IMG/VR virus record: IMGVR_UViG_3300020207_000109
Coordinates: 1 to 29,766 of that record
DNA: 29,766 nucleotides
Direction: 5' to 3' (one strand)
From: a virus
Part shown: in pieces, positions 1 through 29,766 of the stretch
How the letters are laid out: the number at the start of each line of letters is the position of its first letter
Numbering within the stretch: the stretch's first letter is position 1
Notes under the pieces: model-generated
The model's input: only the letters and a program-made list of their open reading frames with translations
Database searches by the model: none
What the model was told of the DNA's origin: nothing
Translations under genes and position numbers: made by a program

Positions 1-2007
1 AACTAATTGTGTTTTAACATCTGTACTAAGTGTTCTTGTAAGTTTTGGTCTAATTTCTTTAACTATTGCACCTTCTGGCACCTGTTTGTTAAACTTGATA
101 GGTCCATTGCCGCTGGAGTCAACTTCTGTACCATTACCGTTAACACCGATGACTTTAACCCAAAAGTAATCAACAGAGTTAGGATGATCGGCAGATCCAC
201 TCATTAGTGTATACTTGTCGCTGTCTACCATAAAGTGCTGACCTGTTGGTGCAACAAATTTAACTAACGCACCCGATTCTACGAATCTTAATGCACCGCC
301 TGTAAACGTGCCGACTTGAAAACGTGTACCGTTTGTATCTTGTAAGTAACCTGTGGATAGGTTTGTATCAGCTGTTGACTGCACAAAACTTGCCTGCAAG
401 TCATCTGTAATAATTCTACTATAATTGTAATGATAAAAACTGTTAATACCTCTAGTAGACAAAAGAGGTTGTATTAGATTTTCAATATTTCCTTCAATGT
501 CAGTTTGGGTTACAAAACTAAACTGATATTTTTTAGTAAAAGAATCTTGATAAATTACACCGTCTTGCGAGTATAAGTTTGTGCTAGAATATTTTGCCGT
601 AGGATCTTTTAAATCAAAGTTTCTACTAATACCACTTGCAATCCTGTTTACAGTTTTTGCTTTAATAATTTCTTGACTAACGTTCAAAGGACCAATTTGA
701 TAGTCTTCTGCCGTTATCATTCTGTTTTGTGTATAATAAGTTTGTGGAGCACTGTTTCTAATACTTGTGTTAGACTCGCTAATACTTGCATTATCAACAT
801 TATATTTTAAACTTAGAGTAATATTAATAGTTTCGATTTTACCGACCGAACTTACATATTTTATCGATACTACTGTGTTTGAAATATCTGCAGGTCTAAT
901 AGTATATTGTCTATTAGCACTCTGTCTATAATAAACTCTAAAACTTCCTTTTGGTAGATTACCAAAAACACCGTCGGCAAAAACTAAATTAATTTTATCA
1001 TCTTGGCGTGTTTGTACAGCAAAAATATTTCTTTTATTTTTGTTAATACTATTATATGTTACATTTGTACCGATAGTTGAATCAACTTTTGTCCACAAAG
1101 CATTTTCAGTACCTATACTGTTTAGCTTATAAAGCCATATATCTGAGTTATTAATGTTTGCTGAATCTATACTAATAATTTGATTTGCACTCGGGGCTGT
1201 TACTGTAAAATCACCTGTTTGTAATTGCCCTTGTCTAAAGTGAACAAAGTATCCAGTGTTGCTACTTGCATTACCTTGGCCATCTTCTCTGTATAGGAAA
1301 CCCAAACTGTTTCCTGGAAGAGGCGGTTCTTCAATAATATTTCCTTCTTTAATTCTACAACTAGTAACTTCAAACTTAGTGCTTTCGCCGTTTACAGTTT
1401 TAGAAAAACTATATGTAGGAGTGTTTTGATTAATTGCATTAAACTTATAACTCTGTGTTAATACACCAGCTACTGTATCTGATGTGATAGGTTTTCCTAC
1501 AATATTGTTTACGGGCAGTGCCGCATTAAGAATCTTACGGAACTGTTCTTCCCAATTTTCGTTACTAGGATCGTTCCATGCAACTGTTTGATCTTTTAAA
1601 TTAAATCCGTTACTATCATAAATTGTTTCTGTTGTTGATACAGAGTCGATTTTAAGAAATCCGTTTGCGGCTCTGTTACGCTTAGGATTATAAGACAACA
1701 GACGAGCAAGTCTTAAAACACTTTCTCTGCGTTCAGCAAGCTCAATATAGTTTTCTCTAGCATTTAGATCAACACGGAAAGCAATATTTTGTCCAAGGAA
1801 AGCAATAAGATCAATAAGTGCTAGATATTCACTAGATTCAATGTAGTCGTTAAAATCTTCTGGATAGTTTTGGCGGAGATATCCAACCATTGTTCGTCTT
1901 AAATTATCAAAATCATAAGACTTAAAGTCAGCATTTTTAAAGGATTGATAAATGCGTTTCCAATCCTCTGCTATAAGTAATCTATTTTGTCTGTCCGTTG
2001 TTGGCAT
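1..2007 (-). CDS. 6: Baseplate wedge protein gp6, 3' end cut by window
   Basis: This is the N-terminal 669 residues of an open frame that runs off the left window edge without a stop. I call it the T4 gp6 family baseplate wedge subunit, which forms the dimers joining wedges around the hub. The start is MPTTDRQNRLL, with an AGAGGA ribosome site about 9 nt upstream. Recognisable family stretches near the N-terminus are YLRQNYPEDFNDYIESSEY and FLGQNIAFRVDLNARENYIE, followed by ESVLRLARLLSYNPKRN. T4 gp6 is 660 aa, so this copy is at least as long. It lies next to gp25, its wedge partner, as in other T4-like genomes. A late-promoter-like AATAAATA lies about 20 nt upstream of the start. The family call is from remembered sequence resemblance; the missing C-terminus cannot be judged. 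Confidence 0.9.
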   Translation of the reverse strand, partial: MPTTDRQNRLLIAEDWKRIYQSFKNADFKSYDFDNLRRTMVGYLRQNYPEDFNDYIESSEYLALIDLIAFLGQNIAFRVDLNARENYIELAERRESVLRLARLLSYNPKRNRAANGFLKIDSVSTTETIYDSNGFNLKDQTVAWNDPSNENWEEQFRKILNAALPVNNIVGKPITSDTVAGVLTQSYKFNAINQNTPTYSFSKTVNGESTKFEVTSCRIKEGNIIEEPPLPGNSLGFLYREDGQGNASSNTGYFVHFRQGQLQTGDFTVTAPSANQIISIDSANINNSDIWLYKLNSIGTENALWTKVDSTIGTNVTYNSINKNKRNIFAVQTRQDDKINLVFADGVFGNLPKGSFRVYYRQSANRQYTIRPADISNTVVSIKYVSSVGKIETINITLSLKYNVDNASISESNTSIRNSAPQTYYTQNRMITAEDYQIGPLNVSQEIIKAKTVNRIASGISRNFDLKDPTAKYSSTNLYSQDGVIYQDSFTKKYQFSFVTQTDIEGNIENLIQPLLSTRGINSFYHYNYSRIITDDLQASFVQSTADTNLSTGYLQDTNGTRFQVGTFTGGALRFVESGALVKFVAPTGQHFMVDSDKYTLMSGSADHPNSVDYFWVKVIGVNGNGTEVDSSGNGPIKFNKQVPEGAIVKEIRPKLTRTLSTDVKTQLV

Positions 2008-2026
2008 TGCTTTTCCTCTTACATGT

Positions 2027-2034
2027 TATTTATT
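2027..2034 (-). promoter_or_regulatory. Candidate T4-type late promoter for gp6
   Basis: The minus strand reads AATAAATA, one base from the T4 late consensus TATAAATA. The expected start site falls about 6 nt downstream, leaving a leader of about 14 nt before the gp6 ATG at 2007, which includes the AGAGGA ribosome site. Confidence 0.5.
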
Positions 2035-2054
2035 TGATTTAGAAAAGTGCGTAT

Positions 2055-2495
2055 TTAATTTATTCTATTTCGCTCATCAAAATCTAACGTAAGTCGTTCA
2101 CTTATGTTGTAAGGCAAGTAAGTAAGAGTACACTCGATTTGTATGCCGTAATCAAACGTATCTACAACAATGTTGCTTGCGGATACCCTAGGATCATAAT
2201 TAACAATAGTTGTTACGTTTTCTGCAATCGCTTCTTTTAGTGTTTCTGTAAGAGGTTCAAAAAGTGCGTCCCAAATAATACACCCAAACTCTGGATTTTC
2301 TAGTTTTTCGCCTTGTCTAATATTAAAATGATTCAGCAGATCTTGTTTAATTAAACCAATATCATACAACACAAAAGAGTCATTGTTAGGATTAACAGTG
2401 CTAGTACCTCTATAGGCTTTTGATCCAGGAACAGCCTTTGGAGCTTCTGGACTTTTTACTGTAATATTCTTATAAATTGGTTTTTCTGCACTCAT
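2055..2495 (-). CDS. 25: Baseplate wedge protein gp25
   Basis: This 146-aa protein belongs to the GPW/gp25 family, a baseplate wedge component conserved across contractile injection systems; it helps tie the wedge to the inner baseplate and prime the sheath. Visible family features are the segment DIGLIKQDLLNHFNIRQGEK, then NPEFGCIIWDALFEPLT (residues about 67-83) and YDPRVSASNIVV, the usual gp25 core. T4 gp25 is 132 aa. It sits between the PAAR gene and gp6, 8 nt after the PAAR stop codon. No good ribosome site lies close to the ATG (the nearest purine run is about 14 nt away). A GATAAATA element ends 6 nt before the ATG, so the transcript could begin at the start codon (see findings). Confidence 0.93.
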   Translation of the reverse strand: MSAEKPIYKNITVKSPEAPKAVPGSKAYRGTSTVNPNNDSFVLYDIGLIKQDLLNHFNIRQGEKLENPEFGCIIWDALFEPLTETLKEAIAENVTTIVNYDPRVSASNIVVDTFDYGIQIECTLTYLPYNISERLTLDFDERNRIN

Positions 2496-2500
2496 ATCAA

Positions 2501-2508
2501 TATTTATC
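2501..2508 (-). promoter_or_regulatory. Candidate late promoter overlapping the PAAR stop codon
   Basis: The minus strand reads GATAAATA and contains the TAA stop (2504-2506) of the PAAR gene. With T4 late spacing, +1 falls at 2495, the A of the gp25 ATG. The same GATAAATA form precedes other genes in this window at 15246, 26423 and 26878, which supports it as a real promoter type here. Confidence 0.45.
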
Positions 2509-2767
2509 CACCTATAGAAACGTCAGAGGAGCCTGTGGCTACGTCACCGCAAGTTGCTTGATCTCCTGCAACACAAATTAATTTTCCAAATAACTTTACT
2601 GTGGTATTAATAGATGCAACCATTGTTGGCGATGCATGTTCTCCTGGACCGTGTCCTTCAACAGCATCTCCATCTAATATAACTAGTTCGTTGTTTATTC
2701 TCACAGTGGTTTGACTAGGAATCAAATCTCCACCTGCTGTGTCGTTATCTCTACATACTCCTGGCAT
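2504..2767 (-). CDS. PAAR-repeat spike tip protein (T4 gp5.4-like)
   Basis: This 87-aa protein has the PAAR spike-tip pattern: a short N-terminal MPGVCRDNDTAGG, a glycine/aspartate-rich middle with GDAVEGHGPGEH (residues about 33-44) and a C-terminal GDQATCGDVATGSSDV. PAAR proteins fold into a sharp metal-bound cone that caps the membrane-piercing spike; His39, His44 and Cys73 are plausible metal ligands (inference). In T4 the equivalent is gp5.4, which caps gp5. The gene is translationally coupled to the upstream peptidase by a TAATG overlap and lies two genes after gp5, matching this role. Length is typical of the family. Confidence 0.85.
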   Translation of the reverse strand: MPGVCRDNDTAGGDLIPSQTTVRINNELVILDGDAVEGHGPGEHASPTMVASINTTVKLFGKLICVAGDQATCGDVATGSSDVSIGG

Positions 2768-3537
2768 TATGTTGTTGTATCCGTTGAAGCGGCTTCTGCA
2801 CCAGGGAGAGGTACATCAGCACTTTCTGGTAAGGCCCAATTTCGTTTAATACTTCTTACGTATAAACCTTTGTCTGGTCTTGGATCATCCCACCAATAAC
2901 CACTAACTTTCACGTTGTTTCCTTGATTTCCTCCGTGAACATTAATTTTTCCGTTACTAGCAATGCTGTCAGCAAATCCAATGTGGCCGCCATCCCTGTC
3001 TTTTGCTTTAAAAATTACAACATCATATTTTCTTATTTGAGAGTAATCTCCGCTACGCCATCCTGGTACTTCAGCACCCCAGTCGTACCATAACTGACTG
3101 CCCATTGTCTGCTTACTTTCAATTCCTGCTTCTTCTAAAGCCCAACTTACAAATGCACTACACCAGTATTGAGGGGGACCACAATTATCACATGTATATG
3201 ATTGCCTAGCGACTTCATAACATTGTAGAATTCTTGGGTTTCCCGGATTTCCTTTTTCTGTCCAATCTTGCGTTAGCGTATTTTGTAGTATTGCAACAAG
3301 TCTTTCATAGCCTGGATTTTGTGGTACAGGTCCTGGATCAATATCCGGATATGTGTTAGATGGCCTTGAGTTGCTTGTATACCCGTTACCAGCAATAGCA
3401 GGATTAGAAGGATAGTCTCCTTCTAAGTCATAATAATCTAAACGTCCTATATCAGGATTTTGTCTAAAAAATTCTTCTGCTTGATTCAGTGATTGTGGGC
3501 TAGTTGCAATTGGTGATGGAATGAATACTTGTCCCAT
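2767..3537 (-). CDS. CHAP/NlpC-type tail-associated peptidase
   Basis: This is a 256-aa protein with an N-terminal Pro/Asn-rich region of about 70 residues and a cysteine-peptidase-like domain at residues about 75-235. The nucleophile region is QYWCSAFVSWALEEAG (Cys126), followed by DVVIFKAKDRDGGHIGFAD (His185) and a polar INVHGGNQ around 199-205, the Cys-His-polar order of CHAP and TIGR02594-type cell-wall hydrolases. Such enzymes cleave peptidoglycan peptides or amide bonds. Extra CxxC-like cysteines (YTCDNCG, 115-120) lie just before the nucleophile. The gene starts 2 nt after the gp5 stop and overlaps PAAR, so the product is probably a tail-tip enzyme used at entry rather than a free endolysin (inference). 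The ribosome site GGAG lies inside the gp5 3' end. Confidence 0.75.
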   Translation of the reverse strand: MGQVFIPSPIATSPQSLNQAEEFFRQNPDIGRLDYYDLEGDYPSNPAIAGNGYTSNSRPSNTYPDIDPGPVPQNPGYERLVAILQNTLTQDWTEKGNPGNPRILQCYEVARQSYTCDNCGPPQYWCSAFVSWALEEAGIESKQTMGSQLWYDWGAEVPGWRSGDYSQIRKYDVVIFKAKDRDGGHIGFADSIASNGKINVHGGNQGNNVKVSGYWWDDPRPDKGLYVRSIKRNWALPESADVPLPGAEAASTDTTT

Positions 3538-3539
3538 TT

Positions 3540-6128
3540 TTAATCTCCGCTTCCGTCGTCTGGTCTACTAGTTGGCTCCGGGTCTGGTTCTCTAATCCAG
3601 TCTGGATCAAACTCGCCGTTGGGTAATTTTTTAGCTTCAAAGAAGCCTAAGTCTTTTGATCTTGAAAGATTATAACCTGTATCTGTTCCAGCAATAGCAA
3701 ATCTCATATTACCCAAAACATCAGGTTTACCAAAGTCTTTATATCTATCTTTAAGATAAGCGGCAGCAACTGAACAACTTGCATCTACATCTGTTAACAA
3801 AATAGTTGGATCATCGATAATTTTAACACCCTGTGGATTAAATTCAGGATCGTCTCTATCTTCATTAACAAGACCTTCATCTATAAGTCCTGCATCTTTA
3901 CCATACTTTTGGTGGTTTCCTCTTCCAGTTAATTGGATTAATCCTCGACCAACAAATTTAGCACCTTCGCCTGTGAAAATGTTTCCTAGATCTCTTCCTG
4001 TAGGACCGTGTGGACCGTACACTAGTTCAAAGAATGTATTGTAATCTTGTTTAGCAGATTCTATTTCTGCATCGCTGACGTCTCTTGCTTGCCTAAAGAT
4101 ATCTCTAATTCTTGATACCGAAGTTCCTCCATAACCTCTTTCCTGTGTAAGGGTTAATCCGCTTTCGCTTTCTGCACAAGCAATAGCCGCATATATTTGT
4201 TCTTCGTTAAATCCTGCAATACTTCTTAGTTTACTTGCAAAAATTCTACTGAATGCTTGTTTTTCTAATCTTACTGGTTCTGTATCTGGCGGAATATCTG
4301 CTACAAAATCACCAACTCCAGACCCACTAAATGATCTGCTTCCGGTTCCATCGTTAAGGCTGTTAGGTTGCATGCCAGAACGAACTGCCATCCCTGCTGG
4401 GCCTCTAGCAAATGTGTCAGGAGTGCTAGGAGCAAATACGTCTGTGCTGGGACCGCCTGCTCTGGTTTTATCTGGTGTAAATTTAGTTGGATCTAAGTTT
4501 TCATGACTGGGCCAAGGCTCGTGTCTTGGAATTCGTTGTGGTGCTAATGCCACGTCAGGAGGTGTAGGAACCGAAGGACTTGGTGCTGCCGGTAACGAAG
4601 CATCAGTCGGTAGTGGAGGTTCTGCCCCTTGAATATCAATGTTAGCATCAGACTTCATAATAATATCACCTGTTGCTTTTACACCAAACACATTTCCAGA
4701 TTGTATCTTAGTTGCTAATCCGCTTTTAACATGTAGTTCAGCGTCTGCCTTAATTTTAGTTGTGCCTAAACTCCAGGACTCAATATTGCCGTCACTTGTA
4801 GTTTTTACGCTGTTATGACCTTCTAGTCCAAGATTGCTAACACTACCAATGCTCATGTCATTACCACTTACAAGTGTGCCTTTTTCGCTAATAGTTAAAC
4901 TACCGTTTGCACCTGCATACAAAGAAAAGTCTGCACCTGCTGTAATATCAAAATTATCGCCAGTGTTTACAGCAAAAGTTGTCCCTGCTGTAAAACTGTG
5001 TTTATCTGCAGATGAACTACGCAACTCTTGCGAAACCATATTAATGTTTTGTCCAGCATTTAAATTAATATCTCTGTTTGCATGAAAGTTAAAATCTTGA
5101 TCGCTGTGAATGCTTACGCTATCTTGTGCAAAAATATCAATTTTACCATTGCTTGACAACTCTATCCAAGCAGTTCCTCTGCCATTAGCAATATAAATTA
5201 AATCTTCTGTATTGTGCATCAAAATTTGATGCCCTGTTCTTGTTCTAATGCGTGTTAGCTCGTTTGCAGGAAGTGTTGGATCGCCTCCTTCTTCTCCAGC
5301 TTCTATGTTTACGTACTCTTGAGGACTATTGCTTGCTTTACCTTTTCTAAGCAACCTTGAGTCGCCATCATCCATAACAAAACTAGATCCGCCTAGCCTG
5401 CTTCTAAACTGTTCAATAGCATCTGTAGAAGGACCGTAAGATCCTCGCGGAGCACCAGGGCGTTTATCTAACGGGCCCGGAGTTGAAATACCAAATACTG
5501 CACTTGGAACTTCACGTCTTGCACTTGAAGTTGTAATGCCTCTAATTTCATCTTCTACTAGTCCTTGCTCTTGTAACTGATTTACTCTATCAAGATCTAT
5601 AGGCTTTGGAAAATTTGTGGGTTGAGCAGATCCTGTAAATTCGATTGTCTTATTATATTCACCAACTGGAAGTTTTTTACCTTGATATTGTATAGGCGTA
5701 TTTTCTTCAAGGGTTGATGTAGCCGCATTGCCAGGAACCATAAAATTCATGTATTCATCTTGTACACATCCAATCCAATAACACATATTAGATTGGCCTT
5801 CAACAAAGATAACCATTACTGTAGTTCCAGGATCAGGTGGAACTGCCCACATGCCGTAACTTTGTTGTGTGTATCTAAAGCTAGGGTTTGCATTATTACT
5901 CTCAACACTCGTAACACCATAAAAAGGACTTAGATATCTTGCAGTAATTGTTTGACCTTCTTCTCCTTGATTCGGAGATGTACGTGTTCTTGGCATTAAT
6001 TGTACTTTTAAATCACCAGAATATTTTGGATCAATATGACTTATTACTTTTGCTAAAAAAGGTCCTGCACTTGTTCTTGATAATGCTGTATCAACTTGGT
6101 TTTGCGGTGTTCGTTTATCAATTGCCAT
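3540..6128 (-). CDS. 5: Baseplate hub/spike protein gp5 with C-terminal GH19-like domain
   Basis: This is an 862-aa gp5-like protein. Residues about 20-135 form the N-terminal OB-fold of gp5/VgrG spikes (FLAKVISHIDPKYSGDLKVQ, then PPDPGTTVMVIFVEGQ and YWIGCVQDEYM). Residues about 290-500 are a repetitive beta-helix needle (patterns such as INLNAGQNINM, FDITAGADFSLYAG). A Pro/Ala-rich linker follows (502-545), then HEPWPSHEN. The C-terminal domain (about 620-840) looks like a GH19 chitinase/lysozyme: FNEEQIYAAIACAESESG (candidate catalytic Glu652/Glu654) and FVGRGLIQLTGRGNHQKYG. T4 gp5 (575 aa) carries its lysozyme between OB and needle; here that position is filled by nonlytic sequence and the enzyme is at the far end. 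The start codon forms TAATG with the upstream gene's stop. The family call is strong; the catalytic residues are inferred. Confidence 0.88.
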   Translation of the reverse strand: MAIDKRTPQNQVDTALSRTSAGPFLAKVISHIDPKYSGDLKVQLMPRTRTSPNQGEEGQTITARYLSPFYGVTSVESNNANPSFRYTQQSYGMWAVPPDPGTTVMVIFVEGQSNMCYWIGCVQDEYMNFMVPGNAATSTLEENTPIQYQGKKLPVGEYNKTIEFTGSAQPTNFPKPIDLDRVNQLQEQGLVEDEIRGITTSSARREVPSAVFGISTPGPLDKRPGAPRGSYGPSTDAIEQFRSRLGGSSFVMDDGDSRLLRKGKASNSPQEYVNIEAGEEGGDPTLPANELTRIRTRTGHQILMHNTEDLIYIANGRGTAWIELSSNGKIDIFAQDSVSIHSDQDFNFHANRDINLNAGQNINMVSQELRSSSADKHSFTAGTTFAVNTGDNFDITAGADFSLYAGANGSLTISEKGTLVSGNDMSIGSVSNLGLEGHNSVKTTSDGNIESWSLGTTKIKADAELHVKSGLATKIQSGNVFGVKATGDIIMKSDANIDIQGAEPPLPTDASLPAAPSPSVPTPPDVALAPQRIPRHEPWPSHENLDPTKFTPDKTRAGGPSTDVFAPSTPDTFARGPAGMAVRSGMQPNSLNDGTGSRSFSGSGVGDFVADIPPDTEPVRLEKQAFSRIFASKLRSIAGFNEEQIYAAIACAESESGLTLTQERGYGGTSVSRIRDIFRQARDVSDAEIESAKQDYNTFFELVYGPHGPTGRDLGNIFTGEGAKFVGRGLIQLTGRGNHQKYGKDAGLIDEGLVNEDRDDPEFNPQGVKIIDDPTILLTDVDASCSVAAAYLKDRYKDFGKPDVLGNMRFAIAGTDTGYNLSRSKDLGFFEAKKLPNGEFDPDWIREPDPEPTSRPDDGSGD

Positions 6129-9100
6129 TAAGAAACTCCTCCAGCAATATTAGGGTCTATTCTATTAGGGTCTGCTATAATAGGAGTAGTAGTTCCCGGA
6201 GGATCAACCGGTGTTCCTCCTAATTCGCCCTGCGGATCAGTGCCGGATCCGTTATTGTTACCAGGGCCGTTTGGTTCAGGGCCGCCAGTTGCACCAGTTA
6301 TTCCTGCTTCATCATAGGTGCCAGATGTTTGTACTGCTAGATCTGTTGCCCTAGTATTATTTGTTATTCTATTAGATTCTTCTTCCCAAATTGTATACAT
6401 TTCATTATAGCCGTTACTTTGAAGCCAATTTCGTACTGCATTAGTTCCGCCGAATCGAGCCGCTTGGTTATTCAATCTTTCCACTATCCAATAGTTCATA
6501 TCTTCTGTTATTGTACCTTCTTGTACGCCTGTATTATAAGCATCTTGAAGTTCTAAGAATTCAGCTTCGATTGCATCATTGTCTGCAAACATACTAATAT
6601 TAGTAGAAGGAGTTAAAGTTTGTCTAGGTCTTCTAAGTAATTTTAGATCTTGGGTAAACGCACCTCTACTAAAATTACTTGTTACTTCATTAACCTGGTA
6701 CAACCCACTAAAATCTTTAACGTCAGAAAAGTCGCTCGCAAAAGTCATTAAACCATCACCAGGATCATAGTCAATAGGAGTCCTAAAGTTAAACAATATA
6801 TCAACTTGGCCGCTTTCATAGTCCATTGTAAGATCTTCAGTCATGTTCATATAAGGCGTACTTCTTGCATGATAGTTTCCCATTCCGCTATCCATTAAGT
6901 AATAAGGATCTCCTAAAATTTTAATATCCATATCAACCAAGTCAACATCAGAATTAATTAAGTTATCCTGGAAGGTTCTAGCTAGAATTAATTTATCATT
7001 TTCAGTCATTGCACCGCCAACAAGATTTGGAAGAGATCTAGAACCATCTGGCCTTGTTTGAGTCATTGATCCAAAAGTGTTATCTGGATTGGATACACTT
7101 TGCGTAATGTTGTCTGATGCTCCGGCTTCATTAGTTGTTCCTTCACTTTGTTGTGTTCTTGAATTGGTTCCAAAGTCAGGTTCTAAATTGTTAAAAAATT
7201 GATTATTAAAATTAATCTGAAAATCTAATACGTCTATGTTTTCGCCTGTGTAAATGTAATTGTATTTTCTAGCCGCTTGTTCACGTAACTTATTATAGCT
7301 TCTATGACCCCTTGACGGAGAACTAAAAACACTTTCGTGAACCATATAAGGAAGAACTCTATAAACATAAACCCGTGGCGGACGGCCGAACTGCATCTCA
7401 TGACGTTCGTTTGAAATATTATAAACCATTGCATCTATTCTAAACCACTGAATCATGCCATTTTCATCTGGTTTATTTTTATTTGTGTTAGAATTTTCAC
7501 CGTATTCTGTAAGCAATACTAATTCTTCTAAAATTCGTTGTATTGGTGTGCCAGCACGGAATGTTATGGTGCGTTTTGTGGGGTCAAGTGTTAACCCATC
7601 TCTGCTATACAGTCCTGTTTCTGAATCATAATTTAGAAGATTTTGCCCCCAAGGAAGATTGCCTCCAGCAAGGGCATCTGTAATAGCCAATGGTGAATTT
7701 CCAATATCATTTACATTTAAATCATTTTCGTTAAATCTTTTAATATCTTCAGAAATGTTGCTTCTTAGGAATGTAAATCCTCGTTGATTTTGTAGATACT
7801 GATAAAATGCAGTTTCACTTTCAACAAATTGTCCAGTAAGTAATGATTCTTTTGCCGCTTCGGTATCAACTTGTCTCCTTACAAATGAAGGCTGAGCACC
7901 AGTGCCTACTTCGTCGTAGCCAGCTGATGATGCAACTGTAAATGTTGCTCCGTTGCTAGTATCTGAGCTAGTAAACTGCATACGAGCACTTGACGGATCT
8001 TTAGGAGTGATAAAAATATAATCGTCTACTTGAGGACTATCACGACCAGTAACACCTTTTAATAGGTGTGTATTCAAAACTGATGCTAAACTTTGAACAC
8101 CAGTTTGTACTATTTCATTAAATGTTTGTCCAGTAATTGTAACGTCTGTAGGTAGTGCTTGAACACTATCTCTAAAGGCATTATTGTGATACGGAGTACC
8201 TATTACTTTATACGTGCTTCCTCCTGCTTGAACATTAAATTCACCAAAGCTCCAAGTAAAAGGTATAATTCTAGTCATTTCAGGCAAACGGACCGATTTA
8301 CCAGTGTGGTCCCATCCTGTAAATTCTATCATAATATAAAATGGTGCTTCTATATAATTCCTATGTCCTGCTTCATAAGATGCTATTTGTAATGCTTGTA
8401 AAAAAGTACCCATACTATAGGGTTCCATAACTGTAAATTCTATATGTGTAGCATTTGTAGATCTTGTACGAGGATTTGCACCAATTAAAGAGTGTATCTG
8501 TAAATCATCCATAAAGAATTCAGTTTTTGCTCCACCAGTTTCAAAACCTGTAGTAGTTTTTGATTTTCCTGCTCCGCCCGTAGTTCTTAAAATAACGTTA
8601 CGTGCTCCAACACTTCTGTATGTTGCGTCAGGCCTGTTTAACTCGTCATTAGACAAACAACCCATTGTAAAAATGTAATTAAAATGAGTATATCCATTTA
8701 AAGGATTTTTTTGCTTTGTCATTTCAGAAGCTATTGCTCCTAAGTCTTCTCTTCGAGCGGAACCTAAATCAAATCCTGGGAACATTTGTCCTAAATTTAG
8801 ATTTCCAGCAAGTTCATCAAAGACTCCTTGTATTCCTTTAGTGATATCTCCAGTTAGTGCAGAACCTACAGCGGCGACTGCATCTCCTACTTGTTCTTTA
8901 ATATCATTTAAAATATCAATATTATTAGAGGCTAAAGAAGTTCCTTGCAGTGCTTCTTGCACTTCTAAAAATTGTGCTTGGGCTTGTTCTGCAAACTGCG
9001 GAAGTTCATCACGCAAATCCGAAGCCGCTTGGGATAACGATCCCGACATGTCAGATAAAGCACCATCAAGCGATGCTGAGCCTTGTCTGATTAGTCCATC

Positions 9101-9172
9101 TGCTGTCCTAACTGCTTCTGAAACGTTTTCTTCTAGTTGGTTAGCTAGTTGCTGAGGAGATAAATTTCTCAT
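6128..9172 (-). CDS. Large baseplate hub-like structural protein (gp27-type candidate)
   Basis: This is a 1014-aa protein. I use the ATG at 9172 (MRNLSPQQLANQLEE) because AGGAGG lies about 7 nt upstream; a longer open frame to 9247 would overlap gp53 and lacks a ribosome site. Residues 1-110 are helical and Ala/Gln/Ser-rich. A large central region is rich in beta strand and aromatic residues. Residues about 823-846 contain GLYQVNEVTSNFSRGAFTQD, the G-Y-V...F..G.F.Q.L pattern seen in tail hub proteins. The C-terminal 60 residues are Gly/Pro/Asn-rich. Its place between gp53 and gp5 suggests the ring that carries the gp5 spike, the job of gp27 (391 aa) in T4. It is much longer than gp27, so it may include extra wedge or connector domains. 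Function is inferred from position and one motif. Confidence 0.6.
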   Translation of the reverse strand: MRNLSPQQLANQLEENVSEAVRTADGLIRQGSASLDGALSDMSGSLSQAASDLRDELPQFAEQAQAQFLEVQEALQGTSLASNNIDILNDIKEQVGDAVAAVGSALTGDITKGIQGVFDELAGNLNLGQMFPGFDLGSARREDLGAIASEMTKQKNPLNGYTHFNYIFTMGCLSNDELNRPDATYRSVGARNVILRTTGGAGKSKTTTGFETGGAKTEFFMDDLQIHSLIGANPRTRSTNATHIEFTVMEPYSMGTFLQALQIASYEAGHRNYIEAPFYIMIEFTGWDHTGKSVRLPEMTRIIPFTWSFGEFNVQAGGSTYKVIGTPYHNNAFRDSVQALPTDVTITGQTFNEIVQTGVQSLASVLNTHLLKGVTGRDSPQVDDYIFITPKDPSSARMQFTSSDTSNGATFTVASSAGYDEVGTGAQPSFVRRQVDTEAAKESLLTGQFVESETAFYQYLQNQRGFTFLRSNISEDIKRFNENDLNVNDIGNSPLAITDALAGGNLPWGQNLLNYDSETGLYSRDGLTLDPTKRTITFRAGTPIQRILEELVLLTEYGENSNTNKNKPDENGMIQWFRIDAMVYNISNERHEMQFGRPPRVYVYRVLPYMVHESVFSSPSRGHRSYNKLREQAARKYNYIYTGENIDVLDFQINFNNQFFNNLEPDFGTNSRTQQSEGTTNEAGASDNITQSVSNPDNTFGSMTQTRPDGSRSLPNLVGGAMTENDKLILARTFQDNLINSDVDLVDMDIKILGDPYYLMDSGMGNYHARSTPYMNMTEDLTMDYESGQVDILFNFRTPIDYDPGDGLMTFASDFSDVKDFSGLYQVNEVTSNFSRGAFTQDLKLLRRPRQTLTPSTNISMFADNDAIEAEFLELQDAYNTGVQEGTITEDMNYWIVERLNNQAARFGGTNAVRNWLQSNGYNEMYTIWEEESNRITNNTRATDLAVQTSGTYDEAGITGATGGPEPNGPGNNNGSGTDPQGELGGTPVDPPGTTTPIIADPNRIDPNIAGGVS

Positions 9173-9173
9173 A

Positions 9174-9473
9174 CTAGCCTCCTTGTAATGCTTGCTTGAT
9201 TCTTTTTCCTTGTGGCAAATAAATCTTTGTGCCCGCAACAAAATCATATATAGGATCGCCTAATACATTCATGTTGCGTTGAATGAATACCCACCATAAT
9301 TTTGAATCTTGGTATAAGTCGTATGCTAAAAGGTCGGGTCTGTTTTCATATTGAGGTTCTATTTCGTACAAGATATCATCTGCTTCTGCAGGTACAGGTC
9401 GAATATCAAGACGATCGAGATAAAATCCACGATTTTTTGTTTTATAGTATGGACTACTTGCTCCGTACGCCAT
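9174..9473 (-). CDS. 53: Baseplate wedge protein gp53
   Basis: This 99-aa protein is of the gp53 family, the wedge subunit that links neighbouring wedges around the hub. The diagnostic stretch is RPDLLAYDLYQDSKLWWVF (residues about 45-63) followed by NVLGDPIYDFVAGTKIYLP, a LysM-like ending typical of gp53 and small wedge proteins of other contractile tails. T4 gp53 is 196 aa; this is the short form common in marine T4-like phages. Its ATG overlaps the gp48 stop (TAATG), and its stop lies 1 nt before the next ATG, so the three genes are translationally linked. Confidence 0.9.
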   Translation of the reverse strand: MAYGASSPYYKTKNRGFYLDRLDIRPVPAEADDILYEIEPQYENRPDLLAYDLYQDSKLWWVFIQRNMNVLGDPIYDFVAGTKIYLPQGKRIKQALQGG

Positions 9474-10366
9474 TAAATATAACCTCTTCCGTTAAGAATT
9501 AAATCACCATTAACAAAATCATTCATGTTAAATGCTTCTTGTTGTGATCTACTATAAATTGGAACACAAGTAACTGCAAACTGACTTTCTACTGGGGCAT
9601 ATGCTACTCCGCCGCCTGTTTCAACTCCACCGTTAATATTAGGTGATCCTAATCCTGTTGCAATGTAGTCAACTTCAGCACCCATATCAAGCGAGAATGT
9701 TTGTATAATTACCGGAACAGACTTAAACACATAGTCACCATATCCATTTAATCTAACAACCGGTGGCGGATTACCTTGGTTTTCACTGCCTTGTCCGTAA
9801 TACATTTTTGTTACACTTCTTAAGTAGTGTAAACATGCTACCCAATATCTTGCTTCGAGTGCGTTCTGCACATGGAAATTGCCGGTAAGCATAATACTGT
9901 CAACTTTGCTTCCTTCGTAGCTGAAAAAAGGATAATTAGTATGTACAGGTTGCATCGCATTGTAATCAGCACTATGTTGAAAGACAACAGATGGTGTATA
10001 AGGAAAAGTAAAACCGCCTGTAGTAACTAAGGGAGCCAGTAAAGGACTTGATTCATACAGCATATCGTTTGGTAAACTAAGTTTTACACGCCAGTCAAAG
10101 CCGCTAGATTTAGCAAACTGTGCCGAAGATGTGTCAATTGCTGAAAAGGGATTTGCACCCCTTGAAATATTTTTTGAACGTATTTTAGATAGGAAACCTT
10201 GAGCACCGCCAATGAAGTCGCCAATGCCACTACCGCCTGCAAAATCACTAACTGCATCGAATGCATCGTTAATTCCGCCGAATGCACTAGTAACATCTCG
10301 TTGGACATTGCTGGCAATGTTTTCTACATCACTTGCTACGTTTTTGAAAAATGCACCTATACTCAT
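9473..10366 (-). CDS. 48: Baseplate tail-tube cap protein gp48
   Basis: This is a 297-aa protein, first gene of the leftward baseplate operon. T4 gp48 (364 aa) and gp54 sit on the hub and start tail-tube polymerisation. Here residues about 1-75 are an amphipathic, Ala/Gly-rich N-terminus (MSIGAFFKNVASDVENIAS), and residues about 90-297 form a tube-like domain: FDWRVKLSLPNDMLY, FTFPYTPSVVFQHSADYNAM, ALEARYWVACLHYLRSVTKM, then IIQTFSLDMGAEVDYI. The segment PYTP...H.A.Y is typical of gp48/tail-tube-initiator proteins. gp54 is the main alternative. AGGAG lies just upstream of the ATG. Confidence 0.75.
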   Translation of the reverse strand: MSIGAFFKNVASDVENIASNVQRDVTSAFGGINDAFDAVSDFAGGSGIGDFIGGAQGFLSKIRSKNISRGANPFSAIDTSSAQFAKSSGFDWRVKLSLPNDMLYESSPLLAPLVTTGGFTFPYTPSVVFQHSADYNAMQPVHTNYPFFSYEGSKVDSIMLTGNFHVQNALEARYWVACLHYLRSVTKMYYGQGSENQGNPPPVVRLNGYGDYVFKSVPVIIQTFSLDMGAEVDYIATGLGSPNINGGVETGGGVAYAPVESQFAVTCVPIYSRSQQEAFNMNDFVNGDLILNGRGYI

Positions 10367-10383
10367 AGTCTCTCCTTATACAT

Positions 10384-10391
10384 TATTTAGT
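10384..10391 (-). promoter_or_regulatory. Late-promoter-like element for the baseplate operon
   Basis: The minus strand reads ACTAAATA, close to the late consensus. The predicted start is near 10378, giving a short leader with AGGAG before the gp48 ATG at 10366. Its last base is shared with the -35 box of the divergent gp55 promoter. Confidence 0.45.
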
Positions 10392-10419
10392 TGACAAAGT
10401 TATCTACATAGTTTATAAT
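10391..10419 (+). promoter_or_regulatory. Consensus sigma70-type promoter for gp55
   Basis: TTGACA (10391-10396), exactly 17 bp, then TATAAT (10414-10419). Both boxes match the bacterial housekeeping consensus at every position. The expected +1 is 10426, the A of the first ATG of the gp55 frame. Confidence 0.85.
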
Positions 10420-10425
10420 AGAACT

Positions 10426-11292
10426 ATGTTAACCGGAGAATATAATTTGAAAAGAGTAAACTACTTAAACAACAGAGATATACTAAAGCAGATACACAAA
10501 TCAAAAAACACATTTTGTAGTTATGTTGATCCTGAGTATAATCAATACGACATTATCTTAGACGATGTTGAAAAAATTAACATTCGTACTATTGCAGAAG
10601 CAAAAAGAAACAAAGCAAAGCGTCTTAGTACCGCAGACTACGAAGCACGTAAAGAAGCAGGCGAAAAAGTAAAACAAGCAGATTGTGCCATTCCTTATAC
10701 AAAGATTACAAAAGAAGAACTAATCTTTCGTGTAATGACATTTGATCACATTCCAGACGAACCAGGCAGAAAGAAAACACCAAAGACAGTAGCAGACACT
10801 AAAGTAAAACTAAATTTTCCTCCATTTCAACATTTTAAATTCAACGACGAAGGCGAACTTATCTGCGTAGGTAAAAGTCACTGGGAAGGTGGCATGGAGA
10901 ACGGAAGTTTTAATAAAAAACACGGAAAGGCTACAAACGAACTTGCTCGTATGTGGATGAAACTTTGTGATCGTTATGCTACCCGAGGCAACGTTCGTGG
11001 TTACACCTACAACGACGAAATGCGTGGACAGGCTATTTTACAACTTGCACAAATTGGTTTACAATTTGACGAGTCTAAAAGTCAAAACCCATTTGCATAT
11101 TACACAGCGGCGGTTACAAATAGTTTTGTAAGAGTCATTAATATTGAAAAACGCAATCAAAACATTAGAGACGATATCCTTGAAATGAACGACATGAATC
11201 CTAGTTATACAAGACAAGCACAAGGCGAGTGGGAAGCCAGTGTAAAACGCAACGAAGAAGCTAAGATGAGTGTTTGGAAAGAAAAAGGTTGA
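10426..11292 (+). CDS. 55: Late-transcription sigma factor gp55
   Basis: This open frame is 288 codons. The C-terminal half (residues about 170-262) resembles the sigma region 2 core of T4 gp55, the small sigma factor that directs host polymerase to TATAAATA late promoters: ELARMWMKLCDRYATRGNVR, then YTYNDEMRGQAILQLAQIGL, then FDESKSQNPFAYYTAAVTNS and FVRVINIEKRNQNIRDD. T4 gp55 is 185 aa, so this copy has a charged N-terminal extension of roughly 130 residues (KRNKAKRLSTADYEARKEAG and others) with no domain I recognise. The start is uncertain: the ATG at 10426 coincides with the predicted +1, whereas a TTG at 10447 has GGAG 8 nt upstream; gp47 next door clearly uses TTG. The stop overlaps the -35 box of the gp47 promoter. 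Confidence 0.82.
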   Translation: MLTGEYNLKRVNYLNNRDILKQIHKSKNTFCSYVDPEYNQYDIILDDVEKINIRTIAEAKRNKAKRLSTADYEARKEAGEKVKQADCAIPYTKITKEELIFRVMTFDHIPDEPGRKKTPKTVADTKVKLNFPPFQHFKFNDEGELICVGKSHWEGGMENGSFNKKHGKATNELARMWMKLCDRYATRGNVRGYTYNDEMRGQAILQLAQIGLQFDESKSQNPFAYYTAAVTNSFVRVINIEKRNQNIRDDILEMNDMNPSYTRQAQGEWEASVKRNEEAKMSVWKEKG

Positions 11293-11317
11293 CATCTATA
11301 GTATTCATATGTATAAT
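11289..11317 (+). promoter_or_regulatory. Consensus sigma70-type promoter for gp47-gp46
   Basis: TTGACA (11289-11294), exactly 17 bp, then TATAAT (11312-11317). The -35 box overlaps the gp55 stop codon. The predicted start is near 11324, giving a leader of about 22 nt with GGAG before the TTG start at 11346. Confidence 0.85.
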
Positions 11318-11345
11318 GAATAACATCTAATAGTGGAGATACAAT

Positions 11346-12356
11346 TTGTTTAAGAAAGCGGCGGTCTTTACCGATATTCATTTTGGTTTAAAAGGCAATA
11401 GCAAAATACACAACGACGACTGTGAAGAATTCGTAGACTGGTTTATTGAACAAGCCCAAGAACGTGGCTGTGAAACAGCCATTTTTTGCGGCGATTGGCA
11501 TCATAATCGTAACAGTCTTAACCTAACAACCATGGATGCTACTATTCGTAGTTTAGAAAAACTAGGTAAAGCATTTGACAAGTTCTATATGTTTGTAGGC
11601 AATCACGACTTGTACTACAAAGACAAGCGTGATGTAAGCTCTACTATTTTTGGTAAGCATATTGACGGTGTTACTTTTGTTGACGAAATCTACGAAGAAG
11701 ATGATGTAGCACTTGTTCCGTGGCTTGTTGGCGACGAGTGGAAACAAATAGAAAACATTAAAGCCAAATACATGTTTGGACACTTTGAACTTCCTAGTTT
11801 CTACATGAACGCAATGGTGCAAATGCCAGACCACGGCGACTTGCGTCCACAACACTTTGTAAATCAAGACTATGTGTTCTCAGGACATTTCCACAAACGT
11901 CAGGTACAAGGCAAGATTCATTACATTGGAAATGCGTTTCCACACAACTATGCAGATGCGTGGGATGACGAACGCGGTATGATGATCCTTGACAAAGAAA
12001 ACGGTAAAGAGCCAGAATATATTAACTGGTGGAATTGTCCTAAGTATCGCACAACTAAACTAAGCAAACTGCTAGATCCAGATGCAGACATTATTAAACC
12101 TAAAATGTATCTGCGTGTTACATTAGATTTGCCTATCTCATATGAAGAAGCACAGTTTATCAAAGAAACATATATTAATAAACACGGTTGTCGAGAAATT
12201 ACACTTATTCCACAAAAACAAATCGAAGAAATTTCAACAGAACTTGACATTGAACATTTTGAAAGTGTAGATCAAATTGTTTCAAACGAAATTACTGCTA
12301 TTGATAGCGATAACTTTAACAAAAAAATGCTACTAGACATATACAACGAGCTATAA
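11346..12356 (+). CDS. 47: Recombination nuclease subunit gp47 (Mre11/SbcD-like)
   Basis: This 336-aa protein is the nuclease subunit of the gp46-gp47 complex, which resects DNA ends for recombination-dependent replication. All metallophosphoesterase motifs are present in order: FTDIHFG (residues 8-14), FCGDWHHNRNS (about 47-57), VGNHDLYY (about 83-90), FGHFELPSF and FSGHFHKRQ. Length matches T4 gp47 (339 aa). The start is TTG at 11346, with GGAG about 8 nt upstream and no ATG near. It is the first gene after its own promoter, and its stop TAA is directly followed by the gp46 ATG. Confidence 0.95.
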   Translation: MFKKAAVFTDIHFGLKGNSKIHNDDCEEFVDWFIEQAQERGCETAIFCGDWHHNRNSLNLTTMDATIRSLEKLGKAFDKFYMFVGNHDLYYKDKRDVSSTIFGKHIDGVTFVDEIYEEDDVALVPWLVGDEWKQIENIKAKYMFGHFELPSFYMNAMVQMPDHGDLRPQHFVNQDYVFSGHFHKRQVQGKIHYIGNAFPHNYADAWDDERGMMILDKENGKEPEYINWWNCPKYRTTKLSKLLDPDADIIKPKMYLRVTLDLPISYEEAQFIKETYINKHGCREITLIPQKQIEEISTELDIEHFESVDQIVSNEITAIDSDNFNKKMLLDIYNEL

Positions 12357-14129
12357 ATGATTAGAATCAAGGATTTAACTGTAAAGAATTTTATGAGTGT
12401 GGGCAACCAAACCCAGGCTGTAGACTTTAACAAAGAACAACTAACGTTAGTACTTGGCGAAAACTTAGATCAAGGAGGTGACGATTCTGGCAGTCGTAAC
12501 GGTACAGGTAAAACAACCATTATTAATGCGTTGAGCTATGCCCTGTATGGCCAAGCACTAACTAATATCAAGCGAAACAACCTTATCAACAAAACGAATT
12601 CAAAAGGTATGGTTGTCTCGCTTGATTTTGAAAAAGATGGAACAGAATATAAAGTTGAGAGAGGACGAAGTCCTACATTTTTAAAATTTTATATCAACAA
12701 TCAAGAACAAGAATTAACAGACGAGTCGCAAGGCGACAGTCGAAAAACACAAGAATTTATCAATGACTTACTTGGTATGAGTCATGACATGTTTAAGCAC
12801 ATTGTTGCCTTAAACACATACACAGAACCTTTCTTGAGTATGCGTACTAATGACCAACGTGCTATTATTGAACAGTTATTAGGTATTACTATTCTATCTG
12901 AAAAGGCAGAAAGTCTTAAAGAAAAAGTTCGCACTACTAAAGAAGCAATTACACAAGAAACACTAAAGATTGAAGCAATACAAACTGCTAATAGTAAAAT
13001 TGAAACTACTATTGAAAGTTTAAAAAACAATCAAAGAGCATGGACTGCTAAAAAACGTGCTGACATCGAAAAACTACAAAAATCAATTGACGAATTAGAA
13101 CATTTAGACATTGACGAAGAACTAGAAGCACACGAAAAATTAGCAAACTGGACTGAATTAAACACAGCAATTACGGCTCTTAATAAAGAAAAAAGCACAC
13201 TTGAGAGTGCATTACTACGTGCCACTAAATCTGTTGAAAAGGCAGAAAAAGACATCGCAAATCTTGACGATGCAGTATGTTATACTTGCGGACAAGCATT
13301 ACATGCTGACAAAAAAACAGAAATTGAGTCAAGAAAAGCAAAAGAACTAAACGATGCATTAGCGTATCAAACAGAAGTTGGTGGAAAACTAGAAGAAGTA
13401 TTAAAAGGACTAGAAAGCATTGGTGATATTAACGGTCGCCCTAATACGTTTTATGAAACTGCGAAAGAAGCATACGAGCATAGAAACAACGTAGATAACT
13501 TAAAGCAAACGCTAATAAGTAAAGAGTCGGAAGAAGATCCATATCAAGCACAAATTAACGAACTGTCTACAACTGCTATCCAAGAAATTGATTGGAGTAG
13601 CGTTAATGATCTTACCACTTATAAAGAACACCAAGAATTTTTGTTAAAACTTTTAACTAACAAAGATTCATTTATTCGTAAAAAGATTATTGATCAGAAC
13701 TTAGCATACTTGAATAATAGGCTAACGTATTATCTTGATAAATTAGGATTGCCACATCAAGTAGAATTTCAAAACGATCTAAACGTACAAATCACACAAC
13801 TAGGACAAGACTTAGATTTTGATAACTTGTCACGTGGAGAACGCAACAGACTTATCTTAGGGTTGAGTTTTGCATTCCGCGATGTTTGGGAATCGTTATA
13901 TCAAAATGTAAACTTGTTGTTTATTGACGAGTTAATTGATTCAGGCATGGATACTGCTGGTGTTGAAAATGCTCTTGCAGTAATTAAGAAGATGGGTAGA
14001 GAACGTGAAAAGAACGTATACCTAATTTCACACAAAGACGAATTAGTCGGTCGTGTAAATCATGTTATGAAAGTTATTAAGGAAAACGGATTCACGTCAT
14101 ATGAAAATGACATTGAAATAGTAGAATGA
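12357..14129 (+). CDS. 46: Recombination ATPase subunit gp46 (Rad50/SbcC-like)
   Basis: This 590-aa SMC-like ATPase pairs with gp47. The N-terminal Walker A is SRNGTGKTTIINALSYALYG (residues 46-65), preceded by a polar loop (NLDQGGDDSGS). Coiled-coil arms run from about 180-300 and 320-440, joined at the apex by a zinc hook CYTCGQ (Cys308, Cys311). The C-terminal half has the ABC signature LSRGERNRLILGLSFAFRD (491-509), Walker B LLFIDELIDSGMD (520-532) and a switch histidine in YLISHKDE (555-562). T4 gp46 is 560 aa. All functional residues seem intact, so the enzyme is probably active. Confidence 0.95.
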   Translation: MIRIKDLTVKNFMSVGNQTQAVDFNKEQLTLVLGENLDQGGDDSGSRNGTGKTTIINALSYALYGQALTNIKRNNLINKTNSKGMVVSLDFEKDGTEYKVERGRSPTFLKFYINNQEQELTDESQGDSRKTQEFINDLLGMSHDMFKHIVALNTYTEPFLSMRTNDQRAIIEQLLGITILSEKAESLKEKVRTTKEAITQETLKIEAIQTANSKIETTIESLKNNQRAWTAKKRADIEKLQKSIDELEHLDIDEELEAHEKLANWTELNTAITALNKEKSTLESALLRATKSVEKAEKDIANLDDAVCYTCGQALHADKKTEIESRKAKELNDALAYQTEVGGKLEEVLKGLESIGDINGRPNTFYETAKEAYEHRNNVDNLKQTLISKESEEDPYQAQINELSTTAIQEIDWSSVNDLTTYKEHQEFLLKLLTNKDSFIRKKIIDQNLAYLNNRLTYYLDKLGLPHQVEFQNDLNVQITQLGQDLDFDNLSRGERNRLILGLSFAFRDVWESLYQNVNLLFIDELIDSGMDTAGVENALAVIKKMGREREKNVYLISHKDELVGRVNHVMKVIKENGFTSYENDIEIVE

Positions 14130-14329
14130 TTGAAGATGATATTCATGACAAATTAACAAAGGCATACCTATCATATTTTAAGGCAAACGAAAAGTTTGAA
14201 TCTAGAAATAGTGTTCGTACGCATAGAGAAGCAAGAAAATGGTTGCGTGAAATACGCACCCTTGCTAAAATGCGTATGGACGAGATTCATATAAAGCACA
14301 ATTCCAAAAAAGAAGGCAACGAAAACTAG
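14126..14329 (+). CDS. Small basic helical protein, conserved after gp46
   Basis: This 67-aa protein overlaps the gp46 stop in ATGA and so is translationally coupled to it. It is charged and helical, with a basic stretch SVRTHREARKWLREIRTLAK (residues about 29-48). Short proteins with this S.R..RE.RK.L.EIR.LAK pattern recur in T4-like marine phages near replication genes. A nucleic-acid-binding accessory role is possible from the charge, but I cannot assign a function. Confidence 0.7.
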   Translation: MIEDDIHDKLTKAYLSYFKANEKFESRNSVRTHREARKWLREIRTLAKMRMDEIHIKHNSKKEGNEN

Positions 14330-14346
14330 GCACGGTAAGTAAGTTC

Positions 14347-14796
14347 ATGCAGTGGACTTATGAAGGCAAACCAATTGATGTTATACCAGACGAATACGAA
14401 GGCTTTGTTTATCTCATAACCAATCTTACCACTGGGCAAAAGTACATAGGCAAAAAATTAGCAAAGTTTAAAACTACTAAGCCACCTCTTAAAGGCAAAA
14501 AGAATAAACGCAGAGGCTACAAAGAATCAGACTGGCGTGACTATTGGGGATCGTCAGACAGATTGAATGCAGATGTACAGGCACTAGGCCCAGAAAACTT
14601 CACAAGAGAAATACTATACCTATGTAAAGGCCGGGGCGAAATGTCCTACATTGAGGCAAGAGAGCAATTTGACCGCCGTGTATTAGAGAGCGACGAGTAT
14701 TACAATGGAATTATTAATGTTAGAGTTGGCGGTTCCGATAAATTGCGACAGGCTTTGCTAGAACACACCATAAAGGCAAAACAATCCAACACATAA
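14347..14796 (+). CDS. GIY-YIG family nuclease
   Basis: This 149-aa protein has a GIY-YIG domain: GFVYLITNLTTGQKYIGKK (residues 19-37), with the two half motifs VYL and YIG 11 residues apart. A lysine/proline-rich insertion follows (TTKPPLKGKKNKRR), then DWRDYWGSS, ENFTREIL (Arg87) and ARE (Glu106 region). The C-terminal YYNGIINVRVGGS is typical of this phage subfamily. These enzymes nick or cut DNA; some are homing endonucleases, others act in repair or recombination. No partner intron is visible. It may be a free-standing nuclease working near gp46/47, or a selfish element next to the noncoding RNA region that begins right after its stop. The ribosome site is weak. Confidence 0.82.
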   Translation: MQWTYEGKPIDVIPDEYEGFVYLITNLTTGQKYIGKKLAKFKTTKPPLKGKKNKRRGYKESDWRDYWGSSDRLNADVQALGPENFTREILYLCKGRGEMSYIEAREQFDRRVLESDEYYNGIINVRVGGSDKLRQALLEHTIKAKQSNT

Positions 14797-15148
14797 GGTT
14801 GGCGGGCCAGTTTGAAAATACCGCTGTGGAAAAAGCATCCGTATAGGAGCACACGTAACATGCTGAGCGGCATCCGGTAGTAGGGTGTTTGATTGGCATA
14901 GACTGATTGTTGGCTGTCGAAAAACTGCACATTACACATAAAAACTCTTTAGCAATAGGAACGAAGCGAGAGGTAGTTGGAAACAACGATGTCGACGTAG
15001 GTTGGGAAAGGTCAGAGCCCATTGTGTAGCAGTATAACAAACACCTACTTCCAAGTCTCGGCTGGTGGCGAACTCACATGAAGCTATTTTTGAGGCAGGA
15101 TGGAACCGTAACAGGTTCCGTCTGACTGAAACAATCTACATGAAACGT
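14797..15148 (+). ncRNA. Candidate structured noncoding RNA after the GIY-YIG gene
   Basis: No plausible gene covers this stretch; the open frames across it are antisense and of odd composition. It looks more GC-rich than its flanks and holds clear RNA structure: a GUUG-GAAA-CAAC tetraloop hairpin (14976-14987), a distant perfect pair GTAGGT (14997-15002) with ACCTAC (15043-15048), and a 9-bp hairpin at 15099-15122 closed by GGAACC/GGTTCC around a 6-nt loop. I see no own promoter, so it may be part of the gp47-46 readthrough transcript. It matches no RNA class I can name. The boundaries are approximate. Confidence 0.45.
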
Positions 15149-15233
15149 AAGTGCTTCGCACTTTAACTATATAAAATAAACGAAGTGTATAGTTTGAGCG
15201 ATAGCGAAAACTAATATCTACGAAGTAGATATT
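15149..15233 (+). repeat. Array of short perfect hairpins
   Basis: Inverted repeats follow one another: 15149-15163 (AAGTGC/GCACTT, 3-nt loop), 15165-15194 (AACTATA/TATAGTT), 15191-15212 (AGTTT/AAACT, sharing bases with the previous one, so only one of the two can form) and 15213-15233 (nine-base arms AATATCTAC/GTAGATATT with loop GAA). Several contain CGAAG or CTTCG at or beside the loop. None is followed by a strong T-run, so they are not classical terminators. They lie between the structured RNA and the late promoter at 15246. Confidence 0.6.
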
Positions 15234-15245
15234 TAAAACGTATTA

Positions 15246-15253
15246 GATAAATA
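15246..15253 (+). promoter_or_regulatory. Late promoter for the 15274 gene
   Basis: GATAAATA with expected +1 near 15259, followed by TAGGAG (15262-15267) and the ATG at 15274. The spacing to the ribosome site and start is good. Confidence 0.65.
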
Positions 15254-15273
15254 AATTATATTAGGAGTATAAG

Positions 15274-15951
15274 ATGAAAGTTTATGATATTCTTGCTGAG
15301 GAAAAAGTTGAAGAAGGTCCTTTAAATATGATAGGACGAGCTATGGGAAGTAAAAAGGCTCAACTATCACATGAAATTGATACAGAAGTTAAAAAACTGT
15401 GGAAAGAATATTCCGCTATTGTTTCTCAAGATCCAAGAGCACCTGGCAAGATGACAATCTCTAATATTTCAAATTTCCTTAAAGCAAAAGGATTTATATC
15501 TAATCCGCAAGAAGTTGGAGCATTTATTAGAGCGAATCCTAGTTTAATGCAAAGAATTGGATCTATGGCTGGTACTGTAGCTGACAAAATTACAAAAGGT
15601 GCTGGTGCTATTGCAAACACTATGAAAACAGCAAAAGATGCTGTTAAAAGTCAAATGAATAAAAAATCCGGTCTAACACCGGCTGAATCTCTTGAGGAAG
15701 AATTAGAAAGTCAACTTATCTACGAAGCAACTGCTCCTCGAGAAATTGATAAACGTACTGCTATGATGATCCTTAAAAAGTTTGTACAAAAAGGCTTCCA
15801 GGCACAAGTAGGAAGTAGAGTAAACAAAAGTGCATACGGTGATGATCCTGAACAGCAAAGTGGAATCGACTCTTCACGCAAAGATCAAATGGTGCAAGCC
15901 GCTATTGCTGATTTACAAAAAATGGGTTATACAGTTACTAAGAACAAGTAA
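15274..15951 (+). CDS. Hypothetical late protein with possible prohead-protease site
   Basis: This 225-aa protein is not assigned to a family. It begins MKVYDILAEEKVEEGP; Leu7-Ala8-Glu9 fits the L/I-X-E recognition of the T4 prohead protease gp21, whose targets include scaffold and injected internal proteins. The middle (residues about 25-95) is helical, residues 97-130 are Ala/Lys-rich (TKGAGAIANTMKTAKDAVKS), and the C-terminal 60 residues are charged, ending in IADLQKMGYTVTKNK. A late promoter and a strong ribosome site precede it, so it is likely a late virion or assembly protein. Its stop is convergent with, and only 2 nt from, the end of the gp51-like frame. The internal-protein idea is inference from one short motif. 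Confidence 0.7.
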   Translation: MKVYDILAEEKVEEGPLNMIGRAMGSKKAQLSHEIDTEVKKLWKEYSAIVSQDPRAPGKMTISNISNFLKAKGFISNPQEVGAFIRANPSLMQRIGSMAGTVADKITKGAGAIANTMKTAKDAVKSQMNKKSGLTPAESLEEELESQLIYEATAPREIDKRTAMMILKKFVQKGFQAQVGSRVNKSAYGDDPEQQSGIDSSRKDQMVQAAIADLQKMGYTVTKNK

Positions 15952-15952
15952 C
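15934..15952. other. Small inverted repeat at the convergent gene ends
   Basis: GTTACT and AGTAAC form 6-bp arms around a 7-nt loop and contain the stop codon of the rightward gene. No T-run follows on either strand. It may mark a weak bidirectional transcript end between two converging genes; evidence is slight. Confidence 0.25.
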
Positions 15953-15953
15953 A

Positions 15954-16184
15954 TTAAAAGTGCGGTAATTTAGTTTTTTCAGTAGTCTTATAATTATCAT
16001 CGACAATTTTTGCAATGATTTCTCTGTCTTCTGGAGAAAGATCATACGCTTCAGTAAGAGTAATACCTCCACGCATTAGCCAAGTAATTTTTAATAGTTC
16101 GTGTTTAGTTTGTTTTACTTGTTCGTCTAGGATCCTAACTTCTTCTAAAATTTCCGAGATGGATAGAGTTAGGATCCTGAGCCG
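15954..16184 (-). CDS. 51: gp51-like baseplate hub assembly protein, read as a -1 frameshift extension of gp26
   Basis: This frame encodes 76 residues up to the stop at 15954-15956. It contains TKHELLKITWLMRGGITLTE followed by AYDLSPEDREIIAKIVDDN, which I recognise as the small gp51-type hub-assembly protein of marine T4-like phages. The frame is open only from 16199 (a TGA lies at 16200-16202) and has no ATG, GTG or TTG before the conserved region. It lies in the -1 frame of gp26. At 16190-16184 gp26 reads T TTT TTC in the right register, followed by a 5-nt spacer and a 12-bp stem (16178-16167 with 16140-16129) covering the gp26 stop. The predicted product is 294 gp26 residues plus 76, about 370 aa. 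Alternatives are a rare ATC/ATT start or a sequencing indel in the six-base run. Confidence 0.8.
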   Translation of the reverse strand, partial: RLRILTLSISEILEEVRILDEQVKQTKHELLKITWLMRGGITLTEAYDLSPEDREIIAKIVDDNYKTTEKTKLPHF

Positions 16185-16190
16185 AAAAAA
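16129..16190 (-). promoter_or_regulatory. Programmed -1 frameshift signal: slippery heptamer, spacer and stem-loop
   Basis: The heptamer TTTTTTC (16190-16184) has zero-frame codons TTT TTC, the X XXY YYZ form. The spacer is 16183-16179 (5 nt). The perfect 12-bp stem pairs AGGATCCTAACT (16178-16167) with AGTTAGGATCCT (16140-16129) around a loop of 26 nt. Heptamer, distance and stem strength all match textbook -1 frameshift stimulators. Confidence 0.8.
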
Positions 16191-17065
16191 TTTGAGTGAT
16201 CAAACTGCATAGGCACTTGGTATTTGGCCGGAGCACCTGCTTCAATTTCCTCTGGTGTTGCTTCAACATCAATTGGTTGGCTAGTAAATCTATCTCTAAG
16301 TTGTTCAACATGTGATTTAATAATATTAAAAACAGAAGAGTCTGCATTTTCAATAAATTCTCTAATGTGCTGTTTGTTAGTTACAGGATCTTCGTCTTTA
16401 TATTGAATAGCAGTAATGCTATCAGAAATCATTGTAACATTTAATGCAGTAATATTTTTAAAAGTTTTAGAAAATCTGTCTAGTTTTTCTGCCTCTGAAA
16501 TTGTATTATCGTTTACAATACTTAAAACACGCTGTTCTTCAAATGTTTTTGTAGCAATCTGTGTAAACTGTTTATAGTTCATTGGTTGTACTTGAACTAA
16601 AAATTCTTCTGCTTGAATTACATCTTGGTATTCCATTGCAAGATACTGATCAAGCAATGTTCTTAGATTAAGATCAAACTCTTTTTCCATGTCTGTGTTA
16701 GGAACTTTACCTTTTACGGTAATTTTTTCACCAAATGTTGCAATTCTAATAGCAACAAGAATAGCGTCTAGATCAATTGATGGACATTGCCAGCCATCTT
16801 TAATAGCAGGAATACAACTTTGAATAACATCAACAGTGCTTTGACCATTCATTAGTGCATCTGGAGTTTTCATAACAATTTCGTCTTTTGCTGTCATAGC
16901 AAAAACAGGTACTTCACCGTTTTCAGGTAAATCAAGAGAACCTTTAGCCCAGTATTTTCCTCCACTAGGTAGTCTTAGATAAATTTTAGGTTGCCTAAAA
17001 TGTTTCTGTAAAGGGTTTCCACCTGGTGGTTGTAAGTTTGCAATTTGATCTGTATTATCTGACAT
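16169..17065 (-). CDS. 26: Baseplate hub / tail assembly protein gp26
   Basis: This 298-aa protein is of the T4 gp26 family (Pfam T4 baseplate protein). The N-terminal pattern YLRLPSGGKYWAKGSLDLP (residues about 29-47) followed by VPVFAMTAKDEIVMKTPDAL is typical of the family; a helical domain runs from about 95 to 260 with DVIQSCIPAIKDGWQCPSID nearby. T4 gp26 is 208 aa. In T4, gp26 and gp51 help build the central hub around the tape measure. The ATG follows AGGAGG and a perfect TATAAATA late promoter. The zero-frame product ends FFGSGS just after the slippery heptamer, so both a 298-aa form and a fusion with the gp51-like part are expected. The neighbouring divergent gene is the tape-measure candidate, its likely client (inference). 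Confidence 0.85.
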   Translation of the reverse strand: MSDNTDQIANLQPPGGNPLQKHFRQPKIYLRLPSGGKYWAKGSLDLPENGEVPVFAMTAKDEIVMKTPDALMNGQSTVDVIQSCIPAIKDGWQCPSIDLDAILVAIRIATFGEKITVKGKVPNTDMEKEFDLNLRTLLDQYLAMEYQDVIQAEEFLVQVQPMNYKQFTQIATKTFEEQRVLSIVNDNTISEAEKLDRFSKTFKNITALNVTMISDSITAIQYKDEDPVTNKQHIREFIENADSSVFNIIKSHVEQLRDRFTSQPIDVEATPEEIEAGAPAKYQVPMQFDHSNFFGSGS

Positions 17066-17098
17066 GTTAATTCCTCCTGCTAAATAGTATTAGCGTTG

Positions 17099-17106
17099 TA
17101 TTTATA
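17099..17106 (-). promoter_or_regulatory. Late promoter for gp26/gp51
   Basis: The minus strand reads TATAAATA, an exact match to the T4 late consensus. Expected +1 is near 17093, followed by AGGAGG and the gp26 ATG at 17065. On the plus strand a looser CTAAATA at 17080-17086 could serve the tape-measure gene. Confidence 0.75.
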
Positions 17107-17133
17107 GACAACTATTATGTGAGTATTTAATAA

Positions 17134-19545
17134 ATGGCAAAGGTTCAAATAGACATTCCTGGCGTAGGTTTAGTAACCGCAGAAAATGCGGCGTCTGAAA
17201 GCACTCTTCGCGAACTTGTCAACGCTATTGGCGGTGCCGGCGGCGGCACTGGCGGTGGAAGCACAGGCGGTGGAAGCACCGGCGGTGGTATGGGAGGCGG
17301 ACTAGCAGGTATAGCCGGTATTGCAGGTTTATTAGGCATGCTAGGAAGAAATTCTAAAGTTGCAGGTAATGCAGTTGGCGGTCTTGCTGGTGCTATTGGC
17401 AGTGCATCATCGGGTGCTGGCCGTGGACTTTTTGGAGCAATTGGCGGTGCAATTAAAGGTGTGTTTAAATTTGGCGGTGCATTAGCTGGATTTGCACTAG
17501 GTGCTGTAACAAACTTTGCAAAACAATTAATATTTGGAGAAAATAACTTACAGACTCTTGTGAGCATGATACCTATTGTAGGTAAACATCTGCAAGGGCT
17601 TGCTGGAATTCTTGATACAACACTGAATACCTATAGGCAATTATCCGAAATAGGTGCAAGTTTTGGCAACAACATGTTTGGCTTTATGCAATCTGCAATA
17701 AGAGCTGAAATGAGTCTTACAGACTTTGCAACATTCGTCTCTCAAAATACAGAATCGCTTGCTATTATGGGCGGAAGTGTTACTGAAGGTGCTCGTAGAT
17801 TTGCTGATTTAAGCAAAGGCATGAGAACAAGTGGAATTGCAGAACAACTATTTAATATGGGTTTCAGTATTGAAGAACTCAATGACGGATTAACAAGTTT
17901 CTACGAAGAAAATGCACGTAGCGGTAGAATACGTAGAATGAGTGATGCAGAAATTGTACAAGGTGCCCAAGAATACGCAATAGAATTAGATAGACTAGCA
18001 AAACTAACAGGCATGAGTCGTCGAGAAGCCGCAAGAAGTAGACTTGAAGTACTAAGTGATGCTAAGATTCGTAATATGGCTAGCAAATTAGAAGGCCAAG
18101 CTCGCGAAAACTTTATTACAAACATGACCATGATCAACAGATCGGCACCTGGCATGGCACAAGCATTTGATGATTTAGCAGATGGTGTTGCACAAACTGA
18201 CGTAGGTAGACAACTTATGGTTGCTACCCAAGGTCGTGCCGCTGATGTAGCAAGATTAATTGCTGAAGGAGCTGATCCAGAAGTAATTAGAAGTGCATTA
18301 TCGGAACTAGGTCCTGTAATTGATCAATTTAGAAGTCAATATACTGATGCACAGTTACAGGCTATGCAAACTAACAATCCTGCACTTTATGCAATGTTGT
18401 CCGGTGCTCAAGAATTAACTAGAATGGCTGAAAGTTCTGCTAGGGTAATTAGTGATGAACAAAACGCCGGTGATAAATTTACAGCATTTATGACTAATCT
18501 TGAGCAATCTATGCAATCATTTAAGAGTCAAATATTAGACACATTTGTTAACAGCGGATTGTTTGAATCTTTAACAGAAATGTTTAATGACTTAGACATA
18601 AGTGGCAGTACTGCTAAAGATATGTTTAACAGTCTTAAACCTGCTATTGAAGGTACAATTAATTGGTTCGACGGATTATTAGATAGTTTTACATTTGGCG
18701 ATGCAGAAACAGGTGTAGGCGGACCAGTTGAATACATTAAAAACAGTGTAAACGGTTTACTAAAAAATATGTTTGACGTAGGAGAAGATCAAACACTTGG
18801 CGATGCGGCACAAAATAAAATGACAGAATGGTTTGAAGGAACCATGGATTGGCTTAAAACAAATGCACTTCCTCCGGCAGAAAAAGTTGGAGAATATGTA
18901 AGCGATGCATTAGGAACTCTTTGGGAAAGTATTAAAGAATCAATGTTACCTAGTGCAGGTCAAGTGGTAGCAGGAGGATTAGCGGCTATTGGAACTGCGG
19001 CAGCTATAGCATTTGCTCCCGTTACTGCTCCGTTATTAGCAATCGGTGCGGCAGCGGCCGCCGTAGGAACATTAGTAGGGTCATTATTTGATGATGCATA
19101 TAATGCTGTTGCAAACTGGGATATTATGGAGTCTATGGGCAAAATGTGGAGTAGCATTGTAGACGCATTTAGTTTTGATATTTCACTGCCTAGCTTTACT
19201 GACTATTTGCCAACTTGGTTAGGCGGAGAAGGAAAACCTCTATCTGATCTATTTGCTAGTAGCTCAAGTTCAACATCGGTTGCAAGTGCAGGACCTACCG
19301 TTGATACTACCGCTCCTGATCTAGGAACTGTAACACAAAATCAAGCAGAAATACAACAAACAAATAGCCAAATTGCTACTGCGGCACAACAACTAGCGGC
19401 TAGCAGTGACACTCAGAAAAACATTGAAACGCTGTTAAAAGACTTAAATACTACAATGCTTGCGATTCTCGATGTTAACGATAGAAGTGATAGAACATTT
19501 GATCGTGTTCGTAGAAACCTTGCACTAAATTATAATTTAGGATAA
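17134..19545 (+). CDS. Tail tape-measure protein candidate
   Basis: This 803-aa protein has tape-measure architecture. A short beta start (MAKVQIDIPGVGLVTAENAA) is followed by a Gly/Ser repeat (about 33-57), then hydrophobic Gly/Ala-rich segments (about 58-130) including GGALAGFALGAVTNFA. The middle (150-600) is long and helical. A second hydrophobic region, AAIGTAAAIAFAPVTAPLLA and following (about 610-652), could insert in the membrane. The C-terminus is coiled-coil-like (QAEIQQTNSQIATAAQQLAA). T4 gp29, the tape measure and hub protein, is 590 aa and shows little sequence conservation, so the call rests on architecture and on location between gp26 and portal. No strong ribosome site precedes the ATG, which follows an AT-rich leader. 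Confidence 0.7.
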   Translation: MAKVQIDIPGVGLVTAENAASESTLRELVNAIGGAGGGTGGGSTGGGSTGGGMGGGLAGIAGIAGLLGMLGRNSKVAGNAVGGLAGAIGSASSGAGRGLFGAIGGAIKGVFKFGGALAGFALGAVTNFAKQLIFGENNLQTLVSMIPIVGKHLQGLAGILDTTLNTYRQLSEIGASFGNNMFGFMQSAIRAEMSLTDFATFVSQNTESLAIMGGSVTEGARRFADLSKGMRTSGIAEQLFNMGFSIEELNDGLTSFYEENARSGRIRRMSDAEIVQGAQEYAIELDRLAKLTGMSRREAARSRLEVLSDAKIRNMASKLEGQARENFITNMTMINRSAPGMAQAFDDLADGVAQTDVGRQLMVATQGRAADVARLIAEGADPEVIRSALSELGPVIDQFRSQYTDAQLQAMQTNNPALYAMLSGAQELTRMAESSARVISDEQNAGDKFTAFMTNLEQSMQSFKSQILDTFVNSGLFESLTEMFNDLDISGSTAKDMFNSLKPAIEGTINWFDGLLDSFTFGDAETGVGGPVEYIKNSVNGLLKNMFDVGEDQTLGDAAQNKMTEWFEGTMDWLKTNALPPAEKVGEYVSDALGTLWESIKESMLPSAGQVVAGGLAAIGTAAAIAFAPVTAPLLAIGAAAAAVGTLVGSLFDDAYNAVANWDIMESMGKMWSSIVDAFSFDISLPSFTDYLPTWLGGEGKPLSDLFASSSSSTSVASAGPTVDTTAPDLGTVTQNQAEIQQTNSQIATAAQQLAASSDTQKNIETLLKDLNTTMLAILDVNDRSDRTFDRVRRNLALNYNLG
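17251..17289 (+). repeat. 15-bp tandem repeat encoding Gly-Gly-Gly-Ser-Thr
   Basis: Units of GGCGGTGGAAGCAC(A/C) at 17251-17265 and 17266-17280, with a partial third copy after. They encode GGGST repeats in a flexible segment of the tape-measure candidate. Confidence 0.75.
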
Positions 19546-19550
19546 TTTGA

Positions 19551-21302
19551 ATGAGTTGGAAGAAAAATTTTACAGTAGTGCCAGTTGAAAATGGCGGAAC
19601 AGGATCAATGAGTCCTTTCAGCAACAAGTATGCAAATCAACCAGGCCCTGCAAGAACAAACTATTCAAGTTATCTTCCTGATGTATATGTCGGTGCTCCT
19701 AACCGTGTTGAACGTTATGGACAATACAACACCATGGACAACGATAGTGAAGTAAACGCGGCACTAGATATTCTTGCAGAATTTTGTACGCAAGAAAACA
19801 CACACAACAAAACAAACTTTAGATTTGATTTTAAAAAAGACGCAACTAACACAGAAGTAAAAGTATTAGAACAATTACTTTCACAGTGGACTAAGATGCA
19901 AGGATTTGAAACTAGAATGTTTCGAATCATTAGAAACGTTTTTAAATATGGTGATCAATTCTTTATTAGAGATCCAGAAACTAAAACTTGGTATCATGTA
20001 GACCCTGCAAAAGTTGTAAGTATTATTGTTAATGAAAGCGAAGGCAAAAAGCCTGAGCAGTATGTTATTAAAGATGTAAATTTAAACTTTAAAGACAAAG
20101 TTGCAACATCACCTTTAGATACAAATGGAAATGTAACTGGCGGCGGCAGTGGTTATTTAACTGGCGGCGTTAGAGGTATGGTAGGCAATGCTCAAAAACA
20201 AGCAGGCTCACGCTTTCAACAAACTGAAGAAGAAGTTGCTATTCCAGCAGAACACATTGTACATTTAAGTTTGTCAGAAGGGTTAGACAATAATGCACCT
20301 TTTGGTAATTCGTTATTAGAAAGTATCTTTAAAGTATACAAACAAAAAGAACTTCTTGAAGATGCTATTATCATTTATAGAACACAACGAGCTCCGGAAA
20401 GGAGAGTCTTTTACGTTGATGTGGGCAACATGCCTTCACACCTTGCTATGCAGTTTGTGGAGCGTGTAAAAACGGAAATACATCAAAGACGTATCCCATC
20501 GAAGACAGGAGGTGGAACTAATGTCATAGACTCGAGCTATAATCCTCTGTCAACCAACGAAGACTACTTCTTCCCGCAAACTGCTGAGGGTAGAGGTTCT
20601 AAGGTTGAAACTCTGCCTGGAGGCACAAACCTAGGCGAAATTGACGACTTAAAATATTTTACTAATAAATTAATTAGAGGCTTACGTATTCCAAGTTCGT
20701 ACTTGCCAACTGCGGCACAAGATGAAGGACAAAGTTCTTTTAATGACGGTAGGGTAGGTACTGCTTATATTCAAGAATATAGATTTAACAAATATTGTGA
20801 AAGACTACAAGGACTAGTAACTGAAGTATTCAATCAAGAGTTTAAACGTTACTTGTTAGAAAAAGGCATTAACGTTGATATTTCAATGTTTGACCTTGCA
20901 TTTAATCCACCACAAAACTTTGCAAGTTATAGACAAAGTGAATTAGACAATCAGCGTGTGCCAACATTCCAAAACATGGCAGGCATTCCGTTTATATCAA
21001 ATCGCTTTGCATTAAAACGTTTCTTAGGACTAAGCGAAGGCGAGATTGCAGAGAACGAAAGAATGTGGCGTGAAGAAAATGATGAACTTATGGGAGCACC
21101 TGCTCCGGATGGTTCTGCAGAAATGAGAGGAGCCGGTATTAGTGGAGCCGGCATCGGCGGCGACCTTGGTGGACTAGAAGATGAAATGGCAGGTCCTGAA
21201 GGCGGTGATGTTACAGGAGAAGGAACACCACCTGATACTGTTACAGGCGATGAGTTAGGCGGTGCTGGTGCCGCAGGCGACACAACACAGCAAACGGTAT
21301 AA
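19551..21302 (+). CDS. 20: Portal vertex protein gp20
   Basis: This 583-aa protein is the T4-family portal, the dodecameric ring at the capsid vertex where DNA enters and the tail attaches. Recognisable parts are YSSYLPDVYVGAPNRVERYG (residues about 39-58), DNDSEVNAALDILAEFCTQE, RNVFKYGDQFFIRDP, and the clip/stem region with RAPERRVFYVDVGNMPSHLA and AMQFVERVKTEIHQRR, then NLGEIDDLKYFTNKLIRGLR. T4 gp20 is 524 aa; the extra length is a Gly/acidic C-terminal tail (GAGISGAGIGGDLGG and on). It follows the tape-measure gene by 5 nt with AGGA in the junction. Its TAA stop is embedded in a TATAAATA element. Confidence 0.96.
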   Translation: MSWKKNFTVVPVENGGTGSMSPFSNKYANQPGPARTNYSSYLPDVYVGAPNRVERYGQYNTMDNDSEVNAALDILAEFCTQENTHNKTNFRFDFKKDATNTEVKVLEQLLSQWTKMQGFETRMFRIIRNVFKYGDQFFIRDPETKTWYHVDPAKVVSIIVNESEGKKPEQYVIKDVNLNFKDKVATSPLDTNGNVTGGGSGYLTGGVRGMVGNAQKQAGSRFQQTEEEVAIPAEHIVHLSLSEGLDNNAPFGNSLLESIFKVYKQKELLEDAIIIYRTQRAPERRVFYVDVGNMPSHLAMQFVERVKTEIHQRRIPSKTGGGTNVIDSSYNPLSTNEDYFFPQTAEGRGSKVETLPGGTNLGEIDDLKYFTNKLIRGLRIPSSYLPTAAQDEGQSSFNDGRVGTAYIQEYRFNKYCERLQGLVTEVFNQEFKRYLLEKGINVDISMFDLAFNPPQNFASYRQSELDNQRVPTFQNMAGIPFISNRFALKRFLGLSEGEIAENERMWREENDELMGAPAPDGSAEMRGAGISGAGIGGDLGGLEDEMAGPEGGDVTGEGTPPDTVTGDELGGAGAAGDTTQQTV

Positions 21303-21305
21303 ATA
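21298..21305 (+). promoter_or_regulatory. Late promoter overlapping the gp20 stop
   Basis: TATAAATA, an exact late consensus, includes the gp20 stop TAA (21300-21302). T4 late spacing puts +1 at 21311, the A of the next ATG, and no ribosome site lies between. Confidence 0.6.
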
Positions 21306-21310
21306 CTAAC

Positions 21311-21556
21311 ATGAAACTGAGAGAATTCTTTTATTTTGATCGAGAAACCCTTGAAACCTTAGATGACAAAGGGTACGATCCTTCTTTTGACCAATCAATT
21401 ACACAAAAGAAAGATACTAGAAAAACTAGACTTACACTATCTCAAATCAACAAAGTAAGGAGAGCTTCTGAGCTACATACTGAAAACAAAGGAAAAGAAT
21501 TAGAATTCCTTCGTCAGATGTATGGCATCAATGCTAACGCAGAATTAGGAGCTTAA
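21311..21556 (+). CDS. Small conserved protein of the capsid gene cluster
   Basis: This 81-aa charged protein has the segment DTRKTRLTLSQINKVRRASE (residues about 35-54) followed by KELEFLRQMYG, a pattern I associate with a small protein found after portal in marine T4-like phages. It begins MKLREFFYFDRETLETL. There is no signal peptide or membrane segment. Location between portal and prohead core genes suggests a role in prohead assembly or as a minor core component, but the function is unknown. It has no visible ribosome site; the late promoter at 21298 predicts a transcript that starts at its ATG. Confidence 0.75.
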   Translation: MKLREFFYFDRETLETLDDKGYDPSFDQSITQKKDTRKTRLTLSQINKVRRASELHTENKGKELEFLRQMYGINANAELGA

Positions 21557-21560
21557 TAAT

Positions 21561-22163
21561 ATGGCCACAGCCTTTGTGGTAGGCAACGGAACTAGCCGAG
21601 AACCAATTTCATTACCCCAACTAAAAGAACATGGCAAGATATATGCTTGTAATGCAGTATATAGAACGTTTACTCCTGACTACTTGATTGCTGTAGATGT
21701 TAAGATGGTAAATGAAATTAATGCTCATAGATATCAAATGAAACACGAAGTTTGGACCAATCCAAACAAAGCATATAACTCATATCATAATTTTAAATAT
21801 TTTCAACCAAGCAAAGGTTGGTCAAGCGGTCCAACAGCACTTTGGATGGCTAGTGCAATGCACGGTTATGATACAATTTACATTTTAGGTTTTGATTTTA
21901 GAGGATTACCGTCAGGTAACGGACAATATAATAAAGTAAACAATTTGTTTGCAGACACACAAAACTATAAAAGGAGTGTAGATCCAGCAACATATTTTGG
22001 AAATTGGGAACGACAAACATTAACTACTATTAGAAATCATAAAGATACGAGATATATACGAGTAGTAAAAGACGGAGATAGTTTTGTACCAAAACAACTT
22101 CGAGATCTTTCTAATTTAGAGCATATTTCTGTGTCAGATTTTAAAAAACAATGGCACTGTTGA
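21561..22163 (+). CDS. Glycosyltransferase-like Rossmann protein (GT42/DUF115-like)
   Basis: This 200-aa protein begins AFVVGNGTSREPISLPQLKE, a G-N-G-x-S nucleotide-binding-like loop, followed by GKIYACNAVYR (residues about 26-36), PDYLIAVD (40-47) and a central GYDTIYILGFDFRGLPSGNG (105-124). This order (G.G.S, cNa.yr, D..i.vD, I.i.GfDf) resembles sialyltransferase-42 and MptE/DUF115-type proteins, which use nucleotide-linked substrates. The family call is tentative and comes from memory of motifs. It lies in the capsid cluster 4 nt after the 81-aa gene, an unusual place for such an enzyme; it could modify a capsid or host glycan. An uncharacterised structural role cannot be excluded. Confidence 0.5.
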   Translation: MATAFVVGNGTSREPISLPQLKEHGKIYACNAVYRTFTPDYLIAVDVKMVNEINAHRYQMKHEVWTNPNKAYNSYHNFKYFQPSKGWSSGPTALWMASAMHGYDTIYILGFDFRGLPSGNGQYNKVNNLFADTQNYKRSVDPATYFGNWERQTLTTIRNHKDTRYIRVVKDGDSFVPKQLRDLSNLEHISVSDFKKQWHC

Positions 22164-22206
22164 TACTTTTTTAAAAAAAGTAGCATTTTTCACCTATTTT
22201 CCACTG
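22164..22206. terminator. AT-rich palindrome after the transferase-like gene
   Basis: TACTTTTTT and AAAAAAAGTA form a near-perfect inverted repeat at about 22168-22186, followed by GCATTTTT. It could act as a weak terminator on the plus strand before the gp67-like gene, but the stem is almost all A-T. Confidence 0.35.
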
Positions 22207-22221
22207 ATTTTTTTACAATTA

Positions 22222-22229
22222 AGTAAATA
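22222..22229 (+). promoter_or_regulatory. Late-promoter-like element for the prohead core operon
   Basis: AGTAAATA, two bases from TATAAATA, with +1 expected near 22235. AAAGGAG (22260-22266) and the ATG at 22274 follow. Weaker match than others in the window. Confidence 0.4.
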
Positions 22230-22273
22230 CATTACAACAGCCTTACGATACATTTATATAAAGGAGAACAGTT

Positions 22274-23257
22274 ATGGCAGATACAAGCAAAATTGAAGCT
22301 ATGCTAGAGTCATTAGTAAATGACGACAAAGCAAAAGCTGAAGAACTTTTCCACGAATTTGTGATTGAAAAGTCAAGAGACATTTATGAAGGTCTTTTAG
22401 AAAATGACCTTGACATTGACGAAGCAGACGAAGACGAAGTAGATGAAGCTACTGACGAAGAAGTAGATGAGTCAGATGATGACTTAGATGAAACTACTGA
22501 TGAAGAAGTAGACGAGTCAGATGAAGAAGTTGATGAGTCTGATGAAGAAGTTGATGAAAACTTTGATGAATTTGAAATGGAAGCCGACGATGATGACATG
22601 GGCGGCGATCCAGCAGACGACATGATGGGCGATCTAGAAGCAGGCGACGACGACGAAGGTATGGACGATGCAGGCGAAGATGACATGGAAGATCGTGTTG
22701 TTGATTTAGAAGACGCACTTGACGAGCTTAAAGCAGAATTTGAAAAAATGATGGCTGGCGAAGAAGGCGGCGAAGAAGGCGGCGATGACATGGATGACAT
22801 GGGCGACGAAGAAGGCGACATGGACATGGATGACATGGGCGGCGAAGAAGAGCCAGAAGAAGAAGCTATGGCATTTGAAGCAGACGACGAAGATGAAGAC
22901 GAAGCAAAGAATGAGTCTAAGTCTCGTAAATCTGAAGCAGAACAAATGCGTGAGTACGTAGAAAAAGTAGCAGGCGGACACGGTGCTGAAACAAAAGGCA
23001 AAGGTGAAAGCGGTGCTAATACAAAATCACCAGTAGCAGGCAAAAATGATATGGGTGGCACAGCTTCCAATATCGTAGCAGGCGGTGAAGAGAGCGGTGG
23101 CAAGGCACAAGGACCTAAAGAAGATAACGCAGGTAACGTAAATGTACCAGGCGGTAAAGCATCTAAGTCAATGAGCAACAACTCAAAAGGACACGGTGCT
23201 GAGAAAAAAGGTTCAGGTGAAACTGGCACTAACTCGAAAAGTCTAATGGGATCATAA
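22274..23257 (+). CDS. 67: Acidic prohead core protein (gp67-like)
   Basis: This 327-aa protein starts with a helical segment, KIEAMLESLVNDDKAKAEEL followed by FHEFVIEKSRDIYEG (residues about 6-40), that resembles the start of T4 gp67, a small core protein of the prohead scaffold. It then becomes extremely acidic with repeats of DEEVDESDEEVDES type (50-100) and Gly/Asp/Glu-rich blocks to about 205. The C-terminal 100 residues are Lys/Gly/Ser-rich and contain two copies of a GHGAE.KG.GE.G.N.KS motif (about 237-254 and 306-323). T4 gp67 is only 80 aa with an acidic tail, so this is a greatly enlarged form. It is first in the order core, gp21, gp22, gp23, as in T4. Confidence 0.65.
   Translation: MADTSKIEAMLESLVNDDKAKAEELFHEFVIEKSRDIYEGLLENDLDIDEADEDEVDEATDEEVDESDDDLDETTDEEVDESDEEVDESDEEVDENFDEFEMEADDDDMGGDPADDMMGDLEAGDDDEGMDDAGEDDMEDRVVDLEDALDELKAEFEKMMAGEEGGEEGGDDMDDMGDEEGDMDMDDMGGEEEPEEEAMAFEADDEDEDEAKNESKSRKSEAEQMREYVEKVAGGHGAETKGKGESGANTKSPVAGKNDMGGTASNIVAGGEESGGKAQGPKEDNAGNVNVPGGKASKSMSNNSKGHGAEKKGSGETGTNSKSLMGS
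22430..22560 (+). repeat. Degenerate GATGAAGAAGTTGATGAGTC-type tandem repeat
   Basis: Several imperfect copies of an 18- to 21-base unit encode repeated DEEVDES/DEEVDEN in the gp67-like protein. Such tracts can change length by slippage. Confidence 0.65.
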
Positions 23258-23261
23258 ACGA

Positions 23262-23894
23262 ATGTTTAACCTAACAGAAACACTATCATTTGACCAAGCA
23301 CAGATGGTAGTTGAGTCAACCGATAATCCTAACGGAGGCAAAGACCTTTATATGAAGGGAATTTGCATACAAGGCGGTGTGCGTAATGCTAACCAACGTG
23401 TATATCCTGTAAATGAAATCGGACGGGCTGTTCAAACACTCAACGACCAGATTCAAGGCGGTTATAGTGTGTTAGGCGAAGTTGATCATCCAGACGGACT
23501 TAACATTAACCTTGATCGTGTATCTCATATGATTACTCAGATGTGGATGGACGAAAATAATGGGTTAGGAAAATTGAAAATCTTACCAACCCCAATGGGA
23601 CAATTAGTTAAAACAATGCTAGAAAGCGGAGTTAAACTAGGCGTTTCATCTAGGGGCTCTGGTAACGTATCAGAAGACGGAAGCGGTCATGTTTCAGATT
23701 TTGAAATAATTACTGTGGATGTCGTTGCTCAGCCAAGTGCTCCAGGTGCTTATCCAACACCTATTTACGAGCACTTGATGAACACTAAAGGCGGTTACAA
23801 GGCATTTGAGCTTGCAAGAGCTACAAAACACGATGACAAGGCACAAAAATATTTAAAGGAATCGTTGATTAATATAATCAACAAACTCCAATAA
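23262..23894 (+). CDS. 21: Prohead core protease gp21
   Basis: This 210-aa serine protease of the gp21 (S80) family cleaves scaffold and capsid proteins after L/I-X-E motifs during prohead maturation. Length matches T4 gp21 (212 aa). Visible motifs are GGVRNANQRVYP (38-49), GEVDHPDGLNINLDRVSHMI (72-91) with candidate catalytic His76, and GVKLGVSSRGSGNV (123-136) with candidate nucleophile Ser129 or Ser130; VSDFEIITVDVVAQPSAPGA (144-163) is the conserved C-terminal strand region. It sits between core and scaffold genes as in T4. No strong ribosome site precedes the ATG, 4 nt after the previous stop, so coupling is likely. Confidence 0.95.
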   Translation: MFNLTETLSFDQAQMVVESTDNPNGGKDLYMKGICIQGGVRNANQRVYPVNEIGRAVQTLNDQIQGGYSVLGEVDHPDGLNINLDRVSHMITQMWMDENNGLGKLKILPTPMGQLVKTMLESGVKLGVSSRGSGNVSEDGSGHVSDFEIITVDVVAQPSAPGAYPTPIYEHLMNTKGGYKAFELARATKHDDKAQKYLKESLINIINKLQ

Positions 23895-23907
23895 AGAGGA
23901 GAAAAAC

Positions 23908-25011
23908 ATGTTGGATGCACTTAAACAACTTTTTGAAGGAGCCGGACTAAGCGAAGAAGTCTCTGCTGAAATTCAAGAAGCTTGGAATAGCAAGATTAAA
24001 GAAAATCGCTTGCAAGTGACAGCCGAACTACGTGAAGAATTTGCTGAAAAGTATGAGCACGACAAGCAGGTTATGACCGAAGCAGTTGATTCTATGATCT
24101 CAGACAAACTAGCTGAAGAAATTTCAGAACTAGCTGAAGATCGTAAGCAACTAGCAGAAGCAAGAGCAAAGTATGCAGTAGCAATGCGTGAAAATGCAGA
24201 CTTACTGAAAAACTTTGTTGTTAAGCAATTGGGTTCAGAAATTAACGAACTTCACGAAGATCAAAAAGCAATGGCTGACAAATTTTCCAAGTTAGAAGAA
24301 TTTATTGTAGAAGCATTAGCTAAAGAAATTGGTGAATTCTATGAAGATAAGAAAGATTTAGCTGAAACAAAAGTACGTTTAGTACGTGAAGCTAAAACCA
24401 AGTTTGCAGAAGTTAAGAAAACTTTTGTAGAAAAGAGTACTAAAGCGGTAGCGGAAGCAGTTGAGAAGGGTCTTAAGAAAGAGATTTCAACACTGAAAGA
24501 AGATATCGAAACTGCTCGCAGAAATGATTTCGGACGTAAACTATTTGAAGCGTTTGCAAACGAATATCAAAATAGCTACTTGAACGAAAAGTCTGAAACA
24601 GCAAAACTACTTAAAGTAGTAGAGCTTAAAGACAAGCAATTAGCTGAAGCAAAAGCGTCTGCTGATGAAAAGGCACAACTAGTTGAAAGCAAAGATGCAG
24701 AAATTAGACGTGCAAAAGATCATGCAACACGCACAGCTACCTTAAATGAATTACTAGGTCCACTTAGCGGTTCACAAAAGGAAATCATGAACGACTTACT
24801 GGAATCAGTACAAACAGCGAAGTTAACTTCGGCGTTTGAAAAATACTTGCCTAGCGTAATGGCTGGCAACACTCCAGAAAAGCAAAAGGCAACACTCACT
24901 GAAGGCAAAGAAGTAACAGGCAACAAAGAAACTATCGATAGTGACATCAGCAAGCAAGGCTCGTTCACAGAGAACGTAGTCGACATTAGACGTCTTGCTG
25001 GAATTAAATAA
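23908..25011 (+). CDS. 22: Prohead scaffold (core) protein gp22
   Basis: This 367-aa protein is almost wholly helical and charged, with long runs of Glu, Lys and Ala and coiled-coil heptads, as expected for the major internal scaffold around which gp23 assembles and which gp21 degrades before DNA packaging. The start MLDALKQLFEGAGLSEEVSA and repeated motifs such as LAEEISELAEDRKQLAEA and FVVKQLGSEINELHEDQK fit the marine T4-like gp22 group. T4 gp22 is 269 aa. The C-terminus carries NVVDIRRLAGIK. AGAGGAG precedes the ATG; gp23 follows after 10 nt. Confidence 0.9.
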   Translation: MLDALKQLFEGAGLSEEVSAEIQEAWNSKIKENRLQVTAELREEFAEKYEHDKQVMTEAVDSMISDKLAEEISELAEDRKQLAEARAKYAVAMRENADLLKNFVVKQLGSEINELHEDQKAMADKFSKLEEFIVEALAKEIGEFYEDKKDLAETKVRLVREAKTKFAEVKKTFVEKSTKAVAEAVEKGLKKEISTLKEDIETARRNDFGRKLFEAFANEYQNSYLNEKSETAKLLKVVELKDKQLAEAKASADEKAQLVESKDAEIRRAKDHATRTATLNELLGPLSGSQKEIMNDLLESVQTAKLTSAFEKYLPSVMAGNTPEKQKATLTEGKEVTGNKETIDSDISKQGSFTENVVDIRRLAGIK

Positions 25012-25021
25012 GGAGAATATA

Positions 25022-26194
25022 ATGTCAGAACTATTAACAGGACGCTGGCAGGATACAAAAACAGCACTTCTTGAAGGCCTTTCAGGCAACAAAAAATCAG
25101 TGATGGACGTTGCTTTGGAAAACACTAAGAAGTACTTAACTGAAACAGCATCGGCAGGTGCTACTTCAGCAGGTAATGTTGCAACTCTTAACAGAGTTAT
25201 CCTACCCGTTATTAGACGTGTAATGCCCACAGTTATCGCAAACGAGATTGTAGGCGTTCAACCAATGACTGGCCCAGTTGGTCAAATTCACACTCTACGT
25301 GTACGTTACAGCGACACAGCTGATGACGCAGTAGCAGGTGAAGAAGCACTATCACCATTCAAGATTGCTCTTGGATATTCAGGTGATGAAGCTGGCTCAG
25401 ACGCAGGTGCGGCAAACGCAACAGGAGCTCTTGAAGGTACAGCTGGTAACAGACTAAGCATTCAGATCTTAAAGCAAACTGTAGAAGCGAAATCCAGAAA
25501 GCTATCAGCTCGCTGGACTTTTGAATCTGCACAAGATGCACAAGCTCAACAAGGCATTGACATCGAAGCTGAGATCATGGCTGCTCTAGCTCAAGAAATT
25601 ACCGCTGAAATCGACCAAGAAGTTCTTGAATCACTTTACAGTTTAGCAGGTTCAGCTGAATCAGACGTACAGTTTGACCAGGCTGCCGTTTCAGGTACTG
25701 CTACATTCGTAGGTGACGAACACGCGGCACTAGCTGTTATGATTAACAGAGCGGCAAACAAAATTGCTCAAAGAACTAGACGTGGTGCTGGTAACTTTGC
25801 AGTTGTTTCGCCACACACTCTAACTGTACTACAGTCTGCAACAACTTCAGCGTTCGCAAGAACAACTGAAGGTTCTTTTGAAGCTCCAACTAACACTAAG
25901 TTTGTTGGTACTTTAAACAGTGCAATGAAAGTATATGTAAACTCATATGCTTCAGACAGCAAAGACGTACTAGTTGGTTACAAAGGCTCAAGCGAATCAG
26001 ATGCGGCGGCATTCTATTGCCCATACATCCCGCTAATGAGCTCAGGTGTTGTACTTGATCCATCAACATTCGAACCAGTCGTATCATTCATGACACGTTA
26101 TGGTTATGTTGAGTTGAACAACACTGCGTCATCACTAGGTAACGCGGCAGACTACTTAGCAAGAGTAAGCGTAGCAAACGTTTCATTCAGCTAA
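25022..26194 (+). CDS. 23: Major capsid protein gp23
   Basis: This 390-aa major capsid protein of the gp23 family starts at the ATG at 25022 (MSELLTGRWQD), preceded by AAGGAG; a longer frame to 24995 overlaps gp22 and lacks a ribosome site. Conserved parts include RVILPVIRRVMPTVIANEIV (residues about 58-77), GVQPMTGPVGQIHTLRVRY, a central GIDIEAEIMAALAQEITAEI, and the C-terminal PYIPLMSSGVVLDPSTFEPV followed by SFMTRYGY. It is shorter than T4 gp23 (521 aa), probably because it lacks the T4 insertion domain. Leu16-Leu17-Glu18 fits the gp21 cleavage rule near the N-terminus (inference). A strong terminator follows 24 nt after the stop. Confidence 0.97.
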   Translation: MSELLTGRWQDTKTALLEGLSGNKKSVMDVALENTKKYLTETASAGATSAGNVATLNRVILPVIRRVMPTVIANEIVGVQPMTGPVGQIHTLRVRYSDTADDAVAGEEALSPFKIALGYSGDEAGSDAGAANATGALEGTAGNRLSIQILKQTVEAKSRKLSARWTFESAQDAQAQQGIDIEAEIMAALAQEITAEIDQEVLESLYSLAGSAESDVQFDQAAVSGTATFVGDEHAALAVMINRAANKIAQRTRRGAGNFAVVSPHTLTVLQSATTSAFARTTEGSFEAPTNTKFVGTLNSAMKVYVNSYASDSKDVLVGYKGSSESDAAAFYCPYIPLMSSGVVLDPSTFEPVVSFMTRYGYVELNNTASSLGNAADYLARVSVANVSFS

Positions 26195-26218
26195 GATATA
26201 GTTGTAAAACAAAATTAA

Positions 26219-26245
26219 GGGCAGTGGCAACACTGCCCTTTTTTT
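26219..26245 (+). terminator. Intrinsic terminator after gp23
   Basis: Perfect 8-bp stem GGGCAGTG/CACTGCCC with GCAA loop, followed by seven T. It ends the capsid operon. Confidence 0.95.
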
Positions 26246-26273
26246 ACGACTAAAACCCTAACCGAAAGGCTTT

Positions 26274-26420
26274 ATGGCTCGTGTTAAATTTAATCCGAAC
26301 ATAGAAGTACACGAAACTACAAAAAAGAAAACATCAATCGGCGGCGGAAGAATATCTACTTGCATGATGAATAAAAGTAAAAAACGTAGTTACAAAAAGT
26401 ATCGTGGACAAGGCAAATAA
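26274..26420 (+). CDS. 48-aa basic protein downstream of gp23
   Basis: This short frame starts MARVKFNPNIEVHETTKKK and ends KKRSYKKYRGQGK. It has many Lys/Arg residues, no membrane segment, and a purine-rich AAAGG before the ATG. Small basic proteins with an N-terminal RVKFNP and a C-terminal KYRGQG occur in marine T4-like phages as far as I recall. It could bind nucleic acid or the acidic scaffold, but the role is unknown. It lies just after the gp23 terminator, so it needs readthrough or an unseen promoter. Confidence 0.65.
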   Translation: MARVKFNPNIEVHETTKKKTSIGGGRISTCMMNKSKKRSYKKYRGQGK

Positions 26421-26422
26421 CA

Positions 26423-26430
26423 GATAAATA
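26423..26430 (+). promoter_or_regulatory. Late promoter for the riboswitch transcript
   Basis: GATAAATA with expected +1 at 26436, exactly one base before the 5' arm of the glutamine aptamer (26437). This exact fit supports both assignments. Confidence 0.7.
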
Positions 26431-26435
26431 ATATT

Positions 26436-26480
26436 ACGTTCATCCTACGGGACGGAAGTAGCATAATGCGAAGGAACGCA
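26436..26480 (+). promoter_or_regulatory. Glutamine riboswitch (glnA / Downstream-peptide class)
   Basis: The sequence fits the glutamine-binding aptamer consensus: P1 arms CGTTC (26437-26441) and GAACG (26474-26478), P2 TCC-TAC-GGGA, the conserved core GGGACGGAAGTAG (26449-26461), a short P3 GCA-TAA-TGC, and GCGAAGGAACGC at the 3' side. This class is known from cyanobacteria and marine metagenomes, where it precedes glutamine synthetase, other nitrogen genes or short downstream peptides. Here it precedes a 32-aa frame. Ligand and class come from established knowledge; the effect on expression is not visible. Confidence 0.85.
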
Positions 26481-26507
26481 CTTTAACCCTTTAACTAGGA
26501 GAAGTGT

Positions 26508-26606
26508 ATGAGTAAATATACCCTTTGGTGCTACACAAGACTTTTCAGACAGCACCATATAGAAAAAATTAACTTTTTGGTAAGAAAAAGGTTGACTTCT
26601 GCGTAG
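26508..26606 (+). CDS. 32-aa downstream peptide under the glutamine riboswitch
   Basis: This short frame begins MSKYTLWCYTRLFRQHHIEK and ends in a basic segment FLVRKRLTSA. AGGAG lies 6 nt upstream of the ATG. It starts 28 nt after the aptamer, matching the Downstream-peptide arrangement. Its last codons overlap the -35 box of the ncRNA promoter. In cyanobacteria, short proteins under this riboswitch include glutamine synthetase inhibitors (IF-type); I do not see convincing similarity to those here, so function is open. Confidence 0.65.
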   Translation: MSKYTLWCYTRLFRQHHIEKINFLVRKRLTSA

Positions 26607-26620
26607 CAATTTGCTATATT
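26592..26620 (+). promoter_or_regulatory. Sigma70-type promoter for the 26627 RNA
   Basis: TTGACT (26592-26597), exactly 17 bp, then TATATT (26615-26620). It has the same form and spacing as the two consensus promoters of gp55 and gp47. Expected +1 is 26627. Confidence 0.75.
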
Positions 26621-26626
26621 ATACTT

Positions 26627-26871
26627 AATATAAAGGCGACGGCTTTTATAGTGTAGTGCAAGGAAGAGGCGTTTACCAGAGCGTCGAACTTGGCTAGTTA
26701 GGGGTGGTACCCAGGCATGGTAGTAGAAATACGCTGTGTCACATCGCTCTACCGAGCGGAACTAGGCTACTGGGGTTTCAGATGGTATCGGGTCCCCGGT
26801 TTGCAGGAAAACCTAATCCTGTCTACACAATTTATTAAAAGGCTTACAGCGAGAGTTGTAGGCCTTTTTCC
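26627..26871 (+). ncRNA. Apparently undescribed structured RNA of about 245 nt
   Basis: A transcription unit without a plausible gene: sigma70-type promoter upstream and intrinsic terminator at the end. The 5' end folds into an 8-bp hairpin (26629-26636 with 26643-26650) whose loop CGACG (26637-26641) is complementary to CGTCG at 26682-26686, a likely pseudoknot. Further pairs are CTAGTT (26694-26699) with AACTAG (26760-26765), GGGT/ACCC (26702-26712), TCGCTC/GAGCGG (26744-26759) and CAGG/CCTG (26804-26821). The region looks more GC-rich than the neighbouring genes. I found no signature of tRNA, tmRNA, RNase P RNA, 6S RNA or a group I intron. Because the promoter is of host type, it may be made early, before the late genes around it. 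Confidence 0.65.
26839..26871 (+). terminator. Intrinsic terminator of the ncRNA
   Basis: A 10-bp stem (26839-26848 with 26857-26866, one G-U pair) and 8-nt loop, followed by a T-rich tract. It would also stop transcripts coming from the riboswitch promoter. Confidence 0.9.
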
Positions 26872-26877
26872 TTTTTA

Positions 26878-26885
26878 GATAAATA
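26878..26885 (+). promoter_or_regulatory. Late promoter for the virion protein operon
   Basis: GATAAATA, expected +1 near 26891, right after the ncRNA terminator and before a leader of about 88 nt leading to the 26980 gene. Confidence 0.65.
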
Positions 26886-26890
26886 CTTTT

Positions 26891-26979
26891 GTCAGATAGT
26901 GTGCCGCAGGGCGGACTTATGCTGAACCAACAGCGTAGCGACTAGAACTCGCATCGGACTTCTAATAAGGAGAAAACAA
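26891..26979 (+). promoter_or_regulatory. Structured leader of the 26980 gene
   Basis: Three small hairpins fit within the leader: CCGC/GCGG (26904-26914), ATGCTG/CAGCGT (26919-26936, 6-nt loop) and GCGA/TCGC (26938-26952). The heptamer CGGACTT occurs twice (26912 and 26955 regions). AAGGAG then precedes the ATG. It may stabilise the mRNA or sense something; no known riboswitch core is visible. Confidence 0.4.
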
Positions 26980-27342
26980 ATGGGAAGACCACTTAATAAA
27001 AGATACTTTGGTGCAACTGGTGCGTCAGACGCAACAGTTCCAGTAAGATTTCACGACGGATCAAGCCTAATTGAAGGTTACATTGTAGAACAAAAAGGTT
27101 CTAATAAATTTAAATGTTCAAACGACGGTGACACAATTGAGCGTACTTGTTTCTTAACAAGCGACGGAAGCACACCTAATGCTAACAACGAATGTCAAAT
27201 TATTGGCATCGGTGCAGGCGGTGCGGCTATTGCTATTGCTAAAATTACAGGACGTAAAGCAGTTGACTATGATGGAAATTCTTATACATGGGCAACTGAA
27301 GATGACTCTACAGAATCGCTACTAAGATTAACAGCAATCTAA
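26980..27342 (+). CDS. Conserved small virion-type protein (MGRPLNKRYFG family)
   Basis: This 120-aa protein starts MGRPLNKRYFG and continues with beta-rich, Gly-rich sequence, ending with YTWATEDDSTESLLRLTAI. Proteins with the LNKRYFG start are frequent in marine phages and are usually unassigned. It has no signal peptide or catalytic motif. As first gene of a late unit followed by fibre-like proteins, it is likely structural (inference). Strong AAGGAG precedes the ATG. Confidence 0.65.
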   Translation: MGRPLNKRYFGATGASDATVPVRFHDGSSLIEGYIVEQKGSNKFKCSNDGDTIERTCFLTSDGSTPNANNECQIIGIGAGGAAIAIAKITGRKAVDYDGNSYTWATEDDSTESLLRLTAI

Positions 27343-27354
27343 GGAGCAGACTAG

Positions 27355-28317
27355 ATGTCTAAGTTTCTAAATGTACCTAATGGTAACTATACTGTAACTG
27401 TACAATCGGGCGGGGAGATTCGTCTCGACACAGGTGTGGAAGCAGGTACTGTTAGAGTAACAGGCGACTTAGTTGTAGAAGGTGATACTACCACTGTTAG
27501 CAGTGAAAATCTTACAGTTAAAGACAACATTATTGTTATTAACGAAGGAGAAACCGGTAGTAGTGGTATCACACTTCAGCAAGCAGGTATTGAAATTGAT
27601 AGAGGCGGCGATGCTGTCACTTATACTTCAGTACGCATGGTGTTTGACGAAACTCTAAACTATAGAGATCCATTAACTAATACTGTAAAAAGCGGTGCGT
27701 TTACGTTTAGAGATCTAAATAATGCACTAATTGGTATCCGTGTAAACAGTATTTCAACCGGTGGCGGCGACTTAAATTTAATTAATAGCGGTACTGGTGT
27801 TGTAAGAGTTGACGGAACAAACAACTACGAAGATCAAGTTACAGAAGATGATATACTTACTAACAAAAAGTATGTAGATGATGCTATTGTTAGTGGTATT
27901 CAAAACATTACTATTAAAAACATTGTACAAGGTGATTCAAAGGTTGAATTATCAGACGACGATGTTGAAGCAGTTACAAGTAATTTTGATATTACTATTA
28001 ACGGAACATCAGTAGCAAACTTTAAAGAAAATAATTCTACTATTGAAAATATTTTGTTTGAAGGAAATACTATTTCAACGGATACTAGTGGAACAGAATT
28101 AATTCTTGCTAGTTTTGGTACAGGTTCTGTCACAGTTGACGGAATTTTAAAAATGCCTGAACAAGTATCAGATCCAGTTTCAGTAGCAGACGGAACACTT
28201 TTATACGGTAAAGAGCCAGGACTTGGAACTACAGGTTTATATTACGTAAATAGTAATGACACAGCAGACGAAGTAATTGGTAGAAACAGATCATTACTTT
28301 ATAGTATGATTTTTTAA
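27355..28317 (+). CDS. Virion structural / fibre-like protein
   Basis: This 320-aa beta-rich protein contains TVRVTGDLVVEGDTTTVSSE followed by NLTVKDNIIVINEGETG (residues about 32-68), a motif repeated in large T4-like marine virion proteins thought to be fibre or baseplate-peripheral components. Repeated short strands with Gly/Asn/Thr turns continue to the C-terminus, and TNKKYVDDAI (about 171-180) is a motif common in phage tail-fibre proteins. No enzyme motif is seen. AAGGAG precedes the ATG, 12 nt after the previous stop. Confidence 0.65.
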   Translation: MSKFLNVPNGNYTVTVQSGGEIRLDTGVEAGTVRVTGDLVVEGDTTTVSSENLTVKDNIIVINEGETGSSGITLQQAGIEIDRGGDAVTYTSVRMVFDETLNYRDPLTNTVKSGAFTFRDLNNALIGIRVNSISTGGGDLNLINSGTGVVRVDGTNNYEDQVTEDDILTNKKYVDDAIVSGIQNITIKNIVQGDSKVELSDDDVEAVTSNFDITINGTSVANFKENNSTIENILFEGNTISTDTSGTELILASFGTGSVTVDGILKMPEQVSDPVSVADGTLLYGKEPGLGTTGLYYVNSNDTADEVIGRNRSLLYSMIF

Positions 28318-28326
28318 GGAAATAAA

Positions 28327-28659
28327 ATGGCAATAGCAAACGGAACAATAGCACTAACAGATACAACATTATTAACTGTGCCGGCTGACAAAACCTATGC
28401 CATTACAGCATTAATAGTATGTAATACTGCAACATTCGACTCAAGCGGTAATAACGACACTGAGTTCGATTTACATATTGTTAAAAGCGGACAATCAAGA
28501 GGTCCAGCAAATCAAATTGTAAATAACTTGTTTATTGCAGGTTCAGATACATTTACATTTGATAGCGAAAAAATTGTAATGGAAGCAGGCGACAAAATTG
28601 TAGCAGTAAGTCAAGCACCAGCTAACTTAGCGGCAACAATCAGCTACTTGGAGGTATAA
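28327..28659 (+). CDS. Small beta-sandwich virion protein
   Basis: This 110-aa protein has the pattern TYAITALIVCNTATFDSSGN (residues about 24-43), DLHIVKSG (50-57), IVNNLFIAGSDTFTFDSEKI (65-84) and VMEAGDKIVAVS. It resembles small conserved proteins of marine T4-like phages with an immunoglobulin-like or fibre-associated beta fold. A structural accessory role is likely, not proven. AAGGAAA precedes the ATG. Its stop shares bases with the next start (TAATG). Confidence 0.6.
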   Translation: MAIANGTIALTDTTLLTVPADKTYAITALIVCNTATFDSSGNNDTEFDLHIVKSGQSRGPANQIVNNLFIAGSDTFTFDSEKIVMEAGDKIVAVSQAPANLAATISYLEV

Positions 28660-29189
28660 TGAGATTTCTGAAAAGTTTAAGTCTTAATAGACGACAATTA
28701 TCAGTAAATGCTCCGGGCATTAACTACACTACAGAAGGCAATGTTGTTATGCAAACAACAAAGTCTCTCTTAGTGCCTAAAGGTGCTCAAAATGAAAGAC
28801 CCTACAATGCTGAAGAAGGACTTATACGTTATAACACAGACGAAACAAACTTTGAAGTTTATCAAGACGGAACTTGGAAGCCTATTCGATTTAGAGAACC
28901 AATTACAATTACAAATCAAAACTTAGGTAACGGTGATGGAACAGAAACAGTATTTGGTCCTTTAGATTCGGGTGATGCATTCTATCCTGTTCCTATTGCA
29001 GAAGCAAACATTTTAGTATTTGTTGAAAACGTTTTTCAGTTACCAGTATCAAACTACTCATTATTGCAAAGTTCAGGAGGCAGTTTAACTGGTCCTAATG
29101 CACCTTATCTAGACGGCTGGTACATTAAATTTGGTACTCCAGTACCTAGCGGAAAACCTGTAAACGTGCTACACAATTTTGACAAGTAA
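28659..29189 (+). CDS. Virion structural protein, fibre-associated type
   Basis: This 176-aa protein contains GLIRYNTDETNFEVYQDGTW followed by KPIRFREP (residues about 49-76), a motif common at the start of phage tail-fibre and neck proteins (a peptide that reads parameters such as RYNT...FE.Y). The C-terminal half has ILVFVENVFQLPVSNYSLLQ, also typical of fibre proteins of marine T4-like phages. Translationally coupled to the preceding gene by TAATG. Confidence 0.6.
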   Translation: MRFLKSLSLNRRQLSVNAPGINYTTEGNVVMQTTKSLLVPKGAQNERPYNAEEGLIRYNTDETNFEVYQDGTWKPIRFREPITITNQNLGNGDGTETVFGPLDSGDAFYPVPIAEANILVFVENVFQLPVSNYSLLQSSGGSLTGPNAPYLDGWYIKFGTPVPSGKPVNVLHNFDK

Positions 29190-29193
29190 TTCC

Positions 29194-29201
29194 TATAAAT
29201 A
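29194..29201 (+). promoter_or_regulatory. Late promoter for the 29221 gene
   Basis: TATAAATA, exact consensus, expected +1 near 29207, followed by GAGGAG and the ATG at 29221. Confidence 0.75.
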
Positions 29202-29220
29202 CATAAAAGAGGAGTTACAA

Positions 29221-29766
29221 TGGCACAACAGGTCCAACGTATCGGCGGTCAGTTACTTGCCGAAAATCTACAAAGAGAATTAGCAGATCTAGCGTTTGAT
29301 ACTGATTTACTTGTTATTAAACGAGACGGAACAATTGGTGTTAATACTCATACCACTCCTCGAAAACTAACTGTAAACGGATCTTTTAAAAGTAATAGTG
29401 GAGATGCAAGTCCTGATATTATTTTAGGAAACAGTCTTACGGTTGGCGACTTTACTATTAGTAGTTTAGGTGCAAGTGTTCCTAGCGGAAATGTTACACT
29501 GCAAACTACACACCCAGACGGCTTCTTTACAATGGGCGGTCTTGGTAGTTTAAATTACGCTGTAAGAAGTTCAGGTGCAATCGAAGCTATTGTAACTAAT
29601 GCAAGTGTTGGGTTCCAATCAACTTGGAAAGCAGGAATGACAACTGCTTGGAACAACGAAGATTACTATGGCGAATACTGGTACCCAGGTCCTAAAGACA
29701 GTGCAAGTGCTCCTGACAATGACGGTGATAGATTATATGCAGAAGCACAAGCAATTTCCCTCAGAG
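29221..29766 (+). CDS. Large fibre-like virion protein, 3' end cut by window
   Basis: The frame runs 182 codons to the window edge without a stop. It begins MAQQVQRIGGQLLAENLQRE and continues with LAFDTDLLVIKRDGTIGVNT, then beta-rich repeats (TVNGSFKSNSGD, SLTVGDFTISSLG). The start and the DLLVIKRDGTIGVNT.T.P..L.V.G pattern are those of long structural or tail-fibre proteins of marine T4-like phages. It has its own late promoter and a strong ribosome site. The total length cannot be seen. Confidence 0.65.

Follow-up and report, generated by a model that had tools for sequence, protein, structure and literature searches.

A stretch of viral DNA that we analysed carries a -1 frameshift signal at the end of a gp26-like gene, and the slippery heptamer of this signal is conserved in phase in nearly all homologues. 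Judging from its sequence, the locus very probably encodes the tail-assembly chaperone pair of a T4-like phage, consisting of a short form and a -1 frameshifted long form.

The DNA, hereafter the window, comprises 29,766 nt (positions 1-29,766 of the 29.8-kb IMG/VR record IMGVR_UViG_3300020207_000109) and comes from an uncultured virus. It encodes the T4-type portal protein gp20 (PF07230), the major capsid protein gp23 (PF07068), a head protease and a late sigma factor, as well as baseplate wedge and hub proteins and gp46/gp47-like recombination nucleases. The nearest isolates are the jumbo phages Sinorhizobium phage Phosso, Agrobacterium phage Atu_ph07 and Pseudomonas phage PA5oct, followed by 121Q, GAP32, BF, CBB and RaK2, and IMG/VR is rich in closer uncultured relatives (48-65% identity).

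A frameshift signal at the end of the gp26-like gene

The features of the locus are as follows.

16169..17065 (-): gp26-like gene, putative short tail-assembly chaperone (TAC-N), 298 aa; PF12322, phrog_150, AlphaFold2 pLDDT 87.7
16184..16190 (-): slippery heptamer T_TTT_TTC in the gp26 phase (NNT TTT TTC); read directly and conserved in homologues
16179..16183 (-): spacer GGCTC, 5 nt; read directly, with the same distance from heptamer to 5′ arm in the window's clade
16167..16178 (-): 5′ arm of the stem, AGGATCCTAACT, which includes the gp26 stop; complementarity, z of -3.55, covariation
16141..16166 (-): stem loop, 26 nt; an alternative 3′ partner for the 5′ arm is located here in some relatives
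16129..16140 (-): 3′ arm of the stem, AGTTAGGATCCT
15954..16190 (-): -1 frame C-terminal domain (TAC-C) and stop, FFRLRILTL...KLPHF, 78 aa including the two slip-site Phe
15954..17065 (-): predicted frameshift fusion (TAC-NC), 370 aa, join of 17065-16184 and 16184-15954 with base 16184 read twice

The gp26-like ORF ends in AAT TTT TTC GGC TCA GGA TCC TAA, and its stop (16171-16169) lies inside the 5′ arm of the stem. Open from 16199 to 15954 (81 codons), the -1 frame extends 71 codons beyond this stop; its definition as TAC-C is based on the open frame, on alignments, on an AlphaFold2 model and on its likeness to the C-terminus of T4 gp51. A first-pass annotation of the window had described a gp51-like -1 frame which encodes a full domain yet has no usable start. 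This is borne out, as no ATG, GTG or TTG is present in the N-terminal part of the frame or near the junction and the first start codon, ATG at 16076-16074, is found only in mid-domain. The heptamer in register at 16190-16184, the 5-nt spacer and the perfect 12-bp stem around the gp26 stop had likewise been placed correctly, and the predicted fusion has the length of about 370 aa that had been anticipated. The heptamer T_TTT_TTC conforms to the X_XXY_YYZ pattern in phase. By itself this type of heptamer is not unusual, with 10 occurrences in the window compared to 17.5 expected, and because it is common the case must rest on comparison.

The slip site is conserved in phase

Our set of complete homologues (n=303) covers jumbo phages, uncultured relatives, cyanophages and a KVP40-like phage; relatives were collected with separate clade alignments, and the heptamer scan used trimmed query starts. 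T_TTT_TTC was present in 297 and T_TTT_TTT in four of the 303, so that 301 carry T_TTT_TTY, always in the same phase and extended by 50-80 residues in the -1 frame. All junctions of the 28 relatives checked first had T_TTT_TTY in the gp26 phase and, after it, a homologous -1 frame; the same was true of S-SSM7 and S-RIM8, both cyanophages, and of the KVP40-like PC-Liy1. Because the heptamer is conserved in phase across homologues, chance is removed as an explanation.

The codon preceding the two Phe codons occurs in ten forms (AAT, AGT, TCT, GAT, CAT, ACT, GCT, CGT, TAT and GGT), and its last base is T in 301 of 301 homologues although the encoded residue varies. For codon tests the homologues were clustered at 70% identity into 104 representatives. 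Given the codon use of each gene, the joint probability of this T among them is about 10^-29 with kinship ignored, and that of a first Phe codon which is always TTT is 10^-16, again over the 104 representatives and with kinship ignored. Across the homologues the gp26 stop is located 3 to 33 nt past the heptamer; since its position shifts in this way, the slip site is kept independently of the stop. Programmed -1 frameshifting, as put forward in the first-pass annotation, is thus supported by the phase-exact heptamer in 301 of 303 homologues, by the third-base T whatever the residue, and by a selected 3′ stem described below.

Homopolymer runs are error-prone and our data derive from an assembled metagenome, which would be compatible with a base missing or extra in the T run of a gene whose true form is a plain fusion, or with a broken gene. 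We consider the probability of such an error negligible: the same frame relation is found in 301 of 303 homologues, including the finished isolates PA5oct, RaK2, 121Q, GAP32, Atu_ph07 and S-SSM7, and a second assembly of a nearly identical phage (L002) has the same six Ts, with one spacer base different. Sequencing error and pseudogene were both rejected, being refuted by the comparison of the 303 homologues, and the one-base error in the six-T run that had been named as a possible flaw is ruled out.

A different way to express the -1 domain would be as a small protein of its own, made by re-initiation or coupling at the gp26 stop. Several records annotate it as a separate protein, T4 gp51 is a separate gene, and ATGA, TAATG or a similar sequence occurs at the junction in Phosso, Atu_ph07, 121Q and XbC2; the lack of a gp51 start that had been expected in relatives was seen in PA5oct and RaK2 but not in these four phages. 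Separate translation is nevertheless highly improbable, as no start codon lies near the junction in the window, PA5oct or RaK2, T4's separate gp51 has an N domain of its own, and the heptamer and stem would be left without a role. Moreover, the domain is conserved right back to the slip site, where FFR is invariant in 41 sequences. Based on the missing junction start in the window and on conservation that reaches the slip site, we rejected separate translation in favour of -1 frameshifting.

Two of the 303 homologues, L034 and L153, are exceptions to T_TTT_TTY. The junction of L153 has five Ts instead of six and an in-phase A_AAT_TTT, which represents either a natural slip-site replacement or an assembly error. 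In L034 (3450-3520; Vibrio phage SD25, Ackermannviridae), gp26 ends in CAC GTT TTT CGC TAA and the -1 frame encodes the C-domain; the motif GTTTTTC is a different slip motif resembling the GTTTTT reported for Vandenendeviridae. The TAC locus of the latter, from phage Adele (PMC12846349), differs from ours in this GTTTTT motif and belongs to Pseudomonas phages of a different family.

A selected stem follows the slip site in the window's clade

The arms at 16178-16167 and 16140-16129 are 100% complementary over 12 nt and enclose the 26-nt loop. For the stem region we obtained a folding energy of -20.2 kcal/mol (z = -3.55), with none of 200 shuffles as good; the window holds one other perfect 12-bp stem. 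The 60 nt past the heptamer have a mean z of -1.91 compared to -0.26 for windows within the same genes (p 8e-20), and z is below -2 in 48% of the post-heptamer regions versus 7% of the same-gene windows. No unusual structure was found past the heptamer in the RaK2/GAP32/BF type, which comprises two short jumbo-phage groups. Both heptamer and stem had been expected to be conserved at the junction of relatives: the heptamer is (301/303), whereas the stem is conserved in most of the window's clade and no such structure is evident in the RaK2/GAP32/BF-type groups.

The stem might be a by-product of the protein sequence, since both of its arms encode Arg-Ile-Leu in the -1 frame (RIL...RIL) and, for the window alone, its chance under codon resampling is 0.035. 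The window's clade, represented by 50 sequences at 90%, argues against this. Its 5′ arm starts at a constant distance from the heptamer, and with at least 9 of 11 pairs the 3′ partner is the window's site in 24 of the 50 and a site 18 nt nearer in 12, while neither partner fits in 14. The better 3′ partner forms on average 9.3 of 11 pairs versus 7.2 after synonymous resampling of the -1-frame codons (maximum 7.7 in 1000 trials), and 36 sequences reach at least 9 pairs compared to 10 under resampling. Swapping 3′ arms among clade sequences lowered pairing in 2000 of 2000 trials. In an unselected 29-sequence alignment, 18 cells of the long-loop stem were changed on both sides versus 8.9, with 0 of 500 shuffles as high, and slid versions of this stem all pair far less; support for the short-loop stem with the nearer 3′ partner is weak over the whole set when taken alone. 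RNAalifold did not find one structure common to the mixed clade alignment, a result explained by the varying 3′ partner and by poor stems in 14 of the 50.

Within this clade, the 3′ stem is thus under selection beyond coding need, as it outperforms synonymous resampling in 1000 of 1000 trials and arm swaps in all 2000 and shows changes on both sides, so that a mere by-product is unlikely. The same holds for a transcription terminator: we rejected the stem as an intrinsic terminator because no T run follows the 3′ arm. With 12 bp at 5-nt spacing, a z of -3.55 and selection at the clade level, it has the features of a stimulator of -1 frameshifting.

Cyanophages carry a different candidate stimulator

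The gp26/'gp51' loci of cyanophages and a KVP40-like phage (S-SSM7, S-RIM8 and PC-Liy1) resemble the window in the in-phase T_TTT_TTC and in the 'gp51' C-domain in the -1 frame, and differ from it in a large putative tape-measure gene which lies downstream on the same strand. The cyanophages (loci L229-L308, L031 and L032) also differ in a Shine-Dalgarno-like GAGGG upstream of the gene-26 heptamer, which is present in 70 of 70 cyanophage representatives and in 0 of 50 of the window's clade. Its Glu codon precedes the first T of the slip site by 14 nt and is GAG in 86% at this site compared to 30% elsewhere (p 6e-22, kinship ignored), so that GAG is strongly favoured over GAA here and at no other codon. 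We consider GAGGG a candidate for a dnaX-like stimulator.

These elements also bear on transcriptional slippage, in which RNA polymerase would add or drop a U in the T6 run such that part of the mRNA reads into the -1 domain. Slippage would yield the same fusion, and nearly all homologues have the six-T run. Six Ts are, however, short for it, and it needs no fixed phase, yet NNT TTT TTY is found in all 301. The in-phase A_AAT_TTT of L153, with its five Ts, suits re-pairing of tRNAs and not a homopolymer, and both the stem at a fixed 5-nt spacing and the cyanophage GAGGG 14 nt upstream would be ribosomal stimulators. We therefore regard transcriptional slippage as very unlikely compared to ribosomal frameshifting.

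A joint reading of these groups, which we offer tentatively and as possible rather than probable, is that an ancient gene-26 slip site, T_TTT_TTY, was kept across T4-like phages and that its stimulator was exchanged between groups: cyanophages would use GAGGG and the window's clade a 3′ stem, and RaK2-like jumbo phages lack an evident structure. As part of the same tentative picture, the 5′ arm of the stem would be fixed and the 3′ partner would switch between two sites 18 nt apart. If true, the stem could be bistable where both 3′ partners fit, and could thereby tune the short-to-long ratio.

Both domains are homologous to T4 gp26 and gp51

The gp26-like protein scores 38.2 bits against PF12322 (cut-off 24.5, E 1.7e-9), which places it in the T4 gp26 family, and it also matches phrog_150. 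PF12322 spans all of T4 gp26 and residues 1-201 of the 249-aa T4 gp51; because it ends at 201 of 249, T4 gp51 consists of a gp26-type domain and a C-terminal piece. The C-terminus of T4 gp51 aligns with the -1 domain (hhalign E 3.6e-5, probability 71%, 34 columns, profile of three sequences), and the N parts align as well (E 2e-4). The predicted fusion has the PF12322 domain followed by the C-domain, which is the order in T4 gp51 and that of a long chaperone. The proposed gp51 equivalence holds insofar as the gp51 C-terminus resembles the -1 domain, but T4 gp51 corresponds to the whole fusion and not to the -1 domain alone. A bare C-domain is called 'gp51' only in cyanophage annotation, and this standalone protein has matches to phrog_634 ('baseplate hub assembly catalyst') as well as to the C-terminal end of phrog_150.

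The -1 domain has no Pfam match and no strong PHROG match, and AlphaFold2 predicts it to be small and all helical (pLDDT 88.3). For the N part, the model (pLDDT 87.7) resembles predicted baseplate hub proteins of the T4 type; Foldseek returned no match at E below 1 for it against the PDB, and no solved structure with a sequence match was found. Residues 13-111 of this model align with the HK97 tail assembly chaperone 2ob9 over 86 of 107 residues at an rmsd of 4.6 and a Z of 5.5, which is below 8 and in the noise range. Among the PDB chains listed, 2ob9 is the only one that aligns solely to residues 13-111; since its Z is within the chance range of the aligner, we take the match only as a hint.

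Searches of BFVD with the gp26 fold matched A0A191ZCG4, A0A0K2QR08 and A0A1L7N169 at E 1e-4 to 1e-5. These proteins of about 500-550 aa come from phages Special G, RSF1 and RP12 and are possibly undescribed chaperones of phiKZ-like phages.

A tape-measure candidate next to gp26

17134..19545 (+): tape-measure candidate, 803 aa, divergent neighbour of gp26; position, strand, variable length and hydrophobic stretches

From these properties, the divergent neighbour is likely to be the tape measure. It is found in the same place and on the same strand in 133 of 212 non-redundant relatives, with a length of roughly 560-1100 aa in complete examples and with hydrophobic stretches, and it is homologous to the RaK2/PA5oct-type gene at the same place (hhalign E 2e-32). 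The RaK2 record likens the product of its neighbour gene to a tape measure, and a note in the PA5oct record lists the corresponding product as a structural protein by mass spectrometry. The 803-aa candidate by itself has no family match, and profile comparisons with T4 gp29 and with KVP40-type and cyanophage downstream candidates revealed no link. The tape-measure candidate had been described as directly adjacent, and it does lie next to gp26, but on the opposite strand and with no sequence link to T4 gp29.

A short and a long chaperone

In gpG/gpGT-type systems both products are needed for tails and are absent from virions, and the frameshift rate sets their ratio. We infer that in the window's phage most ribosomes would end at the gp26 stop and produce the 298-aa short form (TAC-N), while a minority, held by the stem beginning 5 nt downstream, would slip by -1 on U_UUU_UUC, with both Phe tRNAs re-pairing on UUU UUU. 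After the slip, 76 codons would be read in the -1 frame to give the 370-aa long form (TAC-NC). If the parallel with lambda gpG/gpGT holds, the shared N part may coat the tape-measure protein and the extra helical C-domain may recruit tail-tube subunits, and because of these two proposed roles the short-to-long ratio would matter. We favour a short and a frameshifted long chaperone because T4 gp26 and gp51 share PF12322 and the C-terminal piece of gp51 resembles the -1 domain. The locus also shows the arrangement of such a pair, namely a short ORF with a C-terminal extension in an overlapping frame and an in-phase slip site in 301 of 303 homologues.

The G portion shared by both lambda proteins binds the tape measure, and the T portion, a product of -1 frameshifting at a low rate of about 1 in 30, brings in the tail protein (PMC5009743). 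The arrangement is described as conserved among long-tailed phages 'except T4' (PMC5009743), and in TP901-1 a forced fusion led to non-infectious particles (PMC4493119). Our locus resembles lambda gpG/gpGT in its short and predicted -1 frameshifted long chaperone with the C part in the -1 frame; the lambda pair lies beside a tape-measure gene, and ours beside a candidate for one. It differs in the heptamer (G_GGA_AAG in lambda, U_UUU_UUC here), in the larger size of the gp26 family (about 280-300 aa), which has no sequence link to lambda, and in the candidate tape measure, which is divergent and not downstream. With T4 it shares the N domain PF12322 and the extra C-terminal piece that gp51 carries; T4 differs in that gp26 and gp51 are, as had been stated, made from two separate, divergently transcribed genes, so that a frameshift is not needed. 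The view that gp26/gp51 are the T4-family equivalent of G/GT is supported by this domain architecture, with PF12322 in both proteins and a gp51 C-terminus similar to the -1 domain.

A 2022 study by Vladimirov and colleagues is said to name genes 26 and 51 in its abstract and reportedly describes frameshifting as kept in several T4-like groups, with the gp26 family as short chaperone, a long form composed of the gp26 domain and a C-domain, and genes 26 and 51 that are separate in the T4 group. The G/GT parallel for the T4 family therefore stands as a reading of the locus and not as a new idea. Tail-assembly chaperone genes for T4-like phages were proposed by Vladimirov, Gautam and Davidson in 2022 (Virology 566:9; cited in PMC10885494, PMC12846349). 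The core claim is thus already published, and our gain lies in breadth and detail. What may be new is the breadth over jumbo phages, the covarying stem, in which a constant 5′ arm has two alternative partners on the 3′ side, and the Shine-Dalgarno-like GAGGG that precedes the heptamer in cyanophages. The lambda-type logic of a short and a long chaperone, long thought absent from T4, appears as a conserved trait of diverse T4-like phages, jumbo phages included. Furthermore, the in-phase slip sites with different stimulators provide a ready dataset for comparing frameshift rates.

The long chaperone form is missing from public annotation. The records of PA5oct (L017) and RaK2 (L019) list no C-domain and mark no frameshift; in others, including GAP32 (L021) and Munch (L023), the -1 domain is absent or appears as a short separate hypothetical protein from a truncated gene, again with no frameshift marked.

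Other elements in the window

Between the gp46-like gene and the tail genes, the window encodes a GIY-YIG homing endonuclease of the SegE type (14347-14796, +; PF19835, E 1.2e-35). In addition, three known RNA motifs are located in tandem at 26435-26982 (+), between the gp23 gene and a 120-aa unknown ORF:

26435..26482 (+): glutamine aptamer, first of the three
26629..26832 (+): manA RNA, second of the three
26900..26982 (+): freshwater-2 RNA, third of the three

Follow-up and report, generated by a model that had tools for sequence, protein, structure and literature searches.

A manA RNA in the late head region of an ocean-type phage is probably a self-contained noncoding RNA gene

In the late head region of an ocean-type phage, a copy of the RNA family manA is very probably expressed as a self-contained noncoding RNA gene with a promoter and a terminator of its own. 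The copy lies in a 29,766-nt virus record, referred to here as the window. Since its description in 2010, manA has been catalogued as cis-regulatory and as a candidate riboswitch; what is new is that, judging by its flanking signals, it is built as its own gene in the window phage and in many relatives, as opposed to the catalogued regulatory leader. Sequence comparison supports the family membership, the fold, the recurrence of promoter and terminator, the lack of an antiterminator relation and the presence of units that consist of RNA genes only. Such an RNA would probably act in trans. If manA is truly a free RNA, ligand hunts by way of the downstream genes would be misdirected, and pull-down or knockout of this single-copy phage RNA would be apt. 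Its carriers, T4-like phages of SAR11-type bacteria and of marine picocyanobacteria, abound in the oceans.

Results

Three RNA modules at Rfam gathering thresholds, a glutamine riboswitch, manA and freshwater-2, lie between gp23 and the gene that starts at position 26980 (Table 1). The 245-nt unit singled out in the original prediction is the manA module, and the prediction of a host-type promoter among late genes holds, the gene upstream being gp23. As read from the sequence motifs, the manA module has a host-type promoter, whereas both flanking modules have late-type motifs; passages of PMC3037559 give the T4 late promoter motif as TATAAAT. Freshwater-2 scores above its cut-off and has its 3′ end at the start codon of the 120-aa gene, for which comparison with PHROG and Pfam gave no match. 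Behind the terminator-like hairpin that follows gp23, a 48-aa ORF (26274–26420) matches PHROG 17967, a PHROG without assigned function, and the glutamine riboswitch with its late-type promoter motif precedes a 32-aa ORF, riboswitch and ORF together spanning 26435–26606.

Table 1 Features of the region downstream of gp23, with positions in the window
Feature	Position	Strand	Details
gp23 major capsid protein gene	24995–26194	+	Pfam Gp23, 3.5e-98; upstream gene
Terminator-like hairpin after gp23	26217–26240		
T4-late-promoter-like GATAAATA before glutamine riboswitch	26423–26430	+	Close to T4 late motif TATAAAT
Glutamine riboswitch (RF01739), separate module	26435–26482	+	Rfam 51.3 bits, cut-off 35
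Small ORF (P0003), 3′ of glutamine riboswitch	26508–26606	+	32 aa
Sigma70-type promoter of manA	26592–26620	+	TTGACT (26592–26597), 17-nt spacer, extended −10 TATATT (26615–26620)
Possible closing helix P0, 5′ strand	26625–26630	+	Partner 26833–26838, 6 bp
manA RNA (RF01745), full-length	26629–26832	+	59.4 bits
Pseudoknot helix of manA, 5′ strand	26653–26656	+	Partner 26823–26826; GTAG/CTAC
Intrinsic terminator directly 3′ of manA	26837–26868	+	14-pair stem and T-rich tail
Late-promoter-like GATAAATA between manA terminator and next gene	26878–26885	+	
Freshwater-2 RNA (RF02980), leader up to ATG of next gene	26900–26982	+	Rfam 74.7 bits, cut-off 49.9
Next gene (P0001)	26980–27342	+	120 aa, function unassigned

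The match to the Rfam covariance model of manA covers positions 1–192 of 192 and exceeds the gathering score of 55.2 bits, with an E value of 1.8e-14. The original prediction held that the RNA fits no known class and named an Rfam hit as the result that would speak against it; such a hit is what we found, and its full length, including the pseudoknot, rules out that the RNA forms a new class of its own, apart from the known families. The score in the window does lie only 4 bits above the Rfam cut-off, and several relatives fall below it (44.7–49.8 bits), but with all model positions matched and same-type relatives reaching 73.7 bits, the chance of a new class is negligible. Beyond manA, freshwater-2 and two glutamine riboswitch families, a relaxed Rfam search of the window returned only a DapZ match below its cut-off (22.8 bits). 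The wcaG RNA (RF01761), a separate Rfam family that passages on cyanophages describe alongside manA as a second putative cis-regulatory RNA, is absent from the window in the Rfam search.

The 2010 description by Weinberg and colleagues presents manA as a motif from marine sequences and cyanophages that lies in potential 5′ UTRs, and rates it as certainly an RNA, as cis-regulatory and as a probable riboswitch (PMC2864571). Its Rfam type label is Cis-reg. Rfam release 14.3 revised the structure (PMC7779021), and the manA of cyanophage S-CREM1 was reported as cis-regulatory, with a regulatory role 'to be further verified' (PMC9964418). The passages on manA in these three articles name neither a ligand nor a tested function, which is the sense in which the orphan status originally proposed survives for an RNA whose class is known. 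Treatment of manA as a free RNA was not found in the passages of literature searched for manA, among which few subscription journals were covered. The window copy has its sequence, fold and pseudoknot in common with the Rfam family, which is known from T4-like marine phages. The Rfam family is described as a 5′ UTR element or possible riboswitch, whereas the window copy is followed by its own terminator and is not placed as a leader; the Rfam model also lacks an outer helix, P0, that promoter-driven relatives have.

By blastn, the sole phage match to the window copy was Pelagibacter phage Mosig EXVC030M, placed in Kyanoviridae (87% over 108 nt), and a divergent pelagiphage-type copy (L112) had no match among phages. 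Two filtered motif scans of viral contigs gave at least 164 distinct manA copies (at least 205 before redundancy removal), the window's own included, of which at least 73 are pelagiphage-type, a working label that rests on Mosig and not on identified contig hosts, and at least 91 cyanophage-type. The first motif yielded at least 93 distinct matches (15 incomplete), from which those without TCACAT downstream were dropped; the second yielded at least 119, of which 86 were kept after removal of those without GGTGGT. Promoters were counted in the 73 and 89 copies of the two types with enough upstream sequence, and terminators in the 67 and 80 in which the 3′ end could be recognised and flank was present.

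The multi-helix fold of manA recurs in the relatives with compensatory changes. In the window, the minimum free energy of the 245-nt unit is −93.5 kcal/mol, compared with −70.6 (sd 4.3) in 200 shuffles (z −5.3), which rules out a chance fold and bears out the prediction of a structured RNA. Across 45 non-redundant relatives (45 of 67 copies, near-duplicates removed), 89.9% of the cells of the manA helices are paired, as against 71.3% in shuffled and 33–50% in slid versions, and 50 of 59 base pairs changed on both sides, in agreement with the covarying helices that had been anticipated; RNAalifold, unaided, found 46 pairs, 38 of them with double changes. The pseudoknot that had been attributed to the 5′ hairpin is real, with 97.2% of cells paired and all four pairs changed on both sides (helix 4 of the alignment), but it is formed by the strand that follows this hairpin (P1) and the 3′ end of the RNA, and the hairpin loop is not involved. 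Only two plus-strand ORFs of at least 20 aa lie inside manA (44 and 53 aa), and the changes in relatives conserve base pairs, which rules out a protein-coding reading and agrees with the earlier view that the unit contains no plausible gene.

The outer helix P0 would join the first transcribed bases to those just before the terminator, usually as AUAAGCAA/UUGCUUAU. In relatives, seven of its eight pairs show double changes, yet only 65% of cells are paired. In a sample of 49 of the 73 pelagiphage-type copies, the copies' own strands gave helices of 7.0 bp on average, against 6.1 when swapped and 5.4 when shuffled. P0 is stronger in relatives than in the window, where it is weak because it overlaps hairpin P1, and none was seen in the manA copies behind tmRNA.

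The promoter and the strong terminator that had been predicted both stand: TTGACT-17-TATATT matches 10 of 12 consensus positions and has the TG of an extended −10, so placed that transcription would plausibly start near 26627, 7 nt past the −10, and the terminator region (26836–26876) folds with −19.6 kcal/mol (z −5.8). By these sequence signals, manA is flanked by its own promoter and its own terminator, as a stand-alone RNA gene would be. Both recur. A TTG.. / TATA.T pair was seen by eye at the promoter site in all ten copies first aligned, and among the matches listed an upstream promoter score of at least 9/12 was reached by 52 of 73 pelagiphage-type copies (random 22/197) and 86 of 89 cyanophage-type copies (random 18/228), with a short distance from the −10 to manA in both classes. 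Terminators within 80 nt after manA were present in 44 of 67 pelagiphage-type copies among the matches listed, compared with 0/197 at random, and 29 of 66 have the late-promoter-like motif [GTA]ATAAATA no more than 115 nt 3′ of manA (random 32/1320). Hairpin terminators are rare in the cyanophage-type copies (10/80, control 6/228, among the matches listed); in addition to these ten, 27 of the 80 have a U-tract right after manA (T5 within 18 nt; random 55/1600). Directly 3′ of manA, five contigs (L219, L221, L232, L255 and L271) have a hairpin-like AGACCTAAGATGCAACTC...GGGCAGATGGTCT, or similar, followed by T-runs, an element that recurs in several cyanophage contigs.

Additionally, some manA copies keep company with tmRNA and tRNA genes. 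In one contig (L107), tmRNA is followed by tRNA-Gly(ACC), about 5 bases further on by manA and then by a terminator, and the unit contains no protein gene; another (L173) reads as the same layout with tRNA-Gly, which is all that ARAGORN lists there. In two further contigs (L113 and L137), manA at gathering threshold stands behind a permuted tmRNA, and a protein gene starts 22–28 nt after manA or nearby. Permuted tmRNA genes occur in the T4-like phage contigs L107 (3394–3808), L113, L137 and L112, with tags such as ANDDFAPVDYALAA; the Mosig tmRNA is likewise permuted, with the tag GEDNFALAA.

Elsewhere the genomic setting varies. A gp23-like gene lies at most 2 kb upstream in 45 of 73 pelagiphage-type copies among the matches listed, some of whose contigs had entered through a capsid search, and manA occupies the slot after the capsid gene in five annotated cyanophages, MED4-213, metaG-MbCM1 (where that gene is annotated gp24), S-SSM5, P-HM1 and P-RSM4. 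Two contigs (L005 and L054) repeat the succession of glutamine riboswitch, manA and freshwater-2, each module reaching its gathering threshold; in two others (L108 and L111), the riboswitch and freshwater-2 pass but manA does not, scoring 49.6 bits in L108 and being recognised by motif only in L111. manA is optional at this locus: of 48 capsid loci with 1 kb or more of downstream sequence, 7 contain it. The proteins encoded downstream fall into 51 clusters among the matches listed, built on automatically chosen ORFs of which some may be spurious. The largest is the family of the window's own 26980 gene, with 21 members among the matches listed; next come cyanophage-type families of 14 and 11, whose starts resemble gp32 and transaldolase, the genes annotated after manA in P-HM2, P-RSM6 and P-TIM40.

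Exactly one manA was found in each of 15 isolate genomes, in at least seven genomic settings (14 of 45 matching records were taken, hand-chosen for variety; P-SSM4 and P-RSM3 are the same species), and among seven long contigs five have one manA and two have none. The glutamine riboswitch, as a control, is also single-copy wherever it is found (10 of 23 records), and the single copy of manA is for this reason not decisive; copy number was dropped as proof of a trans-acting RNA.

Discussion

If the window copy is an RNA gene, host RNA polymerase would start at the sigma70-type promoter just 5′ of manA, produce an RNA of about 205 nt with several helices and a pseudoknot, and halt at manA's own terminator, and the flanking late modules would use their own late-type promoter motifs. 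The RNA may then be made early or throughout infection, and may have the regulatory role with separate timing that was originally suggested; it may also be stable, and its action in trans would most likely proceed through binding of a host or phage protein or ribonucleoprotein.

The catalogued alternative is a cis-acting riboswitch, in which metabolite sensing by the fold would act through the terminator at 26837–26868 to control read-through into the downstream gene. The Cis-reg type in Rfam and the rating in the passages of Weinberg 2010 (PMC2864571) favour it, as does the closeness of the terminator behind manA. A riboswitch expression platform of this kind calls for a mutually exclusive antiterminator, however, and pairing of 32 terminator 5′ arms with their own manA showed no excess over swapped controls (−7.58 with their own manA and −7.84 when swapped; the own pairing was the stronger one in 11 of 32 arms, and in 2 of 6 cyanophage-type arms). 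This is therefore evidence against an attenuator, and the attenuator reading was rejected on this test. Nor does manA appear, from the sequence signals, to share a transcript with a gene for which it could serve as 5′ UTR: a terminator intervenes, and the gene that follows is equipped with a late-type promoter motif and a leader RNA of its own. The downstream genes are moreover very diverse, and the all-RNA units leave nothing to regulate before the terminator. We consider a riboswitch unlikely at this locus, and the reading of the whole family as leaders appears weakened. Still less probable is a promoter-proximal element that modifies RNA polymerase to ignore terminators, as the put RNA of phage HK022 does. 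Such an element would explain the position of manA near +1 of many units, and the short distance from the −10 in both classes and the variable downstream content fit it, but manA closes the units of L107 and L173, after tmRNA and tRNA, instead of opening them, and follows tmRNA in further contigs, and the strong terminators right after it would be pointless.

Leader use is nevertheless likely for part of the family, because cyanophage-type terminators are few and in 19 of 80 cyanophage-type copies among the matches listed an ORF starts no more than 60 nt away, with no sign of termination; in Mosig, too, manA is immediately followed by a rubrerythrin gene, and no terminator intervenes. It is conceivable, if not the reading we prefer, that manA has a dual use with the same fold and the same partner, many cyanophages employing it as a leader and pelagiphages as a free RNA. 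Among the matches listed, 36 of 80 cyanophage copies show no sign of termination or of tRNA or tmRNA, and 52 of 67 pelagiphage copies show one. Dual use departs from the stand-alone RNA gene solely for other members of the family and posits the same free RNA at the window locus. With comparable caution, manA as a whole might be no riboswitch family but a noncoding RNA that T4-like marine phages use in trans, made by the host polymerase and working with the translation or ribosome-rescue machinery; leader-like members would then be the same RNA gene placed before other genes.

A role in translation or ribosome rescue is suggested by the all-RNA units of tmRNA, tRNA and manA, and the company of tmRNA and tRNA genes is a hint towards the translation machinery. 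In some contigs, manA is in one transcription unit with the tmRNA and tRNA genes that T4-like marine phages carry; it differs from these genes in having neither a tag frame nor a tRNA fold and is separate from them in Rfam. The stable RNAs C and D of phage T4, small RNAs of unassigned function encoded in a tRNA gene cluster, resemble manA, by description only, as small phage RNAs encoded beside tRNA genes.

The neighbouring modules recur as well. Leaders like freshwater-2 (RF02980) follow gp23 in related contigs, and a pattern search gave 20 distinct riboswitch loci with two recurring types of small protein downstream, one of about 28–32 aa with the pattern M..(F/Y)T.WC...L.(K/R)QH and one of 50 aa with MN.(R/K)DFE..RKK. 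A 2020 study of pelagimyophages reports that riboswitches were not found (PMC7029224). In contigs of prokaryote genomes, 3 of 112 motif matches (L426, L430 and L443) pass the manA signature check; these copies look real and are possibly phage DNA in the assemblies.
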